A stretch of DNA of 64,000 nucleotides from Natranaeroarchaeum aerophilus (GTDB lineage: Archaea; Halobacteriota; Halobacteria; Halobacteriales; Natronoarchaeaceae): contig NZ_JAKRVY010000002.1 in NCBI RefSeq assembly GCF_023638055.1, forward strand, positions 310,001 through 374,000, in the 5' to 3' direction. How positions within the stretch are numbered: the first letter of the stretch is position 1; each line of letters opens with the position of its first letter. Shown piece by piece: positions 1-64,000 of the stretch. Under the pieces are notes generated by a model. The model searched no databases. It saw only the letters and a program-made list of their open reading frames with translations, and was not told the origin of the DNA. The translations under genes and the position numbers were made by a program.

Positions 1-426
1 GCCCCGACCGGTGAGCAAGCGGGAGTTGTACACCTCGATCGCGTCGGCCGTCGCGAGCGCCTCGGGCGTGATGTTGGCCATCACGCCGCTGCGTGACTCC
101 TGGTAGGGATGTGGTACGATCGCGATCCCGCCCTGTTCGTGAATCCGGTCGAGCGTCTCGCCAAAGGACAGGCCGGGCGGGATGGCCTCCTCGATGCCGA
201 GTCCAAGGACGTGGCCCGCGCGGCTGGTGATCTCGATCCCCGGAATGCCCACCAGTCCGTACTCGGGGGCCTTACGGACGGCCTCCAGACTGGCGTCGAT
301 CTCGTCGTGATCGGTGACGGCGATGGCGTCCAGTCCGACGGCCGCTGCCTGTTCGAGCAGCAGGTCGACCGGGTCGCGACCGTCGTGGGAGAGCTCCGAG
401 TGAGTGTGTAGCTCGACCGATAGCAC
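1..426 (-). CDS. PHP-domain metal-dependent phosphoesterase (C-terminus cut by window edge)
   Basis: The frame opens with VLSVELHTHSELSHDGRDP, the metal-binding H-x-H motif that begins PHP domains, followed by AVTDHDEID, the second metal-ligand motif of the family. Both point to a PHP-type phosphoesterase of the YciV/TrpH kind, which hydrolyses phosphoester bonds in small nucleotides or nucleic acid. The substrate cannot be told from sequence. I chose the GTG at 426 because the PHP fold normally starts at the residues just before the LHTHS motif; an in-frame GTG at 459 would add 11 residues. The coding frame runs off the left edge, so about 142 residues are visible and the C-terminal part is missing. 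Confidence 0.85.
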   Translation of the reverse strand, partial: MLSVELHTHSELSHDGRDPVDLLLEQAAAVGLDAIAVTDHDEIDASLEAVRKAPEYGLVGIPGIEITSRAGHVLGLGIEEAIPPGLSFGETLDRIHEQGGIAIVPHPYQESRSGVMANITPEALATADAIEVYNSRLLTGRG

Positions 427-490
427 ACCCTGTCGTTCCGGGTGTACCGACAAAAACACCTCGGTACGGGCAGAGACCGACGCGCTGGTG

Positions 491-1096
491 CTACAGAACT
501 GTCACGAACGCCGGCTCGAACGTGTTGCCGTAGGTATGATTGAGGATGACGTAGGTGACGACACCGAGGACGAGACTCAGGATCCACGAAGCGGCGGCGA
601 TCCGGCCGACCTGTGCGTGGCGCGTGTCCCGCAGTTCGCTCGGCGTGTGCGAGAGTCCGAGCAGGAGTGCGTAGACCACGACGGGCATCGCCAGTCCCGA
701 CAGCAGGATGTGGATCGCAAGCATGATGAAGTAGGCAAGGGCAACGAGGTCAGGGGCAGCGTCGGCGATGGCTTTCTGTCCCCCGCCGCCGACCTTCGGG
801 AGATACAGTACGAGGAAGACGAGGATCAGGGCAAAGGCAGACCCCATCGCTTTCCGGTGTTTGTCAACCTCACCGTTGCGGATCCAGTACCACCCAGCGA
901 CCAGACAGATCGTCGCCAGCGTGTTTACCGCCGCGATAGCGTGGCCCAGCAGGTCAACGCCGGACTCGGTGATGTTCGGATACGGGAACCAGCCGCCAAA
1001 GGTTCCGGCCACCAGCAGGTAGCCGACGACCGTCAGGAGGACCGTCAGTTCGTTCACTCGACCCTTGATCGGTCGGGCGGGTGTCGCTGTCGCCAT
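491..1096 (-). CDS. DUF420 family membrane protein
   Basis: A 201-residue protein starting MATATPARPIKGR with about five predicted membrane helices. It matches the DUF420 family, small integral membrane proteins often found near respiratory oxidase genes. Conserved-looking histidines lie in or near helices (LLGHAIAAVN, EVDKHRKAMG, LAIHILLSG). A role in heme-copper oxidase biogenesis is often suggested for the family but is inference here; a cytochrome oxidase subunit I gene lies 5 kb away. The start is set at 1096 because an A/T-rich box and a palindrome sit just upstream. The frame is open further upstream but that part has no membrane-protein character. Confidence 0.8.
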   Translation of the reverse strand: MATATPARPIKGRVNELTVLLTVVGYLLVAGTFGGWFPYPNITESGVDLLGHAIAAVNTLATICLVAGWYWIRNGEVDKHRKAMGSAFALILVFLVLYLPKVGGGGQKAIADAAPDLVALAYFIMLAIHILLSGLAMPVVVYALLLGLSHTPSELRDTRHAQVGRIAAASWILSLVLGVVTYVILNHTYGNTFEPAFVTVL

Positions 1097-1099
1097 ACT

Positions 1100-1119
1100 G
1101 GGGGGCTTGGGAGCCCCCC
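1100..1119 (-). promoter_or_regulatory. Perfect 8-bp palindrome abutting the start codon of the DUF420 gene
   Basis: Read on the minus strand, GGGGGGCT and AGCCCCCC are separated by four bases and end three bases before the ATG at 1096. A TATA-like box (GGAAAATACC, about 1121-1130) lies directly upstream, so the palindrome would cover the transcription start of a leaderless mRNA. It could be an operator or an RNA hairpin at the 5' end. The function is inferred. Confidence 0.5.
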
Positions 1120-1208
1120 GGTATTTTCCTGTCGTTTCCGGAGAGGGTCCGACAGGTAGAGCCGGATCGTGATCAAAGTATAAACGAATCGCTAGCAAAC
1201 TATCGTGT

Positions 1209-1622
1209 ATGAGTGCCGAACAACAGCGGACCATCCGGTGTCTCGTGGCCAAGGTCGGCCTCGACGGCCACGACCGGGGGGCACACGTGATCGCCCGTGC
1301 GTTCCGCGATGCCGGGTTCGAGGTGATCTACTCCGGACTGCACAAAGCACCCGACGAGATCGTCCGGGCCGCGGTTCAGGAGGACGTCGACGTACTCGGG
1401 ATCTCGATCCTCTCGGGAGCACACAACACGCTCGTCCCGAAAGTCGTCGAGGGACTCAAGGAGTACGGGGCCTTCGAGGACACCCTATTACTCGTCGGCG
1501 GCGTGATCCCGGACGACGACAAGGCGGCTCTCAAAGCTGAGGGCGTTGCCGAGGTGTTCGGCCCGGGAACGGAGCTCGAAGAGACGATAGAGTTCGTGCG
1601 AGAGAACGTGCCCGAGCGATGA
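1209..1622 (+). CDS. Methylmalonyl-CoA mutase, B12-binding (small) subunit
   Basis: A 137-residue stand-alone cobalamin-binding domain. The D-x-H-x-x-G motif (D19, H21, G24 in KVGLDGHDRG) supplies the lower cobalt ligand, and the SILSGAH and VGGVIP segments are typical of the Rossmann-like B12 fold. In archaea the mutase is split: the catalytic TIM-barrel subunit is a separate gene, not seen in this window. Together they interconvert methylmalonyl-CoA and succinyl-CoA. The stop codon overlaps the start of the MeaB gene by four bases, indicating an operon and translational coupling with the chaperone that protects the mutase. Confidence 0.93.
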   Translation: MSAEQQRTIRCLVAKVGLDGHDRGAHVIARAFRDAGFEVIYSGLHKAPDEIVRAAVQEDVDVLGISILSGAHNTLVPKVVEGLKEYGAFEDTLLLVGGVIPDDDKAALKAEGVAEVFGPGTELEETIEFVRENVPER

Positions 1623-2719
1623 GCGACACGAGGATGGAACTGGTCGATGACCTGCTTGCGGGCGACTATCGCGCCCTCGCAAGGGCAATTACCACGATCG
1701 AGAACCGTCAGGATGGGTATCGGGACCTCGTTGCCACACTGCACGAACACACCGGGAACGCCGAAGTGATCGGGATCACGGGCAGTCCGGGCTCGGGCAA
1801 GTCGACGCTCGTGGACAAACTCGCGCTCGCCTACCGCGAACGCGGCGAACGGGTTGGTATCGTCGCCGTCGACCCCTCATCGCCGTACACCGGCGGTGCC
1901 GTCCTCGGGGACCGGATCCGGATGGCCTCCTCGGTCGGCGACATGGATGTCTTCGTCCGCTCGATGAGTGCCCGTGGGAGCCTTGGCGGGCTCTCAATGG
2001 CGACCGCGGACGCCGTCACGGCGTTCGACGCCTTCGGGATGGATCGGGTGATCATCGAGACGGTCGGCGCGGGACAGAACGAGATCGATGTCGTCCGCGC
2101 GGCCGACACCGTCGCCGTGCTCGTCCCGCCGGGAAGCGGTGACACCGTCCAGACGCTCAAGGCCGGGATTCTCGAAATCGCGGATGTCTTCGTGGTCAAC
2201 AAGGCCGATCTGGACGGCGCGGATCGCACCGTCACGGAGCTACGGGAGATGGTCGGGCTGGGCAATGACGTGACCCCGATCCTCGATCACAGCGGAAAGC
2301 AGGGACGCGGAGCGGGAGACGTGGCGGCCGGTGACACGACGCCGGACAACGGGGCGGCAGACACCACGACCGCCGACGCGACGCCGAACGACGAGGCGGG
2401 GTGGACGCCGCCGATCGTCGAGACGGTGGCGACGCGGGGCGACGGCGTCGACGAGCTGATCGCGGAGTTCGAGGCCCACGCGAGCTATCTCGACGGAACC
2501 GGCCGCCGGGCGGAGCGCGAACGGACGCGCTCGGCCGAGGAGCTCCGGCGGCTCCTGCGAAGCGATCTCAACGGGCTGGTCGAAGCGGAGATCGAACGCC
2601 GTGGGGGCATCGACGCGCTGGTCGACGAAATCGTCGATGGGCGACAGGACCCCTACTCGCTGGCGGACAGCCTACTCGCTCCGGTCGAAGACTGTCTTAC
2701 GGAGCGGACCGACGAGTGA
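1619..2719 (+). CDS. meaB: Methylmalonyl-CoA mutase-associated GTPase MeaB
   Basis: A 366-residue G3E-family P-loop GTPase. The Walker A motif GSPGSGKST is near residues 55-63, NKAD is the G4 motif, and SARGSLGG is a family block. MeaB gates cobalamin loading and protects or reactivates methylmalonyl-CoA mutase, which agrees with its four-base overlap with the B12-binding subunit gene. Between about residues 218 and 262 there is an unusual low-complexity insertion rich in Gly, Asp, Thr and Ala that is not part of the canonical fold. The C-terminal helical region is present, so the protein looks complete. Confidence 0.93.
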   Translation: MSDTRMELVDDLLAGDYRALARAITTIENRQDGYRDLVATLHEHTGNAEVIGITGSPGSGKSTLVDKLALAYRERGERVGIVAVDPSSPYTGGAVLGDRIRMASSVGDMDVFVRSMSARGSLGGLSMATADAVTAFDAFGMDRVIIETVGAGQNEIDVVRAADTVAVLVPPGSGDTVQTLKAGILEIADVFVVNKADLDGADRTVTELREMVGLGNDVTPILDHSGKQGRGAGDVAAGDTTPDNGAADTTTADATPNDEAGWTPPIVETVATRGDGVDELIAEFEAHASYLDGTGRRAERERTRSAEELRRLLRSDLNGLVEAEIERRGGIDALVDEIVDGRQDPYSLADSLLAPVEDCLTERTDE

Positions 2720-2737
2720 ACGGGTTTCCTGAGCGAT

Positions 2738-2746
2738 TTTTATAAG
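2738..2746 (+). promoter_or_regulatory. TATA box of the alpha/beta hydrolase gene
   Basis: TTTTATAAG is centred about 28 bases before the ATG at 2771, the spacing expected for a leaderless haloarchaeal transcript. It supports that start and separates the hydrolase from the upstream meaB operon. Confidence 0.6.
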
Positions 2747-2770
2747 TTCCCAGCGGTCGAACAGGAGCCT

Positions 2771-3715
2771 ATGAAGCTCCGAACAGTACTCGCTGGAGCG
2801 GTCGGCGCGCTCGGAACCGCGGCAGTGGTAAACGCCGCACTCACTCGACGAGCCGACGAGCTACCGCCAGCGATCGAGGGCGAGCAGCAGACGTACCGCT
2901 GGCGGGGGATGGATGTCGCCTATACGGAACGAGGCGATCCGGACGACCCCGACCTCCTCTTGCTCCACGGCGTCAGTGCGGCGGGATCGAGCCACGAGTT
3001 CGCCGAGGTGGTCGACGAGTTCGCCGAGGACCACCACGTACTCGTGCCCGATCTGCCCGGATTTGGCCGGTCGGACCGGCCGCCGCTGATCTACTCGCCG
3101 ACGTTGTACGAGGGCTTTGTTGCCGACTTTGTCAGGGACAACACCGAGAACCCCACGGTAGTCGGGTCGTCGCTAACGGGGGCATATCTCGCAGCAGCAG
3201 CAGGCAAGCCGGACGTTGAGGTCGCACGGCTGATCCTTATCTCGCCGACGACCGAGACGATGCCGGGCCAGCGCACCTGGCTTCGGTCGCTGTTGCGTGC
3301 ACCACTCGTTGGCACGGCGATCAACAACCTCGTAACGAGCAAACCGGCGATCCGGTATTTCAGCGCCGATCACGGCTACTACGATCCGAACGAGGTCACC
3401 GAGGAGCAGGTCGAGTACCAGTGGCAAAGCGCCCACCAGCCCGGCGCACGGTATGCCCCGGCCTCTTTCATCAGCGGGTATCTCGATCCCGACATCGATC
3501 TCACCGAGCAACTCGACGAGCTTGACGTCCCGACGACGCTTGTCTGGGGGCGCGAAACCGAGACGACGCCGCTCTCGGAGGGACGGGCACTCGCAGAACA
3601 GTCGGACGCACGGCTGGTTGTCGTCGATTACGCCCGATTGCTCCCGCACGCCGAACACCCCGAAACGTTCGCTCAACTGCTCCGCGAGGAGCTATCGCTT
3701 CCTGAAGGCGAGTAG
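2771..3715 (+). CDS. Alpha/beta hydrolase family protein
   Basis: A 314-residue alpha/beta hydrolase with a hydrophobic N-terminal helix (about residues 5-22) that could anchor or export it. The core has LLLLHGVSAAGSSHE (oxyanion-hole HG motif), DLPGFGRSDRP, and VVGSSLTGAYLA at the nucleophile elbow. Here the usual G-x-S-x-G reads G-S-S-L-T, so the last glycine is replaced. A catalytic His candidate is in LLPHAEHPE near the C-terminus. The substrate is unknown; the family includes esterases, epoxide hydrolases and dehalogenases. The gene has its own TATA box and its 3' end overlaps the convergent DUF35 gene by 24 bases. Confidence 0.85.
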   Translation: MKLRTVLAGAVGALGTAAVVNAALTRRADELPPAIEGEQQTYRWRGMDVAYTERGDPDDPDLLLLHGVSAAGSSHEFAEVVDEFAEDHHVLVPDLPGFGRSDRPPLIYSPTLYEGFVADFVRDNTENPTVVGSSLTGAYLAAAAGKPDVEVARLILISPTTETMPGQRTWLRSLLRAPLVGTAINNLVTSKPAIRYFSADHGYYDPNEVTEEQVEYQWQSAHQPGARYAPASFISGYLDPDIDLTEQLDELDVPTTLVWGRETETTPLSEGRALAEQSDARLVVVDYARLLPHAEHPETFAQLLREELSLPEGE

Positions 3716-4087
3716 GCGCTCGCCGGTCGTCTTGCTTTCTGCGACCTCGACGGTAACGCGGTAGCCGACGGAAATCGACTCGGGATCGACGCCCTGTACC
3801 TGCCCAGTCAGTCTGACCGACCCAAAATCGGCAATCGCGAGGACGTACGGTGCATCGTCCGCGAAGGCCGGGGCTGGTACTTCAGTACGCGTATACGTGT
3901 CGATCGATCCGACGTCAGGCAGTGGCGTCTTCCGAAGGGTGTCGTCGCCACACTCCGGACAGAGCCGACGCGGCGGGAGCGAGCCGTGCCCCTCGGGGCA
4001 TTCGAGGTAGTAGCCCTCACCCTCCGCAATCGCATCGATGACGTCATCGTACCCCCGATCGCGCACGCTCTCGGTTCCGTCGCTCAT
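3692..4087 (-). CDS. DUF35/OB-fold zinc-ribbon protein, partner of the thiolase
   Basis: A 131-residue protein with an N-terminal zinc ribbon (cysteines in LECPEGHG and RLCPECGDD) followed by an acyl-CoA-associated OB fold, the DUF35 architecture. In archaea such proteins bridge thiolase and HMG-CoA synthase or act as the non-catalytic subunit of beta-ketothiolases. Its start overlaps the stop of the thiolase gene by four bases, so the two are co-translated and very probably form one complex. The DUF35 assignment is clear; the exact pathway (mevalonate, polyester or beta-oxidation) is not decided by the sequence. Confidence 0.9.
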   Translation of the reverse strand: MSDGTESVRDRGYDDVIDAIAEGEGYYLECPEGHGSLPPRRLCPECGDDTLRKTPLPDVGSIDTYTRTEVPAPAFADDAPYVLAIADFGSVRLTGQVQGVDPESISVGYRVTVEVAESKTTGERLLAFRKR

Positions 4088-5250
4088 CGGGCCACCTCCA
4101 GGACGTGAACGATCGCGCTGGCGACGGTACCACCCGCGTTGTGCGTGACGCCAACAGTCGCATCGGGGACTGCGTCGCTGTTGACGTGATCACCGCGCAG
4201 GAGTTTGACCACGTCGGCGATCTGACCGACGCCGGTCGCGCCGACTGGATGGCCCTTCGCCTTGAGGCCGCCCGAGAGGTTCACCGGGACTGCGCCTTCG
4301 GCAGTGGTCTCACCCCGCCGTGCCGCACCAATCCCCTCGCCCGGTTCGTAGAGGCCGAGCGACTCGATGGCGAGCACCTCCGCGATCGTAAAGCAGTCGT
4401 GCACCTCGGCGAGGTCGATCCGATCCCCGTCGATCCCGGCGTCCTCGTAGGCCTCGGCGGCGGCAGCGTCCGCAGCAGGCGACGTTGCAAGATGCTCGCG
4501 ATCGTGTAATGCGATCCGATCGCCACCCTGTCCGGTGCCGGTGATCGCGACTGGGGCGTCGAGATCGTGTTCCCGGGCGTACGCCTCGCTGACGAGTACT
4601 GCCGCACTCGCGCCGTCGCTGATCGGACAGGAATCGTAGAGACCGAGCGGTGAGGATACCATCGGCGCGTCCAGCACGTCGTCGATTGTGATCTCACGCT
4701 GGTACTGTGCGTGCTCGTTTTCGATCGCATTGGCGTGGTTCTTGACCGCAATGTGGGCCAGATCTTCGCGCGAACCGCCGAACGTCTCGAAGTAGGCCTG
4801 CGCCATCAGCGCGTACGCGCCGGGGAAGGTCATCCCGTGTCGAACCTCCCAGAGATCGTCGGCCGCGATGGCCAGCGCTTCGGTCGCTCCTGCAGTTCCG
4901 AGGTTCGTCATCCGTTCCGCCCCGCCGACCAGCAGCACGTCCGCTTCGCCGTTCCGAACGTCCCGGACGGCTTGCCGAACCGCGGCCCCGCTTGACGCAC
5001 AGGCAGTTTCGTACCGCGTTGCCGGTGCCTGCACGCCAGCGGCCTCCGCCATCATCGGCCCCTGATGACCCTGCTGCTCGGCGAGTTCGCCCATGAAGTT
5101 TCCGTAGTAGACCCCCTCGACGTCGTCGTGCTCGACCCCCGCGTCGCGGATCGCCTCCTGTGCGGCATCTCCGAAGAGGTCTCGCCCCGTCCGTTCGGGT
5201 GCCCGACCGAATGCAGTGACACCCACTCCCGCCACTCGTGGACCTGTCAT
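4084..5250 (-). CDS. Thiolase (SCP-x/acetyl-CoA C-acyltransferase type)
   Basis: A 388-residue thiolase-fold enzyme. The nucleophilic cysteine is in YETACASSGAAV (about residue 84), and the active-site histidine block is KGHPVGATG. At the position where classical thiolases carry a second cysteine this protein has VTHNAGG, as in the archaeal SCP-x-like group. It should catalyse condensation or cleavage of 3-ketoacyl-CoA. It is the first gene of a two-gene minus-strand operon with the DUF35 protein, the arrangement known for archaeal acetoacetyl-CoA thiolase complexes. Length and motifs indicate an intact gene. Confidence 0.92.
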   Translation of the reverse strand: MTGPRVAGVGVTAFGRAPERTGRDLFGDAAQEAIRDAGVEHDDVEGVYYGNFMGELAEQQGHQGPMMAEAAGVQAPATRYETACASSGAAVRQAVRDVRNGEADVLLVGGAERMTNLGTAGATEALAIAADDLWEVRHGMTFPGAYALMAQAYFETFGGSREDLAHIAVKNHANAIENEHAQYQREITIDDVLDAPMVSSPLGLYDSCPISDGASAAVLVSEAYAREHDLDAPVAITGTGQGGDRIALHDREHLATSPAADAAAAEAYEDAGIDGDRIDLAEVHDCFTIAEVLAIESLGLYEPGEGIGAARRGETTAEGAVPVNLSGGLKAKGHPVGATGVGQIADVVKLLRGDHVNSDAVPDATVGVTHNAGGTVASAIVHVLEVAR

Positions 5251-5357
5251 ACGCTACCTAGATCACGAGCCGCATTTATTCCCTTGGGTGGCCCTCATAT
5301 TCTTTGGCACCCGTGATATTTCGGTGGTTTCTATACTCTCCGGCCCAACTAACTACT

Positions 5358-5762
5358 ATGAGTGAGGAGACCATACTACCCGATCAACACCGGAAGTCGA
5401 GCCCGTGGCCCATGTTGATCGCGCTCGGCGTCGTATTCTCCGAAGTGGGGATCGTCCTCGGTCTGGTTCCGGTTGCTATCGGCGGCCTTCTGCTGTTGCT
5501 TGGGAGCGTCGGTGGCATCCTTCGGGAGACGGAGTACGTTGCTAGCCCATGGACGGTGTTTGTCGGTCTCTCGGCGCTGCTGGTGGCAATCGGAGTCGGG
5601 CTGTTTACGTTCGCGGGCGGGACGATCACCCAGAGCCTGACGATCTCGGCAGGCAACAGCGGAATCGCAGTTCGCGGGCTATCGATCGCGACGGCGGGAC
5701 TGATCGGTATCGTACTCACGCCGATCTTGCGCGCCCGATTGCCCGAGCAGCCGACGATCTAA
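5358..5762 (+). CDS. Small four-helix membrane protein next to cytochrome oxidase genes
   Basis: A 134-residue protein with a short polar N-terminus (MSEETILPDQ) and about four hydrophobic segments. It resembles a haloarchaeal family (DUF7541-like; the number is from memory) usually found beside cytochrome oxidase genes. The start at 5358 is preceded by a TATA-like TTCTATACT about 27 bases upstream; a longer frame back to 5304 would cross that box. No catalytic motif is visible. The plus-strand order with the next two genes suggests a role linked to respiration, which is inference. Confidence 0.75.
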   Translation: MSEETILPDQHRKSSPWPMLIALGVVFSEVGIVLGLVPVAIGGLLLLLGSVGGILRETEYVASPWTVFVGLSALLVAIGVGLFTFAGGTITQSLTISAGNSGIAVRGLSIATAGLIGIVLTPILRARLPEQPTI

Positions 5763-5819
5763 CAGAGAGATCACATCGAAGCAGAATCTATTTCAAAGAG
5801 CGAATACTACCGAGGGCCA

Positions 5820-6065
5820 ATGTCACGAGAGATTTTCGATCGGGATACACTGCTCGACCTGACGGTCAACTTCATCCCGCTCGGTATTCTGGCTGTGTTT
5901 ATCGCACTGTACGTCGCGCTTAACCCGTGGGGCTGGGATCCCCTCTTCAGTACGCTCCAGTTCGGCCTCATCACGATTACGTTCGTGTTACTCGCCGTCC
6001 TCACCTACCTTTCCGGGAAGGCGATCGAGGGAGACGAACGGCGCTTCGGCGGCGGCGAACACTGA
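5820..6065 (+). CDS. Small two-helix membrane protein (DUF6684-like), cytochrome oxidase-associated
   Basis: An 81-residue protein beginning MSREIFDRDTLLDL, with two hydrophobic segments (about residues 14-36 and 46-65) around a NPWGWDPL loop, and a polar C-terminus. This is the pattern of short haloarchaeal proteins encoded just before coxA. They are thought to be accessory subunits or assembly partners, but I see no motif that proves it. It ends 89 bases before the oxidase subunit I start. Confidence 0.75.
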   Translation: MSREIFDRDTLLDLTVNFIPLGILAVFIALYVALNPWGWDPLFSTLQFGLITITFVLLAVLTYLSGKAIEGDERRFGGGEH

Positions 6066-6154
6066 TTTTCTCTCTGCAATCTTTCACCTTCCGTCCCCGA
6101 AACAGAGCTGAAATAACGAACCTTTCTTTACCCCGCAATACAGAGGGTATTCAT

Positions 6155-7963
6155 ATGGTAAACGGACAAGTGGTGCTGACGGCGTTCATGGGGCTTTTCC
6201 TCGTCGCCGTCGTCGCCTGGCTGACCCGCCTGGATAGCTGGCGTACGTACTCGCCAGCCGGAGGCGGCGGCTACGGTGACGACTCCGCGACGGTCCATTC
6301 AGAAAAGCCAAGCGGCGTGATCAGGTGGCTGACGACTGTCGATCACAAGGATATCGGCATTCTCTACGGTGCCTATGCGGTCGTCGCGTTCGCCTGGGGC
6401 GGGCTTTCCGTGATGGTGATGCGACTGGAACTCTCTTACCCAGGCACGACGATCATCAGCGCGGACACGTACAACGCCCTGTTGACCTCCCACGGGATTA
6501 CGATGCTGTTCCTCTTCGGGACGCCGATCATCGCGGCGTTCGCGAACTATCTCCTGCCGTTGATGATCGGAGCAGATGACATGGCGTTTCCGCGGATCAA
6601 CGCGATCGCGTTCTGGTTGCTCCCGCCGGCAGCGCTTCTCGTCTGGGCTGGGCTGATATTCGGCCCGTTCGTCGACGGGATTGCAGGCGCGCAGACATCG
6701 TGGACGATGTATCCACCGCTTTCCGCCGACTCGACCGTCGCCGGAACGCCGGCCGGTGACGCGGGCGCGCTCAACCCCGGTGCCGACCTGATGATGCTCG
6801 GGTTACATCTCTCGGGGATCTCCGCAACGATGGGCGCGATCAACTTCATCGCGACGATCTTCACCGAGCGCGGCGAGGATGTCGGCTGGCACAACCTCGA
6901 TATCTTTTCGTGGACGATGCTCACCCAGTCCGGACTGATCCTGTTTGCGTTCCCGCTGCTCGGTAGCGCACTGCTGATGTTGCTGGCCGACCGGAACCTC
7001 GATACGCTGTTTTTCGATCCAGCAGGTGGTGGGCCGATCCTCTGGCAACATCTGTTCTGGTTCTTCGGCCATCCGGAAGTGTACATACTGGTGCTTCCGC
7101 CGATGGGGATCATTAGTTACGTGCTCCCACGCTTTGCGGGCCGGAAGCTGTTCGGCTTCAAATTCGTCGTCTACTCGACGCTGGCGATCGGCGTCCTCTC
7201 GTTCGGGGTGTGGGCCCACCACATGTTCGCGTCCGGGATGGACCCCCGACTCGAATCGGCGTTCATGGCGGTGACGTTATCGATTGCGATACCGAGCGCA
7301 GTGAAGGTGTTCAACTGGATTACGACGCTGTGGAACGGCTCGATCCGGCTGAACGCCCCGATGCTGTTCTGTCTCGGCTTCGTCTCGAACTTCATCATCG
7401 GCGGCGTCACCGGCGTCTTCCTCGGTGCTGTGCCGGTCAATCAGGTACTCCACGAGACCTACTACGTCATCGGGCACTTCCACTACATCGTGATGGGCGC
7501 GATCGGTTTCGCCGTCTTCGCGGGGCTGTACTACTGGTTCCCGCTCTACACCGGGCGCATGTACCAGCAACGGCTGGCCAAGTGGCACTTCTGGCTCTCG
7601 ATGATCGGGACGAACCTCACGTTCTTTGCGATGATCTTCCTCGGCTACGGCGGGATGCCGCGCCGGTACGCCAACTACCAGCTGACGATCGGTCCCGAGG
7701 CGCTGTTTACCGACCTTCACCAGTTCACCACGATCGGGGCGATCATCCTCATGATCGGCCAGATCATCTTCGTCTACAACTTCATCATCTCGTGGCTCGA
7801 AGGCCCGAAGGTCCGCGACGGCGATCCGTGGAACCTCGACGAACACGGCATGAAGACCAGAGAGTGGGAGTGGTTCGAGCAGAACAAGATCCTCCCCATG
7901 ACTGATGGTGGTGAGCCCGTCGACGACGGTGCTGGCGGGAGCGCCGACGTCAAAGAGGAGTGA
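6155..7963 (+). CDS. coxA: Heme-copper cytochrome oxidase subunit I
   Basis: A 602-residue oxidase core with about 12 or more membrane helices. Metal ligands are all visible: H113 (LLTSHGITM, low-spin heme), H306 with Y310 in FGHPEVY (CuB ligand and cross-linked tyrosine), H355/H356 (WAHHMF, CuB), and H441/H443 in IGHFHYIVMG (heme ligands). The GHPEV glutamate and the ADDMAFPR segment put it with A-type oxidases that reduce oxygen and pump protons. The ATG at 6155 has a TATA-like CTTTCTTTACC about 26 bases upstream. Subunit II and III genes are not in the window, so they must be encoded elsewhere. Confidence 0.96.
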   Translation: MVNGQVVLTAFMGLFLVAVVAWLTRLDSWRTYSPAGGGGYGDDSATVHSEKPSGVIRWLTTVDHKDIGILYGAYAVVAFAWGGLSVMVMRLELSYPGTTIISADTYNALLTSHGITMLFLFGTPIIAAFANYLLPLMIGADDMAFPRINAIAFWLLPPAALLVWAGLIFGPFVDGIAGAQTSWTMYPPLSADSTVAGTPAGDAGALNPGADLMMLGLHLSGISATMGAINFIATIFTERGEDVGWHNLDIFSWTMLTQSGLILFAFPLLGSALLMLLADRNLDTLFFDPAGGGPILWQHLFWFFGHPEVYILVLPPMGIISYVLPRFAGRKLFGFKFVVYSTLAIGVLSFGVWAHHMFASGMDPRLESAFMAVTLSIAIPSAVKVFNWITTLWNGSIRLNAPMLFCLGFVSNFIIGGVTGVFLGAVPVNQVLHETYYVIGHFHYIVMGAIGFAVFAGLYYWFPLYTGRMYQQRLAKWHFWLSMIGTNLTFFAMIFLGYGGMPRRYANYQLTIGPEALFTDLHQFTTIGAIILMIGQIIFVYNFIISWLEGPKVRDGDPWNLDEHGMKTREWEWFEQNKILPMTDGGEPVDDGAGGSADVKEE

Positions 7964-8200
7964 CTACTCCCACGACTGAAGTCGTGGGCTTTCTCCTTGA
8001 TTTCGTGTAACAGGGGCAACCGTGACGGAAACCGTACGGGCGATCGGTGACGACGCCGAGGAAGGCGATGCAACTCCGAAGTCGCCCGCAGGGTTGATGC
8101 GGGCGTCTGTCGAGGGGAACTGGCCCGAGGCCGTAGAGTTCACGGTCATTGATGGCCACGGTGAGCAGGAGACGGTACGTCTCGATGGGGCGAGACGCAA
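7964..8200 (-). pseudogene. Probable remnant of a TnpB (IS1341-type) 3' end with terminal hairpin
   Basis: The only long frame in this gap, read on the minus strand, ends GESPRLQSWE followed by TAG, and that stop codon directly abuts the TGA of coxA. I recognise this tail style from haloarchaeal TnpB proteins, but no RuvC or zinc-finger part is left. The final codons form the same 8-bp stem/4-base loop hairpin found at the ends of the TnpB element at 21-22.7 kb. I read this as a transposon 3' end left after decay or a partial insertion. Identity rests on the hairpin and my memory of such tails. Confidence 0.5.
7969..7988. repeat. Transposon-end-like hairpin (8-4-8)
   Basis: CCCACGAC-TGAA-GTCGTGGG is a perfect 8-bp stem with a TGAA loop. 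It has the same geometry as the hairpins at 21254-21273 and 22724-22743, and the flank TTCTCCTTG at its right is shared with the hairpin at 22724. It may also act as a transcription stop for coxA. Confidence 0.7.
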
Positions 8201-8210
8201 TAACGACTGC

Positions 8211-9035
8211 TTATCCGCCGATCGTGAACAGCAACAGGTTATTGAACGCCGGGCCGAGTCCGACCGCAGCGACGACTACCAGCATAAGGCGAGCGAACAC
8301 GGGGTCGTCCTTGACGAACTCGCGAAACAGGACGACGATGGCCGCGGCCAGTCCGACCTTGACGAGGACGAACAGCCAGCCAGCGCCGAGTAGCTCGGCG
8401 GTCGGGAGTAGTTCACCTGCCTCCAGAATGTATCGCGACAGCGGCGTCCGTTCGTGGGCTCCGAGAACATCGTACCCGACTGCCGTCGTGACGCCGTCAA
8501 ACGCGTGCCCGGCGACCACGAGGGCCCCCGCTGGCCCGGTGACTGCGGCTGATTCAGTGAAGACCACGCTGAGCGTGATCCAGACGACACCAGTAACGAC
8601 CACCGACACGACGACAGCGATCACTGGCCAGAACGGGGAGAACGTCCCCGCTCCGATGCCCTGGTAGATCGAGAGCATGCCGAACGTGATCGCAACTGCC
8701 GTGCCGATCACGCCCAGTCGGCGGTCGGCGGAGCCGTGTGGTCGAATTTCGGCAACGAGTTCCGCAAACGCCCACGCCAGCCCCGTAACGATCGCCAGGG
8801 TCAGATAGACGCCGGGTGCCTCGAACAGGGGCGCGATCGCCGGGGGATACGTCCCTAGCTGTTCGAGTCCGTGAAGGATCCCGCCGGTCGCCATCCACGG
8901 CGCGAACGCCGCCACGGTCCAGTTCGTCACCGGGGGCCGGAGCAAATAGAGTAGCCCGGCGACGCCGACCGATCCGACGAGCAACCCGATCAGATACGGT
9001 AGCGGCGGGATAGCGAGGCCCTCGGGGAGTACCAT
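8211..9035 (-). CDS. DUF63 family membrane protein
   Basis: A 274-residue protein with seven or eight hydrophobic segments and a conserved block around VVAGHAFDGVTTAVGYDVLGAHERTPLSRYI. That block marks the archaeal DUF63 family, whose biochemical role I do not know. It sits between the transposon-end remnant and the ribose-bisphosphate isomerase gene on the same strand, 39 bases after the latter's stop. The start MVLPEGLAIPPL leaves a short polar lead before the first helix. Confidence 0.85.
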   Translation of the reverse strand: MVLPEGLAIPPLPYLIGLLVGSVGVAGLLYLLRPPVTNWTVAAFAPWMATGGILHGLEQLGTYPPAIAPLFEAPGVYLTLAIVTGLAWAFAELVAEIRPHGSADRRLGVIGTAVAITFGMLSIYQGIGAGTFSPFWPVIAVVVSVVVTGVVWITLSVVFTESAAVTGPAGALVVAGHAFDGVTTAVGYDVLGAHERTPLSRYILEAGELLPTAELLGAGWLFVLVKVGLAAAIVVLFREFVKDDPVFARLMLVVVAAVGLGPAFNNLLLFTIGG

Positions 9036-9074
9036 AGTCCCAACACCGGAGCGGAACTGGTGAAAAGCTTACGA

Positions 9075-10082
9075 TTACTTATCCGCCGAAACAATCTCTG
9101 TCGGTGATTCCCACGGTCGCTCGACGCTCTCGCCGAACAGCTCCCGCATCAGCGTGACGATGCTCTCGGGCGGGAACTGGCCCCGTTCGGTCACAATCGC
9201 GTCGACGTACCGCGGCGGCGTCACGTCAAAGGCCGGGTTATCGACGGCGAGCGGAGGCATATCACCTGGTGTCTGAACGTCCTCTATCGCGGCACGTTCA
9301 TCGGGTCCGAGTACTTCTGTCTCCGCTCGCTGTTCGATCTCGACTGTCGATCCCGTGAGCGTGTCCGGATGGAGTTTGATCGTCGCCGCGGCAACCATGA
9401 TCTGGGAGCCCTGCTCGCGGGCGAGTACTGCCAGCCCGCTCGTTCCGACCTTGTTGATCACCGATCCGTCCGCAGCGATGCTGTCAGCCCCGACGACGAC
9501 GTGATCGACGTCCGGGAGGTGTCGCCGGGCCGCGCTGTCGACGATCAGCGTCACCGGTACGCTCATCGCCCGGAGCTCTCGCGCGGCGATATGTCCCTGA
9601 TTGCGCGGGCGCGTCTCCTTGACGATTGCACTGATCTCCTTTCCGTCTGCGACGGCTGCTTCGACACAGGCGAGGGCGTCGGTCGAGTGACAGTGCGTCA
9701 TCACCGTATCGCCGTCTTGCAGCCGGTTCGCTCCGATCTCGCCGAGCTGTGACTGTGCCGCCTCGACGTCCGTATGAAAGGTCGTGGCTCGATCGACGAC
9801 AGTTGCTTCGAGTTCCGCTACCGAGTCGGCATCGAGATCCCGCAGCACGTATCGGAGCGCGTTCGCCAGACTCACCGCAGTCGGTCGGGTGTCATGGAGC
9901 CTCCGGGCCGCGGCGGCGAGTTCGTCACGTAGCCCTGCGGGACTGTCGGCCTCGCTTTCGATAGCCTGGGTCGCCAGCGCGTCGGCCGCGGCGGTCGCAA
10001 TCGCGACGGCCCCCCTCGTCTCCATCCGTGCGATGTCGTTTGCCGTCTCCCCGACCGCCTCGACGAGTCGCTCGTCAGCCAT
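9075..10082 (-). CDS. Ribose-1,5-bisphosphate isomerase (eIF2B-like family)
   Basis: A 335-residue member of the eIF2B/MtnA/R15P-isomerase fold. C131 ([10 protein letters not shown]) and D200 (VVVGADSI) fall almost exactly where the catalytic Cys and Asp of the archaeal ribose-1,5-bisphosphate isomerase lie, and [11 protein letters not shown] plus NKVGTSGLA are family blocks. The enzyme makes ribulose-1,5-bisphosphate from ribose-1,5-bisphosphate in the archaeal nucleoside/AMP degradation route that feeds RuBisCO. The start at 10082 gives the family length; the open frame upstream of it lacks similarity and crosses the promoter region shared with deoC. Confidence 0.9.
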
Positions 10083-10175
10083 ACCCACGTGATACGCCCC
10101 CACGGGACAAAAGCGATCCGACCCTCCGATCCGGTCGACAGTCCGTTTTTTGCTCCCTCGCCCCAGATTCGACGT

Positions 10176-10823
10176 ATGGAGTACTCCGAGTTTCCCGCAC
10201 GCATCGATCATACAGTACTCGGTCCGGACACAACGCGGTCGGACGTCTACCGCGTTCTCGACGAGGCCGAAGAGTACGGGATGAACGCGTGTATCCCACA
10301 CTGTTACGTTGCCGAGGCGGCCGAGTACGCTCCCTCGGTTCGGCTGGTTACAGTGGTTGGCTTCCCGCACGGGCAGACTGCGACCGAAACCAAGGTTCAG
10401 GCAGCGACGAGTGCGGTTGCGAGTGGAGCCGACGAGATAGATGTCGTCGCGAACATCGGCCGACTCAAACATGGCGAGGATGAGGCGGTCCGCGACGAGC
10501 TGAACGAGGTCGTCGCCGCTGTCAGCGAGCGTATAAAAGTCATTGTCGAGACGGCCCTGCTCACTGGCGAGGAACGCGACCGGCTATCGGAACTGGCCGT
10601 CGAGGCTGATGTCGACTACCTGAAAACATCGACCGGATTCGCGTCAGATGGCGCGACGATTCCCGACGTTGAAGCGATGAGCGAGTACCTGCCGGTCAAA
10701 GCGAGTGGCGGTATCGGGAGTTACGAGAACGCCCGTGAATTCGTCGAGGCGGGTGCTGAACGGATCGGCGCGAGTAGTGGGGAGAAAATCGCCGCCGAGT
10801 TCCGCGAGTCGGCGGGTCAGTAG
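10176..10823 (+). CDS. deoC: Deoxyribose-phosphate aldolase
   Basis: A 215-residue class I aldolase. The Schiff-base lysine is K150 in [10 protein letters not shown], with supporting K175 (PVKASGGI) and D89 (ADEIDVV), as in DeoC. It cleaves 2-deoxyribose-5-phosphate to glyceraldehyde-3-phosphate and acetaldehyde. It is transcribed divergently from the ribose-1,5-bisphosphate isomerase gene across 93 bases, placing two nucleoside-sugar breakdown enzymes at one control region. The ATG at 10176 matches the family N-terminus ([13 protein letters not shown]). Confidence 0.95.
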
Positions 10824-10824
10824 C

Positions 10825-12771
10825 TCAGTTTCGGTTCCGCGCGAACAGTGCGACTGCGATCAGCGAGAAGAGGGCAACGAGCGGGCCAAAGCCGGGCAGC
10901 GAGTCGTCGTCATCGGCTCCCTCGTCGTCCATTCCCTCTTCGGACTGGGTGGTAAGGAACTCCTGAGCAGCTGCGGTGTCCATCTCGTTGAAGTCACGGT
11001 CCCAGTCGCCGTCCATGTAGATCTCGGTGTCGTCGTCGGCCACGGCGAGGGCACTCACGTCGCCCTCATCGGCGTCGGCGTCAACAAGCGCGTCGACATG
11101 GACGTGAACGCCCATCGTGTCGTCGTCGAGCGCGCCAGCGATCTCGGTTACCTCGTGACCGCCAAACGCGTCGTTGATCTCGTCGGAGAGGGCTTCCATG
11201 TTACCGAACTGCGCGCCAGCCTCGATCTCGACGGTTTCGCCGTCGACGTTGACGTCCATGGCGGCGATCTCGAACTCGGAGTCTTCGAGATCGGTCAGGA
11301 ACTCGTCGACTTCAGGTCCGGCCATCGGATCCTCCGCGGCCGCTTCGATCATCGAGTCAAGGGCCTGCTCGACGAGCTCTTCCTGTTCGACCTCCAGCGC
11401 CATGTCGGCGACGAGGACGTCGTTATCGTCGATCTCGGCGTTGAGATCGATGGTCATGTCGCCCATGGTGCCGTCGATATCACGCTCCTCGAGTTCGTCG
11501 ATGTACTCGCTCCAGTTCTCGGTGTCAGTGCTCAGTGAGAGGTCGACCCGGTCGTGCTCTGCATCGTACTGCTCGACCGTCGCGGACCACTCGTAGTACT
11601 GTTCGAGATCGGCAGCCTGCTGAGCCTCGACGGTATCCTGGAACTCGTCGAGTTCATCCTCGAGTTCGGGTGCGTCGATCGAGTCGACCAGCGTGACCAT
11701 CTCGTCGACCGCGCCTTCGAGGTTGCTCAGTTCGATCGTCCAGTCGGCGTTGAGAGTCGATCCGGACTGATCGGCGGTGAACTCCATCGTGTCGATCTCG
11801 ACATCGACGAGGCTCTGTGCGAGCGCGTCGGCCTCGGACTGGCTGAGATCAAGCTCCTGGTCTTCGGCGAGGACCTGTGCGAAGACGTCGGCGAAGCCGT
11901 CCTGCACGTTCTGGAGTTCGACCGAGTAGCTGATGTCGAGGTCACCCTCACCGTCTGCGGTTTCGGTGTAGGTGTAGCTCTCGATCGTGATTTCGGTGGT
12001 GCCATCGAACTCCTCGGCGATCATACCGTACTGGGCATCGAGGGTCTGTTCGGCTGCTTCTTCGGTCTCCCACATACCGGTCTGGAACTGGCTGACGATC
12101 TCGTCCTGGGTCACGTCCAGCGTGTACCCGTCACCGGTGTCGGTGACGCTCACGTCGTAGTAGAACTCGCCGCCCTGAACGGTTCCGAGTTCGGCGTTGA
12201 CGTCACCGGACGTAGCGAACGTATCCGGCGTCACGTCCGCGTCACCGGTCGTTTCGAAACTCTCGAAGTCGTCAGCGGCATCGTCGCCCTCGAAGATCAT
12301 CTCGAGATCAGCGTCGAACTCGCTGGTCTCCGAGGACTGCTCGCCGTAGACGTCGAGGGTCATGTCTTCGAGCTCGTCGGGGCTCTCCATCTGGAGATCG
12401 CCCTCACCGAAGAATCGGTCCTCTTCGAGCACCAGCGACATGCCACCGGCGGCACTCTCGTCGAGTTCGTCCTCCTCGATGTCACCTTCAATCAGCGTGT
12501 GGGCCAGCCCCTCACTGACGTGCATCCCGAGGTCGAACGTCGTCAACTCGTCGTCACCGTCATCGTCCTCGTAGACGAGTACGGCATCACCATCGCCGTC
12601 GACGTAGATTTCGTCTGCGGGTTCTGCGTTGTCGTCGATCTGCTGGGCATCGATACTACTATCGGATGCTACTGCGGGGGCGGCGGCGGCCACCGTCCCG
12701 AGGAGCATCACTGCAACGAGTAACACGGCGGTCACCGCGTTACCCTGGAGGGATATTGTCGTTTCGCTCAT
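10825..12771 (-). CDS. Large secreted PGF-CTERM surface protein
   Basis: A 648-residue, very acidic protein with an N-terminal signal peptide (hydrophobic run about residues 12-35, ending AAAAPAVASD). A C-terminal PGFGPLVALFSLIAVALF segment is followed by ARNRN, the PGF-CTERM signal processed by archaeosortase A for lipid anchoring. The body is beta-rich and built of Asp/Glu-heavy segments with repeated strand-like units; I recognise no enzyme domain. The start is set at 12771 because a TATA box lies 27 bases upstream; an ATG at 12798 would fall within that box. The 3' end nearly touches convergent deoC. Confidence 0.88.
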   Translation of the reverse strand: MSETTISLQGNAVTAVLLVAVMLLGTVAAAAPAVASDSSIDAQQIDDNAEPADEIYVDGDGDAVLVYEDDDGDDELTTFDLGMHVSEGLAHTLIEGDIEEDELDESAAGGMSLVLEEDRFFGEGDLQMESPDELEDMTLDVYGEQSSETSEFDADLEMIFEGDDAADDFESFETTGDADVTPDTFATSGDVNAELGTVQGGEFYYDVSVTDTGDGYTLDVTQDEIVSQFQTGMWETEEAAEQTLDAQYGMIAEEFDGTTEITIESYTYTETADGEGDLDISYSVELQNVQDGFADVFAQVLAEDQELDLSQSEADALAQSLVDVEIDTMEFTADQSGSTLNADWTIELSNLEGAVDEMVTLVDSIDAPELEDELDEFQDTVEAQQAADLEQYYEWSATVEQYDAEHDRVDLSLSTDTENWSEYIDELEERDIDGTMGDMTIDLNAEIDDNDVLVADMALEVEQEELVEQALDSMIEAAAEDPMAGPEVDEFLTDLEDSEFEIAAMDVNVDGETVEIEAGAQFGNMEALSDEINDAFGGHEVTEIAGALDDDTMGVHVHVDALVDADADEGDVSALAVADDDTEIYMDGDWDRDFNEMDTAAAQEFLTTQSEEGMDDEGADDDDSLPGFGPLVALFSLIAVALFARNRN

Positions 12772-12796
12772 GCGTTCACGTATCTTGTTTGCCGGC

Positions 12797-12806
12797 ATTT
12801 ATATTT
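12797..12806 (-). promoter_or_regulatory. TATA box of the PGF-CTERM gene
   Basis: On the minus strand the box reads AAATATAAAT, centred about 29 bases before the ATG at 12771, which fits a leaderless mRNA. A second A/T box (TATTATAAAT, 12821-12830) could serve the divergent methylthiotransferase gene. Confidence 0.6.
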
Positions 12807-12918
12807 TCGCCTCGGTTTTGTATTATAAATTCGTGGCAGTCACGATACTGTGGAGCAACTCGGGGACGCTCTGTTTCGTCGTGCTTTTGCCGCCGGAGCC
12901 GTTACTGGTGGTACTGAG

Positions 12919-14223
12919 ATGGCCCGCTACCACATCGAGACGTACGGCTGTACGTCGAACAGGGGTGAGAGCCGAGCGATCGAGCAGAAGCTACGGGACG
13001 CGGGCCACCGTCCGGTCGACGGTCCCGAAGCGGCCGACGTGGCGATCATGAACAGCTGTACTGTCGTCGAGAAAACCGAGCGCAACATGATCCGGCGCGC
13101 CGAGGAGCTACAGGCCGAGACCGCCGATCTGATCATCACCGGCTGTATGGCGCTCGCACAGGGCGAGGAGTTCGAGAGCGAGGGTATCGACGCTCGAATC
13201 CTGCACTGGGACGACGTTCCGACAGCGGTCGGCAACGGCGAGTGTCCGACGACAACTGTGGGGACGGAACCGATCCTCGACGGCGTGATCGGCATCCTGC
13301 CGATCGCTCGCGGCTGTATGAGCGATTGCTCGTACTGCATCACGAAACACGCGACCGGGAAAATCGACTCGCCGCCGATCGAGGAGAACCTCGAAAAAGC
13401 ACGGGCACTCGTCCACGCGGGCGCGAAGGAGATTCGCATCACCGGTCAGGATACTGGTGTCTACGGGTGGGACGAGGGTGAACGGAAACTTCACACGCTA
13501 CTCGATCGGATCTGCACGGAGATCGACGGCGAGTTCCGGGTCCGGGTCGGGATGGCGAATCCGAAGGGGCTCCATGGCATCCGTGAGGAGCTGGCCGAGG
13601 TCTTTGCCGAACACGATGAACTGTACAACTTCATCCACGCACCAGTCCAGAGCGGCTCGAACGACGTGCTCGGCGACATGCGCCGCCAGCATCAGGTGAG
13701 CGAGTTCGTCGAGACTGTCGAGACGTTCGACGAGTACCTGCCAGAGTGGACGCTTTCGACCGATTTCATCGTCGGCTTCCCCACCGAAACCGACGAGGAT
13801 CACGAGCAGTCGATGGAGCTGTTTCGTGAAATCCGACCCGAGAAGGTAAACGTCACCCGCTTTTCGAAGCGACCCAATACTGACGCCGCCGAGATGGACG
13901 GGCTGGGTGGGACGTTGAAAAAGGAACGCTCGAAGGTGATGTCCGAACTGAAACACGAGATCGTCGGCGAGGCCTACGAGTCGATGGTCGGCACCCGTCG
14001 GGAGGTGCTCGTCGTCGAGGAGGGGACTGGTGACTCCGTGAAGTGTCGGGACGACGCCTACCGACAGATCATCGTCCAGAACGCAAGCGAACACGGGCTC
14101 GAAATCGGCGAGTTCACGACGGTCGAGGTGACTGGACACAATACGGTCTACGCCCTTGCCGATCCCGTACAGCCGGTTCCGGCAGGAGGAAAGCCGGAGG
14201 ACCGTCACAGCCGAGGGGCTTAG
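12919..14223 (+). CDS. tRNA threonylcarbamoyladenosine methylthiotransferase (CDKAL1/MtaB-like)
   Basis: A 434-residue radical-SAM methylthiotransferase. The N-terminal UPF0004 domain has cysteines in YGCTSNRG, MNSCTVV and ITGCMAL, binding one Fe-S cluster. The radical-SAM motif CMSDCSYC follows near residue 135, and a TRAM domain (GTRREVLVVEE onward) ends the protein. The archaeal form adds a methylthio group to t6A37 of tRNAs. I chose MARYHIETYGC at 12919 because the family begins there; the 23 residues upstream would overlap the promoter region. It is followed 24 bases later by a J-domain protein on the same strand. Confidence 0.92.
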   Translation: MARYHIETYGCTSNRGESRAIEQKLRDAGHRPVDGPEAADVAIMNSCTVVEKTERNMIRRAEELQAETADLIITGCMALAQGEEFESEGIDARILHWDDVPTAVGNGECPTTTVGTEPILDGVIGILPIARGCMSDCSYCITKHATGKIDSPPIEENLEKARALVHAGAKEIRITGQDTGVYGWDEGERKLHTLLDRICTEIDGEFRVRVGMANPKGLHGIREELAEVFAEHDELYNFIHAPVQSGSNDVLGDMRRQHQVSEFVETVETFDEYLPEWTLSTDFIVGFPTETDEDHEQSMELFREIRPEKVNVTRFSKRPNTDAAEMDGLGGTLKKERSKVMSELKHEIVGEAYESMVGTRREVLVVEEGTGDSVKCRDDAYRQIIVQNASEHGLEIGEFTTVEVTGHNTVYALADPVQPVPAGGKPEDRHSRGA

Positions 14224-14247
14224 GAAGGTCCAGCACCTAGCGCGCCC

Positions 14248-14745
14248 GTGAACCGGCAGACGATCGGCTACGCGCTCGTCTTCGTATTCGGGCTGATGGC
14301 GGTCCTACAGACCGTCCTCGCCATCCGTTTTAACCTCTTCTTCCTGCTCGTTGCAGGCCTGTTCGGCGCATCGGCGTATCTTATCTGGTATCACGTCTCC
14401 GGACGGATGGAGCAACAGGTCCGACAGGAGGCCACGCGAAATCGCCGGACTGATCGCCGAGGTGGCTTCGGAGCAGGTCCACGGGAACGACGGTTTCGCG
14501 ACGCTCGCCGCGATTCGACTCGCAACCAGCGCAGCGGGGACTGGAGCCGTCGAGCGCCGACCAGTACCGACGAACCGACACGCCGGGAAGCCTACCGGAT
14601 CCTCGACCTCGGACGGGATGCGGACAGATCGGCGGTTCGGGACGCCTACCGTGAGAAAGTACAATCCGTGCATCCCGATACGGCCGACGGCGATGAGGAG
14701 GAGTTCAAACGCGTCACGCGCGCGTACGAGCGCCTGACCGAGTAA
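14248..14745 (+). CDS. Membrane-anchored J-domain protein
   Basis: A 165-residue protein with two predicted N-terminal membrane helices (about residues 6-26 and 29-49). A basic Arg-rich linker (60-105) follows, then a C-terminal J domain (114-165) with the essential HPD tripeptide at 142-144 (SVHPDTADG). J domains stimulate Hsp70/DnaK ATPase, so this is likely a co-chaperone tethered at the membrane, as in other haloarchaea. The start is GTG at 14248, directly before the first helix. The gene follows the methylthiotransferase closely and may share its transcript. Confidence 0.88.
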   Translation: MNRQTIGYALVFVFGLMAVLQTVLAIRFNLFFLLVAGLFGASAYLIWYHVSGRMEQQVRQEATRNRRTDRRGGFGAGPRERRFRDARRDSTRNQRSGDWSRRAPTSTDEPTRREAYRILDLGRDADRSAVRDAYREKVQSVHPDTADGDEEEFKRVTRAYERLTE

Positions 14746-14820
14746 CGAACGAGTGCCTCCGTGGTTGTAGCTGCCTCGCGAGAGCAAGTCATATGTGCAC
14801 GGAGTGATACGCTCAGATCG

Positions 14821-15528
14821 ATGGGGAAGGACGTCTCGACGACCGAAGACGACACCGAGCAGCCGGCGGATCCGCTATCCCCCCAGGAACGGATCGAAGA
14901 GGTTGCCAGCGTCGTCAGCCACGATCTGCAGAACCCGCTTACGATCGCGAACGGCTACCTCTCCCGGGCGCGCAGCCACGGCGACGAGGAGTACTTCGAC
15001 CATGTCGAAGATGCACTCGACGAGATCCGAGCGATCAGCGAGGAAGTCGTCGGGCTAGCACGGCTCGGACAGCCAGTTGAGCGAACCGAGTCGGTCGACT
15101 TCGGGACTGTCGTCGAGGCGTGCTGGAGCGAGCGCTCTCCTGAACACGGCGAGCTGGTGCTCGAATCAGCAGATCCGATCCAGTGTGACGGGAATCGGCT
15201 ACGCTCGTTGCTAGATCGACTGTTCGATAACGCGATCAGGCACGGCGGCGAGGACGTCACTGTCACCGTCGGGACGACCGAGAATGGCTTTTTCCTCGCC
15301 GACACTGGACCCGGCGTCACCGAGGGTGAACACGAAGCAGTCCTCGAAGCAGGGTACTCGACCGTTCAACAACGACCGGGGCTGGGGCTGACCATCGTTC
15401 GTGCGATCGCGCAGGCACACGGCTGGTCCCTCTCGCTGTCCGAGAGCGAGGAGGGCGGCCTGCGGGTCGACATCTCCGGGGCCGACCTGATCACGAGAGA
15501 GGCGCTCCGCGAGGACGTCCGGGCGTAG
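14821..15528 (+). CDS. Sensor histidine kinase without input domain
   Basis: A 235-residue kinase core only. The dimerisation/phosphoacceptor helix contains H34 in VVSHDLQNPL, followed by an HATPase domain with FDNAIRHGG (N box), DTGPGV (G1) and PGLGLTIV (G2). No PAS, GAF, membrane or receiver domain precedes it, so its signal must come through a partner or from its short acidic N-terminus. Many haloarchaeal kinases share this soluble design. No response regulator gene is adjacent. The start MGKDVSTTED at 14821 is the first one close to the H box with a sensible N-terminus. Confidence 0.9.
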   Translation: MGKDVSTTEDDTEQPADPLSPQERIEEVASVVSHDLQNPLTIANGYLSRARSHGDEEYFDHVEDALDEIRAISEEVVGLARLGQPVERTESVDFGTVVEACWSERSPEHGELVLESADPIQCDGNRLRSLLDRLFDNAIRHGGEDVTVTVGTTENGFFLADTGPGVTEGEHEAVLEAGYSTVQQRPGLGLTIVRAIAQAHGWSLSLSESEEGGLRVDISGADLITREALREDVRA

Positions 15529-15582
15529 GCCGCCGACCCGTCCGGACCCTGAACGACCGTGCTATGGTATCTCACGCCGAAG

Positions 15583-15591
15583 CCTTTTATC
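15583..15591 (+). promoter_or_regulatory. TATA box of the GTPBP1-like gene
   Basis: CCTTTTATC is centred 27 bases before the ATG at 15614, supporting that start and a leaderless transcript. Confidence 0.55.
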
Positions 15592-15613
15592 TGCTGTCGT
15601 CTAACGGAGCCAC

Positions 15614-17233
15614 ATGAGCCCGGATCGTGTCGTGCTCGAACGGGCAATAGAGCGCGGCGAGCGGGAAGGCGGCAGCGTCGAATTCAAGGAGCGACTACAG
15701 CGGGACCTGCATCTGGTCGACGGACGGCGGGAGAGCCTTGCCGCCCAGCTCAGACACCGGGTGCTGTCCGGCGACGGCGAGGCGACCTACGTTGTCGGCG
15801 TCACCGACGACGGCGGACTGGCCGGGATCTCGCCCGACGAGTTCTCCGAGACGATGGATGTCCTCTCCCTGCTGGCCGAGGAAGCCAGCGCGCACATCGA
15901 CGAAGTCCAGACCTGGGGCGTCGAGCCCAGCGGCGACGCTGACACGGGTCTCGTCGGTGTGGCGACGATTAACGAGGGAGCGATTCTCGATACCGACGAC
16001 AGCCACATCGTGGTTGGGACGGCAGGACACGTCGATCACGGCAAGAGTACGCTCATCGGCACGCTCGTCACGGGCCAGGCCGACGACGGGCAGGGTGGGA
16101 CCCGGAGCTACCTCGACGTGCAGCCCCACGAGGTAGAGCGAGGCCTGTCGGCCGATCTCTCCTACGGCGTCTACGGCTTCGACGAGGAGGGGCCGGTGCG
16201 GATGGACAACCCCAACCGGAAAACCGACCGGGCGCGGATCGTCGAGGAAGCCGACCGGCTCGTCTCCTTTGTCGACACCGTCGGCCACGAGCCGTGGCTC
16301 CGCACCACGATCCGCGGACTGGTCGGTCAGAAACTCGATTACGGCCTGCTCACGGTCGCCGCCGACGACGGGCCGACCAAGACGACCCGCGAACATCTCG
16401 GCGTCCTGCTCGCAACGGAGCTCCCGACGCTCGTTGCAATCACCAAAGCGGACGCCGTCACCGACGAACGGCTTGCAGAAGTCGAGCGGGAGGTCGAACG
16501 GATGCTCCGGGACGTTGACCGGACCCCGCTTCGCGTCGAGCGCCACGGTATCGACGCCGCAGTCGCCGAGATCGGTGAGACGGTCGTCCCCGTCGTCACG
16601 ACGAGTGCAGTGACCGAACGTGGCCTCGACACGCTCGATCAGCTATTCGAGCGACTCCCGAAGACCGCAGGCGAGGACGGCGAGTTCCGGATGTACATCG
16701 ACCGAACCTACAGCGTTACCGGCGTCGGCGCTGTCGCCTCCGGGACGATCATGTCGGGTGAAGTCGAGGCGGGCGACGAACTCCTGCTCGGTCCGATGCC
16801 CGACGGGAGCTTTCGCGAGGTCGAGGTTCGCTCGATCGAGATGCATTACCACCGGGTCGACGAGGCGAAGGCGGGGCGGATCGTCGGCATCGCGCTGAAA
16901 GGCGTCGAGGAGCGCGAGATCGAACGCGGGATGGCGTTGCTCCCCCGCGATAGCAATCCGGAACCGGTCCATGAGTTCAGCGCCGAAGTGATGGTTCTCA
17001 ACCACCCCACGAGCATCGATGAGGGGTACGAACCGGTCGTCCACGTCGAAACGATCAGCGAGGCTGCCGTTTTCTATCCGGAGGACGGGACGCTCCTTCC
17101 GGGTGACACGGGCAACGCCCGTATCCGGTTCAAGTTCCGGCCGTATCTGATCGAGGAGGGCCAGCGGTTCGTGTTCCGTGAGGGGCGAAGCAAGGGGGTC
17201 GGGACGGTGACGGGAGTCGGCCCGGCGAAGTAG
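15614..17233 (+). CDS. GTPBP1-like translational GTPase
   Basis: A 539-residue GTPase of the EF-Tu superfamily, GTPBP1/2 branch. An N-terminal domain of about 130 residues precedes the G domain, whose motifs are GHVDHGKST (about 138-146, G1), DTVGHEPW (G3) and ITKADAV (G4). Two beta-barrel domains follow, with the family GVGAVASGTIMSG segment. Archaeal and eukaryotic GTPBP1 proteins are linked to ribosome rescue or mRNA turnover rather than normal elongation; the role in archaea is not settled. It has its own TATA box. Confidence 0.9.
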   Translation: MSPDRVVLERAIERGEREGGSVEFKERLQRDLHLVDGRRESLAAQLRHRVLSGDGEATYVVGVTDDGGLAGISPDEFSETMDVLSLLAEEASAHIDEVQTWGVEPSGDADTGLVGVATINEGAILDTDDSHIVVGTAGHVDHGKSTLIGTLVTGQADDGQGGTRSYLDVQPHEVERGLSADLSYGVYGFDEEGPVRMDNPNRKTDRARIVEEADRLVSFVDTVGHEPWLRTTIRGLVGQKLDYGLLTVAADDGPTKTTREHLGVLLATELPTLVAITKADAVTDERLAEVEREVERMLRDVDRTPLRVERHGIDAAVAEIGETVVPVVTTSAVTERGLDTLDQLFERLPKTAGEDGEFRMYIDRTYSVTGVGAVASGTIMSGEVEAGDELLLGPMPDGSFREVEVRSIEMHYHRVDEAKAGRIVGIALKGVEEREIERGMALLPRDSNPEPVHEFSAEVMVLNHPTSIDEGYEPVVHVETISEAAVFYPEDGTLLPGDTGNARIRFKFRPYLIEEGQRFVFREGRSKGVGTVTGVGPAK

Positions 17234-17325
17234 CCATTCCTGCACGACGATCGCGTGTGTGAATATTAATCACACATATCTGAAACGTAAATCTATAACC
17301 CGCTTCAGGAGCGATAGCCGCACGT

Positions 17326-17496
17326 ATGCTCGAAAGCGTTCAGTTCACGATACACGACGGCGTCGACACGCAAACTGCGGTTTCACGGGTCTCTCCTCGA
17401 TCTGTCAGCGTTCTCGATCGGATGGAAGGCGAATTTGCTGGCGTCTTTCGGGCACTGACACCTATCTGGGGGTGCGCGTATGGCGGCCAGTACTGA
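17326..17496 (+). CDS. Possible small protein of 56 residues
   Basis: In the 305-base gap between the GTPBP1-like gene and the first MgtE half gene there is one frame starting MLESVQFTIHDGVDTQTAVS and ending WGCAYGGQY. An A/T-rich stretch (AAATCTATAACC, about 17288-17299) is centred 32 bases before its ATG and could be a promoter. I recognise no family. Its stop is 42 bases before the transporter start, so it may be a leader or a small co-transcribed protein. The composition is unremarkable and it could also be non-coding. Confidence 0.35.
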   Translation: MLESVQFTIHDGVDTQTAVSRVSPRSVSVLDRMEGEFAGVFRALTPIWGCAYGGQY

Positions 17497-17538
17497 TCGA
17501 GTCGTCCGGAATAGACCTCGACTGAGGGTGGTTCGACC

Positions 17539-18126
17539 GTGAGCGCCACCCCGCGTGAGGAGTTCTGGGGGATCTATCGAGAAACCCTGCCGATACTGTT
17601 GATCGCCCTCGGTGGCGGCCTGTTCGCGGGACTGGTACTCGAAGAGATCCTCGAGAGCGTCGAACGGTTTCCCGGACTGCTCGTGATGGTGCCCGTCTTT
17701 CTGGCTACCCGCGGGAACGTCTACGGAGCGCTCGGTGGACGGATCGCCAGCGGTATCCATCAGGGACTGCTCCCGCCGCAGTTCGAGTGGAACGAGCGGC
17801 TGGTCAACGCCGTCGTCGCCTCCTTCGTCAACGGGATCGGTATCTCAATCGTAATCGGCTTCATCTCGTGGGGTGCGCTGAACCTGCTTGGGATGCCCGC
17901 CGCGGCGTGGTACGAACTCGTCGGGATTATGCTGCTCGCAGGGACGGTAACCTCCGTGATTATGATCTTCGGACTGCTCGCGCTGATCTTCCTGGGCTAC
18001 CGGATGGGCTACGACCCGGACAACCTCGTCGGGCCGATCGTCACGACGCTCGGTGACATCTTCGGGATGTTGTTCCTCCTGATCTCGGTCCTCGTAATCG
18101 ACGGGTTGTTCGAGGTGGTCGTCTGA
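17539..18126 (+). CDS. MgtE/SLC41-type cation transporter, half 1 (first pair)
   Basis: A 195-residue membrane protein with about five helices equal to one SLC41/MgtE integral domain. The pore signature is in MVPVFLATRGNVYGALGGR. It lacks the cytoplasmic N and CBS domains of bacterial MgtE. It starts with GTG at 17539 and overlaps the second half gene by one base. Two such halves probably assemble into one divalent-cation (Mg) channel. Regulation may come from the PhoU/TrkA-C protein encoded just downstream on the opposite strand. Confidence 0.88.
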   Translation: MSATPREEFWGIYRETLPILLIALGGGLFAGLVLEEILESVERFPGLLVMVPVFLATRGNVYGALGGRIASGIHQGLLPPQFEWNERLVNAVVASFVNGIGISIVIGFISWGALNLLGMPAAAWYELVGIMLLAGTVTSVIMIFGLLALIFLGYRMGYDPDNLVGPIVTTLGDIFGMLFLLISVLVIDGLFEVVV

Positions 18127-18704
18127 TGGTTACGCCGACCGGCTCGCTCGGATCCTGGGAGACCCGGAGTATCGTGACGAACATGTTCCCGTTGCTGGTG
18201 GTGCTCTGTGTAATCGTGCTCTGGGCAGGGATCACGCTAGAAGCGGCAGAGGAGAACCTGGAGGAGTTTGCCCTGCTCGCAGTGATGGTTCCGACGATGG
18301 TCGATATGGGCGGGAACCTCGGTGCAATCCTTAGCTCCCGGCTGTCGACGCGACTGCACCTCGGGACCACTGAATTAGACCCACGCGATCGGGTGCTGTG
18401 GGCGAATATTCTGGCCGTGATGGCACTCGCCGCGACGATATTCATTGCGCTCGCCCTTGGCGTGTGGCTGATCGGACAGGTGATCGGCGCGGCCCTGGGA
18501 ATCACCGAGCTGCTGACGATATCGCTGGTCAGCGGGATGAGCGTCGCCGTCATCGCCGTTGTATTCAGTCTCGCGGCGACATACGGCTCGTATAAACTGG
18601 GGATCGACCCCGACGATACGACGATCCCGATCGTCACGAACGTCGTCGACGTCTTCGGGATGGTCATCTTCATCGGTGTCTCGGGCGCTGTACTGGGGTT
18701 CTAG
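18126..18704 (+). CDS. MgtE/SLC41-type cation transporter, half 2 (first pair)
   Basis: A 192-residue MgtE integral domain, the complement of the preceding gene. The signature segment is MVPTMVDMGGNLGAILSSRLSTRLHLGT, with the acidic DPDDTTIPIVTN block near the C-terminus. The halves differ in sequence (TRGN in half 1, MGGN in half 2), as expected for the two pseudosymmetric parts of a SLC41 fold. Convergent with the PhoU/TrkA-C gene, whose stop lies 20 bases downstream. Confidence 0.88.
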   Translation: MVTPTGSLGSWETRSIVTNMFPLLVVLCVIVLWAGITLEAAEENLEEFALLAVMVPTMVDMGGNLGAILSSRLSTRLHLGTTELDPRDRVLWANILAVMALAATIFIALALGVWLIGQVIGAALGITELLTISLVSGMSVAVIAVVFSLAATYGSYKLGIDPDDTTIPIVTNVVDVFGMVIFIGVSGAVLGF

Positions 18705-18724
18705 AAGAATGTCTCCCTGCCGTG

Positions 18725-19933
18725 TTACGTCCCGGCGAGCGCCTCGAAGTTCTCCGCGGCAGTTCTGGTTCCCTTTCCGATCAACACGTCGCCCGGCTGC
18801 AGCGTCTCTTCGGTGTCGGCGACGAGCATCCACCCCTCGTCGGGCCGTCTGATCGCGATGACGCTCATCGTCACGTCGGTTGCCGGAACGCCGTCCGTGA
18901 TCGTCGCGCCCGCGAGGTCGCTTCCCGCTTCGACTGTGACCCGGGAGATGACCTCGTCGCTTTCCTGCATCGCCAGCTCGATCACGGGATGAACATCGAT
19001 ATCGCGTCGTACGCCCTCGCTTATTTCCAGTGCGGCGTCACTGATCACTTCCGTGCTGATCCCGAGGCGGATCAGCCCTCGCAGCGAAACCGGGTCCTCG
19101 GCGTCTTTCGCAGCCCGTAACGTCCACGCCTCGAACCGCGATTGCAGGGCGTCGACCTCGACTTCCAGATTGTGGACCTCCTCGGCGAGTTCGGCATTGT
19201 CGAAGAGGATGCTGCCGTAGGCCAGATCCACCGCCAGTTCGCTCAGGTTCTTCATGTGGATGATCGATCGGACGGCGCGTTCCAGATCGTCGACATCCGG
19301 TTCCTCGAACTCCGGCAGGCTATACCGTTCGCCGGTTGCAGTTTCGTAGACGTCGTCGATCGACTGTTCCGGGCCGCGCATGATCGTTACGTCGTTGGCC
19401 TCGATCCGCGTTTTCGGACCGGGATTCGTTATCCACTCATCGCCGCGTCGGATCGCGATGATTCGAACACCGGTCTCGGATTCCAGATCGATCGTCTTCA
19501 ATTTCTTGCCGACGTACTCCGAATCCGCTGCGATCGTGCCGCGGACGAGCGTTTCGACAGCTTCGGGAAGTGCTGCTCGCATCGCTTCGGGAAGCCCCAT
19601 CTCCTCTAGCACAATTTTCGCGATATCGCCGGTCGCATTGCTGATCTTCTCCGCCCCGCTGACGACCCCGAGGACCGGGGCGAGCATCTCCGTGTCCTTC
19701 GGATTGCGCGCGGCCATCATCAGACTCATCCGGGCGCGCATCTCCAGCACGTCCATTTTTTCTTCGAGTTTCAGCACCTCTGCGGCGATATCCTCGCTCT
19801 GGTGCAGCACGGCCGAGTACGACAGATCGATCAGCAGCTCCGACGTGTCTTTCATCTCGACGAGCACGTCCTTGACGCTCACTGGCTCGTACTTGATCGG
19901 CTGCGAGGATGCCGCACCCTCGTTCGGTCTCAT
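18725..19933 (-). CDS. Tandem PhoU-TrkA_C regulatory protein
   Basis: A 402-residue cytosolic protein built from two repeats of a PhoU-like helical bundle plus a TrkA_C (RCK_C) ligand-binding domain. Bundle 1 is about residues 20-115 (ELLIDLSYSAVLHQSEDIA), RCK_C 1 about 130-205 (VRIIAIRRGDEWI), bundle 2 about 225-310 (ELAVDLAYGSILFDNAELA) and RCK_C 2 about 320-400 (MSVIAIRRPDEGW). RCK_C domains bind nucleotides or ions and gate transporters. Lying between two MgtE half-gene pairs, it is the likely cytosolic regulator that replaces the missing MgtE N/CBS domains (inference from context). Confidence 0.85.
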   Translation of the reverse strand: MRPNEGAASSQPIKYEPVSVKDVLVEMKDTSELLIDLSYSAVLHQSEDIAAEVLKLEEKMDVLEMRARMSLMMAARNPKDTEMLAPVLGVVSGAEKISNATGDIAKIVLEEMGLPEAMRAALPEAVETLVRGTIAADSEYVGKKLKTIDLESETGVRIIAIRRGDEWITNPGPKTRIEANDVTIMRGPEQSIDDVYETATGERYSLPEFEEPDVDDLERAVRSIIHMKNLSELAVDLAYGSILFDNAELAEEVHNLEVEVDALQSRFEAWTLRAAKDAEDPVSLRGLIRLGISTEVISDAALEISEGVRRDIDVHPVIELAMQESDEVISRVTVEAGSDLAGATITDGVPATDVTMSVIAIRRPDEGWMLVADTEETLQPGDVLIGKGTRTAAENFEALAGT

Positions 19934-20031
19934 ACATGGCGCTATTCGGCCAGCCGGTAAAGTGTTTGTTACCTTTCGGACCCTTCTACAGCGATACAGG
20001 TTTAAGACGGTCGGAGCTACTTGTGGAAACG

Positions 20032-20604
20032 ATGTCGGCTCACGAAACAGCGGCGGACGTCTATCGGCAATCCCTCCCTGTGATCCTCATCAGTCTGGTC
20101 GCCGGACTCTTTGCAGGAACGATTCTTGGGACCGATACTATGCGAAACGGGATCGAGAGCGTCCCCGGACTGTTATTATTGCTCCCGGCGTTTCTGGCCA
20201 CGCGCGGCGGTGTCTACGGCTCGCTCGGTGCGCGCCTGTCCAGCGGGCTGCATCAGGGACTCATCGAGCCGTACTTCAGCCGCGATAAACGCATCACGAA
20301 CGCCATCGTCGCCTCCTTCATCAACGGGATGGTCGTTTCGGTGTTTATCGCAATCGTAGCATTCGTCGTCTTGATCGGTCTCGGACGCTCCGGTAGCCTC
20401 CTCGAACTGGTTGGGATCATGGTGATCGCTGGCTTTCTCAGTGCTGTTATGATGCTTCTCGTGCTCCTGTCAGTGATCTTTATCGGCTACCGGCGCGGTC
20501 TCGACCCTGACAACGTGATCGGGCCGGTGGTCACGACGGTCGGCGACGTGTTCGGCGTTGCCTTTCTGCTCGTCGGCGTCTATCTCGTGGGGCTGGTACT
20601 GTGA
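20032..20604 (+). CDS. MgtE/SLC41-type cation transporter, half 1 (second pair)
   Basis: A 190-residue integral domain closely parallel to the protein at 17539: LLLLLPAFLATRGGVYGSLGARLSSGLHQGL aligns with its pore signature, and GLDPDNVIGPVVTTVGD with its C-terminal block. A TATA-like GGTTTAAGAC lies about 29 bases before the ATG at 20032, so it is transcribed divergently from the PhoU/TrkA-C gene. It overlaps the next half gene by four bases. Four half genes around one regulator suggest duplication of an ancestral pair. Confidence 0.87.
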   Translation: MSAHETAADVYRQSLPVILISLVAGLFAGTILGTDTMRNGIESVPGLLLLLPAFLATRGGVYGSLGARLSSGLHQGLIEPYFSRDKRITNAIVASFINGMVVSVFIAIVAFVVLIGLGRSGSLLELVGIMVIAGFLSAVMMLLVLLSVIFIGYRRGLDPDNVIGPVVTTVGDVFGVAFLLVGVYLVGLVL

Positions 20605-21209
20605 GCTCCCCGGAGGAGGAGTTCTTTGAGACGGAGTACTACGAGGAGGTGATCCTCGAACAGTGGACGGTACGGGGAATCGTGACGACGATGGTGCCGC
20701 TGCTGGCGATCCTGTCGATCCTTCAGATGGTTTCGGGAACCGTGCTGGAGACGTTCGAGGACCAGTTGCTCGCGAACCCCTCGCTATTGATCCTCGTCCC
20801 GGTCATGATCGGAACGGCAGGAAACCTCGGTTCGATCATGTGTTCGCGGCTCTCTACCCAGCTTCATCTGGGGACGCTGGAGTTCACGCCCGAGAACCGC
20901 GCGATCCGCTCGAATGCCGGGGCTGTGATAGGGCTCGCCGCGACGGTGTTCGTCCTGCTCGGTCTGGGTGCCTGGAGTATTGGCCGCGCCCTCGGGGGAA
21001 CGCTCGCGCTCTGGGAAGTGATGCTCATTTCGGTAATCAGCGGAATGCTTCTTGCGGTTTTCGTCGTTGTCGTCAGTCTCGGGGCGGTCTGGGCGTCGTT
21101 TCGACTCGGCCACGACCCCGACGACACGACGATTCCAGTCGTCACGAACGTCTGTGACATCACCGGCGTGCTCATTCTGTTCGGGGTCGTCGCAGTCGTC
21201 CTCTATTAG
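20601..21209 (+). CDS. MgtE/SLC41-type cation transporter, half 2 (second pair)
   Basis: A 202-residue integral domain starting with GTG inside the stop of the preceding gene (GTGA overlap). It carries an acidic N-terminal lead (SSPEEEFFETEYYEE), then VPVMIGTAGNLGSIMCSRLSTQLHLGT and HDPDDTTIPVVTN, matching the second-half protein at 18126. Together with the gene before it, it should form a second complete Mg/divalent cation carrier. The TnpB element inserted 37 bases downstream on the opposite strand has not damaged it. Confidence 0.87.
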   Translation: MSSPEEEFFETEYYEEVILEQWTVRGIVTTMVPLLAILSILQMVSGTVLETFEDQLLANPSLLILVPVMIGTAGNLGSIMCSRLSTQLHLGTLEFTPENRAIRSNAGAVIGLAATVFVLLGLGAWSIGRALGGTLALWEVMLISVISGMLLAVFVVVVSLGAVWASFRLGHDPDDTTIPVVTNVCDITGVLILFGVVAVVLY

Positions 21210-21253
21210 ACTGTGGGTGTGTATGCGTCGTCCGTTTCCACCATTGACATCCT

Positions 21254-21273
21254 CCTCCGCCTGAAGGCGGAGG
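21254..21273. repeat. 3'-terminal hairpin of the TnpB element
   Basis: CCTCCGCC-TGAA-GGCGGAGG, a perfect 8-bp stem with a 4-base loop, followed inward by AATCCC...GGGAT. In IS605-family elements the 3' hairpin region is both the transposon end and the guide-RNA (omega RNA) scaffold. Confidence 0.75.
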
Positions 21274-21291
21274 AATCCCGATGTTGGGATA

Positions 21292-22605
21292 TTAGGGTTT
21301 GCAGTCTACCACCTCTGACCGAGGTTGGAATCCTCGGGAGAGGTCATGAAGGTAGACTCCGGGCTGTGCCAACCAGCCGGTACTCCTATCTCCACCCAAA
21401 TCGAGTGTAGACTCAGAGTTACTTTCATTGATGTCGAGACGGATGTTCTCCGCCCCATTCACGTCAGCGTTGAACGCTGCATCACATTCCTCACACACGT
21501 ACAAGCCACGCTCAACACGCTGACTATCGTCCTCTCTCCCGCAGACGCAACACGTCTTGCTCGTGTGGTGCTCGGACACTTCCACGACTTCGATTCCCTC
21601 AACCTTCGCCTTGTATTCGAGAATCGAGGTGAAGCGGTCGAACGCCCATCCGTGTAGGTCGAGATTACCGTGCTTGCCCCAGTTCTTCGAGTCGCCGTTC
21701 TCGTCATCGCGGACGCCCTCCAAGTCTCCGACGTTGATCCGGCCAACACCCTTCTCGATACATCGTTGGACGATGTGTTTCGCTACAGAGTGGAAGAAGT
21801 GTGTGCGCCGTTCCGACCACTTGTGGTGCAGTCGAGTGGCCCTGTCACCACTTGAGTCATCGCACTGAGCGATTTCTTTCGGGAAGTAGTACCCGTCCTG
21901 TTTCAGGCGATTGCCGGGGTACAGGTCAGCGTCTTTGGTGCTGTAGGCGACGGCGGCGAAGTTACTGATACCAAGGTCGACACCCGCTGTTTCGTTACCG
22001 GGAGCGTTGGGGGTCTCAATCTCGTCTTTGCAGACGAGGTGTAGTTCCCACCGTTTCTTCTGCTGGTCGTAGACGGCTCTGACTTGTTGCAGGTTCTCAA
22101 CCGTGACTCCGGGGCGCGTCTCGTATTCGACAAGGATGTATTCCCACGCTTTCGGGTGTTCCTTGTGATTCGCGCCTTTTGAAAGGCGAACACGGTTGTT
22201 TTTGCTGTCGTGACGAATACCGTTTTGCTTCCACGTCACCGTCGAACGCGGGTGTTCTTCGTGGACACGGCGGCCCTGTTGGTCGTAGTAGTTTTCTTTG
22301 CGGTAGCCGGGCGGGTTGTCCCGTTCGTCGTCCGAGGAGTACCACGAGTTGAAGGCTTCAGCGAGTTCCTCCAGAACCCGCTGACTGGACTGACTGTGTA
22401 GCCCTTTGTATTTTGGATGGGTCTTCAACTCGTCTTTCAACTCCTCGTGATCGGGGATCTCGCCCGTCTCCTCCCAGACTTCACGGGAGTGGTAGTTAGC
22501 GACGTTCCAGAGTTTGCTGGCACTCCACCCGTGACGGTCGAGCTGTTCCGCCACCTGTGAGTGGTTGCGGATTTTCGCTCGATGGGTGCGGTGGACTTTC
22601 AGCAT
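21292..22605 (-). CDS. tnpB: RNA-guided nuclease TnpB (IS1341-type)
   Basis: A 437-residue TnpB. The split RuvC active site is complete: D210 in AGVDLGIS, E296 in VGDLEGV and D381 in FNADVNGAENI. A four-cysteine zinc finger (TCCVCG near 352-355 and CEEC near 371-374) lies between the last two. The N-terminus MLKVHRTHR at 22605 is typical of the family; an ATG seven codons upstream is the alternative. TnpB cuts DNA next to a target-adjacent motif using RNA from the element's 3' end. No frameshift is visible, so it may be active. Confidence 0.93.
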   Translation of the reverse strand: MLKVHRTHRAKIRNHSQVAEQLDRHGWSASKLWNVANYHSREVWEETGEIPDHEELKDELKTHPKYKGLHSQSSQRVLEELAEAFNSWYSSDDERDNPPGYRKENYYDQQGRRVHEEHPRSTVTWKQNGIRHDSKNNRVRLSKGANHKEHPKAWEYILVEYETRPGVTVENLQQVRAVYDQQKKRWELHLVCKDEIETPNAPGNETAGVDLGISNFAAVAYSTKDADLYPGNRLKQDGYYFPKEIAQCDDSSGDRATRLHHKWSERRTHFFHSVAKHIVQRCIEKGVGRINVGDLEGVRDDENGDSKNWGKHGNLDLHGWAFDRFTSILEYKAKVEGIEVVEVSEHHTSKTCCVCGREDDSQRVERGLYVCEECDAAFNADVNGAENIRLDINESNSESTLDLGGDRSTGWLAQPGVYLHDLSRGFQPRSEVVDCKP

Positions 22606-22723
22606 TCCGAACGCCTGTATAATCACTTATACTTGCTTTAGTTGTAAAGGTTGGTGTTTGGTTGCGGTGGAATATCCGGCCTTGCTATCGGTAGTCGTTT
22701 GTAAAAATGATTTTCGGATTCAT

Positions 22724-22743
22724 CCCGCGCCTAAAGGCGCGGG
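22724..22743. repeat. Transposon-end-like hairpin upstream of tnpB
   Basis: CCCGCGCC-TAAA-GGCGCGGG has the same 8-4-8 geometry as the other two. Read on the minus strand, the codons before it spell QGEYPRL then a stop, resembling the QGESPRL tail at 7964-8200. It is therefore more likely the 3' end of another TnpB copy than the 5' end of this one. Confidence 0.65.
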
Positions 22744-22758
22744 TATTCTCCTTGCTCT

Positions 22759-23223
22759 TTATAACTCGAACAGTACCGCCCACCCTAGCAGCCTTGCCGT
22801 CCGTTCGCGCCAGACGGATTCCCAGTTGTCGTGACGGCGTCGCTCCCACGAGGGCACGGTTTCTCTGACCCGCTCGAAGATCCGGTCGACCCCCTGCGGT
22901 TCGTCGGCGTCTTCGACAGCCGAGAGTACATCGTCGGCCCCAACAACACGGTCGCGAAACCGCGCTCCGAGTTCGGCAGTCTCGACGTCCTCGCGCGTTC
23001 TGTGGTAGCCCCGGTCACCCGCCTCGACGAGCGAGAGCGCGCGCAAAAAGACGAGCCACGTCTCCCCCTGCTGACGGTTATCGAGGGCCAGATTCCGGGC
23101 CACTCGGGCACAACAGTCGTCGCTATCGCCTGGAACGAGTGGCACTGCCTGCCGGGCCTCGTGAAGCCGGTCGAGCGAGTCCGGCGCTGGTGGAACCGGC
23201 TTGAATCGAGCGTCCCCGCTCAC
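22759..23223 (-). CDS. Conserved-looking hypothetical protein, helical
   Basis: A 154-residue, probably all-helical soluble protein, with DSLDRLHEARQAVPLVPGDSDDC near the start and NWESVWRERTARLLGWAVLFEL at the end. I do not recognise a domain. It is encoded two bases downstream of mch on the same strand, so it is probably co-transcribed with the cyclohydrolase. Its 3' end lies beside the hairpin at 22724, so a transposon end has landed within about 15 bases of its stop. Codon use and composition match its neighbours. Confidence 0.7.
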   Translation of the reverse strand: MSGDARFKPVPPAPDSLDRLHEARQAVPLVPGDSDDCCARVARNLALDNRQQGETWLVFLRALSLVEAGDRGYHRTREDVETAELGARFRDRVVGADDVLSAVEDADEPQGVDRIFERVRETVPSWERRRHDNWESVWRERTARLLGWAVLFEL

Positions 23224-23225
23224 GG

Positions 23226-24158
23226 TTACAGGCCGAAACTCTCGACGAGCAGTTCCTCGTTGGTCTCGCCGTAGACCGTCGTCGGACCGCCGATCACGTC
23301 GACGGTCACCTGCGCGGGCGCGAAGACGCCATCGTCGACCTCGTAGAAGTCCCAGTCGGCCTCATCAAAGATCTCGGCGAAGGGCCGGCCGTACTCGTCG
23401 TTCGCGGTCGAGGCGACCTCGTCGAAGCGGTCGAACTCCTCGCGAACCGTGAGATGGACCTGTCCGCCGTAGGCCAGGGCGTCGTTGGTGCGGGCCATGG
23501 CGGTCTGTTCGTCCCCGGCAATCGGTGCGATCGGCGCGCTTGCGGTGGCCGAGACGAGATCGAGCGGGTCGTAGCCCAGCTCCGAGAGCCGGAAGGCGGC
23601 GAGCTCGGCGGCCCTGGCGGCCATCGTTACACTGCCCGCAATGCTGGCGCTCGGGAAGACGGGCAGGAAGACGCCGCTTGGCTCTACGTCGGCCATGTCG
23701 GCGACCTGTTCGGCGACGCTCTCGTCGGGCAACTGGTCGCTCTCGATTGCCAGCACGGTGAGATCGAAGGCGTCGTGATACCCGGTACGCGCGAACTCGC
23801 TTTCCTCGCCGACGAGGGCGCGGGCCGGGCCGCTGCCCAGCCCCTCGAAGCTCTCGGTGGTGACCTCCCAGCCCGCCTTCTGTGCGCACAGCAGTGCGAG
23901 TGCGGGATGATCGGTCGACAGCTCGACGTGCGGGATCGGCGCGTTGCCGACATCGTCCATCCGGGTCTGGACGGTCGCCAGCCCGGCGGTCTGGATCTCC
24001 GCGAGCAAGAGACCGGACTCGATGCCGCCGTCGAACTCGACGCCGAAATCGATGACTGTGGCCTCGTTGTCCAGTTCGAAGGCTCCGATATCGAGTTCCT
24101 CGGCGAAGTCGAGGGCCTCGTCGACCAGCTCGATCGCCATGCGATTGAGACTCTCCAT
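23226..24158 (-). CDS. mch: Methenyltetrahydromethanopterin cyclohydrolase
   Basis: A 310-residue protein matching archaeal Mch along its length: MESLNRMAIELVDEA at the N-terminus, STDHPALALLCAQKAGW, LGSGPARAL, FPSASIAGSVTMAARAAEL and the end VYGETNEELLVESFGL. Mch interconverts formyl- and methenyl-pterin one-carbon units. Haloarchaea are not methanogens but keep the gene for folate-type C1 metabolism. I chose the ATG at 24158, which gives the usual length; the upstream frame shows no similarity. It is followed by the helical hypothetical gene after two bases. Confidence 0.95.
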   Translation of the reverse strand: MESLNRMAIELVDEALDFAEELDIGAFELDNEATVIDFGVEFDGGIESGLLLAEIQTAGLATVQTRMDDVGNAPIPHVELSTDHPALALLCAQKAGWEVTTESFEGLGSGPARALVGEESEFARTGYHDAFDLTVLAIESDQLPDESVAEQVADMADVEPSGVFLPVFPSASIAGSVTMAARAAELAAFRLSELGYDPLDLVSATASAPIAPIAGDEQTAMARTNDALAYGGQVHLTVREEFDRFDEVASTANDEYGRPFAEIFDEADWDFYEVDDGVFAPAQVTVDVIGGPTTVYGETNEELLVESFGL

Positions 24159-24204
24159 GCTGGTTCGTTGTTCGGCCTCGGTTTTACCTGTTGGTATACG
24201 ACGC

Positions 24205-24312
24205 TCACTCGAGTTCGAGTGCGCGTCCACAGTCGGGACAGTTCTCCGCGACCACGCTGACCTGGAGCGCACAATCGGGACAGAACTCGCGGTAGCAGGC
24301 TCGGTCGCTCAT
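24205..24312 (-). CDS. Zinc-finger microprotein with two CPDC motifs (35 residues)
   Basis: A complete short gene: MSDRACYREFCPDCALQVSV followed by VAENCPDCGRALELE and TGA. The two C-P-D-C knuckles, 11 residues apart, form a rubredoxin-like zinc site. Haloarchaeal genomes encode many such CPxCG-type microproteins, usually of unknown or regulatory function. It lies between the HMA-domain protein and mch on the same strand. The start and stop are unambiguous. Confidence 0.75.
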   Translation of the reverse strand: MSDRACYREFCPDCALQVSVVAENCPDCGRALELE

Positions 24313-24360
24313 GACTGCTCCTACGCGAGACCTGCCGAAAAAAGTGGCCGGACTGGCGAG

Positions 24361-24567
24361 TTAGCTGACGACCTCGTAGCCCGCCGCCTCGATCGCCGCC
24401 GTCAGGTCTCCTTCGGGGACATCCCCGGCGAGCGAGACGGTGACCCGGTTCCCCTCGTGATCCGCATCGACCCCGTCGACACCGTCGAGTTCCGTGAGCG
24501 CGTCCACAACGTTCTGCTCGCAACCACCACAGGACATTCCTTCGACGTCGAACTCTTGTTGTGTCAT
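24361..24567 (-). CDS. Heavy-metal-associated (HMA/CopZ-like) protein
   Basis: A 68-residue ferredoxin-fold HMA domain with the metal-binding GMSCGGC motif (C13 and C16) and the expected end AAIEAAGYEVVS. Such proteins carry Cu(I) or similar soft metals to ATPases or regulators. No copper ATPase gene lies nearby, so its partner is elsewhere. The start at 24567 gives MTQQEFDVEGMSCGGC, the usual short lead before the motif; a start eight codons earlier is possible. Confidence 0.92.
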   Translation of the reverse strand: MTQQEFDVEGMSCGGCEQNVVDALTELDGVDGVDADHEGNRVTVSLAGDVPEGDLTAAIEAAGYEVVS

Positions 24568-24609
24568 GGACCGACGTATGGCCTCCGGCATGGAATCCCT
24601 TTCGGACCC

Positions 24610-24921
24610 TTACTGGTCGCTGCGGGCGTCCCGGCCGAGATGCTCCTCGACGGATTCGACCTTGTCCGCGGCGGTCGTCTCCGCGGTCCGTTTGTGGTCG
24701 ATCTTCAATACGGTACTTACCCGGTCGCCGTCGACGGCTTCGTGGGCGGCCTGTGCGGCGGCAAACAGTTCGCCGATCTCCTCGGTCTCGATCACGGTGC
24801 CCATCGGGTTGGTCTCGTACTCGACGTCGAACGCCTCCAGGGCGTCGACCGCTTTCGCGACTTCGCTTGCCATACTGTCTTCGATCACCGGTGCGACCGA
24901 CAGGTAGCCAACGACTGTCAT
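24610..24921 (-). CDS. MTH1187 family thiamine-binding protein
   Basis: A 103-residue protein of the MTH1187/YkoF-like ferredoxin-fold family. It begins MTVVGYLSVAPV, has YETNPMGTVIE in the middle and STVLKIDHKR in the last strand, the standard order. Members bind thiamine or its precursors and form tetramers. The start at 24921 matches the family; the frame continues upstream without similarity. It ends 42 bases before the HMA gene on the same strand. Confidence 0.9.
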   Translation of the reverse strand: MTVVGYLSVAPVIEDSMASEVAKAVDALEAFDVEYETNPMGTVIETEEIGELFAAAQAAHEAVDGDRVSTVLKIDHKRTAETTAADKVESVEEHLGRDARSDQ

Positions 24922-25044
24922 ACCCGATAGTGGGGCGGCAGTTGCGTAAAACCATCGTGACCGGATCCGCAGGCCCTGATCGATTCTCGAAAACGTGCCA
25001 GCAGAACCGAATATTTGTGCCCATCGGGCACATAGCACACATCA

Positions 25045-26898
25045 ATGTCCCTCTCGCCCACGCAGGTGGTTCTCGCTGCGACGCTGCTGGTCGCCCTCGG
25101 CTTCGTCTGGTACTACGAGGGGCGTGGTCGCTGGCGCACCCGGCTAGAGGATCGGTTCGTGTACGGCATCCCCTGGGGAACGCTTGTCACCGTCACGATC
25201 GTCGTCTCCTTTTATGTGCTAGCGCAGGCCGGCGCACGACAGTGGGGTGACCCGCTGACGCTTCCGTACGTCACCTGGTCGTACTTCTATCCGACTGGAA
25301 TCGTCACCTCGGGGATCGCCCACGGTGGCCCCGGACACCTGGTCTCGAACATGGCCGGGACGCTCGCGGTCGCGCCGATCGTGGAGTACGCGTGGAGCCA
25401 TTACCCGAAAAAGCGTGGTCTCGCCGACTCCGGTAACGACGACGGGCTGCTCGCCAGAGCGCTCGTTCGTGCAGTCGTGGTCTTTCCCCTCGCGTTGCTG
25501 TCCGTCGCCTTCGTCACGGCGGTGTTCTCGCTGGGGCCGGGGCTGGGCTTTTCGGGGGCCGTCTTCGCGCTGATCGGGTTCGCGGTCGTTACGTATCCCC
25601 TGCCGACGGTTGTCGCGGTCGTCGTAAGCTCCGCGCTGGGGACGCTGTACAACGCGCTGAGTGAACCGGTGGTCCGCGAGGTCGTCGAGGTCGGAACGCC
25701 CGCGCCGCCGGGGTGGGCCGGGATCGCGTTTCAGGCCCATCTCTTCGGCTTCCTGCTCGGGGTCCTGCTGGCAATCGCGCTGTTGCACTACCGCGGTCGG
25801 CGACCGTCGACCGAGCGGGTCTTCTTTGCGATGGTGACCGTCGGGATGGCCCAGGCGCTCTGGTTGGTCGCGTGGCCGGGCGGGGACGACGTCTACTTTC
25901 TCTATCGCGGTGCTGGCGTCACGTTCGTCCTCCTGTTAACGATACTCGTCACGATCGCCGTTACGGGGAGCGATCGAGCACTGCTGGATCGGCGGCCGCT
26001 GGCTGTACTGCCCCGAGCGCCGTCGCGCCGCCAGCTCGCTGTGGTGTGGCTCGGACTGGTTGTACTGCTCGCAGCTATCAGCATCGGCGGAACGATCATC
26101 ATCGGCGAACTCGTCGGGCTTTCGATCGCCATGACGCTCGTGGCTGCCGGACTGTTGTCGATCCCTGCGGTTCCCCCGCTGGTGCCGGATCGGTGGTTCG
26201 CGGGCCCGGTCTCGCGTCGACAGACGGCGATCGTCTGTCTTACCGTGCTCACACTGCTCGTCGCGCTTCCTAGCATTCCGATCAGTCTCACGACGGTCGG
26301 CGACGACGCCGTTCCGGGTGATGGGGGCGTCGAGATCGAGGATTACACCATCACCTACGAACAGGATGCGGCCAGCGGGCAGGTGTCGGTGATCGATCTC
26401 GGCGGGGATGACGTGCTGGCTGGCGAACAGACGGGCGTGATCGTCGTCAGTGACGAGCGCGAACTCTGGACTGTCGGCGTCCGCGAGGAGGTCCTGGAGT
26501 TCGAGGGGAGCGATACCGCTGTCGTCGGTGGGGTCGGGTGGCACGAGACGGTCCGCGCAGAGCGTAGCGGCTGGGACGTCGTCGGTAACGAGAGCGCGTA
26601 CGTGGTCGATCTCACCCACGATGGCGAGACGACGCGCTCGTTCACTTCGGAGCCGGTCCGTGCGGACGTGCTGATCGACGGCCAGGCGGTCGAGGTCGTG
26701 CCCGAAGACAACGAGTTCCGGCTTCGGGTCCTCGACGACGGTACGACGGTCGACGCGATACCGATTCCAGCGGAGAACGGGACAGCGACCGCCGCGGGGA
26801 TCGAGTTCGCAACCGAACCGACCGACGACGGTGCCAGAGTCGTCGCCGAAACCGCAAGTGATCGGTTCCCCATTGCGGAGCGAGAGACCTATTCGTAG
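25045..26898 (+). CDS. Rhomboid-family intramembrane protease with large C-terminal domain
   Basis: A 617-residue protein. The N-terminal part is a rhomboid protease with catalytic S170 in GLGFSGAVFAL, H232 in QAHLFGFLLG and the oxyanion-site N102 in GHLVSNMAGTL. After the six-helix core there are further membrane helices to about residue 410. A soluble, probably extracellular beta-rich domain of about 200 residues follows (GGVEIEDYTITYEQDAASG onward). Bacterial rhomboids usually stop near 200-300 residues, so the extension is the unusual part. The substrate is unknown. Confidence 0.9.
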   Translation: MSLSPTQVVLAATLLVALGFVWYYEGRGRWRTRLEDRFVYGIPWGTLVTVTIVVSFYVLAQAGARQWGDPLTLPYVTWSYFYPTGIVTSGIAHGGPGHLVSNMAGTLAVAPIVEYAWSHYPKKRGLADSGNDDGLLARALVRAVVVFPLALLSVAFVTAVFSLGPGLGFSGAVFALIGFAVVTYPLPTVVAVVVSSALGTLYNALSEPVVREVVEVGTPAPPGWAGIAFQAHLFGFLLGVLLAIALLHYRGRRPSTERVFFAMVTVGMAQALWLVAWPGGDDVYFLYRGAGVTFVLLLTILVTIAVTGSDRALLDRRPLAVLPRAPSRRQLAVVWLGLVVLLAAISIGGTIIIGELVGLSIAMTLVAAGLLSIPAVPPLVPDRWFAGPVSRRQTAIVCLTVLTLLVALPSIPISLTTVGDDAVPGDGGVEIEDYTITYEQDAASGQVSVIDLGGDDVLAGEQTGVIVVSDERELWTVGVREEVLEFEGSDTAVVGGVGWHETVRAERSGWDVVGNESAYVVDLTHDGETTRSFTSEPVRADVLIDGQAVEVVPEDNEFRLRVLDDGTTVDAIPIPAENGTATAAGIEFATEPTDDGARVVAETASDRFPIAERETYS

Positions 26899-26920
26899 GT
26901 CGAGAGCAAGGGAATCGCGG

Positions 26921-27205
26921 TTATCGCGAGAGATACCCTACGATCCGTGCGTACAGCGACGGTCGAGTGTCGCCGTCGTTCGACGATCGCTCCCTGGCCA
27001 GTTGACGCTCGGTTTCCGCCAGGCGGCGCTCGTACTGCTGGATGACTGTCTGTAACCGTTGCTCTTTCCGTTCGAGTTCGGCTTCGAGTTCGCATCGTCT
27101 CGCGGTCTCGTCCGGACGGGGTATCGACCGGTTCGACTCCCGTTGCCTGTTCCACTGCCACTCCCCATTCCCACTGATGCTCTCGGTGGGGCGATCGGAT
27201 GACAT
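26921..27205 (-). CDS. Short coiled-coil hypothetical protein
   Basis: A 94-residue protein beginning MSSDRPTESISGNG. A long charged helix (ETARRCELEAELERKEQRLQ to about TERQLARERSS) is predicted as a coiled coil, and the C-terminus LYARIVGYLSR looks like a short amphipathic membrane-contacting helix. I recognise no family. It lies convergent to the rhomboid gene, 22 bases from its stop. An ATG five codons upstream (27220) is an alternative start. Confidence 0.6.
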   Translation of the reverse strand: MSSDRPTESISGNGEWQWNRQRESNRSIPRPDETARRCELEAELERKEQRLQTVIQQYERRLAETERQLARERSSNDGDTRPSLYARIVGYLSR

Positions 27206-27353
27206 CGGGATACGAAACATTGTGAGCGAGTACCATAATATTCAGTCAGACGGATGTCCTGCACGTGTACGATGCGGGCGGACACGCGTTGCACAGGTTG
27301 GGGGAGACGACCTTCGCCAACCCTTAGGAGTGTCGACCACTTTCTGGTATCCA

Positions 27354-28202
27354 ATGGACGAGATCGACAGCGACGCCGTCTCCGGCGTCTACGACGAGTT
27401 ACAGGACTCCCACGAGGCGATGTGGGACCAGCAGGGCCACCGGAGTCTCCATTACGGCTACTACGACGACGAGCACGACGAGCCAGCTACCGCAGTGGAG
27501 AACACGACCCGCATCCTCGCGACGCTTGCCGGGATTGAGTCCGGCGATCGCGTGCTGAACGTCGGCTGTGGGGCCGGTGCGGAATCGATCTGGATCGCGG
27601 CCCAGCGCGGGGCCGAGGTCGTCGGGATCGACGTCAACGAGGGGTTGCTCGAATTCGCTCGCGAGCACGCGCGTAAGAACGGTGTTGCCGAGTCGGTCAC
27701 GTTCCGGACCGACGACTTTCACGAACTGACGACCGTCGAGGACGACTCCGTCGACGTCGTGTGGGGGCTAGAAGCGCTCTGTCACGCGCGGGATCTTGAC
27801 GCCGTTCTGGAACAGGTCGCACGCGTCCTCGCGCCGGGCGGTCGGCTCGTCGTCGGCGACCTGTTCCAGCACCAGCGTGACCTCGACGATGGAGAACGAA
27901 ATCGGTTGGGGCGCGTCGACGACGGCTTTGGCGTCTCCGTCACACGGATCGACGCGCTGGAATCGGGACTCGACGCGGCAGGCTTTACGAACGTCTCGAT
28001 CCGCGATGTCACCGAAGCCGTCCGGCCGTCGGTCCGGAGACGGGGGATCACTGGCCTCGTAAACTATCCAGTCCAGCGCCTTCGGGGTCTGTTCGGTAGC
28101 GGGTCGGATCGGGAACTGGCGCTCTATCGGGCCTCCTACGAGGTTTACAAACTGGTCGGGAGCGGCGCGCTGGGATATTACATCGTTACAGCAGAGCGGT
28201 GA
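27354..28202 (+). CDS. SAM-dependent class I methyltransferase
   Basis: A 282-residue Rossmann-fold methyltransferase. Motif I is VLNVGCGAGAES, the acidic ribose ligand is at the end of VVGIDVNEG, and VVWGLEALCH and LAPGGRLVVGDLF are motifs II/III. The N-terminal lead with HYGYYDDEHD resembles small-molecule methyltransferases (tocopherol, glycine or sterol type) rather than RNA methylases. The substrate is not predictable. The start at 27354 is the first ATG before the conserved region. It stands alone, before the metal transporter promoter. Confidence 0.87.
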   Translation: MDEIDSDAVSGVYDELQDSHEAMWDQQGHRSLHYGYYDDEHDEPATAVENTTRILATLAGIESGDRVLNVGCGAGAESIWIAAQRGAEVVGIDVNEGLLEFAREHARKNGVAESVTFRTDDFHELTTVEDDSVDVVWGLEALCHARDLDAVLEQVARVLAPGGRLVVGDLFQHQRDLDDGERNRLGRVDDGFGVSVTRIDALESGLDAAGFTNVSIRDVTEAVRPSVRRRGITGLVNYPVQRLRGLFGSGSDRELALYRASYEVYKLVGSGALGYYIVTAER

Positions 28203-28235
28203 TCGAGTGTATACCGTTGAAGCTCCAGCGATAGA

Positions 28236-28250
28236 TTAGATACAATCTAA
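28236..28250. promoter_or_regulatory. Operator-like palindrome 1 before the Zn/Mn transporter operon
   Basis: TTAGAT-ACA-ATCTAA is a perfect inverted repeat. It overlaps the left edge of an A/T-rich TATA-like stretch (AAATTTATTG). The TTAG...CTAA form resembles binding sites of DtxR/SirR-type metalloregulators in haloarchaea. Binding is inferred. Confidence 0.6.
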
Positions 28251-28276
28251 ATTTATTGAGTAGCAACACTTTTACT

Positions 28277-28290
28277 TTAGACCCGTCTAA
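28277..28290. promoter_or_regulatory. Operator-like palindrome 2 before the Zn/Mn transporter operon
   Basis: TTAGAC-CC-GTCTAA is a perfect inverted repeat ending 9 bases before the ATG at 28300. Its centre is about 40 bases, close to four helical turns, from palindrome 1, so the two sites face the same side of the DNA across the promoter. A repressor here would block the transcription start. Confidence 0.65.
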
Positions 28291-28299
28291 TCCCATGTA

Positions 28300-29316
28300 A
28301 TGGTAGACGATCGCACGAACGGAGTATCACGACGAAAAGCACTGGCAATCGGCGGTAGTGCTCTCTCTATCGGGATTGCGGGCTGTGCCTCCGGCACGCC
28401 CGATGACGAAGGTGACGGTCCCGTCGCAGTTGCCTCCTTTTTCACGTTTTACGACTTCGCTCGGCAGGTCGCCGAGGGAACGTCGATCACAGCAAAGAAC
28501 TTGGTCCCGACGGGGCTCCACGGACACGGCTGGGAGCCGGATCCGTCGATCCAGGTGGACATCGTCGACGCGGACGCGTTCGTCCACGTCGGCCCGGACT
28601 TCCAACCGTGGGCTGATCGTGCGATCCAGACCGCACGGGATGACGGAGCAGACACCGAGTACGTTAACGCTCGCAAGGGGATCGACCTCATCAATCTGGC
28701 GGACACCGTGGAGGAAGACGAGCAGGTCGATCAGGGTAAGGATCCGCACTTCTGGCTGGATCCCGAGCGCGCGAAAGGCTCCGTCGACAATATCCGCGAC
28801 GGCCTCAGTCGGATCGCACCGGACGAGGAGGAGCAACTGGCCGACAACGCCGAAGCCGTCAAAGAGGAACTCGATGTGCTTGACGAGGAATGGCAAACGC
28901 TCGCCGATGCCGCTGAGCGAGATGTGGCTTTCCTCGCCGCCCACAACGCCTTTGAGTACGTCGGGCAGCGGTACGGGCTCACGTTACAGCCACTCGTCAA
29001 GAACCTCGCAGCCGATGACGACGTCCGTCCGACGGACATGCAGCGAGCACAGGATACGATCGAAGCAAACGATATCCGCAATATCGGCGCGGCGATCTTC
29101 GAACCGCGACGACCTGCTCAGCAGTTGCGCGATGAGACCGACGTCGAGGCGTACTACCCCGTTACTCCCTATGCCGGGACGACAGAAGAGTGGGCGGATC
29201 AGGGCTGGGGCTACTTCGATATTGCCCGTGAAATCAACATGAACACGTTCCGAAAAATCCTCGAGGCGGGCGAACCGGAGGACGGATTCGACGAGGAGTG
29301 GCGTAACTTCGAATAA
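28300..29316 (+). CDS. Metal ABC transporter substrate-binding lipoprotein (Zn/Mn)
   Basis: A 338-residue cluster A-I solute-binding protein. The N-terminus has a twin-arginine motif (SRRKALAIGG, R11-R12) and a lipobox cysteine at 29 (GIAGCASG), so it is a Tat-exported lipoprotein. Metal-ligand candidates are the histidines of VPTGLHGHGWEPDP, VHVGPDFQPW, KDPHFWLDP and LAAHNAFEY. No long His-rich loop is present, so zinc and manganese remain equally possible. It is the first gene of an operon with the ATPase and permease, behind two perfect palindromes suggesting control by a DtxR-family repressor. Confidence 0.92.
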   Translation: MVDDRTNGVSRRKALAIGGSALSIGIAGCASGTPDDEGDGPVAVASFFTFYDFARQVAEGTSITAKNLVPTGLHGHGWEPDPSIQVDIVDADAFVHVGPDFQPWADRAIQTARDDGADTEYVNARKGIDLINLADTVEEDEQVDQGKDPHFWLDPERAKGSVDNIRDGLSRIAPDEEEQLADNAEAVKEELDVLDEEWQTLADAAERDVAFLAAHNAFEYVGQRYGLTLQPLVKNLAADDDVRPTDMQRAQDTIEANDIRNIGAAIFEPRRPAQQLRDETDVEAYYPVTPYAGTTEEWADQGWGYFDIAREINMNTFRKILEAGEPEDGFDEEWRNFE

Positions 29317-29332
29317 CAACTCACTACCTACT

Positions 29333-30076
29333 ATGACAGTCATTCACGTCGATAACGTTTCCTTTGGCTACACTGCCGCCCCTGTTCTCGAAGACATCTC
29401 CTTCGATGTCGATGCGGGCGAATACGTCGGCATCGTCGGCCCGAACGGCTCCGGAAAGAGCACGCTCTTGCAACTCCTGCTCGGCCTACATGCCCCCGAT
29501 ACGGGCCACGTGGAACTGCTGGGATATCCTGCTCGCGAGTTCGCCGAGCGCGAGCGCGTGGGCTACGTCGCTCAGGATGTCACGGAAGACACCAAACGGA
29601 TGCCGATCACAGTCGCCGAGGTCGTGCTTATGGGACGGTTCCCCCACGCTGGCTTCGGCCGTATCGGCGTGGAAGACCGCACCAAGGCTCGCGAGGCACT
29701 GCAGACGGTCGGGATCGACCACCTTGCGAACCGACGGATCACGAACCTCTCCGGCGGCCAGCGCCAGCGCACATACATCGCCCGTGCGCTCGCCGGTGAC
29801 GCCGAGTTGCTCGTCCTAGACGAACCGACAGTGGGTGTCGACGCCGAGTCAGTTGAGTCCTTTTTCGACCTCCTCGGGGACCTCAACGACGACGGCATGA
29901 CGATCCTGCTTGTCGAACACGATATCGGAGCCGTTATCGAACATACGGATCGGGTCCTGTGTCTCAACCGGGAACTGTACTTCGACGGACCGCCTGTCGA
30001 GTTCGCCGAGAGCGACGCACTGGATCGGGCGTACGGTACCAACGTCCGGCGTGACGACGAGGTGACGGTCGTATGA
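29333..30076 (+). CDS. Metal ABC transporter ATP-binding protein
   Basis: A 247-residue ABC ATPase with Walker A GPNGSGKST, Q-loop region GYVAQDV, signature LSGGQRQR, Walker B LLVLDEPTVG and H-loop VEHD. It belongs to the ZnuC/MntB-type importers. It starts 16 bases after the binding-protein gene and overlaps the permease gene by four bases, so the three form one operon and one transporter. Confidence 0.95.
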   Translation: MTVIHVDNVSFGYTAAPVLEDISFDVDAGEYVGIVGPNGSGKSTLLQLLLGLHAPDTGHVELLGYPAREFAERERVGYVAQDVTEDTKRMPITVAEVVLMGRFPHAGFGRIGVEDRTKAREALQTVGIDHLANRRITNLSGGQRQRTYIARALAGDAELLVLDEPTVGVDAESVESFFDLLGDLNDDGMTILLVEHDIGAVIEHTDRVLCLNRELYFDGPPVEFAESDALDRAYGTNVRRDDEVTVV

Positions 30077-31056
30077 GCGTCCCGGGGGCGTCGACCGGAG
30101 CCGTGCCGACACCGTACGATGCCGCGTTCTGGTTGCTCGACCGGTGGAGCGACGTCCTGTCGGTCTTCGGGGAGGAGTTCGGCATCGAGATGCTCCAGTA
30201 CGGGTTCATGCATCGCGCGTTTCTGGTGGGCATGCTCATTGCGGTGATGGCCCCGCTGATCGGGACCTTTCTCGTCCACCGCCAGCTCGCGCTGATCGGC
30301 GACGCGCTCGCACACACCGCCTTCGCGGGCGTCGCGGTTGGGTTATTCGTCAACGCCACGCTTGGAACGGGCGTTTCGCCGTACCTCGCCGCGGTCGTCG
30401 TCGCAATGCTCGCCGCGCTCGCCATCGAACTCATCTCCGAGGTGACCGACGCGTACAACGACGTGTCGATGGCAATCGTCCTTTCGACCGGGTTTGCACT
30501 CGGTGCGGTACTGATCAGTCTCAACGCGGGTGGACTCGCAGTCGGCGTTAATCAGTACCTCTTTGGCAACCTCTCGACGGTGACGAACGAGAACGCAGCA
30601 CTCCTGCTGGGACTGTTCACCGTCATCGCGCTCGTCGTCGGGATTACCTACAAACAGCTACTCTACGTCACCTTCGACGAAACGGCCGCCCGCGTGGCGG
30701 GCATCAACGTTCCCTGGTACAACCGCATCATGTCGATGCTCACCGCGATGGTCGTCGTCGGGGCGATGCAGATCATGGGGGTCATCCTCGTCGCAGCAAT
30801 GCTCGTCGTCCCCGTTGCCGGTGCGACACAGGTCGCCCGGAGCTTCCGTGAGGCGCTGCTGGCATCAGTGATCCTGGCCGAGATCGCCGTCCTGGTAGGG
30901 ATCACGCTCTCCTTCCAGTACGAGTCTACCGCTGGCGGAACCATCGTACTCGTCGCAGTCGCGCTCTACATCATCGCCGTACTCCTCGGGAAACTGCAGT
31001 CGTCACGGGCGGAGACCGACGCTCCGACGGCCCCCGATGGGTCCTCCGCTGATTGA
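30073..31056 (+). CDS. Metal ABC transporter permease
   Basis: A 327-residue ABC-3 family permease with about eight or nine membrane helices. The cytoplasmic coupling region around DETAARVAGINVPWYN and the family block VAAMLVVPVAGATQVARSFR are present. The N-terminus has about 50 residues before the first helix (ending FGIEMLQYGFMHRAF), as in other haloarchaeal members. It is the last gene of the Zn/Mn import operon, and a 153-base gap with no gene separates it from the convergent SLC13 permease gene. Confidence 0.93.
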   Translation: MSVPGASTGAVPTPYDAAFWLLDRWSDVLSVFGEEFGIEMLQYGFMHRAFLVGMLIAVMAPLIGTFLVHRQLALIGDALAHTAFAGVAVGLFVNATLGTGVSPYLAAVVVAMLAALAIELISEVTDAYNDVSMAIVLSTGFALGAVLISLNAGGLAVGVNQYLFGNLSTVTNENAALLLGLFTVIALVVGITYKQLLYVTFDETAARVAGINVPWYNRIMSMLTAMVVVGAMQIMGVILVAAMLVVPVAGATQVARSFREALLASVILAEIAVLVGITLSFQYESTAGGTIVLVAVALYIIAVLLGKLQSSRAETDAPTAPDGSSAD

Positions 31057-31209
31057 CGATCAGTGTAATGGCCAGGGTTGCGTCATGGAAAATCCAGCAA
31101 TGCTACTGTCGGTAGTTGGCGTTATCCAGCGACGGTGCGTATCCCCGTGGTAAACGGTGAGGTTTTGCGCCCGGTCATCCCATACTACTCTCGTTTGATT
31201 TCACACCCG

Positions 31210-33105
31210 CTATGCGACCCCCCAGATCGCGTGAATCCCGAGAACCGTGACGACGGTCAATAACAACTGGAGCGGACCGCCGACCCGCATGTAGTCGGTG
31301 AATCGATACCCGCCGGGGCCGTACACCATCAGGTTCGTCTGGTAGCCGACCGGCGTCATAAACGCCGTCGACGCCGCGAACGTCACCGCGAGCGCGAACG
31401 CGAGCGGGTCCCCGCCGACCGCCACTGCGATGTCGACGGAGACGGGGATCATCAACACGACCGAGGCGTTGTTGCTGACGATGTTCGTGAGCACTGCCGT
31501 CAGGAGGTAGAGAACTCCAAGCAGGATCAACAGATCGAGTCCGCCGGTGGCACTGACGACGTGGCCCGCGATAAACGCCGCACCGCCGGTTGCCTCCATT
31601 GCGATCCCCAGCGGGATGAGCCCCGCCAGCAGGAAGATGACGTTCCAGTCGACTGCCTCGTATACTTCCGACGGGCGCAGACAGCCGGTCGCGACCATCG
31701 CTACCATCCCACCGAGCGCGGCGACAGCGATCGGGGCCAGTCCCGCGCCAGCAAGGCCGACGACGAGCGCGACGATTCCGAGCGCTATCGGTAGCTTCGA
31801 TTTCCGGTATTCGGGGACGTAAAACTCGCCCGCGACCACGAAGTTGCGATCGTTCGCGAACCGCTGGAAGGTGTCCGCACTCGCCTGGATGAGCAAGGTG
31901 TCGCCACCGCGGAGTCGCCGTTCGTCCATCCGGGCGTGAATGACGCGTCCCCCGCGCCGGATCGCCAGCACCGTCGCGTCGTACCGCTGTCGGAAGTTCA
32001 GCGTTTCGAGGGTCTCGCCGATCAACGACGAGTCGGGGGTAATAACCACCTCCGCCAGTTGCTGTGACTCGACCTCCTCTACCTCGTCGTCGTCCACGTT
32101 GAGGGCCTCGTCTCCCACATCCGCCTCCGCATCGGGTGCGAGACCGAGTCCCTGGGTTTCGATCAGCGATGTGAGGCTCTCGCGGTCGGTTCGCAACACG
32201 AGAACATCGCCACTTCGGATCTCTTTTTGTGCCAGCGGCTCGGTGAACGCTTGCTTGCCGCGAATGAACTGGACGATGTCGGCGTCGACGTCCATCGACC
32301 GCAGACACTCGTCGACGGTCTGGCCGATAAACTGCGAGTCTTCCTCGACGACGACCTCTGTCAGGTACTCGGCCATCTCGAAGTCATCAGTGAGCTCTTC
32401 GGAGATCTTGACCCGCTCCGGCGTCAGTCGCACCCCGATGGTCAGCAGATACGCACAGCCGACGACCAGCACGAGCAGGCCCAGCGTGGTGAACTCGAAC
32501 ATCGAGAACGCCTCGTACTCCGCTCCCATGCTGTCGTAAATGTCGCTTGCTAGCAGGTTCGTCGACGTGCCGACCAGCGTCAACATCCCGCCCATCATCG
32601 CCGCAAAGGAGATCGGCATCAGCAGTTTCGAGGGGGAAACGCCGGTTCGGTCGGACAGTTCTGAGACCATCGGGATCATCACGGCCACGACCGGCGTATT
32701 GTTGATGAATCCCGCCGTCCCGCCCGACAGCCCGAGCACTGCAACCAGCTGTTTGAACGAACTGTCGCCGTACCGATCTGCGATCTCGCTCCCGATAACG
32801 CTGATCAGTCCGGTCCGGCGGATCCCCTCGCTGAGGACGAACATCCCCAGGACGGCGATCGTCGCGCTACTCGAAAACCCAGAGAGTCCCTGTGCGAGAT
32901 CGACGCCGGTCCACGGTTCGAGGACGATCAGCGCGACCATCACACCGATCGCAGTGATGTCGATCGGCACCGGCTCCCAGACGAAGAGGACGAGGGCGAC
33001 CGCAATGATCCCGAAGACTACGAGCATGTCCACCGACAGCGCGGGCGGGGCCGTCGTCGTAGCGGCAGAGACCGTAGCGACTGCGGCAGCGATCATATGC
33101 TGCAT
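31210..33105 (-). CDS. SLC13-type permease with two TrkA_C domains
   Basis: A 631-residue transporter of the SLC13/ArsB/CitM superfamily. Two sets of membrane helices (about residues 25-220 and 440-631) surround two cytosolic RCK_C/TrkA_C domains (about 240-310, SQFIGQTVDECL; about 340-420, SSLIGETLETLNF). The hairpin-turn motifs TGFINNTPVVAV-like (GTAGFINNTPVVAV) and IVSNNASVVLMIP, each with NN/NT, are the substrate- and sodium-binding loops of the family. It may carry dicarboxylates, sulfate or a related anion; the sequence does not decide. The TrkA_C pair suggests gating by a nucleotide or ion. Confidence 0.9.
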   Translation of the reverse strand: MQHMIAAAVATVSAATTTAPPALSVDMLVVFGIIAVALVLFVWEPVPIDITAIGVMVALIVLEPWTGVDLAQGLSGFSSSATIAVLGMFVLSEGIRRTGLISVIGSEIADRYGDSSFKQLVAVLGLSGGTAGFINNTPVVAVMIPMVSELSDRTGVSPSKLLMPISFAAMMGGMLTLVGTSTNLLASDIYDSMGAEYEAFSMFEFTTLGLLVLVVGCAYLLTIGVRLTPERVKISEELTDDFEMAEYLTEVVVEEDSQFIGQTVDECLRSMDVDADIVQFIRGKQAFTEPLAQKEIRSGDVLVLRTDRESLTSLIETQGLGLAPDAEADVGDEALNVDDDEVEEVESQQLAEVVITPDSSLIGETLETLNFRQRYDATVLAIRRGGRVIHARMDERRLRGGDTLLIQASADTFQRFANDRNFVVAGEFYVPEYRKSKLPIALGIVALVVGLAGAGLAPIAVAALGGMVAMVATGCLRPSEVYEAVDWNVIFLLAGLIPLGIAMEATGGAAFIAGHVVSATGGLDLLILLGVLYLLTAVLTNIVSNNASVVLMIPVSVDIAVAVGGDPLAFALAVTFAASTAFMTPVGYQTNLMVYGPGGYRFTDYMRVGGPLQLLLTVVTVLGIHAIWGVA

Positions 33106-33162
33106 GGATGAGGAATACTCAAAAACGTTCTCGTCTGCTCACGGTTTTGTGACTTACGTAGA

Positions 33163-33191
33163 GACGAGCACACGCTACGCAGTGGTCGTCG
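33163..33191. repeat. 29-bp imperfect palindrome, copy 1 (second copy at 34171)
   Basis: GACGAGCACACGCTACGC followed by AGTGGTCGTCG. It matches the element at 34171-34199 with two mismatches, and it folds back on itself (GACGAGCAC against GTGGTCGTC). The two copies bracket the toxin-antitoxin pair. Confidence 0.75.
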
Positions 33192-33226
33192 CCTGTCGTA
33201 TTGACCTCAGAGAGCAGCTACTGTTG

Positions 33227-33511
33227 TCAATCGTCATCAGCAGTGTATGCACCCCCACGGCGTTTGATACGCCCAATGATCATCCGCCGTTGGCCTCGGC
33301 GGAACCGCACGGACAATCGGAACCCACCGACTCGGACCTTCCGATACGGGCTATTCTGAAGCGGCTCTCCGTAGTCTGGTGGATCACGCCACGGTGAATC
33401 GACAATCTCATCGAGTTTGTCGAGAATGCGGTCCTGGTCGGTCGGCGGTAGCTTGTCAAGGTCGTTCTGTGCCTTCGCTGCGAGCTCCCACGTCCACTCC
33501 TCGTCACTCAT
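33227..33511 (-). CDS. RelE/ParE-superfamily toxin
   Basis: A 94-residue protein with the RelE fold pattern: WTWELAAKAQNDLDKLP helix pair, a linker with PWRDPPDYGEPL, and the strand-rich C-terminus YRKVRVGGFRLSVRFRR then IIGRIKRRGGAY. RelE-type toxins cut mRNA in the ribosome; ParE types poison gyrase. The basic C-terminal strands favour the RelE type. Its start at 33511 overlaps the antitoxin stop by eight bases, the usual arrangement of a type II pair. Confidence 0.85.
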   Translation of the reverse strand: MSDEEWTWELAAKAQNDLDKLPPTDQDRILDKLDEIVDSPWRDPPDYGEPLQNSPYRKVRVGGFRLSVRFRRGQRRMIIGRIKRRGGAYTADDD

Positions 33512-33785
33512 TGCCCGTGCCGAACCGCTCGCGCGCTTCGTCTGCCGACATCGTCTGCTCCGAGCGGATATCCGCATCGGCGTCGAGAAGCGCGACGAGT
33601 TCGTCCCGGTCAAACGTCGGGAACTCGACCGCATCACGGAGGGTGTAACGGATGAACTCGCTTCTGCTGTTGAAGCCGCGGCCCTGCCACGTACCGTCTA
33701 TCTCGTCGAGGAACGACTCGGTGACTTTGAAATTTACCGTGACGATTTCCTCGTCGTCGTTATTGTTCGTAGTTGCTCCACACAT
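33504..33785 (-). CDS. Ribbon-helix-helix antitoxin
   Basis: A 93-residue protein. Residues about 10-55 form a ribbon-helix-helix DNA-binding fold (IVTVNFKVTESFLDEIDG, then FNSRSEFIRYTLRDAV). The acidic C-terminus (LLDADADIRSEQ, MSADEARERFGTGNE) would wrap the toxin. RHH antitoxins repress their own operon. I place the start at 33785 (MCGATTNNN); an ATG two codons upstream, or one at 33848, is possible. The start region lies about 70 bases from the tRNA-Gly-derived array. Confidence 0.82.
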   Translation of the reverse strand: MCGATTNNNDDEEIVTVNFKVTESFLDEIDGTWQGRGFNSRSEFIRYTLRDAVEFPTFDRDELVALLDADADIRSEQTMSADEARERFGTGNE

Positions 33786-33854
33786 ATGCATGTAACACGT
33801 CTGTCTTACGCATAGTCGTTTCGCCGGGAACCGATGAAGGGAGTTCACGCGCTA

Positions 33855-33892
33855 CTTGTCGGTTGGAAATCGGAGAAGTGCGTCGGCGGGGA
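33855..33892. repeat. 38-bp direct repeat, left copy (tRNA-Gly 3' junction duplicate)
   Basis: Identical to 34337-34374. The shared 38 bases hold 24 bases of the 3' flank of tRNA-Gly plus the last 14 bases of the tRNA itself, so this is a duplicate of the tRNA/flank junction lying 482 bases away. It looks like an attachment-site pair. Confidence 0.85.
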
Positions 33893-33939
33893 GTTCGCTG
33901 AGTTGTGCGAAGCGAACGTCGGTCGACGGCTGTCGACCG

Positions 33940-34020
33940 GAATTTGAACCACGCGAAGACGGTCCTGCTCACTTCGTTCGCGGGCTGCGTCTTCTCTACT
34001 TCAAATCCCCTCGTACCGCA
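33940..34020. repeat. tRNA-derived palindromic unit A (tRNA-Gly array)
   Basis: Left arm GAATTTGAACC, inner arms GAAGACG and CGTCTTC, right arm CTTCAAATCCCC, then TCGTACCGCA. The outer arms equal the T-arm of tRNA-Gly in opposite orientations. The centre (GCGAAGACG...CTTCGTTCGC) is shared with the units beside tRNA-Leu at 61.9-62.1 kb. Confidence 0.8.
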
Positions 34021-34080
34021 TTCCTCTCGCAACCGTTGCTCGCGACACAGCAGTCGCTCGCTGGTTTGCTTCGAGAGAAG

Positions 34081-34142
34081 TGCGTCGGCGGGCATTTGAA
34101 CTCGCCGAGACTCGCTTCACTCGTCTCGTCTGCTCAAATCCA
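34081..34142. repeat. tRNA-derived palindromic unit B (tRNA-Gly array)
   Basis: Begins with a copy of the tRNA-Gly 3' end (TGCGTCGGCGGGCATTTGAA) and closes with CTCAAATC. The inner stem is CGAGAC/GTCTCG around TCGCTTCACTC. One base differs from the real tRNA (C for G/A in the T-arm). Confidence 0.75.
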
Positions 34143-34170
34143 CACGTTGCGATTCTGCGGTTCACGGGGT

Positions 34171-34199
34171 GACGAGCACACGCTACGCGGTGCTCGTCG
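34171..34199. repeat. 29-bp palindrome, copy 2
   Basis: GACGAGCAC...GTGCTCGTC is a perfect 9-bp stem here. It pairs with the copy at 33163-33191 on the other side of the RHH-RelE module. Confidence 0.75.
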
Positions 34200-34218
34200 A
34201 AGTTGTTCACCGCAAGAA

Positions 34219-34296
34219 TGCGTCGGCGGGGATTTGAACCCGATTGCAAATCCTCACGAGTTCGGATTTGCGTGGTTCAAATCCCCTCGTACCGCA
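34219..34296. repeat. tRNA-derived palindromic unit C (tRNA-Gly array)
   Basis: Starts with an exact copy of the tRNA-Gly 3' end (acceptor strand plus T-arm). It folds as GGGGATTTGAACC against GGTTCAAATCCCC, with inner stem GCAAATCC/GGATTTGC. It ends with the same TCGTACCGCA as unit A. Confidence 0.82.
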
Positions 34297-34336
34297 TGCA
34301 CCGATTTCACGAATCGCGGCGCGATGAAACGCACCG

Positions 34337-34374
34337 CTTGTCGGTTGGAAATCGGAGAAGTGCGTCGGCGGGGA
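34337..34374. repeat. 38-bp direct repeat, right copy (spans the real tRNA-Gly 3' end)
   Basis: Identical to 33855-33892. It contains the last 14 bases of tRNA-Gly and the adjoining 24 bases of flank, marking the right border of the array. Confidence 0.85.
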
Positions 34375-34431
34375 TTTGAACCCCGGTTGTGACCATGGCA
34401 AGGTCACGTGATACCACTACACTACCGACGC
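34361..34431 (-). tRNA. tRNA-Gly (anticodon GCC)
   Basis: A 71-base cloverleaf on the minus strand. Acceptor GCGTCGG pairs with CCGACGC, and the discriminator is A. D-arm region is TAGTGTAGTGGTATCA, anticodon stem-loop GACC-TTGCCAT-GGTC, T-arm GGGGTTCAAATCCCC. No intron and no encoded CCA. Its 3' side is followed by the palindromic array and the RHH-RelE pair. Confidence 0.96.
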
Positions 34432-34571
34432 GCCCTGTCTGCATTCACAGATAACGAGAGACTGTTGTATAAGAGTTGCGAAAGTGAGGCGCTTCGGGAG
34501 GAATAACCACGGTACGGAGCCACGATATTGATCGATTCGCTCCCGAAACACCCGAAACCGCTCTCGACGCC

Positions 34572-34976
34572 TCAGTACTTGTATAGCGAGACGACGAAGG
34601 GCAGTTTGTTGTACATGATCACCGCAATCGGGATGCCGACGATCGACAGCGTCAGCAGGTAGGCGATACCGGTCCAGATGGCGCTTGCCCACCAGCCGAC
34701 GAAGACGAACCAGACGCCACGGAGCAGCAGGCTGGGCTGTTCCGGCCCGGACTCGACGACGCTCCCGTCCGGTCCGGCGACGAGCTGTCGCTGGGACGAC
34801 TTGAGCGAGAGTACTTTCGGGACGCGGTTGGTCATCTTGATCCCGATGGGGAGGCCGATGATCGTGACGTTCAGAAACCACGCGACAGAGAGCCAGAGAC
34901 CGGTGAGCCACCACCCGACGAAGACGAACCAGAGGGCACGGATCACCAGCGACGGGTCGGACGTGTTGTGCGACAT
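34572..34976 (-). CDS. YccF-domain membrane protein
   Basis: A 134-residue protein with two copies of a YccF-type unit: LWFVFVGWWLTGLWLSVAWF with TIIGLPIGIKM, and VWFVFVGWWASAIWTGIAYL with SIVGIPIAVIM. The pattern VGWW...(I/V)(I/V)G(L/I)PI is diagnostic of the family, whose role is unknown. Each half spans the membrane twice. It stands alone on the minus strand between tRNA-Gly and the ribosomal superoperon. Confidence 0.88.
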   Translation of the reverse strand: MSHNTSDPSLVIRALWFVFVGWWLTGLWLSVAWFLNVTIIGLPIGIKMTNRVPKVLSLKSSQRQLVAGPDGSVVESGPEQPSLLLRGVWFVFVGWWASAIWTGIAYLLTLSIVGIPIAVIMYNKLPFVVSLYKY

Positions 34977-35201
34977 CGTCTTAGTGGAAGCCAGTACTGC
35001 TGAATAAGTCTTTCAGGTGCGCGCACGCGAGGGGCGACAGGAATCGATACTCGTCGACAGGCAGGTCGCAACCAAACCACGGTAACCCTTCACAACACGA
35101 GTGTGAACGGCTCTCAGTGGCGAATACGATCCGGCACCCTTTTAGGGTCGGACGGGAAAAGATCGGCACAGTCTAGTGGCGAGGCGTCGAAGCGTCACGG
35201 C

Positions 35202-36107
35202 ATGACAGTCAGCGTACTCGTGCCGTCGTCTCTCGTCCGGGAAGCCGAAGACAAACGCGAGGCAACTCGCAAGATCGGCTACGTCGCCCGCGCGGCGACA
35301 GTATTCCGGGCAGATCGTCTGGTCGTCTTCCCCGATTCGGAAGGCGAGCGGCGATGGGGCGGCGGATTCGTCGAAACCGTGCTGCGGTACGCCGCGACTC
35401 CGCCATACCTCCGAAAGGAGGCATGGGGAACGCGGAGCGAATTAGAGTACGCGGGCGTCCTGCCGCCGCTCCGCGCACCGTCACAGACCGGCTCCGAATC
35501 AGACGATTCGGGGTCGTCAAGACAGGGAATCGTGACCGAGGTCGGACCTGACGGGCGCGTACGGGTCAATTGCGGCTTGCAACACCCGATCTCGCTCGTC
35601 GTCCCTCCGCAAATGGAGGTCGACGAGGGAGAGCGCGTAACAGTCAGGATCTCTTCGCGAGAGCCGGTCCGTGCGAAGCTGGTCGACGAGCCCGTTTCGG
35701 GGCTCTCGATCCATCGCATGGACCTATCGGAAGCGCTCGGCCGTGAGGACGCCGGTGTTCGGATCGCGACGTCGAGGTTCGGCGAGAACCTTAGCGTCTC
35801 GCGACTCGGGACACTGGCCGGACGAATCGAAGCCGACGGGATGACCGTCGCCTTCGGCTCGCCCGAGAGAGGGCTTCCGGAGATGCTCGACGGAGTAACT
35901 GTCGAGCAACGAGCGGACGGGGACGCAGTCCCCGGGAACGGAGACGACACACGTGACGGAGACGTTCCGGCACGGATCGACGTCGAACCGGGCGCACCCA
36001 GCCGGTTCGACCTCTGGCTCAATACGGTTCCGAACCAGGGCAGTCAGGTGGTGCGAACGGAAGAAGCAATGTTCGCGTCGCTTGCCTGCCTAACACTCCC
36101 AGAGTGA
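35202..36107 (+). CDS. SPOUT-type putative RNA methyltransferase, first gene of the ribosomal superoperon
   Basis: A 301-residue protein of the COG2106 group. It has MTVSVLVPSSLVREAEDKREATRK-style N-terminal SPOUT segment, ADRLVVFPDSEG, a middle OB-like insertion (GIVTEVGPDGRVRVNCGLQHP), and a C-terminal knot region with FDLWLNTVPNQGSQVVRTEEA. Archaeal members are predicted 23S rRNA uridine methyltransferases and are commonly encoded just before rpl3. The stop is seven bases before rpl3. An A/T-rich CTTTTAGG near 35139-35146 is the best promoter candidate. The start at 35202 matches the family; upstream residues look untranslated. Confidence 0.88.
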   Translation: MTVSVLVPSSLVREAEDKREATRKIGYVARAATVFRADRLVVFPDSEGERRWGGGFVETVLRYAATPPYLRKEAWGTRSELEYAGVLPPLRAPSQTGSESDDSGSSRQGIVTEVGPDGRVRVNCGLQHPISLVVPPQMEVDEGERVTVRISSREPVRAKLVDEPVSGLSIHRMDLSEALGREDAGVRIATSRFGENLSVSRLGTLAGRIEADGMTVAFGSPERGLPEMLDGVTVEQRADGDAVPGNGDDTRDGDVPARIDVEPGAPSRFDLWLNTVPNQGSQVVRTEEAMFASLACLTLPE

Positions 36108-36114
36108 GACTACA

Positions 36115-37128
36115 ATGCCACAACCAAGCAGACCACGCAAAGGCTCGTTGGGATTCGGCCCACGACAGCGTGCGACCAGCGAGGTCCCACGTTTCAACTC
36201 GTGGCCGAGTGACGACGGACAGCCGACGCTTCAGGGTTTTGCCGGCTACAAGGCTGGCATGACCCACGTGGTGATGATCAACGACGAAGCCGACTCGCCC
36301 ACCGAGGGAATGGAGGAGACGGTTCCGGTCACCATCGTGGAGACGCCGCCCATGCGGGCAGTTGCCCTGCGAGCGTACGAGGATACGCCCTACGGTCAGA
36401 AACCGCTGACCGAAGTCTGGGCCACCGAGTTCCACGAGGAACTCGATCGCACACTTGACCTTCCCGAGGAACACGACGCAGAGGCCGCGGAGACGGAGAT
36501 CCGTGATGCCGTCGCCGAAGGTCGGATCGCCGACATTCGGATGATCACGCATACGGTTCCGAGCGAAGTCAAGAGCGTTCCGAAAAAGAAACCCGATGTC
36601 ATGGAGACTCGGATCGGCGGCGGCTCCATCGAGGACCGCCTCGACTACGGTCTCGAACTGCTGGAAGACGGCGGCGAACACGACGCCGACCAGATCTTCC
36701 GGCCCGGCGAGTACATGGACGTCGCCGGTGTGACGAAAGGGAAAGGAACGCAGGGTCCCGTCAAGCGATGGGGCGTTCAGAAACGAAAAGGAAAGCACGC
36801 ACGTCAGGGCTGGCGGCGCCGGATCGGTAACCTTGGCCCGTGGAACCCGTCACGAGTTCGCTCGACGGTTCCCCAGCAGGGTCAGACCGGCTATCACCAG
36901 CGGACGGAACTGAACAAACGCCTGATCGATCTCGGCGACGACGACGTCACCCCCGCGGGTGGCCTCGTCAACTACGGCGAGATCGACGGCCAGTACGCGC
37001 TCGTGAAGGGCTCCCTTCCGGGGCCGTCACAGCGCGTTCTTCGGTTCCGCCCGGCCGTGCGACCGAACGACCAGCCGCGCCTCGATCCCGAGGTGCGCTA
37101 CGTATCTACGGAATCGAATCAAGGATAA
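36115..37128 (+). CDS. rpl3: 50S ribosomal protein L3 (uL3)
   Basis: A 337-residue archaeal uL3 with the N-terminal QPSRPRKGSLGFGPRQR extension that reaches into the peptidyl-transferase centre, GFAGYKAGMTHV, and the conserved VTKGKGTQGPVKRWG and KHARQGWRRRIGNLGPW loops. uL3 helps start 50S assembly. It is followed after three bases by rpl4 in the order L3-L4-L23-L2 of the archaeal S10 region. Confidence 0.98.
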   Translation: MPQPSRPRKGSLGFGPRQRATSEVPRFNSWPSDDGQPTLQGFAGYKAGMTHVVMINDEADSPTEGMEETVPVTIVETPPMRAVALRAYEDTPYGQKPLTEVWATEFHEELDRTLDLPEEHDAEAAETEIRDAVAEGRIADIRMITHTVPSEVKSVPKKKPDVMETRIGGGSIEDRLDYGLELLEDGGEHDADQIFRPGEYMDVAGVTKGKGTQGPVKRWGVQKRKGKHARQGWRRRIGNLGPWNPSRVRSTVPQQGQTGYHQRTELNKRLIDLGDDDVTPAGGLVNYGEIDGQYALVKGSLPGPSQRVLRFRPAVRPNDQPRLDPEVRYVSTESNQG

Positions 37129-37131
37129 TCT

Positions 37132-37884
37132 ATGCAGGCAACAGTACGTGACCTCGACGGTGAGGACGCGGGCACGATCGACCTTCCGGACGTCTTCGAG
37201 ACGCCGATCCGGACGGATCTGATCGAGCGCGCAGTGCTCGCCGCTCAGGCAAACCGGAAACAGGACTACGGCTCGGACGAGTACGCTGGGCTTCGCACGC
37301 CTGCGGAGTCTCAGGGTAGCGGCCGCGGCATGGCACACGTGCCACGCGAGAACGGCACTGCCCGACGCGTCCCCCAGGCCGTCAGTGGCCGCCGTGCACA
37401 CCCACCGAAGGCCGAGAAAGACCAGGGCCTCGACATCAACGACAAGGAGCGAAAGCTCGCGACCCGCGCCGCGATCGCCGCAACGGCGGACGTGGAGACG
37501 GTCGCCGAGCGCGGTCACGAGTTCGACGAGGATCTCGAACTCCCGCTCGTTGTCGACGACGAGTTCGAGGGCCTGGAGAAGACCCAGGAGGTCGTCTCCT
37601 TGCTCGAAGCGCTCGGCATCCACGAGGACGTCGAACGCGCCGACGAGAACCGATCGGTCCGCGCTGGTCGAGGGACGACCCGCGGACGGAAGTACACGAA
37701 CCCGCGGTCGATCCTCTTTGTCACGTCGAGCGAGGCAGGCCCGTCCCGAGCGGCCCGCAACCTCGCCGGCGCTGACGTCGCGACGGCAAGCGAGGTCAAC
37801 ACGGAAGACCTCGCCCCCGGCGCGAACGGAGGCCGACTGACAGTGTTCACCGAAAGCGCCATCGAGGAGGTGGCAGACCGATGA
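37132..37884 (+). CDS. rpl4: 50S ribosomal protein L4 (uL4)
   Basis: A 250-residue uL4 starting MQATVRDLDGEDAGTIDLP. The long basic loop (RTPAESQGSGRGMAHVPRENGTARRVP) extends toward the exit tunnel, and GRGTTRGRKYTNPRSILFV lies in the C-terminal fold. The end overlaps the rpl23 start by four bases. Typical acidic haloarchaeal version; no anomalies seen. Confidence 0.98.
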   Translation: MQATVRDLDGEDAGTIDLPDVFETPIRTDLIERAVLAAQANRKQDYGSDEYAGLRTPAESQGSGRGMAHVPRENGTARRVPQAVSGRRAHPPKAEKDQGLDINDKERKLATRAAIAATADVETVAERGHEFDEDLELPLVVDDEFEGLEKTQEVVSLLEALGIHEDVERADENRSVRAGRGTTRGRKYTNPRSILFVTSSEAGPSRAARNLAGADVATASEVNTEDLAPGANGGRLTVFTESAIEEVADR

Positions 37885-38144
37885 CGCAGGATCGAGATGT
37901 CATCGTTCATCCCCTCGTCACCGAGAAGGCGATGAACGACATGGACTTCGAGAACAAGCTCCAGTTCATCGTCGATGTCGACGCCGCGAAGCCCGAGATC
38001 GCCGATGCGATCTCGCATCGCTTCGACGTCGAGGTCGTCGACGTGAACACACAGATCACCATGGACGGTACCAAGAAAGCGACCATCAAGCTCGGCCCCG
38101 ACGACGCGGCCGACGAAGTCGCATCCAGAATCGGGGTGTTCTGA
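37881..38144 (+). CDS. rpl23: 50S ribosomal protein L23 (uL23)
   Basis: An 87-residue uL23: VIVHPLVTEKAMNDM at the N-terminus, then KLQFIVDVDAAKPEIADAI and the C-terminal VNTQITMDGTKKATIKL. It sits at the tunnel exit and binds signal recognition particle and nascent-chain factors. It overlaps rpl4 by four bases and ends two bases before rpl2. Confidence 0.98.
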   Translation: MTQDRDVIVHPLVTEKAMNDMDFENKLQFIVDVDAAKPEIADAISHRFDVEVVDVNTQITMDGTKKATIKLGPDDAADEVASRIGVF

Positions 38145-38146
38145 AT

Positions 38147-38869
38147 ATGGGACGACGAATTCAGGGACAACGACGCGGTCGGGGTGGCTCGACGTTCCGA
38201 GCCCCCTCGCATCGGTACAAGTCCGACAAACAGCACAAGACCCCCGAAGACAGCGATATCGTCTCCGGAACGGTTGTCGACATCGAACACGACCCGGCGC
38301 GCAGCGCGCCGATCGCAGTCGTCGAGTTCGACGACGGCGATCAGCGGATGATCCTCACCCCCGAAGGTGTCGCAGTCGGCGACACGATTCAGGTTGGGAT
38401 CTCCGCGGAGATCCAGCCGGGCAACACGCTTCCGCTCGCCGAGATTCCGGAAGGTGTCCCCGTCTGTAACGTCGAGTCCAGCCCCGGTGACGGTGGCAAG
38501 TTCGCCCGATCCTCGGGCGTCAGCGCCGACCTCATCACGCACGACCGAGATGCGGCCGTCGTGCAGCTGCCAAGCGGCGAGGTCAAGCGACTCGATCCCG
38601 AGTGCCGAGCGACCATCGGGGTCGTCGCCGGCGGTGGCCGAACGGAGAAGCCGTTCGTCAAAGCCGGTAACAAGTATCACAAAATGAAAGCCCGGGGCAC
38701 GAAGTACCCCCGCGTCCGTGGCGTCGCCATGAACGCGGTCGACCACCCCTTCGGTGGCGGTGGCCGCCAGCACCCCGGCAAACCGAAATCCGTCTCGCGG
38801 GACACCCCGCCGGGCCGGAAGGTCGGTGACATCGCGTCCAGCCGAACCGGACGAGGTGGAAAAGAATGA
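38147..38869 (+). CDS. rpl2: 50S ribosomal protein L2 (uL2)
   Basis: A 240-residue uL2 with [20 protein letters not shown] at the start, [17 protein letters not shown] in the barrel, and the highly conserved [19 protein letters not shown] near the C-terminus. That block contains the histidine close to the peptidyl-transferase centre. It overlaps rps19 by four bases. Confidence 0.98.
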
Positions 38870-39291
38870 GTGGATCAGAATACAGAACCGGTCGCGAAGG
38901 CGAGTTCACCTATCGCGGCCATACGCTCGACGAGTTGCAGGACATGGACGTAGACGAAGTCGCGGAACTGCTTCCCGCACGACAGCGGCGAACCATCGAA
39001 CGCGGACTCGGTGTCGAGCACGAGAAACTGCTCGAACGGGCCCGCGAGACGAGCGAAGACGAGTCCACGAACAACCCGATCCGAACCCACCTGCGCGACA
39101 TGCCGGTGGTGCCGGAGTTCGTTGGCCTGACCTTCGCGGTCCACAACGGCCAGGGCTTCGAGCGCGTGGAAGTCGAGCCCGAGATGATCGGACATTATCT
39201 CGGCGAGTTCCAGTTGACCCGAAATTCGGTCGAACACGGACAGGCCGGGATCGGAGCGACCCGCTCGTCGAAGTTCGTACCGCTCAAATAA
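38866..39291 (+). CDS. rps19: 30S ribosomal protein S19 (uS19)
   Basis: A 141-residue uS19. The N-terminal segment [20 protein letters not shown] is the archaeal/eukaryotic extension, and the core carries [24 protein letters not shown] and [25 protein letters not shown]. It binds the head of the small subunit. It overlaps rpl2 by four bases and precedes rpl22 by three. Confidence 0.98.
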
Positions 39292-39294
39292 ATC

Positions 39295-39768
39295 ATGGGA
39301 ATCAACTACAGCGTCGACGCCGACCCGGAGACCACCGCGAAAGCGATGCTTCGGGAGCGTCACATGAGCCACAAGCACAGCAGGGCGATCGCCCGAGAAA
39401 TCAAGGGCAAGACGGCCGCCGACGCGGTCGAGTACCTCGAAGCGGTCATCGCCGAGGAACAACCCGTCCCGTTCCGACAGCACAACAGCGGTGTTGGCCA
39501 CCGCTCGGGCATCGACGGCTGGGACGCCGGACGATACCCCGAGAAGGCCAGCAATGCCTTCATCGATCTGCTGCAGAACGGTATGAACAACGCGGAACAG
39601 CAGGGATTCGACGGCGAGGAGATGATCATCGAACACGTCGCCGCCCACAAGGTCGGCGAAGTCCAGGGCCGCAAGCCCCGCGCGATGGGTCGTGCGAGCC
39701 CCTGGAACACGATGGAAGTCGACGTCGAGCTGATCCTCGCGGAACCCGAGGAGGGAGGTGACGAATAA
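39295..39768 (+). CDS. rpl22: 50S ribosomal protein L22 (uL22)
   Basis: A 157-residue uL22 beginning MGINYSVDADPETTAKAMLR. HMSHKHSRAIAREIKGKTA is the archaeal core helix, and the beta-hairpin region RKPRAMGRASPWNTMEVDVE lines the exit tunnel. The stop shares one base with the rps3 start. Confidence 0.98.
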   Translation: MGINYSVDADPETTAKAMLRERHMSHKHSRAIAREIKGKTAADAVEYLEAVIAEEQPVPFRQHNSGVGHRSGIDGWDAGRYPEKASNAFIDLLQNGMNNAEQQGFDGEEMIIEHVAAHKVGEVQGRKPRAMGRASPWNTMEVDVELILAEPEEGGDE

Positions 39769-40688
39769 TGGCAGACGAACACGAGTTCATCGAAGACGGC
39801 CTTCAGCTGTCCCAGATCGACGAGTTCTTCGAAGAGGAGCTCGGCCGAGCCGGCTACGGCGGCATGGATGTCGCCAAGACGCCGATGGGCACACAGATCG
39901 TCCTGGAAGCCGAGAAACCCGGTATGGTGATCGGCAAGGGCGGCGAGAACATCCGCAAGATCACGACCGCCCTCGAAGAGCAGTTTAATCTCGAGGATCC
40001 CCAGGTCGACGTTCAGGAGGTCGAAGAACCCGACCTGAACGCCCGGATCGTCGCGGATCGACTCGCAAACGCGCTCGAACGTGGCTGGTACTTCCGCAAG
40101 GCGGGCCACACCACGCTCGAACGCATCATGGATGCAGGCGCGCTGGGTGCCGAGATCGTCCTCTCCGGGAAGGTCACCGGCGCTCGTTCGCGCGTCGAGA
40201 AGTTCAACGACGGCTACATCAAGCACAACGGCGAGCCCGCAGAGACCATCGTCGACCACGGTCAGGGCGTCGCAGTGATGAAGCTCGGTACGATCGGCGT
40301 GGACGTCAAGATCATCCCGCCGGGAGCCGAGCTTCCCGACGACTTCCGTATCGAGGAGGACGCCGACGTCTCCGAGCTCGCAGCCGAGGTCGAGACCGAC
40401 GAAGGCGTCGAGGAACTGCTCGAAGAGCCCGAAGACGAGGAGCTCGAGGAGCTCGAAGCCGAAGCGGCTGACTCCGAGGCTGACGCCGATGTCGCCGACG
40501 AGGAAGTCGTCGAGGAGGTCATCGAGACCGACGAGCCCGCAGAGGAGTTCGAGGAGGTCGAAGTTCCCGACGGTGACGACGAGATCGCCGAGGAGCTCGA
40601 CGAGCTCGAAGAGGAAGTCGAGGAGGAAGCAGACGAACTGCTCGACGAGATGGAAGAGGAGATCGACGACGAGGAGGGTGATGCCTGA
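39768..40688 (+). CDS. rps3: 30S ribosomal protein S3 (uS3)
   Basis: A 306-residue uS3. The N-terminal KH domain has [17 protein letters not shown], and the C-terminal domain has [18 protein letters not shown] and [13 protein letters not shown]. After about residue 205 comes a tail of roughly 100 residues that is almost only Glu, Asp, Ala and Val, longer than in non-halophiles and characteristic of haloarchaea. It lies near the mRNA entry site. It abuts rpl29 with a one-base overlap. Confidence 0.98.
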
Positions 40689-40903
40689 TGGCGATCCTCC
40701 ACGTCGAAGAGATCCGCGACATGACGGCGGCCGAGCGTGAGGCCGAACTCGACGAACTGAAGACCGAGCTGCTGAACGCGAAAGCAGTCCAGGCCGCTGG
40801 TGGCGCTCCGGACGATCCGGGCCGCATCAGCGAACTGCGCCGGACCATCGCCCGGCTCAAGACGATCCAGTCGGAAGAAGGCGACTTCGAAGACGACGAA
40901 TAA
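40688..40903 (+). CDS. rpl29: 50S ribosomal protein L29 (uL29)
   Basis: A 71-residue helical uL29: [18 protein letters not shown], then [19 protein letters not shown] and [19 protein letters not shown]. It sits at the tunnel exit beside uL23. It starts on the last base of rps3 and ends two bases before rnp1. Confidence 0.97.
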
Positions 40904-40905
40904 CG

Positions 40906-41340
40906 ATGCCACTGACACCCGAGACACTCCCACGACACGAACTCAACGGCCTGTACGTACGGGTCGTCGACGCCCCGAACCCCGATCTGATCGGGATAGC
41001 CGGGCGTGTCGTGGTCGAGACCGCCAACACGCTCCACGTGAGCGATCGGACGGCCGAGGAGTCTCGGGTGCGGCAGGTGCCAAAGCAGGGATCGACGTTC
41101 GAGTTCGCGCTCGAACATGCGGACACAGATGAAGCCGCCGCCCCAGTGAATGGGGCGGGGATCGCGTCCAAACTGGAGGCCGAGTCGACGGCGGACCCGT
41201 CGGAAGACGGTCGGGAAACCGACGCTGACGGCCCCTCCGGCGAGGGCGTGACCTACGTTACGGTGGATGGCTCACGACTGCTCTCACGACCCGCAGAACG
41301 CACCGAAACACGAGGTACATCACCATGGCAATTGGATTAG
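40906..41340 (+). CDS. rnp1: RNase P protein component 1 (Rpp29/Pop4)
   Basis: A 144-residue Rpp29 homolog. The Sm-like core ([49 protein letters not shown]) is interrupted by an acidic insertion of about 45 residues before the last strand ([19 protein letters not shown]). It is a subunit of the archaeal RNase P holoenzyme that matures tRNA 5' ends. It sits between rpl29 and rps17 as in other archaea and overlaps rps17 by 16 bases. The partner subunits rnp2 and rnp3 are 15 kb away in this window. Confidence 0.95.
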
Positions 41341-41690
41341 ACGTAGAACAACCACCAGAGCCGGACGACCCGGCCACATACGATTACGAGAAATGTCCGT
41401 TTTACGGCGATCTCGCTGTTCGAGGACAGGTCCTCGAAGGCGAAGTCGTCTCGACGGACATGGAAAAGACCGTGATCGTCGAACGAGAGTACGACGTGAA
41501 CGTTCCGAAGTACGACCGATTGATGAAGCGACGCTCCCGCATTCCGGCACACGTGCCGGGTGTGCTGGACCACATCGAGGTCGGCGACACGGTCAAGATA
41601 GCAGAGACACGACCGCTCTCGAAGACGAAAAGTCACGTCGTCGTCGAGCAGGTTGCCGACGAGGCAGCCGCGACGACGGGGGGGCAGTAA
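41325..41690 (+). CDS. rps17: 30S ribosomal protein S17 (uS17)
   Basis: A 121-residue uS17 starting [17 protein letters not shown], with [40 protein letters not shown] and the OB-fold end [20 protein letters not shown]. It binds 16S rRNA near the spur. The start lies within the end of rnp1, so translation of the two is probably coupled. Confidence 0.98.
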
Positions 41691-41692
41691 CG

Positions 41693-42091
41693 ATGGAAGC
41701 AATGAAAGCTGACGTGACCCAGGGCCTCGAAAAAGGATCCCTGATCACGTGTGCCGACAACACCGGTGCACGCGAACTGCGCGTCATCAGCGTGTCCGGC
41801 TACTCGGGGACGAAGAACCGTCACCCGAAAGCCGGCATCGGCGACAAGATCACCGTCTCGGTCACCAAGGGGACGCCCGAAATGCGTCGCCAGGTGCTCG
41901 AAGCGGTGATCATCCGCCAGCGAAAGCCCATCCGACGCCCCGACGGCACGCGCCTCAAATTCGAGGACAACGCGGCCGTCATCATCGACGAGAACGAAGA
42001 GCCGCGCGGGACCGAGATCAAGGGTCCGATCGCGCGGGAAGTCGCAGAGCGGTTCGGAAGTATCGCAAGCACGGCTACGATGATTGTATAG
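41693..42091 (+). CDS. rpl14: 50S ribosomal protein L14 (uL14)
   Basis: A 132-residue uL14: [38 protein letters not shown], then [20 protein letters not shown] and the C-terminal ARFG-type end [18 protein letters not shown]. It contacts the small subunit. The ATG at 41693 follows the rps17 stop by two bases; an internal ATG three codons on is an alternative. Confidence 0.98.
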
Positions 42092-42092
42092 C

Positions 42093-42449
42093 ATGTCACG
42101 ACAACCACACAAACAACGAAACGAAGTGGAGAACGCCTCCCTGCACGAACTGCACAGCTACGTGCAGGCGACGCTCTCTTCGGAGCTCCGTGAGGAGTAC
42201 GACACTCGGCGTACCCGCGTCAACGCGGGCGACACTGTCGAGGTCATGCGCGGCGATCACGCCGGGCAGGAAGGCGAAGTCGTTCAGGTCGATCTGAAAG
42301 ACTCCGTCGTACACGTCGAGGACGTCACGGTCGAGACCGCCGACGGCGAGGAGGTCCCACGCCCGCTGGATCCCAGCAACGTGCGGATCACCGATCTCGA
42401 CCTCTCCGACGACCGTCGCGAGGAGCGACTCCAGGGTGATACCCAATGA
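42093..42449 (+). CDS. rpl24: 50S ribosomal protein L24 (uL24)
   Basis: A 118-residue uL24 with [20 protein letters not shown] at the start and the KOW motif in [21 protein letters not shown]. It is an assembly starter near the tunnel exit. The start ATG at 42093 follows the rpl14 stop by one base, and its end overlaps rps4e by four. Confidence 0.98.
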
Positions 42450-43198
42450 CGAACCACCAGAAACGACTATCCGCACCGGATTCCTGGCCGGTCGAGCGCA
42501 AGACGGAGACGTTCACCGTCAAGGCCGACGACGGCCCCCACGGCGACGCAGGGGTTCCCCTCGTCGTCCTGCTCCGTGACGTGCTCGGCTACGCCGACTC
42601 CAAGAAGGAAGCACGGTACGCGCTCGAATCGGGGAACGTCCTGATCAACGGCGACGCGGTACGCGATTACCGCCGTCCCGTCGGGATGTTCGACATCCTC
42701 GCTTTCGTTGAGCGCGAAGAGTACTACCGCGTCTTCCCCGACGAAGGGGGACGCCTTGCACTGACCGAAATCGACGCCGAGTCCGCGGGCAGCAAGCTCG
42801 GCAAGATCATCGGCAAGCGCCAGGTCGCCGGCGGCGACACCCAGCTCAACCTCCACGACGGGCAGAACCTGCTCGTCGAGGATGCGAGCGAATACGGCGG
42901 GGACGACTCGCTGGTCGTCGACAACGAGACCGACGAGATCGTCGCCCACTTCCCGTACGAGGAAGGCGCGCTCGTCACGGCTGTCAGCGGACAGCACGCC
43001 GGCGAGATCGGCGAGGCGACGACGATCGAAGTAACGCCCGGCAGCGGTGAGAACCGCGTCGAAGTCGAGGGCGTCGCGGGAAGCCCCGACTTCGAGACCG
43101 TCGAGGAGTACGTCGTCGTCATCGACGAGAACTTCGTCGAGGGCGGTCTCGACGAGGACGAGGAAACAGCAGACGAAGAGGTGAGCGACGATGAGTGA
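42446..43198 (+). CDS. rps4e: 30S ribosomal protein S4e (eS4)
   Basis: A 250-residue eS4, an archaeal/eukaryotic protein. It has [19 protein letters not shown], an S4-type RNA-binding region ([37 protein letters not shown]) and a C-terminal KOW unit ([20 protein letters not shown]). A short acidic tail ([14 protein letters not shown]) overlaps the rpl5 start by eight bases. Confidence 0.98.
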
Positions 43199-43715
43199 AG
43201 CCGAGGCCGACTTCCACGAGATGCGTGAGCCACAGGTCGAGAAGGTCGTCGTCCACATGGGCGTCGGTCAGGGTGGCCGTGAACTCGCCAACGGCGAGGA
43301 GATCCTCGAAGAGGTCACGGGCCAGCAGAGCGTCCGGACGCAGGCCAAATCGACCAAACCCGACTTCGGGATCCGACAGGGCGATCCGATCGGCGCGAAG
43401 GTCACTCTTCGTGCTGAGGACGCCCACGAGTTCCTGGAGACGGCACTGCCGATCGCGGATGTGTCGCCGACGCAGTTCGACGACACCGGCAACTTCAGCT
43501 TCGGTGTCGAGGAACACACCGACTTCCCGAGTCAGGAGTACGATCCGAGCATCGGGATCTTCGGACTGGACGTCACGGTTAACCTCGTCCGTCCCGGCTA
43601 CCGCGTTACGAAACGCAAGAAAGCAAGCCGCTCGATCCCCTCGAGCCACCGACTCGATCCCGACGACGCAGTCGCGTTCGTCGAATCGACGTTCGACGTG
43701 GAGGTAGAACAATGA
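43191..43715 (+). CDS. rpl5: 50S ribosomal protein L5 (uL5)
   Basis: A 174-residue uL5: [39 protein letters not shown], then [20 protein letters not shown] near the C-terminus. It binds 5S rRNA and contacts the P-site tRNA elbow. It ends inside the rps14 start (four-base overlap). Confidence 0.98.
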
Positions 43716-43888
43716 GCGAAAGTGAAAACGACCAGACGGGCGAGCACGCCACCAAGCGCACCGGCCAGCTAGAGGAGTGCCAGCGCTGTGGCCGCAAGCA
43801 AGGTCTCGTCGGGAAGTACAATATCTGGCTGTGCCGACAGTGCTTCCGAGAGATCGCCCGAGACATGGGATTCAAGAAGTATCGATAA
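43712..43888 (+). CDS. rps14: 30S ribosomal protein S14 (uS14), zinc-binding form
   Basis: A 58-residue uS14 with four cysteines, C23/C26 (EECQRCGR) and C41/C44 (WLCRQCFRE), making a zinc knuckle. It ends with the universal RDMGFKKYR. The N-terminus [18 protein letters not shown] is longer and more acidic than in other archaea. It overlaps rpl5 by four bases and precedes rps8 by one. Confidence 0.97.
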
Positions 43889-43889
43889 T

Positions 43890-44282
43890 ATGACGGCAAA
43901 CGATCCGCTCAGCAACGCCCTCTCGGGGATCAGTAACGCCGAGAGTGTGGGTCACCTGACCCACGAGGTATCGCCCGCCTCGAACGAGATCGGACAGGTG
44001 CTCGAGGTCTTCTACGACCGCGGGTACGTCGACGGCTTCGAGTTCGTCGACGACGGCCGATCCGGACAGTTCGAGGTCGAGTTGAAAGGTGCCATCAACG
44101 AGTGTGGCCCCGTCAAGCCCCGCTACTCCGCGGGAGCCGAGGAGTTCGAGAAGTGGGAGAAACGGTTCCTCCCCGCTCGGGACTACGGGACGCTCGTTGT
44201 TACGACCAGTCACGGCATCATGAGCCACTACGAGGCCCGCGATCAGGGTATCGGTGGTCAGGTCATCGCGTACGTGTACTAA
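43890..44282 (+). CDS. rps8: 30S ribosomal protein S8 (uS8)
   Basis: A 130-residue uS8: DPLSNALSGISNAESVGHLT, IGQVLEVFYDRGYVDGFEF, and the C-terminal ARDYGTLVVTTSHGIMSHYE block that binds 16S helix 21. The start at 43890 matches the archaeal N-terminus. It shares one base with rpl6. Confidence 0.98.
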   Translation: MTANDPLSNALSGISNAESVGHLTHEVSPASNEIGQVLEVFYDRGYVDGFEFVDDGRSGQFEVELKGAINECGPVKPRYSAGAEEFEKWEKRFLPARDYGTLVVTTSHGIMSHYEARDQGIGGQVIAYVY

Positions 44283-44818
44283 TGACGAGAGTAGCAATCG
44301 AACTATCGGACGAAGTCAGCGCAGAGGTCGACCACCTCGAACTGACGATCGACGGACCGAACGGCAGCGTCACGCGACGCCTCTGGTACCCCGACGTCAC
44401 TGTCGAGGTCGAAGACAACGAGGTCGTCATCGAAAGCGACGCCGAGGACGCGAAAACGCTCTCGACGGTTGGCACGTTCCAGAGCCACGTCGAGAACATG
44501 ATCCACGGCGTCAACGAAGGCTGGGAGTATACCATGGAGGTCTTCTACTCTCACTTCCCGATGCAGGTTCGGGTCGAGGACGGCGACGTCGTCATCGAGA
44601 ACTTCCTCGGTGAGAAAGCGGCTCGCCGAACGACGATCCACGGCGACACGCAGGTGGACGTCGACGAGGAGATCGTGACGATCAGCGGCCCCGACAAGGA
44701 GGCCGTCGGACAGACGGCTGCCGACATCGAACAGCTAACCCGGGTTTCGGGCAAGGACGTTCGCGTCTTCCAGGACGGCGTCTACATCACCCAGAAACCC
44801 AGCAAAGGAGGTGCCTGA
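44282..44818 (+). CDS. rpl6: 50S ribosomal protein L6 (uL6)
   Basis: A 178-residue uL6 with its two repeated domains: MTRVAIELSDEVSAEVDHLE, VENMIHGVNEGWEYTMEVFY, then FPMQVRVEDGDVVIENFLGE and the end GVYITQKPSKGGA. It lies at the base of the P-stalk. It starts on the last base of rps8 and precedes rpl32e by three bases. Confidence 0.98.
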   Translation: MTRVAIELSDEVSAEVDHLELTIDGPNGSVTRRLWYPDVTVEVEDNEVVIESDAEDAKTLSTVGTFQSHVENMIHGVNEGWEYTMEVFYSHFPMQVRVEDGDVVIENFLGEKAARRTTIHGDTQVDVDEEIVTISGPDKEAVGQTAADIEQLTRVSGKDVRVFQDGVYITQKPSKGGA

Positions 44819-44821
44819 TAG

Positions 44822-45526
44822 ATGGCAGACGAACCCGAAGAACTCGAAGACATCAGCGGTGTCGGCGCGAGCAAAGCGGAAGCGCTCGAAGAAGCAGGCA
44901 TCGAGTCCGTCGAGGACGTCAGGGCGGCGAGCCAGGACGACCTCTCGGACGTTGACGGCATCGGGAACGCGCTCGCTGCGCGTATCAAGGCCGATGTCGG
45001 TGACCTCGAAGTCGACGAAGAGGCCGATGCGGAGGCCGAAATCGAAGACGAGGACGTCGACGAGGAAGCCGAGGAGGACGTCGAGACCGAACTCCAGCCA
45101 CGCGGGCTGGCCGACAAGACGCCCGACCTCAGCGACGACGAGGCACGCCTGATCGCCGAGCGACGTTCGGCGAGCAAGCCCGCGTTCAGGGCGCAGGACT
45201 ACCACAAGAAAAAGCGGATCCCCGAGAACTGGCGCGAGCCCCGTGGTGCGCTCTCGAAGCAGCGACGCGGTATCAAAGGGAAAGGCGCGACGGTCGAGGC
45301 GGGCTACCGGACGCCCAAACCGGTTCGTGGCAAACATCCGAGCGGCTTCGAGGAGGTCCGTGTGCACAACACGGACGACCTCGAGGGCGTCGACGGTGAC
45401 CGAGAAGCGGTTCGTATCGCTTCGACAGTCGGTGCTCGCAAGCGCGAGCGCATCGAAGAGCTTGCAGAGGAACAGGGCGTTCGCGTCCTGAATCCCACCT
45501 ACGTCGAAGTTGAGGTGGACCAATGA
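44822..45526 (+). CDS. rpl32e: 50S ribosomal protein L32e (eL32) with helix-hairpin-helix N-terminus
   Basis: A 234-residue eL32. The conserved domain occupies roughly residues 110-234 ([39 protein letters not shown]). The N-terminal 60 residues contain two helix-hairpin-helix motifs ([19 protein letters not shown] and [18 protein letters not shown]), then an acidic linker. This extension is known in haloarchaeal eL32, while bulk archaeal eL32 is about 130 residues. It could add rRNA contacts. It overlaps rpl19e by four bases. Confidence 0.97.
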
Positions 45527-45993
45527 CTGACCTGAAAGCACAGAAACGACTCGCAGCGGACGTCCTCGATGTCGGAAAGAACCGTGTCTGGTTCGACCCC
45601 GAAGCACAGGGCGAGATCGTCGACGCGATCACCCGCGAAGACATCCGCGAACTCGTCGATCAGGGCATCATCACCGCAACGGAAAAGAAGGGCAACTCCC
45701 GCGGCCGCGCTCGCGAGCGCGCCGACAAGCGTGCCTACGGCCACCAGAAAGGCCCCGGCAAGCGCAAAGGGAAGTCCGGTGCTCGACAGAACGAGAAGAA
45801 AGAGTGGTCGGCGAAGGTTCGTGCCCAGCGACAGCTGCTCCGCGAACTCCGCGACGACGGGACCATCGACCCCGGTCAGTACCGGGAACTGTACAACAAG
45901 TCCCGTGGTGGCGAGTTCCGCGACGTAGCACGGCTGGTGAACTACATCGAAAACAACTACGGCGTCGACGTCGACGCCGAAGGTGATCAGTAA
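45523..45993 (+). CDS. rpl19e: 50S ribosomal protein L19e (eL19)
   Basis: A 156-residue eL19: [40 protein letters not shown], the basic [18 protein letters not shown] segment, then [20 protein letters not shown]. It contributes to an inter-subunit bridge. It overlaps rpl18 by one base. Confidence 0.98.
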
Positions 45994-46544
45994 TGGCAAC
46001 TGGACCACGATACAAGGTGCCGATGCGGCGCCGTCGCGAGGTTCGGACCGATTATCATCAGAGGTTGCGCCTGCTCAAATCCGGCAAACCACGGCTAGTC
46101 GCTCGCAAGAGCAACAAGCACGTGACGGCGCAGCTGATCGTTCCGGGTCCGAACGGCGACGAAACCATCGCGAGTGCACACTCCAGCGATCTGGCCGAGT
46201 ACGGCTGGGAAGCCCCAACGGGCAACATCCCCGCGGCGTACTTGACTGGACTACTCGCTGGCAAACGCGCGCTCGAAGATGGCACCGAGCAGGCGGTGCT
46301 CGACATCGGCCTCAACACGGCGACTGAAGGGAGTAAAGTATTCGCAGTACAGGAAGGAGCGATCGACGCGGGGCTCGAAATCCCGCACAACGACAGCGTC
46401 CTTCCCGACTGGGAGCGTAACCGCGGCGAGCACATCGCCGAGTACGACGAACAGCTCGACGAGCCGCTGTACAGCGGCGAGTTCGACGCCACAGACCTGC
46501 CCGAGCACTTCGATACGGTGCGAGAGGAGATCCTCGAACAATGA
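45993..46544 (+). CDS. rpl18: 50S ribosomal protein L18 (uL18)
   Basis: A 183-residue uL18 that binds 5S r[43 protein letters not shown], and [20 protein letters not shown]. The archaeal/eukaryotic C-terminal part ([20 protein letters not shown]) is present. It overlaps rps5 by four bases. Confidence 0.98.
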
Positions 46545-47188
46545 GCGGAAACAACTACAACGACGGCTGGGAGCCGGTTACACGGCTCGGTCGAAAGGTA
46601 CAGGAGGGCGACATCGACACGATGGAAGACGCCCTCAACTCCGGACTCCCGCTGAAGGAGGCCGAAGTCGTCGACCAGCTCCTTCCGGGGCTGGAAGACG
46701 AAGTGCTCGACATCAACATGGTACAGCGGATGACTGACTCGGGTCGCCGGGTCAAGTTCCGCTGTGTCGTCGCGATCGGTAACCGCGACGGCTACGTCGG
46801 CTACGCGGAAGGCCGCGACGATCAGGTCGGTGCCGCGATCCAGAAGGCGATCGACATCGCCAAGCTGAACATCATCGACGTGCCTCGCGGGAGCGGCTCC
46901 TGGGAGGACCGCGCCGGTGGTGACCACTCGCTCGCCCGCAAGGCGACCGGGAAGGCAGGCAGCGTAAAAGTCGAAGTCAAGCCCGCACCGAAAGGACTTG
47001 GACTCGCGGCGGCGGAGACGCCGCGCAAGGTCCTCGAGCTCGCGGGTGTCGAGGACGCCTGGACGAAGAGCCACGGCAACACTCGCACGACGGTGAACTT
47101 CGCGAAGGCCACGTACAACGCACTGCGTAACGCAGCCGAGTCACGTGTCCCGGAGTACACCCAGGAGCAGCGTGAGGTGGTAGAATGA
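46541..47188 (+). CDS. rps5: 30S ribosomal protein S5 (uS5)
   Basis: A 215-residue uS5: [20 protein letters not shown] at the start, [20 protein letters not shown] in the dsRNA-binding-like domain, and [20 protein letters not shown] in the second domain. It helps decoding accuracy at the mRNA entrance. It overlaps rpl30 by four bases. Confidence 0.98.
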
Positions 47189-47652
47189 CGCAGGCGATCG
47201 TGCAGCTCCGCGGCGAGGTCAACATGCTCGGCGACGTGCAAGACACCATGGAGATGCTGAATCTCCACGGCGTCAACCACTGTACGCTCGTCCCCGAGAC
47301 CGAGACCTACCGTGGAATGATCACGAAGGTTCACGACCACGTCGCACATGGCGAGCCGAGCCAGGACGTCGTCGAGGAGCTGATCCGCCGCCGCGCCGAG
47401 CCGCTCGAAGGCAGCGCGGACATCGACGACGAGTGGATCGCCGAGAACACCGAGTACGACGACGTGACGGCATTCACCGAGGCGCTACTGGACGAGGAGA
47501 CGAAGCTGCGAGACGCGGGGCTGTCACCAGTCCTCCGTCTGCACCCGCCACGCGGTGGTCACGAGGGTATCAAACACCCGACCAAAGAGGGCGGCCAGCT
47601 CGGAAAGCACGATACCGAGGAGATCGACGAACTCCTCACCGCAATGCGATAG
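47185..47652 (+). CDS. rpl30: 50S ribosomal protein L30 (uL30)
   Basis: A 155-residue archaeal-type uL30: [40 protein letters not shown], and the C-terminal [21 protein letters not shown]. Archaeal uL30 is about twice the bacterial length, as here. It precedes rpl15 by four bases. Confidence 0.97.
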
Positions 47653-47656
47653 AACA

Positions 47657-48154
47657 ATGACTAGTAAGAAACGACGACAGCGCGGCTCGCGCACGCACAG
47701 CGGCGGTTCCCACAAGAACCGACGTGGTGCCGGTCATCGCGGTGGCCGAGGTGCAGCCGGGCGTGACAAACACGAGTTCCACAACTACGAACCGCTCGGC
47801 AAGCACGGCTTCACCCGTCCCGAATCAGCACAGGACGAGATCCTGACGATCGACGTCCAGAAGCTCGACGAGGACGCCACGCTGTTCGTGGCCGACGGCG
47901 ACGCCGAGGAGGTCGACGGTCGCTACCGTATCGACGCTCGCGATATCGTCGAGGACGGTTACGAGGCCGACGCGGTCAAGGTACTGGGTGGCGGACAGGT
48001 TCGCAACCAGCTCGAAATCATCGCTGACGCCTTCTCGGCGAGCGCACGCGGGCTCATCGAGGAGGCAGACGGCGAGGCAGTCCTCTCCGAACGTGGAGAG
48101 GACGACGAGGACGAACCACAAGACGTATCCCAGACTGACGAAGACGAGGAATAA
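47657..48154 (+). CDS. rpl15: 50S ribosomal protein L15 (uL15)
   Basis: A 165-residue uL15: MTSKKRRQRGSRTHSGGSHK, then GAGHRGGRGAAGRDKHEFH, the Gly/Arg-rich extension into 23S rRNA. The globular end has VKVLGGGQVRNQLEIIADAF and an acidic tail. Three bases separate it from secY, the usual order in the spc region. Confidence 0.97.
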   Translation: MTSKKRRQRGSRTHSGGSHKNRRGAGHRGGRGAAGRDKHEFHNYEPLGKHGFTRPESAQDEILTIDVQKLDEDATLFVADGDAEEVDGRYRIDARDIVEDGYEADAVKVLGGGQVRNQLEIIADAFSASARGLIEEADGEAVLSERGEDDEDEPQDVSQTDEDEE

Positions 48155-48157
48155 GAC

Positions 48158-49612
48158 ATGGGATGGAAGGAGGCTGCTGAACCGGTCCTCACGCGGATGC
48201 CCGTAGTCCGCAGACCGAGAAGCCACGTGCCGTTCAAGCGAAAGCTACTGTGGTCCGGCGGAATCTTGATGCTGTACTTCTTCCTGACGAACATCGTGCT
48301 GTGGGGTGTTCCTCGGGGAGGAGACGGTGCCGACGTGTTCGGCCAGTTCGGATCGATTCTCGCCGTCGAACAGGGGACGCTAATGCAGGTCGGGATCGCC
48401 CCGATCGTCACTGCGAGTATCGTCTTGCAGCTGTTGGGCGGTGCGAACCTGCTCGGGCTGGATACGAACGACCCGCGGGATCAGGTGCTCTATCAGGGAC
48501 TCCAGAAGCTACTGGTCGTCGTGATGACCGTGCTAATGGCGGTGCCGCTCGTCTGGGCAGGATTCCTGCAGGCGAGTCAGGGCGTTGCTACCCAGCTCGG
48601 CATCCCACTCGAAGGGCTTCGGGTGATCATCTTCGCCCAGATCGTCCTCGGCGGCATCCTCATCCTGTACATGGACGAGATCGTCTCCAAATGGGGTGTC
48701 GGCAGCGGTGTTGGCCTGTTCATCATCGCTGGTGTGAGCCAGAAGCTCGTCGCCGGGTTCATCAGTCCCGGGGAAGGTGGCTTCTTCCCGACCTGGGTCA
48801 ACATCGCGCTCGGTCGTGAGGGCCCCAGTGGCTCGATTGCCAGTGGTAGCGGCCTCGACTTCATCATCTTCGGCGACGGACAGCTCCTTGCGCTGATCAC
48901 GACGGTGCTGATCTTCGCCATCGTCGTCTACGCCGAAAGTGTCCGGGTCGAGATCCCGCTGAGTCACAGCCGGGTCAAGGGCGCGCGTGGTCGCTTCCCC
49001 GTGAAGCTCATCTACGCCAGCGTCCTGCCGATGATCCTCGTTCGCGCGCTGCAGGCGAACGTGCAGTTCATCGGTCGGATTCTCGACCGGACGACGACGA
49101 TGCCAGCGTGGCTTGGCGTCTACTCCGACGGCCAACCCACGGCAGGGTTCTTCTACTACACCGCACCGATCTACAGTCCGGACGACTGGATGTGGTGGAC
49201 GGCGTCCGTCACGCAGGCTCCGGCAGATGTCATGATTCGGGTCAGTGTCGACCTGTTCGTGATGATCGTCGGCGGGGCGATCTTCGCGATCTTCTGGGTC
49301 GAGACGACGAACATGGGTCCGGAATCGACTGCGAAACAGATTCAGAACTCCGGGATGCAGATTCCCGGGTTCCGCCAGAACGTCGGCGTCGTCGAGAAGG
49401 TCATGGAACGGTATATTCCGCAAGTGACCGTTATCGGCGGTGCGCTCGTCGGCGTGCTCGCGGTGGGCGCGAACATGCTCGGTACCATCGGTGAAGTCAC
49501 GGGTACCGGGCTGCTGCTGACAGTCTCCATTACGTACAAGCTGTACGAGGAGATCGCAGAGGAGCAGCTCATGGAGATGCACCCGATGATGCGGGACATG
49601 TTCGGGAAGTAG
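48158..49612 (+). CDS. secY: Protein translocase subunit SecY
   Basis: A 484-residue SecY/Sec61-alpha with ten membrane helices. Recognisable parts are the N-terminal VLTRMPVVRRPRSHVPFKRK, the plug helix region GGDGADVFGQFGSILAVEQG, IVTASIVLQLLGG, the basic cytosolic loop LSHSRVKGARGRFPVKLIY, and the C-terminal loop QIPGFRQNVGVVEKVMERYI. It forms the membrane channel for Sec export and membrane insertion, and closes the ribosomal superoperon. A hairpin with a T-rich tail follows the stop. Confidence 0.97.
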   Translation: MGWKEAAEPVLTRMPVVRRPRSHVPFKRKLLWSGGILMLYFFLTNIVLWGVPRGGDGADVFGQFGSILAVEQGTLMQVGIAPIVTASIVLQLLGGANLLGLDTNDPRDQVLYQGLQKLLVVVMTVLMAVPLVWAGFLQASQGVATQLGIPLEGLRVIIFAQIVLGGILILYMDEIVSKWGVGSGVGLFIIAGVSQKLVAGFISPGEGGFFPTWVNIALGREGPSGSIASGSGLDFIIFGDGQLLALITTVLIFAIVVYAESVRVEIPLSHSRVKGARGRFPVKLIYASVLPMILVRALQANVQFIGRILDRTTTMPAWLGVYSDGQPTAGFFYYTAPIYSPDDWMWWTASVTQAPADVMIRVSVDLFVMIVGGAIFAIFWVETTNMGPESTAKQIQNSGMQIPGFRQNVGVVEKVMERYIPQVTVIGGALVGVLAVGANMLGTIGEVTGTGLLLTVSITYKLYEEIAEEQLMEMHPMMRDMFGK

Positions 49613-49643
49613 GGCCACATTGTGGACCCAGCTTTTATTTATT
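49612..49643 (+). terminator. Probable terminator after secY
   Basis: GGG-CCAC-ATT-GTGG-A-CCC forms a seven-pair hairpin with one bulge, starting at the last base of the secY stop. It is followed by AGCTTTTATTTATT. The T-rich run fits archaeal termination; the hairpin may add a pause. Confidence 0.55.
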
Positions 49644-49679
49644 GAGTTTGTCCAGCCGTGGGCATGTCCATAGGGTCGT

Positions 49680-50285
49680 TCAGCTATACCGCTCCTCGTT
49701 CCACGGGTCAGCGGTGTTCGAGTAGCCACGTTTCTCCCAGTAGCCTCGCTCCTGTCCGGTCAGGATCTCGACGCCACAGACCCACTTCGCGCCCTTGTAG
49801 GCGTATTTATGCGGCGTCACGACGCGGAGCGGGCCGCCGTGATCCGGCGAGAGCGGTTCGCCGTCGAACTCGGCCGCAAAGAGCACCTCGGGTCGCAGAC
49901 AGTCCTCAAGGGGGAGGTTCGTCGTGTAGTCGTCGAGCGCGTAAAAGAGGACGTGCGAGGCGTCGTCGTGGAGTCCTGCGCGGTCGGCAATAGTGGGGAA
50001 GGGAACGCCCGCGAACTGGCAGTCGAACTTGCTCCAGCCGGTGACACAGTGAAAGTCCTGCTGCTGGGTCTCCATGGGGAGTTGTTGAAACGCCTCCCAG
50101 TCGAAGGTCAACTCCTGCTCGACTGCGCCGCTTACGCGGAACTCCCACTCGTCGCGGTTCCACTCGGGCGTCCCGCTCTTCGAGAGGACGGGGAACTCCT
50201 CGGTCTCGCGCTGGCCCGGTGGGAGTCGCTCGTCGCCGAACTCGGCGTACAGTTCCGTACAGTCCCTGTCGACGGTGTCAGTCAT
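49680..50285 (-). CDS. Molybdopterin-dependent oxidoreductase (sulfite oxidase/YedY-like)
   Basis: A 201-residue protein with only the molybdenum-cofactor domain of the sulfite oxidase family. The Mo-ligand cysteine is C80 in QQDFHCVTGWS, followed by FAGVPFPTIADRAG, and DHGGPLRVVTPHKYAYKGAKWV, which binds the cofactor. No heme or dimerisation domain and no signal peptide are present, so it would act in the cytosol with an unknown acceptor. The start at 50285 gives the family length. It stands alone between secY and the DUF58 cluster. Confidence 0.9.
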   Translation of the reverse strand: MTDTVDRDCTELYAEFGDERLPPGQRETEEFPVLSKSGTPEWNRDEWEFRVSGAVEQELTFDWEAFQQLPMETQQQDFHCVTGWSKFDCQFAGVPFPTIADRAGLHDDASHVLFYALDDYTTNLPLEDCLRPEVLFAAEFDGEPLSPDHGGPLRVVTPHKYAYKGAKWVCGVEILTGQERGYWEKRGYSNTADPWNEERYS

Positions 50286-50445
50286 TACTCGCGATAGGAT
50301 CGTCGCTGCCGTATGTCTGACGCTCGTCACCGTGATCCCGAACACCGATAGTACTCGGGGATCGGTACACTTTTTTCCGGACACGCCCACCCGCCTGTAA
50401 CGGTCTGACATGCGGCCCTCTCGCAGGACCGACGAATCAAAGATC

Positions 50446-51327
50446 ATGCGCTCTACTACCATACGTCCGGCTCTCACAGCAGGTGTCTGTCTCGTCGCGT
50501 TCGGCCTCGGTGCGGCGACTATCTCCGACCCGACCGATGCCGCCGCGACGGCCGGTATCGGCGGCGCAACACAGCTTTCGCTCCCAGTCTCCTCGACGCT
50601 CGTCTTCGGGGTTCTCGCCGTGCTCGTGGTGGGGCTCACAGCCGGGATCTATTTCCTCGGCGACGCGCAGGCCTCGGATATGGCGGTGGGCAAGGCAGTC
50701 CCGTTTCTCGCGGGGATTCTCGTGATCGGCACTGTCGGAGCGGGGATCTTCCTGGCCTCCGGCGGTGACGGCGGAACGGCACAGGAAGGCCTCGACGGAA
50801 TCGGCGAGGTTGCTCCGGATGTCGGCGTCGAAGACGCGGCTGAGGAAGCCGAACCCGAAGAAGGCGGTGGCGGCAGTCCGGTCGCGACGATCGCCCTGAT
50901 CGGGCTGTTCGTGCTGGCCGCACTCGGAGCCTTCCTCTACTGGCTCCGGCGCGACGACGATGAAGCGACCGAGACCGTCGACCTTGACCAGTCGGACGAA
51001 CAAGCGGAGGAGACGCAGCTCGGTGAGGCCGCAGGTGAGGCCGCCGATCGGATCGAGCAATCGGACCGGGAGTTCGAAAACGAGGTCTACACCGCGTGGA
51101 GCGAGATGGTCGACGTCGTCGATCTCCGGGACCCGGAGACGAGTACTCCCCGTGACTTTGCCAGCGCCGCGGTCGACGCCGGACTGGACCGACAGCACGT
51201 CGATCGGCTCCGGACCGTCTTCGAGGAGGTCCGCTACGGCGAGCGCGCCGTGACGCCCGAGCGCGAGCAACAGGCGGTCGAGGCGCTCCGGCAGATCGAA
51301 CGCGCGTACGGGGGTGAGTCGGAGTGA
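50446..51327 (+). CDS. Membrane protein with DUF4129-like C-terminus
   Basis: A 293-residue protein. The N-terminus (MRSTTIRPALTAGVCLVAFG) is a signal or anchor helix, followed by two more helices near 45-65 and 80-100. An acidic Gly-rich linker and a fourth helix (VATIALIGLFVLAALGAFLY) lead to a cytosolic helical domain (ENEVYTAWSEMVDVVDL to RQIERAYGG) of DUF4129 type. This is the first gene of a four-gene run with overlapping ends that includes DUF58. Such clusters usually include a MoxR ATPase, which I do not see here. An in-frame ATG at 50410 is the alternative start. Confidence 0.78.
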   Translation: MRSTTIRPALTAGVCLVAFGLGAATISDPTDAAATAGIGGATQLSLPVSSTLVFGVLAVLVVGLTAGIYFLGDAQASDMAVGKAVPFLAGILVIGTVGAGIFLASGGDGGTAQEGLDGIGEVAPDVGVEDAAEEAEPEEGGGGSPVATIALIGLFVLAALGAFLYWLRRDDDEATETVDLDQSDEQAEETQLGEAAGEAADRIEQSDREFENEVYTAWSEMVDVVDLRDPETSTPRDFASAAVDAGLDRQHVDRLRTVFEEVRYGERAVTPEREQQAVEALRQIERAYGGESE

Positions 51328-51902
51328 CGACCATCGAGCGCCGTATCGGCGTGGTACTTGGGGTGGCTATCGCCGCGCTGGGTGTCGCGACGTTTTTCTC
51401 GCCCGGCCTCGGAGCGATGTTCTCTGCCGACGAGTTCCTGCTCACTATCGTCGGGATCGCCGCTCTGGGACTGGGCGTCTATATCGCGCGGGACCGCTGG
51501 TTCATGGAGGCGGGTCACGCCCCGACCGGCGATCCCGAGCTGATTCAGGGTATTCCGACGCCCGGCGAGGGATTCGATCGTGCCCTGCGGTCGGCCTCCT
51601 CGGTCCACGAAATCTCCGGGCGCGAGACGGTCACCGAGCGCCTCGAAGCAGTCGGTGTCACTGTCTTGCAGCGACGACGTGGCTACACCGAAGCCGAGGC
51701 CCGTGAACGTCTGGAGAGCGGCGAGTGGACCGACGATCCGGTCGCCGCGGCGTTTTTCGACGGCACGGGCTGGGCCGCGTTCCCGCTTGCCTTCCGGCTG
51801 CGGGTTCGTCTCGGGGAGGAATCGCGATTCGGTCTGAAGGCACGCCGGGCCGCAGAGGAGCTAGAGCGGATCTGGACGAGAACGGAGGATACCGATGAGT
51901 GA
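51324..51902 (+). CDS. Two-helix membrane protein of the DUF58 cluster (DUF7269-like)
   Basis: A 192-residue protein with two N-terminal membrane helices (about residues 8-26 and 38-54) and a soluble C-terminal domain (GFDRALRSASSVHEISGRET, VTVLQRRRGYTEAEARERLE, FRLRVRLGEESRFGLKARRA). It resembles a haloarchaeal family always found with DUF58 (DUF7269-like; the number is from memory). It overlaps the previous gene by four and the next by eight bases. Function unknown. Confidence 0.78.
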   Translation: MTTIERRIGVVLGVAIAALGVATFFSPGLGAMFSADEFLLTIVGIAALGLGVYIARDRWFMEAGHAPTGDPELIQGIPTPGEGFDRALRSASSVHEISGRETVTERLEAVGVTVLQRRRGYTEAEARERLESGEWTDDPVAAAFFDGTGWAAFPLAFRLRVRLGEESRFGLKARRAAEELERIWTRTEDTDE

Positions 51903-53289
51903 ATCACAGCAGGTTGCCGCGGCCCAGGAGGAAAGCACAGAGACGACGGACACGACAACTGAAGCCGACGCCGGAGCGGCGGAGCCAGCCCGGACGGCTG
52001 CTGACTCCCACCAGGACGTCCTCCGGCAGACCGGTCGCTGGGCGGGGATCACCGCGCTTGCGCTCTCTGGCATTGCCTTTGGCGTGTTCGCCCAGAACCC
52101 CGCCGCGTTTCTCGCGGGCGTCTTCGGCGTCACGTTCGCCGCCTACGCACAGGCAGGTGGTGCGCCGGAGTCGGAGCTCCATCTCCGTCGGGAGTTCGAG
52201 GACGACCGGCCGGATCCCGGCGAGGAGATCGAGGTGACCCTCTCGGTCGAGAACGTCGGCGAGTCGAGCCTGCCCGACGTCCGGATCGTCGACGGCGTGC
52301 CGGGCCAGTTACACGTCGCCGAGGGGACGCCCCGCCACGCGGCGGCCCTCGATCCCGGCGAGCGGGCGACGTTCAGCTATACAGTCACTGCCGAGCGGGG
52401 ATCCCACGAGTTCGAACCGGCACAGGTGCTCGTCCGTGGCTTCAGCGGCGCAGTCGAACGTGAGACGTGGGTACGAGGCGAGAGCGACCCACTCGTCTGT
52501 ACGCCCGGCTCGCTCCCGCCATCGACGAACCTCTCTCTGCAGCCGTTAACGACGCCGTACTCCGGACGCGTCGAGACGGACATCGGCGGCGACGGACTGG
52601 AGTTCTTCGCGACGCGGGAGTACCAGCCGGGCGATCCGCTCTCGCGGGTCGACTGGAACACCCGCGCCCGGACGGGCGAGCTTTCGACGCTGGAGTTCCG
52701 TGAGGAGCGCGCAGCGTCGGTCGTCCTGCTAATCGACGTCCGAACCGAGGCGTGGTGTCGGCCGACCGAGAGCGCGTCGAGTGCGGTCGAACGCTCCGTC
52801 GAGGGCGCGATGCAGTCGTTTTCCTCGCTCATCGATGCCGGTGATCGGGTTGGCATCGCCGCGCTCGGGACGACCGATTGCTGGCTCCCGCCCGGGAGCG
52901 GTGGAGATCATCGCACACGGGCCCGGGATCTGTTCCAGACCGAGCCGCTGCTGGCCCCCGATTCGGTCGACGACCTGATCGAGCGCCCGATCAGCGTCGC
53001 CACGCTGCGCCAGCAGCTACCGAGTCACGCCCAGATTATTCTCTTTTCGCCCCTCGTGGACGATCTGGTCGTCGAGCAGGCAAAACTGCTTGATGCCAGC
53101 GGGCACCTGCTGACCGCGATCAGTCCGAACCCGACGACGACCCGGTCGACCGGCGAATCCGTCGCCCGGATGGAACGTGACCTCCGGATCGCCGATCTCC
53201 GACGGTCGGGCCTGCGCGTCGTCGACTGGGCGTGGGAGGAGCCGCTCGTCACTGCGATCTCGCGGGCTGGAGCGAGGTGGTCGGCGTGA
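51895..53289 (+). CDS. DUF58 domain membrane protein
   Basis: A 464-residue protein. Two membrane helices near residues 50-85 are followed by a beta-sandwich (LRREFEDDRPDPGEEIEVTL) and the DUF58 signature FFATREYQPGDPLSRVDWNTRARTG-like block (REYQPGDPLSRVDWN). A von Willebrand factor A-like part follows (SVVLLIDVRTEAW). DUF58 proteins work with MoxR AAA ATPases in protein maturation or surface assembly. It overlaps its neighbours on both sides, so the four genes form one operon. Confidence 0.88.
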   Translation: MSESQQVAAAQEESTETTDTTTEADAGAAEPARTAADSHQDVLRQTGRWAGITALALSGIAFGVFAQNPAAFLAGVFGVTFAAYAQAGGAPESELHLRREFEDDRPDPGEEIEVTLSVENVGESSLPDVRIVDGVPGQLHVAEGTPRHAAALDPGERATFSYTVTAERGSHEFEPAQVLVRGFSGAVERETWVRGESDPLVCTPGSLPPSTNLSLQPLTTPYSGRVETDIGGDGLEFFATREYQPGDPLSRVDWNTRARTGELSTLEFREERAASVVLLIDVRTEAWCRPTESASSAVERSVEGAMQSFSSLIDAGDRVGIAALGTTDCWLPPGSGGDHRTRARDLFQTEPLLAPDSVDDLIERPISVATLRQQLPSHAQIILFSPLVDDLVVEQAKLLDASGHLLTAISPNPTTTRSTGESVARMERDLRIADLRRSGLRVVDWAWEEPLVTAISRAGARWSA

Positions 53290-53813
53290 GCCCCGGAGTC
53301 GACCGCTCGCCGACGAAGCCGGGAACTGCAATCTCGCTGGCCGCGGGGGCCCTCGCGGTGGTTGTCCTCGGCGTCACGATGCCGCCCTCGGCCGGGCTGA
53401 CGATCCCCGGAGTCGCGGTGATTGCCGCGGGACTGCACTATGGTCGAGAACGGGTCGTCACTGGGGGCGGCGTACTCCTGTTTGGGGGGGTTCTCGTCGC
53501 CGGGGTCGGTGACGCGGGGGTCGGGCCGACCCTGATCGCCGGCGCGCTCTCGGTGCTCGCATGGGACGTCGCAGTCAACGCCGTCGAACTCGGCGAGCAG
53601 GTGGGCTACGAGGCCGAGACACGCTCTGCAGAGCTCTCTCACGCCGCCGGGACGACGGCGGTCGGCTTCGGCACGGCGGTTGCTGCCTACGCGCTCTACG
53701 TGCCCTTCGAGGGGGGCCGACCCATCGTTTCGGTCGTCCTGCTGACCATCGCCGCCGTGCTCCTCGCGTCGGCGCTCCGGGTCAGCTCGCCGATGTCAAC
53801 GACCACCCAGTGA
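53286..53813 (+). CDS. Multi-helix membrane protein of the DUF58 cluster (DUF7519-like)
   Basis: A 175-residue, very hydrophobic protein with about six helices and a GTG start inside the DUF58 stop region. It matches the haloarchaeal small membrane protein that closes DUF58 clusters (DUF7519-like; the number is from memory). No catalytic residues stand out. It is the last gene of the operon; the next gene has its own TATA box. Confidence 0.75.
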   Translation: MSPGVDRSPTKPGTAISLAAGALAVVVLGVTMPPSAGLTIPGVAVIAAGLHYGRERVVTGGGVLLFGGVLVAGVGDAGVGPTLIAGALSVLAWDVAVNAVELGEQVGYEAETRSAELSHAAGTTAVGFGTAVAAYALYVPFEGGRPIVSVVLLTIAAVLLASALRVSSPMSTTTQ

Positions 53814-53833
53814 TCATCGCAGTCAGGTCCGAC

Positions 53834-53842
53834 TTTTATAAA
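53834..53842 (+). promoter_or_regulatory. TATA box of the HTH-ferredoxin gene
   Basis: TTTTATAAA is centred 27 bases before the ATG at 53865, giving a leaderless transcript separate from the DUF58 operon. Confidence 0.65.
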
Positions 53843-53864
53843 TCGGTCCATCAATCGGTACAGT

Positions 53865-54665
53865 ATGGGACAACTGAACTACGTCGACAGTGACGACCTC
53901 CGGGACTGGCTCAACGAAGTCGAAAGCAAGGAGTCGACGCTGTTTCTGATGGCTGCGATCGCATACGATGAGGGAGCGTCCATCTCGGAGCTGGGGAGCT
54001 GGTACGACCGTCCGAACGACGAGATACAGGACTGGATCGACCGGCTCGAATCCGGGCCGATCGTGCTTCCGGTGGCCGAACGAGAGGGTGTTGCGTTCGA
54101 CGAACTGGCAGACCGGTCGGGGCTAGGACGGAAGACCGTGGTCGACTGGTTTGCCTCGCTCGAAGGGAAGCCGGTCTCGGAGGCGGCGAACATCGTCCAC
54201 CGGTACAGTCAGGAGGACACGGGGCCGCTGATCGCCGGTACCGAATCACAGGTTCAGTACCTCGATTACGAGGCGATCGAGGAGCGCGGCTGGTCGATCG
54301 ACGACGATGATCTCTTCGAGAAGGCGTCGGAAGCGGATCTCGATACGGGCGAGTACGGTCGGTTCCTCGTCGAGCCCGGGGAGACGATCCTCGAAGCCAC
54401 CGAAAATCGGGAGCTGTCCTGGCCCTACGCTTGCCGCGGTGGAGCCTGCGCGAACTGCGCGGTGATCCTCAAAGAGGGCGACGTTGCCATGCCCGGCCAG
54501 ACGATTCTCAGCGGTGATCAGGTAGAGCGGCTCAACGCGCGGCTCACCTGCGTCGGTGTGCCCGCGACGGCGGAACTCAAACTCGTGATGAACGTCCAGT
54601 TCCTCGACGAACTGGAGGAGCTTCGGCTTCCCTCGCCGATGGCGGACTCCGGCTCCCCGGTGTGA
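53865..54665 (+). CDS. Plant-type [2Fe-2S] ferredoxin fused to an N-terminal HTH-like domain
   Basis: A 266-residue fusion. Residues about 128-255 are a halophilic [2Fe-2S] ferredoxin like that of Halobacterium: QYLDYEAIEERGWSIDDDDL is the halophile-specific acidic insert region, and the cluster ligands are C190, C195, C198 (YACRGGACANC) and C229 (RLTCVGVP). Residues 1-125 contain two helix-turn-helix-like units (LFLMAAIAYDEGASISELGS; VAFDELADRSGLGRKTVVDW) not present in the free ferredoxin of about 128 residues. The combination suggests a redox-sensing DNA-binding protein or a ferredoxin with a docking domain. The domain calls are solid; the role is inferred. Confidence 0.88.
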   Translation: MGQLNYVDSDDLRDWLNEVESKESTLFLMAAIAYDEGASISELGSWYDRPNDEIQDWIDRLESGPIVLPVAEREGVAFDELADRSGLGRKTVVDWFASLEGKPVSEAANIVHRYSQEDTGPLIAGTESQVQYLDYEAIEERGWSIDDDDLFEKASEADLDTGEYGRFLVEPGETILEATENRELSWPYACRGGACANCAVILKEGDVAMPGQTILSGDQVERLNARLTCVGVPATAELKLVMNVQFLDELEELRLPSPMADSGSPV

Positions 54666-54727
54666 CCATCCCCGCGGCCAGCGCCTCGAATCAGTCCCTT
54701 TTTACTGGACCGGAGGGTAGTCGACCT

Positions 54728-54907
54728 ATGAGCTACGAAGAAGACGACAGCGTCATTCTGCACGACGAGCACAGCGAGTACGACGGTGAGGAAGGGACGG
54801 TCACGCAGGTCATGGAGACGATGTTCGGCGACGAGACCTACACCGTCAGCTTCGAGGACGGTCAGGAGACCGGCATCTCCGAGGACTCGCTGGAAGCAGC
54901 AGAGTAA
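54728..54907 (+). CDS. Small acidic SH3/KOW-like protein
   Basis: A 59-residue protein: MSYEEDDSVILHDEHSEYDG, then EEGTVTQVMETMFGDETYTV and FEDGQETGISEDSLEAAE. The pattern (hydrophobic strand, Gly turn, strand) looks like a small beta-barrel of the DUF1918/KOW sort. It seems common in haloarchaea. A T-rich box lies about 30 bases upstream. It precedes the COG1325 gene by seven bases and is probably co-transcribed. Function unknown. Confidence 0.75.
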   Translation: MSYEEDDSVILHDEHSEYDGEEGTVTQVMETMFGDETYTVSFEDGQETGISEDSLEAAE

Positions 54908-54914
54908 CTTCCCG

Positions 54915-55355
54915 ATGGCGAGCGTTCCGTTCCATTACATCGACCTTCGCACGTTCTGTTACGCGACGGAGGACGAAAAGCGGGTCACTGAGGCGCTCCA
55001 GTACTATCTCCCCGAGGAGTTCGAGGTGGACCGCGCCGAAAGTGAGGGCCACTACGGCGACCGGATCGTCGTGCTCTCCGCCCGGGTCGAAACCGCCGAC
55101 GACATGCGCCACGTCCTCCGACGCGTCGCGGATATCGACGAGGTGGATCGGTTCCTCGACGAACTCGACCAGCGCGTCGACGAGAACTGCTCGCTCTTTT
55201 TGAGCCTCGACAAGCAATCCGCGTTCAACGGGGCGGCGGCGGTCGGCGACGGGATCACCCTCCGCGCGAAAGTCGAAGCCTATCCCGCAAAGAAGGCCGC
55301 GGCCGTCGAGAACGCCCGCGAAGCGATCGAGGGCGTTCGCGACGACGCGTTCTGA
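54915..55355 (+). CDS. RNA-binding protein of the COG1325 (archaeal exosome-associated) family
   Basis: A 146-residue protein with MASVPFHYIDLRTFCYATED, EDEKRVTEALQYYL, a central SARVETADDMRHVLRRV, and the KQSAFNGAAAVGDGITLRAK block. This is the COG1325/DUF54 family, linked by gene context to the archaeal exosome and RNase P. Immediately downstream lie rnp3, a methyltransferase, rnp2 and psmA, the classic archaeal exosome-proteasome neighbourhood. The RNA target is not known. Confidence 0.87.
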   Translation: MASVPFHYIDLRTFCYATEDEKRVTEALQYYLPEEFEVDRAESEGHYGDRIVVLSARVETADDMRHVLRRVADIDEVDRFLDELDQRVDENCSLFLSLDKQSAFNGAAAVGDGITLRAKVEAYPAKKAAAVENAREAIEGVRDDAF

Positions 55356-55425
55356 GGGCCGCTTTCCTCGCCGGTCGCGACGTCGAAACGCAACTGCAAA
55401 GAGCCGCCGCGCCGGTTCTCGTTCT

Positions 55426-56133
55426 ATGTACGAGGCGGTACAGGCCTGGCCTGACGGTGACTCGACAGTCGCCCGGCTGGCCGAGACGGCAAGCGAGTAC
55501 GGCTACGATGGGATCGTCGTCAGGAACGCCGAGGATGCCCGCCGCGACCGTGCTTCGTTCGCCGAAGTTCGGGAGGAACTCGGCGTCGACGTCGTCGCCG
55601 CCAGCGAGATCACGACTGATGACCCCCAGCGAGCCAGCGGGTTCGTCGGCAACTACCGCGAGCGGGATCGACTCGTCATCGTTGGGGGTGGAACGAACGC
55701 GATCAACCGCTTTGCGGTCGAACAGGAGCATGTCGACGTGCTCGCCCACCCGATGCGTGGTGATGGCGATTTCAACCACGTGCTCGCCCGTGCCGCCCGC
55801 GACAACGGCGTCCGGATCGAGTTCGACCTGTCCCCAGTCCTCCGGACGACCGGCGGCAAGCGGGTCCAGGCGCTCAGATCGCTCCGAAAGCTTCGAGAGC
55901 TCGTCGAGCAGTACGACGCGCCGTTCGTGGTGAGCGCAACGCCCCGGTCACACCTCCATCTGCGCGCACCGCGGGAACTCGCCGCCGTCGGCGAGACGAT
56001 CGGGTTCGACGCCGGGACGATCGAGGCAGGACTCGCCGAGTGGGACCGACTGATCGAGCGCAACCGCGAGATTCAGTCCGAGTCGTTCATTGAGCCAGGG
56101 GTCGAACGTGGGAGATATGCGGAGGATACCTGA
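55426..56133 (+). CDS. rnp3: RNase P protein component 3 (Rpp30)
   Basis: A 235-residue PHP-like TIM-barrel protein of the Rpp30 family: MYEAVQAWPDGDSTVARLAE, YDGIVVRNAEDARRDR, VDVLAHPMRGDGDFNHVLAR, IEFDLSPVLRTTGGKRVQAL and VVSATPRSHLHLRAPRELAA. It binds the catalytic domain of RNase P RNA together with Pop5 (rnp2), encoded one gene downstream. The archaeal cluster rnp3-methyltransferase-rnp2-psmA is compact, with 5-base or smaller gaps. Confidence 0.95.
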   Translation: MYEAVQAWPDGDSTVARLAETASEYGYDGIVVRNAEDARRDRASFAEVREELGVDVVAASEITTDDPQRASGFVGNYRERDRLVIVGGGTNAINRFAVEQEHVDVLAHPMRGDGDFNHVLARAARDNGVRIEFDLSPVLRTTGGKRVQALRSLRKLRELVEQYDAPFVVSATPRSHLHLRAPRELAAVGETIGFDAGTIEAGLAEWDRLIERNREIQSESFIEPGVERGRYAEDT

Positions 56134-56138
56134 AAGCC

Positions 56139-56759
56139 ATGACGCGAACGCCTGAGGATCACGGGAAGCGCTTCGACGAGATCGCCCCGGAATACGACGA
56201 CGAGAAAAGCCCGGAGTATCGCACATGTGTCGAACTCGTCGTCGAGCACGCCGAGCCGGACGGCGAGGAGACGCTTCTCGATCTCGGTGCCGGCACTGGA
56301 GCGATCTCGCTGGCGCTCGCCGAGGATGCGGGACGCGTGATCGGCCGGGACGTCAGCGAGGGGATGCTCGAACAGGCTCGCCGGAAAGCGAGCGATCGTG
56401 GAGTCACGAACGTCGAGTTCGACGAGGGACGCTTTCGCGAGCCGAACGTCAACGAGCCGGTCGACGTCGTCACCTCGAACTTCGCGATGCATCACCTCTC
56501 GGACGAGGAAAAGCGCGAGGCTATCGACGTGATCGCCGGACTGGGGCCACGAAAGTTCGTCCTCGGCGACGTGATGTTCTTCGGCGAACCGGATCCCGAC
56601 GAACCGTTTTACAGCCCCGAAGTGGACGATCCGGCAACGGTGGGGATGCTCGCGGACGCGCTGACCGACGTCGGGTTCGCCCTGACGGCCGTCGAACCGG
56701 TGCACGAGCAGGTCGGCGTGCTCGTCGCAGAACGATCACGCGACGACGGCGCGCAATGA
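56139..56759 (+). CDS. SAM-dependent class I methyltransferase inside the RNase P cluster
   Basis: A 206-residue methyltransferase: LLDLGAGTGAISLALAE (motif I), VIGRDVSEGMLEQARRKA (motif II acidic region) and SNFAMHHLSDEEKREAID (motif IV region). It sits between the two RNase P subunit genes and overlaps rnp2 by four bases. The context hints at tRNA or rRNA modification, but the sequence looks like a general UbiE-type fold, so the substrate is open. Confidence 0.88.
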   Translation: MTRTPEDHGKRFDEIAPEYDDEKSPEYRTCVELVVEHAEPDGEETLLDLGAGTGAISLALAEDAGRVIGRDVSEGMLEQARRKASDRGVTNVEFDEGRFREPNVNEPVDVVTSNFAMHHLSDEEKREAIDVIAGLGPRKFVLGDVMFFGEPDPDEPFYSPEVDDPATVGMLADALTDVGFALTAVEPVHEQVGVLVAERSRDDGAQ

Positions 56760-57235
56760 AACACCTCCCCAAACACGTCCGCCCGCACTGGCGCTATCTC
56801 GCCGTCGTGCTGGAGTCGTCGCCGGAGGCCACCCTCTCGCGGGGCGCGTTCCAGCGCGAACTCTGGTACGCTGCCCAGAATCTCATTGGTGATGCCGGAA
56901 GCGCCGACGCGGACCTGACCGTGCTCGACTTTTCGTTTGCGGAGGGACAGGGCGAGACTGTCGTCCGCGCCCGGCATGGACACGTCACCGAGGCACGTGC
57001 CGCGCTTGCCTGTATCGACAGTATCAACAGTCACGAAATCGGCATCCGTCTCACCGGTATCAGTGGCACGATCCGTGCCTGTGAAGAAAAGTATTTAGGA
57101 CGAGGGACGGAAGTTTCGGACGAGAGAAACGTCGTGTTCGACGGCGAACGGCGATCTGCGCTCATCCGCGACGATCTGGTGGATGTCGCAGTCGACGGCT
57201 CGTACGTCGGCGCGATGACACTCGATTTACAGTGA
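56756..57235 (+). CDS. rnp2: RNase P protein component 2 (Pop5)
   Basis: A 159-residue Pop5: MKHLPKHVRPHWRYLAVVLE, GAFQRELWYAAQNLIGDAGS, ETVVRARHGHVTEARAALAC and IRLTGISGTIRACEEKYLG, in the family order. It pairs with Rpp30 to activate the RNase P RNA. The start overlaps the methyltransferase stop, and the stop is four bases before psmA, so expression is linked to the proteasome. Confidence 0.95.
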   Translation: MKHLPKHVRPHWRYLAVVLESSPEATLSRGAFQRELWYAAQNLIGDAGSADADLTVLDFSFAEGQGETVVRARHGHVTEARAALACIDSINSHEIGIRLTGISGTIRACEEKYLGRGTEVSDERNVVFDGERRSALIRDDLVDVAVDGSYVGAMTLDLQ

Positions 57236-57239
57236 TACT

Positions 57240-58013
57240 ATGCAGGGACAAGCTCAACAGCAGGCCTACGACCGAGGGATTACGATCTTCTCCCCGGACG
57301 GACGGCTCTATCAGGTAGAATACGCCCGCGAAGCGGTCAAACGCGGCACAGCCAGCATCGGTGTTCGAACGGAAGATGGCGTCGTTCTTGCCGTCGACAA
57401 GCGCATCCGATCGCCGCTGCTCGAAGGAACCAGCGTCGAGAAGCTCCACAAGGCCGACGACCACATCGGCATCGCCAGCGCGGGCCACGTGGCCGACGCC
57501 CGCCAGCTGATCGACTTCGCGCGCCAGAACGCCCAGACGAACCGCCTGCGCTACGGCGAGCCGGTCGGCGTCGAGACGCTCACGAAGGAGGTCACCGACC
57601 ACATCCAGCAGTACACGCAGGTCGGTGGCGCACGCCCCTTCGGCGTCGCGCTGATCATCGGCGGCATCGAGAACGGCGAACCCCGTCTCTACGAGACGGA
57701 CCCCTCCGGGACGCCGTACGAATGGAAGGCGCTCGCCGTCGGTGCCGACCGCGGCGACATCCAGGAGTTCCTCGAAGAGAACTACGACGGCGGCGACAGT
57801 CTGGACGACGGCATCGTCCTGGCGCTCGAAGCACTCGCCTCCGTGAACGACGACGAACTGAACCCCGAAGGACTCGCGCTGGCAACGATCGAAACCGAGA
57901 CCGAGGAGTACGCCGAACTCGATACCGACGAGATCCGCGAGTATCTCGAGGCCAACGATCTGCTCGCTGGCGAGGACGCCGACGACGAAGACGAAGAAGA
58001 CGACGAGGAGTAA
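57240..58013 (+). CDS. psmA: Proteasome alpha subunit
   Basis: A 257-residue alpha subunit of the 20S proteasome. The gate and H0 region is AYDRGITIFSPDGRLYQVEY with AREAVKRGTASIGVRTEDGV following, then HIGIASAGHVADARQLIDFA and GGARPFGVALIIGG. It lacks the active-site threonine of beta subunits, as expected. The C-terminal acidic tail (EDADDEDEEDDEE) is typical of halophiles. It ends the exosome/RNase P/proteasome cluster. The 205-base gap that follows has no gene, only an A/T-rich stretch with short inverted repeats. Confidence 0.97.
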   Translation: MQGQAQQQAYDRGITIFSPDGRLYQVEYAREAVKRGTASIGVRTEDGVVLAVDKRIRSPLLEGTSVEKLHKADDHIGIASAGHVADARQLIDFARQNAQTNRLRYGEPVGVETLTKEVTDHIQQYTQVGGARPFGVALIIGGIENGEPRLYETDPSGTPYEWKALAVGADRGDIQEFLEENYDGGDSLDDGIVLALEALASVNDDELNPEGLALATIETETEEYAELDTDEIREYLEANDLLAGEDADDEDEEDDEE

Positions 58014-58218
58014 GCCAGTCCCCTCGACGGGCCTTTCTTCCCTTTCGAACGATCCCCGTGGAGCCACAGCGATATCTCCGGTCCCCTGACGGTCGAACGT
58101 AGTACGACAGGTAGCCGTCGGACAGGCACAATGTGTAGAATTTGTGGATTATATACAAATAGAAACCACGAGCAATCGAGGGAAGTTCTACAATGTGTGA
58201 GTTCAGTTCCCGTCCGGC

Positions 58219-59337
58219 TCACGGATCGCGGTGACTCGACCCGCCCATCCGGTCGAGCAGCGTCCGCCGCCCACGTTCGAGCCCGAGGCCGACGGCGAGC
58301 AGGATCAGTCCACCGACGACGAGTGCGACCGCGCCGGACAGCGCATCCGCCACTGTCGTTCCCAGAAACGACAGGACGACGAGCAGGAACGCCAGCGCGG
58401 CGACGTTCACCAGCGGTGGCTCCGCGAATCGGTAGCTGACCGCGACGGTCACGAGCACCAGCACCAGCGCGAGCAGGTGCGCGAGCAGTGCAGTAGCTGT
58501 CGGCTGCAGATCTGCAACCGCCAGCATGGGCAAGACTGCGAGCACCAGCGTCCCGATGGCAGTCCAGAGCGGCAACGCGACGTTCTCGCTCGTCCGGCTA
58601 TCGAGCGCTGCTCGCCCGGTTACTGCGACGGCACCGACCCCCGCGGCCACAATTACGGCGTCCATCTCGGGTGCTGGACCGAATCGGCCACCCGTGCCAG
58701 CCAGGACGATCGTGGTCCCGAGCGCCCCGGCAACGCCGACGAACCGGTAGGCGAACCCGAGGGGAGTCTCGCGTCGCCACGCTCCCAGTGCGAACAGGAC
58801 GACGCTATAGAGGCCGATCACGACGGCGGGCTCTGCCGTCGTTGCCGTCCCGAGCGTCGCCGCGCCGACCGCGAGGCCGCCCGCGGTAACCAGCCGGGAC
58901 GCCAGCGCGTGGCCGGTCGGCACTGCGACGGCTGTCCAGGCCAGTAACAGCCACGCCGGATCGACGTCCAGCGCGAACAGGTCGGCAAGCGCAAACAGCG
59001 AGACACCGACGAAGCCCGCCCCGAACACGAGCAGCGCCAGCCCAACACGCGGGTACTGCCCACGCTGGAGCCACACGCCGCCACCGTAGCCAGCGGCGGG
59101 GATCGCGACCAGCAGGAGTGCACGAATCGTTCGCGGGATATCAGACCAGTTCGCGGTGAGAAACAACAGAAATCCCGCACCGACCAGCACCGCACCCATC
59201 ACCGACAGGGCGGTGATCAGGCGTGAGGCGCGGTCCTCGGGCTCGTGGTGATCCAGGATCGCCTCGGCTTGCTCCCGTGTGATGATGTCGGCGGCCACCC
59301 AGTCCTCGACCGCGTCTTCGAGGTCGTCGCGGTCCAT
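58219..59337 (-). CDS. DUF2157 membrane protein
   Basis: A 372-residue protein. The N-terminal 35 residues (MDRDDLEDAVEDWVAADIIT, EQAEAILDHHE) are the conserved soluble lead of DUF2157, and about eleven hydrophobic helices follow, including GAGFLLFLTANWSDIPRTIR, the family signature. Function unknown; predicted as a multi-pass inner membrane protein. The end (RTLLDRMGGSSHRDP) is short and polar. It stands alone on the minus strand, 46 bases downstream of the small lipoprotein gene. Confidence 0.88.
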   Translation of the reverse strand: MDRDDLEDAVEDWVAADIITREQAEAILDHHEPEDRASRLITALSVMGAVLVGAGFLLFLTANWSDIPRTIRALLLVAIPAAGYGGGVWLQRGQYPRVGLALLVFGAGFVGVSLFALADLFALDVDPAWLLLAWTAVAVPTGHALASRLVTAGGLAVGAATLGTATTAEPAVVIGLYSVVLFALGAWRRETPLGFAYRFVGVAGALGTTIVLAGTGGRFGPAPEMDAVIVAAGVGAVAVTGRAALDSRTSENVALPLWTAIGTLVLAVLPMLAVADLQPTATALLAHLLALVLVLVTVAVSYRFAEPPLVNVAALAFLLVVLSFLGTTVADALSGAVALVVGGLILLAVGLGLERGRRTLLDRMGGSSHRDP

Positions 59338-59383
59338 AATTCGACGGGTTCACAGTGGGCGGTCATAAACTTCGTGGGGGCGC

Positions 59384-59782
59384 TCACCCGCATCTGCTGC
59401 GCTCGCGTTCGACGTCGTGCTCCCCGTAGAGCTCGATATACAGCACATCCGCGGTCTCCCGATCGGCACACGAGATAGAGTAGCCGAACTCGTGTTCGTG
59501 GCCCATATGTGTGACAGAAACCGAGTAGCTGGTCCCGTTCGTCCCCTCGAATACGTCCGGTTCGACGACCTCTGTCGGCTCGGGACGCGTCCCGGCATCG
59601 ATCTCGTAGGTGTCCGCGAACACCGACTCGCCGTCCTGTTCGATCTCGACTGTGGCCGCTGTCTGCTCTTCCATGCGATTGAGCAGTATCAGGTTGCCGG
59701 TTGTCGCGGTGTGGGCCGACAGGCAGCCAGCCGACAGCGACGCGACTCCACATGCGCTCAGAAGCTGTCGCCTGGTTGGCAT
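59384..59782 (-). CDS. Small Tat lipoprotein
   Basis: A 132-residue protein with a twin-arginine start (MPTRRQLLSACGVASLSAGC; R4-R5) and lipobox cysteine C20, so it is exported folded and lipid-anchored. The mature part is an Ig-like beta domain: ATVEIEQDGESVFADTYEID and YSVSVTHMGHEHEFGYSISC. Several histidines in HMGHEHEFGY could bind a metal, but this is speculation. No family recognised. It overlaps nothing and lies downstream of a second lipoprotein on the same strand. Confidence 0.78.
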   Translation of the reverse strand: MPTRRQLLSACGVASLSAGCLSAHTATTGNLILLNRMEEQTAATVEIEQDGESVFADTYEIDAGTRPEPTEVVEPDVFEGTNGTSYSVSVTHMGHEHEFGYSISCADRETADVLYIELYGEHDVERERSRCG

Positions 59783-59904
59783 AGTCGTCTGTTCACGATC
59801 GGTTGATATGTGTCTTGGGACGCCAGCGCGTCGCTGCGAGAAGACGGACTGGAAGCGATCCAGTCGGCCTGCCGCTGTCCCCAGCCCGTACCTGGTCGGT
59901 CTGT

Positions 59905-60708
59905 TCAATTTTCCTCTGGCCACCCGCCCAATGGCGTCGCACACGCCCAGTTCTGGCCATCCTTGCTGTCCAATTCGTCCTGTGACTGAAAGAACCCGCT
60001 GTTCTCCCAGATCTCACCGGATACGATCCCGTCGCTTCCGATTTGCACAAAGAAGTGTTCCATCCGCGGCGTCACACTGACAATAGCCTCATGGGACGTA
60101 CTCACGTTACTGGAGTTGGTTTCAAGGACAACTTCGTAGTCCTGCAGCTCGTTGGGGCACTCCAGTCCGGGAGCACGGAGCATCTCGCCCTTTCGACCAA
60201 CGTACTCACCGCTCGAAACGGATTCGACCTCATTCAGCCAATCCGTGGGCTCGACAGTAAGCTCGTCCGTGATTACTGCCTCTCCGCCGTCCTCTGCAAT
60301 CGTGACGCTCACGTCGACCGCGTCATCGGTCTGGTTGCTCACCGTGAGTTCTGGGGGTTGCCCTCGTGTTGGTGTTACCTCCTCGAACGTCAACATCGTC
60401 TCGCCCCGCCCGAGAAATGAATCATCCGCGTGGACGTGATGCTCGTAGTAGCGGTTCTGTTCGGTATCCCACAGGATCGAGTCCTCGGCGACGATTTCCG
60501 GGTATGTAAGTTCATCTGCGGTGTATTCGCCGTCTCGCAAAGCGGTTTCAATCTCAGTACTGACCTCCGTCGGGAATTCATACAGAGGAATGAACGAAGA
60601 CGTACACCGTTCGTACCCGTGATTATCTACTCCGTCACCCCCCAGACAGCCCGCAGTTGTCGTCGCACATCCAGTTGTTGCGGCGGAGAGAAACGCTCGC
60701 CGGTTCAT
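59905..60708 (-). CDS. Tat lipoprotein, hypothetical
   Basis: A 267-residue protein starting MNRRAFLSAATTGCATTTAG with lipobox cysteine C21 and twin arginines at 3-4. The mature protein is acidic and beta-rich, with a predicted Ig-like domain in the middle (ELTVSNQTDDAVDVSVTIAE), and a cysteine pair between C48 and a later cysteine is possible. I recognise no family. A TATA-like TTTATTATAC (about 60726-60735) sits about 25 bases before the ATG at 60708, which supports that start. The gap upstream (60709-60972) has no gene I can support. Confidence 0.78.
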   Translation of the reverse strand: MNRRAFLSAATTGCATTTAGCLGGDGVDNHGYERCTSSFIPLYEFPTEVSTEIETALRDGEYTADELTYPEIVAEDSILWDTEQNRYYEHHVHADDSFLGRGETMLTFEEVTPTRGQPPELTVSNQTDDAVDVSVTIAEDGGEAVITDELTVEPTDWLNEVESVSSGEYVGRKGEMLRAPGLECPNELQDYEVVLETNSSNVSTSHEAIVSVTPRMEHFFVQIGSDGIVSGEIWENSGFFQSQDELDSKDGQNWACATPLGGWPEEN

Positions 60709-60972
60709 ATCAGAGTCTGATTGTTGTATAATAAATGCTTTCTGGTGGTTCAAATGTGCCGGTATCGAACAAGCACGGGATACCCGTCGAATGCACTCAC
60801 GTCGCACCCATCACGGAAGCGGCGGCAATCAGTCGCGTGGACCCGTCTCACTCTCGTGGTGCGAGAGAATGGAATCGGCCTGTTCTGGAGTGGTACTGTC
60901 TATAGTCAGCCAGTCGTCAACCGTGCTTTTAGGGTCCATACGCTGGTACAGGCCGTTATATTATCAGCAAAC

Positions 60973-61401
60973 TTATTTTCCGTCTCGAACCCACGTTGCC
61001 ATCTGTCGGCTGTATGCATCGTACACTGCGAGTCCGGTTTGGAGTGTTTCGTATACTTCCCCAGCATCGACATGTCCGTACTCATGGGCAAGGACGTTTC
61101 TGAACCCGATAGCGGACACAAGTGTGGTCGCTGTCTCCTCGTCGATAACGCCCTCTTGAGACAGAATGTGGACTGCTTCTTTCGCAGTGCTCCCGTCGTA
61201 CCCGAAATCGCGCGTCGCGATATGTTGAGCCAGATCAGAACACGCCTGAATCGCGTTCTCGAACATTCGCTCAACGGCGCGCTGTTCGGTCGTACTTCGA
61301 AGGAACTCTTCGCGGGACAGCGTTTCTTGCTTCTCGGATAATTCGCCGTGATACTGTTCGATCTGCTCAAGCTTGATCGAAACAACTCGTCTGTCAGCCA
61401 C
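60973..61401 (-). CDS. hepT: HepT-type HEPN ribonuclease toxin
   Basis: A 142-residue all-helical HEPN protein. The catalytic motif R-x4-H-x-Y is present as R101, H106, Y108 in FRNVLAHEYG. This is the HepT class that cleaves RNA as a dimer and is silenced by its MntA partner through modification of the motif tyrosine. The start overlaps the MntA stop by eight bases. The pair is a type VII toxin-antitoxin module. It lies next to the palindromic array of tRNA-Leu. Confidence 0.9.
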   Translation of the reverse strand: MADRRVVSIKLEQIEQYHGELSEKQETLSREEFLRSTTEQRAVERMFENAIQACSDLAQHIATRDFGYDGSTAKEAVHILSQEGVIDEETATTLVSAIGFRNVLAHEYGHVDAGEVYETLQTGLAVYDAYSRQMATWVRDGK

Positions 61402-61825
61402 GCAGTCCGTCCTCCGCGATTCGATCGATCACAGCACGCTGCTCGCGACGTATAGTGTCACGGTTGGCAGAGAACGCCTCCTCGATGTCCGATTTAAACT
61501 GCTCGAACGCGTCCTCGTCACCGCAGACAAATGTCCCGTTAACCGCGTCATGTGCAACATCAAGCGACAGCGCTTCGATGTCGGAGACATCGATAAATGG
61601 GAGCTCCTCTCGCTGAAGATTTCCCGACAGGAAACATCGCTTGTCGAACCGATCACCCTCAGTAAGACCGTCGGAAAACTTGACGGCAAGATCGATATCA
61701 GACGCCTGGGTCGTCTCACCCGCGCTCTGGGAACCGAACACGATAGCGAACTCGACGTCGGCGTCAGCGCACACTGACGCTTCGAAGGCAGCGATCAGCT
61801 CCGAATCCACGTTGCCCCCGTCCAT
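61394..61825 (-). CDS. mntA: MntA-type nucleotidyltransferase antitoxin
   Basis: A 143-residue minimal nucleotidyltransferase. The G-S-x10-D-x-D motif is seen as G31-S32 and D43/D45 (VFGSQSAGETTQ, ASDIDLAVKF). MntA enzymes add AMP units to the HepT motif tyrosine and so neutralise it. It is the first gene of the pair and overlaps hepT by eight bases. The ATG at 61825 fits the family; the region upstream leads straight into the tRNA-derived repeats. Confidence 0.9.
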   Translation of the reverse strand: MDGGNVDSELIAAFEASVCADADVEFAIVFGSQSAGETTQASDIDLAVKFSDGLTEGDRFDKRCFLSGNLQREELPFIDVSDIEALSLDVAHDAVNGTFVCGDEDAFEQFKSDIEEAFSANRDTIRREQRAVIDRIAEDGLRG

Positions 61826-61926
61826 ATGTAAATCGACGGCGTATCGTCACAAAAGAATTCCGCTGCGTAGACTATCTGGTCGAACAGGACCGACACTGAG
61901 TGTAACTCGAAAGAACAGTCGGAATA

Positions 61927-61980
61927 GGATTTGAACCACGCGAAGACGTGCTCGCTTCGCTGCGACTCAACTCCGCTCGT
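61927..61980. repeat. tRNA-derived unit, degenerate (tRNA-Leu array)
   Basis: GGATTTGAACCACGCGAAGACG followed by TGCTCGCTTCGCTGCG, then sequence that no longer pairs and a weak GTTCAG. The first half matches the left half of the complete unit at 62036; the right arm has decayed. Confidence 0.75.
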
Positions 61981-62035
61981 TCAGTATCCGCTCACAGCAA
62001 CTGCACTTGTCCGAGTCGAGAACTGGCCGCGGGAC

Positions 62036-62098
62036 CGGATTTGAACAACGCGAAGACGTGCTCGCTTCGCTGTGCGCGTCTTCTCTCGTTCAAATCCG
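62036..62098. repeat. tRNA-derived palindromic unit (tRNA-Leu array)
   Basis: CGGATTTGAAC pairs perfectly with GTTCAAATCCG 63 bases apart, with inner stem GAAGACG/CGTCTTC around TGCTCGCTTCGCTGTGCG. Just to its left, 62029-62046 copies the acceptor and T-arm 3' strand of tRNA-Leu (GCGGGACCGGATTTGAAC). Confidence 0.85.
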
Positions 62099-62149
62099 CT
62101 CCTGCTCCCTCACTGCAAACTGCTCGCTACGCTCGCAGTTTTTGTTCAG

Positions 62150-62233
62150 TGCGCGGGACCGGATTTGAACCGGCGGACCCCTACGGGATAGCGTCCTAAG
62201 CGCTACGCCTTTTCCTGGCTTGGCTACCCGCGC
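62150..62233 (-). tRNA. tRNA-Leu (anticodon UAG)
   Basis: An 84-base class II tRNA on the minus strand. Acceptor GCGCGGG pairs with CCCGCGC, and the discriminator is A. Anticodon stem-loop TAGCG-CTTAGGA-CGCTA gives UAG (reads CUN leucine codons). The long variable arm is TCCCGTAGGGG and the T-arm CCGGTTCAAATCCGG. No intron and no encoded CCA. Confidence 0.96.
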
Positions 62234-62275
62234 GCTACCCGATATTCCCGAAGTAAAAACAAGAACCTGTCGTTC

Positions 62276-62935
62276 TCAGTCCGGATCCTCGTCGGTCGAT
62301 TCCTCATCGTCGTCACCATACCGGCTCCGCAGGGAGTCCAGTTCGGAGTCGACGTCGACCTGCACCGGATCGTCGTCCTCGTCGGCGTCTTCCTGCTCGT
62401 TACGACGCGCTCGCTCCTGTTGCTCGCCGACCCGCGCTTCGGCATCCCGGACCTGTTCGTCGAGGTCGTCCCGGAGCTCGCGGGCTTCGGTAAGGATTTC
62501 GCGGGCCGTTTCGTCCCGCGGGAGCGCGCCCTCATCGACCGCGCGCTGAAGCTCGGCCAGCGCGTCATCGAGCCGGTCGAGGCTTTCCTCACCGAGGCGA
62601 GTGGCGGCATCTCTCGCCTCGCGGCCGCGACGTTCGGCCTCGCCGCGGAGCTCCTCGCCGCGCTCGCGGGCCTCGCGTTCGGCCTGTACGACCGAGATGG
62701 CGCGCTGGAGCGCTTCGAGAAGACGGATATTCGCCTCCAGCACGGCGATCGCGGTCGGGATCGCAACGTCGTCGGCGAAATCGAGCAGTTCTCGCGGGGA
62801 CGGCGGGCGAGGAAGCCCGAGCGGGCCACGCCGTGGGCGCGGCTGTGGTTCGACCTCCCGGCGGAGGTCCCGGAGGGTGTCGGCCAGCTCCTCGGCGGTT
62901 CGGGCGAGTTCCTCGTCGGGGGCGCTGTCGCTCAT
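62276..62935 (-). CDS. Charged coiled-coil protein (haloarchaeal, DUF7547-like)
   Basis: A 219-residue, highly charged protein. It starts MSDSAPDEELARTAEELADT, has a Pro/Arg-rich stretch (RRGPLGLPRPPSPRELLDFA), a predicted short amphipathic segment (DDVAIPTAIAVLEANIRLLE), then a long Arg/Glu coiled coil to about residue 190 and an acidic tail (QEDADEDDDPVQVDVDSELD). I take it for a conserved haloarchaeal family (DUF7547-like; the number is from memory). No catalytic motif. It lies just 5' of tRNA-Leu on the same strand. Confidence 0.78.
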   Translation of the reverse strand: MSDSAPDEELARTAEELADTLRDLRREVEPQPRPRRGPLGLPRPPSPRELLDFADDVAIPTAIAVLEANIRLLEALQRAISVVQAEREARERGEELRGEAERRGREARDAATRLGEESLDRLDDALAELQRAVDEGALPRDETAREILTEARELRDDLDEQVRDAEARVGEQQERARRNEQEDADEDDDPVQVDVDSELDSLRSRYGDDDEESTDEDPD

Positions 62936-62981
62936 AGGGTCGAGTTGGTGTGCCGCCAACAAAAACGGGGTGGTCGCGGCG

Positions 62982-64000
62982 TTACTCGTCTGCGTCCTCG
63001 GCTGGAGCGCCGATGAGGCCGTCCACGTCGGCGTGGCTGGCGAGCAGTTCGCCCATGCGGTCGACCGTCGTGGCGTCACGGGTTCGGCCCTCGCTGACGA
63101 CGCCTTCGGCGCGGTCGATCGCGGTCAGCGTGTCGGTCTGGAGCAGGAGGATCGGGACGCCCTTCTCTTCGGCCTTGCCGATGACGGCTCCGGTCGGTCG
63201 GTGGCCGCCGGTGAGGATCAGACACTCGATGCCGGGGGCCTGCAGCGCGGCAGTCTGGACGTCCGAGCGGTCGCCGCCGGTGATGACCGCGGCGTCGCGT
63301 GTGCGCCGGAAGTGCCGGAGCGCGGCGTCACTGCCCATCGCACCGACGCTGAAGCGTTCGACGTAGGCGTCGGTATCGGCGTTGGTCAGGATCTCCGCAC
63401 CGAGTTCGTCGGCGAGATCCGCGACCGTGATCCCGGCGAGGTCCTGCTCGCGCGGGAGCACGCCGTGGACCGAGATCCCCTTGCTTTCGAGGAACGGCGT
63501 CGCGTCGGTTTCGAGGCTGTCGAAGGCGTCGTCGCTGACGGCGTTGAACAGGACGCCAGCGAGTCGGTCGTCGAGCTGTCGCGCAGCGGCGAGCACCTCG
63601 TCGACGTCGCCCGGCGTCTCGTAGCCGCCAAGCAGGAGCACCTCGGCGTCGAGCAACTCGGCGACGTCCGCGTCGGTCAGATCGACGATCCCGCCGGTGG
63701 TCAGCGAGCCGCCCCCCTCGACGATCATCAGATCGCGTCCGGCCGCGAGCGTCTCGAAGTGCTCTTTGACCTGCGTCTGGAGGTCGCTGGCGTCTTCCTG
63801 GCCGCGGATGACCTGCTCGATAAACGTCGGCGAGTAGACGACGGGTTCGAGCTCGTGCATCTCCGCGTCCATCCCCAGCATCTCGCGGGCGAGCATCGGA
63901 TCCTCGTCGAGCGTCTTGCCGACGCGCGAGCGGAGCCGCGTCCCTTTCGGTTTCATGTAGCCGACATCGAGGCCGCGCTCTTTGGCGAGCATGCCGAGCG
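62982..64000 (-). CDS. P-loop/DRTGG domain protein (phosphotransacetylase-like), N-terminus cut by window edge
   Basis: About 339 residues are visible and the frame continues past the right edge. The part seen begins LGMLAKERGLDVGYMKPKGT, which follows the P-loop of a BioD/CobQ-type domain, and includes MIVEGGGSLTTGGIVDL (the second BioD-like motif). A DRTGG domain follows (RFSVGAMGSDAALRHFRRTR, AVITGGDRSDVQTAAL). This is the architecture of the N-terminal part of long Pta proteins and of stand-alone haloarchaeal phosphotransacetylase-family proteins, often beside ADP-forming acetyl-CoA synthetase. It may sense or bind nucleotide; catalysis is unproven. Confidence 0.87.
   Translation of the reverse strand, partial: LGMLAKERGLDVGYMKPKGTRLRSRVGKTLDEDPMLAREMLGMDAEMHELEPVVYSPTFIEQVIRGQEDASDLQTQVKEHFETLAAGRDLMIVEGGGSLTTGGIVDLTDADVAELLDAEVLLLGGYETPGDVDEVLAAARQLDDRLAGVLFNAVSDDAFDSLETDATPFLESKGISVHGVLPREQDLAGITVADLADELGAEILTNADTDAYVERFSVGAMGSDAALRHFRRTRDAAVITGGDRSDVQTAALQAPGIECLILTGGHRPTGAVIGKAEEKGVPILLLQTDTLTAIDRAEGVVSEGRTRDATTVDRMGELLASHADVDGLIGAPAEDADE

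Follow-up and report, generated by a model that had tools for sequence, protein, structure and literature searches.

An array of palindromic units 3′ of tRNA-Gly(GCC)

The window analysed here is a 64,000-nucleotide stretch of the Natranaeroarchaeum aerophilus genome (contig NZ_JAKRVY010000002.1, positions 310,001 to 374,000). It contains a tRNA-Gly(GCC) gene that ARAGORN places on the minus strand, so that 33855-34359 is the 3′ flank of this gene. Read in the sense of the tRNA, the gene is followed by three units, each ordered h1 - r - h2 - R. In each unit h1 and h2 are hairpins, R repeats nucleotides 54-73 of the tRNA, and r is the reverse complement of approximately nucleotides 54-64 (Table 1). 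An earlier note on this DNA had drawn attention to the array, and all of the sequences it named are present where it placed them. The three additional copies of the tRNA 3′ end that it described are the R elements, the third of which is degenerate and interrupted. Of the T-arm copies that it saw in both orientations within the units, those in reverse complement are the r elements, with that of unit 1 matching at 13 of 13 positions over 34274-34286, and the "right terminus" that it found to be common to units corresponds to the tail of h1 plus r, read in the tRNA sense (ATGCGGTACGAGGGGATTTGAA).

Table 1. Elements of the tRNA-anchored arrays. Positions are those of the window unless another sequence is named.
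Feature	Position	Strand	Basis or remark
tRNA-Gly(GCC)	34360-34431	minus	ARAGORN; Rfam RF00005, 65.9 bits; nt 54-73 (34361-34380) are the template of R
Unit 1 h1 (spacer hairpin adjoining the tRNA)	34287-34360	minus	sequence and fold
Unit 1 r (reverse-complement T-arm)	34276-34286	minus	sequence
Unit 1 h2 (inner hairpin module)	34239-34275	minus	sequence and fold; CACGC...GCAATCGGG type
Unit 1 R	34219-34238	minus	sequence; 20/20 copy of tRNA nt 54-73
Unit 2 h1	34144-34218	minus	sequence; DNA fold z -3.5 over 34150-34215
Unit 2 r	34132-34143	minus	sequence
Unit 2 h2	34101-34132	minus	sequence
Unit 2 R	34081-34100	minus	sequence; 19/20 copy of tRNA nt 54-73
Unit 3 h1	34010-34080	minus	sequence
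Unit 3 r	33999-34010	minus	sequence
Unit 3 h2	33949-33999	minus	sequence; GTAGAGAAGACG...CGTCTTCGCGTGG type with C-GNA-G loop
Unit 3 R (degenerate and interrupted)	33879-33948	minus	T-arm part 33932-33948, acceptor part 33879-33893
24-nt repeat of the immediate tRNA 3′ flank, distal end of array	33855-33878	minus	same as 34337-34360
tRNA-Leu(TAG), anchor of second array in the window	62149-62233	minus	ARAGORN
Unit 3′ of tRNA-Leu(TAG)	62025-62148	minus	r 62088-62099, h2 62046-62088, R 62025-62045
Second, degraded unit of tRNA-Leu(TAG) array	61927-61973	minus	sequence
Interrupted tRNA-Cys	L382 (NZ_CP119561.1 about 240000), 2430-2568		Haloarcula halophila plasmid

The h2 module of unit 1 is also present in the congener G033. 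When stability as single-stranded DNA was compared with that of shuffled sequences, the unit at 34212-34300 stood out strongly (z -4.2) and the other two only weakly. An Rfam scan of 33700-34450 returned only the tRNA itself above threshold, with no match to the units, and no recombinase, integrase or other element gene was found among the ten neighbouring ORFs. Directly beyond the array lies a pair of small ORFs (33227-33848, minus strand), the second of which matches ParE_toxin (PF05016, 2.5e-7) and the first of which looks like its antitoxin.

Anatomy and folding of the units

The boundaries of the units are fixed, at T54, at nucleotide 73 and at an r of approximately 11 nucleotides. In a set of 138 distinct units, identity between R and the tRNA is 86-100% over nucleotides 54-73 and 54% at position 74, and r is complementary to tRNA nucleotides 54-64 and at chance level from 65 on. 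Units were found by similarity to their own tRNA, and the bias-free measures are limited to the outer positions of r and a pattern that contains no tRNA sequence (see below). The outer four positions, which played no part in finding r, match the unit's own tRNA in 301 of 552 cases, compared with 219 +/- 9 after shuffling (z 9.4). The earlier note had allowed that the arms might resemble tRNA-Gly no better than unrelated sequence; they fit their own tRNA better than they fit other tRNAs. At tRNA-Gly(TCC) in four congeners, the R copies and the tRNA have the same C or T allele, which implies concerted evolution.

The h2 module combines a stem with an internal loop, and many copies show tandem G.A pairs and a C-GNA-G triloop. 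Among units picked without the h2 pattern, this triloop is found on the sense strand in 51 of 85 and on the antisense strand in none, and the h1 motif GARC..GYGA is similarly one-sided (sense 56/82, antisense 1/82). The tRNA-sense strand folds more stably than the antisense strand (p 3e-10 with RNA parameters; DNA parameters give a like result). A covarying pair outside the search pattern, X5-Y1, is CG in 21 cases, TA in 10, GC in 2 and TG in 1; r:R mismatches at T54, T55 and T60 are G.T in 26 cases and of other kinds in 3; and paired sites show fewer substitutions (18/654 versus 32/419). GNA triloops are exceptionally stable in DNA. Since they predominate in the units and GNRA tetraloops are nearly absent, we lean towards the view that the hairpins act as single-stranded DNA rather than as RNA.

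Units at other tRNA genes of the same and related genomes

When the array was used as a query against its own genome, twelve further places matched, and those that we opened lay 3′ of tRNA-Asp, Ser, Leu, Thr, Gly and Tyr genes and of one degenerate tRNA. Other tRNAs of this genome have the same arrangement on their 3′ side, so the array in the window is not a product of chance. In this genome and its congener about one tRNA gene in two is followed by units, and each unit bears the 3′ end of its own tRNA, even where the T-loop is unusual (Lys-TTT, His, Leu-TAA and Lys-CTT).

In surveys that took tRNA loci one by one, in genomes that are species representatives and with the tRNAs themselves masked, a copy of the tRNA's own nucleotides 54-69 was found within 600 nucleotides 3′ of 21/42, 22/43, 14/31 and 9/31 tRNAs in four genomes, against 2-3 with shuffled tRNA ends. 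The total is 66 of 147 on the 3′ side and none of 147 on the 5′ side. The value of 21/42 is that of the window's genome, where the 5′ count is 0/42 and the shuffled ends give a mean of 2.3. In a methanogen-side control, none of 27 tRNAs was followed by a copy of its own end.

Two unusual tRNA-like genes were seen along the way. In one (G000:C16:5044-5148; L014, L058), the end of an h2 module (TTCGCGTGG) replaces the 5′ side of the T-stem, as if a deletion had fused tRNA and unit. The other, on a Natrinema megaplasmid (L384; CP031304.1 about 235300), is a tRNA-Glu-like gene with an intron-like insert that ARAGORN does not call, followed by a unit.

Distribution across taxa

The unit family is restricted to Halobacteria. 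The pattern GGATTTGAA N20-50 TTCAAATCC occurs in 226 of 292 Halobacteria genomes, representing 69 of 77 genera, with no match for the reversed control, and 28 of 30 such loci in other genomes were located 3′ of a tRNA. Phylum-wide, it was found in 62 of 81 Halobacteria and in none of 312 other Halobacteriota genomes; for an arm variant with TTCGAATCC, the corresponding counts were 27/41 and 0/196. The least biased test used a 30-nucleotide h2 core, with no tRNA sequence in the pattern, which was scanned in 84,980 species. All 54 matches fell in haloarchaeal contigs, one of which is assigned to a Bacteroidetes MAG, apparently through misbinning; 47 lie 49-334 nucleotides 3′ of a tRNA on the same strand, none is antisense, and the remaining 7 are at contig ends or beside an uncalled tRNA. 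The earlier note had left room for units scattered at random sites away from tRNA 3′ ends, and this result speaks against that. Its view that the array is neither a CRISPR nor a plain tRNA duplication, and is bound specifically to tRNA 3′ ends, was upheld. The array that it treated as local is real, but its scale had been missed: the system is Halobacteria-wide.

A chance origin was rejected, with reversed control patterns giving no match in every genome, and so was a viral one, with the arm pattern at background level in viral contigs (106 of 2.9 million). The h2 module is absent from the viral and phage collections searched, and a plasmid search returned just three matches to it, two at a tRNA 3′ end and one inside a tRNA. 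The idea that GNA hairpins are general haloarchaeal intergenic sequence was also rejected: the 64-kb window holds 3 matches, 2 of them within units. Haloferax species also bear units (L245, L249, L250, L255, L256). In one case (L251, L289) the same haloarchaeal array is found in a Halobacteriales MAG and on a contig assigned to a Bacteroidetes MAG, the latter contig being probably misbinned.

Turnover and exchange of modules

Units come and go quickly in evolution. Comparison with the congener G033, a genome in one contig, revealed clean whole-unit differences at Gly-CCC (approximately 103 nucleotides), His, Leu-TAA and Cys, where a whole-unit indel reads as gain or loss alike; in multi-unit cases the extra unit adjoins the tRNA, and at Val-TAC the extra unit lacks R. 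Two further congeners have few units in common at orthologous tRNAs although most of the flanks are homologous. The suggestion in the earlier note of repeated insertion or copying is only part of the picture: whole-unit presence and absence in congeners fits it, but units are also shaped by deletions between R copies, by tandem duplication and by the exchange of orthologous tRNA loci.

The hairpin modules are exchanged as well. In the congener comparisons h1 is swapped while h2 is kept, and the reverse. A 43-nucleotide h2, identical but for one base, is found at Val in Natronorubrum, Phe in Natrinema and Leu and Gly in Haloarcula, and the r arms beside it differ, each matching the local tRNA. 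Cross-genus h2 pairs of at least 90% identity, a set enriched for the type picked by the pattern, join different tRNAs in 171 cases and the same tRNA in 44. The best similarity between units at different tRNAs is approximately 0.75 both within a genome and between genera, and so gives no sign of recent bursts; nor were near-identical whole units found at two tRNAs of one genome, which argues against recent transposition.

Four identical tandem units spaced at 111 bp (G038:C1:2656898-2657280) are a recent expansion. The 3′ flank of tRNA-Leu(TAG) (gene and array at window 61900-62233), unlike other tRNA flanks, is almost identical in G000 and G033 (1420 common 16-mers), a resemblance that suggests recent exchange.

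Comparison with known systems

The units fit no class of repeat or mobile element known so far. Integron cassette arrays (attI/attC) come close in several respects: both have a folded imperfect palindrome with an asymmetric internal loop and a variable apical part, and an array anchored at one site with extra units beside the anchor and direct repeats between units. However, the units carry no cassette genes, and their arms are tRNA T-arm sequence that changes with the tRNA. R starts with GTTCAAA or GTTCGAA rather than with the attC R box GTTRRRY, and for the integron integrase TIGR02249 there were only partial matches, far below the cut-off of 265, in G000, G033, G055 and G106. As for a folded single-strand site with strand preference, the sense-strand structure is clear and the recombination site is a candidate one. 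The att sites of archaeal tRNA-targeting tyrosine recombinases (SNJ2, pNOB8 and others; PMC8371274) differ in that the units are non-coding and approximately 100 bp long, have an inverted arm and conserved hairpins, and occur at half of all tRNAs.

Among short repeats, the SMR, PATE and MITE repeats of Haloquadratum are likewise non-coding and haloarchaeal, contain palindromes and in some cases measure 80-110 bp, but they target IS605/PATE elements or other mobile DNA and have no tRNA-derived arms, and SMRs make no target duplication (PMC3119063). REP/BIME palindromes and IS200/IS605 ends are also short extragenic hairpins with mismatches, but are not tRNA-bound, and their Y1 enzyme is absent from unit-rich genomes. 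A palindrome in Methanopyrus kandleri, reported as specific to that species, also lies 3′ of approximately half of the tRNA genes of an archaeon; it is, however, a short CGTTA(N)9TAACG about 10 bp after the tRNA, without tRNA copies (PMC5217627). A CRISPR array was rejected because the intervals are conserved hairpins with an inverted arm, not identical repeats with unique unstructured spacers. CRISPR, simple att remnants and chance are excluded in practice.

We found nothing like these units in the open-access PMC literature; an earlier description in subscription papers is possible. If roughly every second tRNA gene in an archaeal class has structured repeats next to it, genomes that have been studied intensively would hold a major feature that went unnoticed. 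The units may be traces of a so far undescribed process that inserts or copies DNA at these genes. Arms matched to the local tRNA, together with modules common to different tRNAs and genera, call for an explanation by either a mechanism of insertion or copying or an RNA function linked to tRNAs, in each case one as yet unknown; haloarchaea amenable to genetics offer a test of both.

Possible origins of the units

The explanation that we prefer, while giving it somewhat less than an even chance, is that the units are a Halobacteria-specific family of non-coding, tRNA-anchored palindromic cassettes, gained at the DNA level between G53 and T54 of the tRNA gene. We infer that this gain would come about through a process acting at that position on a folded strand made up of the r:R helix and the h2 hairpin, the simplest candidate being a tyrosine recombinase for which half of the T-arm would serve as an 11-bp core arm. 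A cassette entering there would supply its own tRNA 3′ end, so that the tRNA would stay intact and the old 3′ end would become the next R. Losses would come from recombination or slippage between R copies, and the cassettes, working in an attC-like manner though not as integrons, would then be neutral or mildly selfish passengers, absent where an operon needs the 3′ flank. Consistent with this proposal are the confinement of tRNA-end copies to the 3′ side of tRNAs, the position of 47 of the 54 tRNA-free h2 matches on that side and on the same strand, the sharp R and r boundaries, the match of outer r to its own tRNA and the common Gly-TCC alleles, the clean indels with the extra unit next to the tRNA, the shuffling of h1 and h2, the 43-nucleotide h2 with different arms at different tRNAs, and the sense-only triloops, sense-strand stability and scarcity of GNRA loops, which would suit single-stranded DNA hairpins. 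An independent pointer to the same site is a tRNA-Cys on a Haloarcula halophila plasmid, in which a 69-nucleotide insert with an h2 module and a second hairpin sits exactly between G53 and T54. A tRNA intron seems an unlikely reading of this insert, inspection by eye having revealed no bulge-helix-bulge at the junction.

All four genomes examined have tyrosine recombinases, a point in favour of the proposal, but we found no link between any of these and the units and no recombinase beside the window array, and the integron integrase falls below cut-off in all four. R departs from the attC box, and a circle of approximately 100 bp would be very small for a double-stranded integrase. The whole-unit indels could equally be deletions between R repeats, and one genome never holds near-identical whole units at two tRNAs. 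Simple cassette transfer also fails to explain the exchange of h2 between tRNAs with different arms, and does not account for the match of r to each new tRNA. A broader formulation, possible but in our view rather doubtful, is that Halobacteria in general possess a hitherto undescribed DNA process that attaches short hairpin modules to tRNA 3′ ends and copies both arms from the tRNA at the site, so that each element would be fitted to its target as it enters. tRNA genes would then anchor a cassette system for which no enzyme is known.

The main rival, which we consider unlikely, is that selection maintains the units as RNA structures. Transcription running on from the tRNA promoter would yield a 3′ trailer or a decoy, able to pair with the T-arm and acceptor or to imitate them, and a conserved haloarchaeal protein would bind it. 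Structure in the tRNA sense only, the preference for G.T over other r:R mismatches, a covarying X5-Y1 pair that is CG, TA or GC in 33 of 34 cases (with one T-G), the slower change of paired sites and the conservation of the 30-nucleotide module across families would all be expected of such a trailer. It is harder to reconcile with the copying of the acceptor part of R (nucleotides 65-73), which has no partner in the unit, with fast whole-unit turnover between congeners, with the half of the tRNAs that lack units, with the T-runs that precede the units after many tRNAs, and with the near absence of GNRA tetraloops. A scenario with no dedicated enzyme appears less likely still. Here, forks stalling at tRNA genes would undergo fold-back template switching to produce r, hairpin-assisted slippage would duplicate R, and arrays would spread by homologous exchange of orthologous tRNA loci. 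This is the only reading that explains a new r at each tRNA; it accounts for r and R matching the local tRNA and evolving in concert, and both the tandem 111-bp units of G038 and the near-identical tRNA-Leu(TAG) flanks agree with it, but it fails on h2 modules conserved to 43 nucleotides between genera at different tRNAs, on the fixed length of r and on the restriction to Halobacteria.

Two further proposals seem highly improbable. In IS608 the order is guide - hairpin - target, and r-h2-R would fit this order if the units were IS200/IS605- or REP-like single-stranded DNA elements, with h1 and h2 as end hairpins, R as cleavage site or target and r as a lengthened guide on the 5′ side of the hairpin foot; a Y1 transposase would move them. 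Hairpins with conserved mismatches, with YGAR tandem GA and GNA loops, are in keeping with such elements, but R is 20 nucleotides long and duplicated, and the transposase domain PF01797 is found in only 52 of 79 genomes. The proposal is weakened because PF01797 is missing from unit-rich genomes, namely the complete genome G033 (approximately 30 units) and G055, G005 and G028, which all have units. We give just as little credence to decayed attachment sites of ordinary tRNA-integrating plasmids or viruses. In archaea, att sites often lie at tRNA 3′ ends (PMC8371274), tyrosine recombinases are present, and R (nucleotides 54-73) is the direct repeat of a tRNA 3′ end, but such sites would not explain the conserved h1/h2 grammar or the inverted arm, there are no remnants of element genes, and the module is absent from viral and phage collections, with few plasmid matches.

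Tyrosine recombinase genes lie within approximately 3 kb of tRNA-Glu(CTC) and tRNA-Pro(GGG) (G033:C1 near 1460655 and 1030276; G000:C4 near 12841), and these two tRNA genes have no units in G033 and G000. The plasmid-borne interrupted tRNA-Cys is one of at least 22 clustered tRNAs next to a TROVE gene, and tRNA clusters linked to TROVE are already known (PMC6333295).
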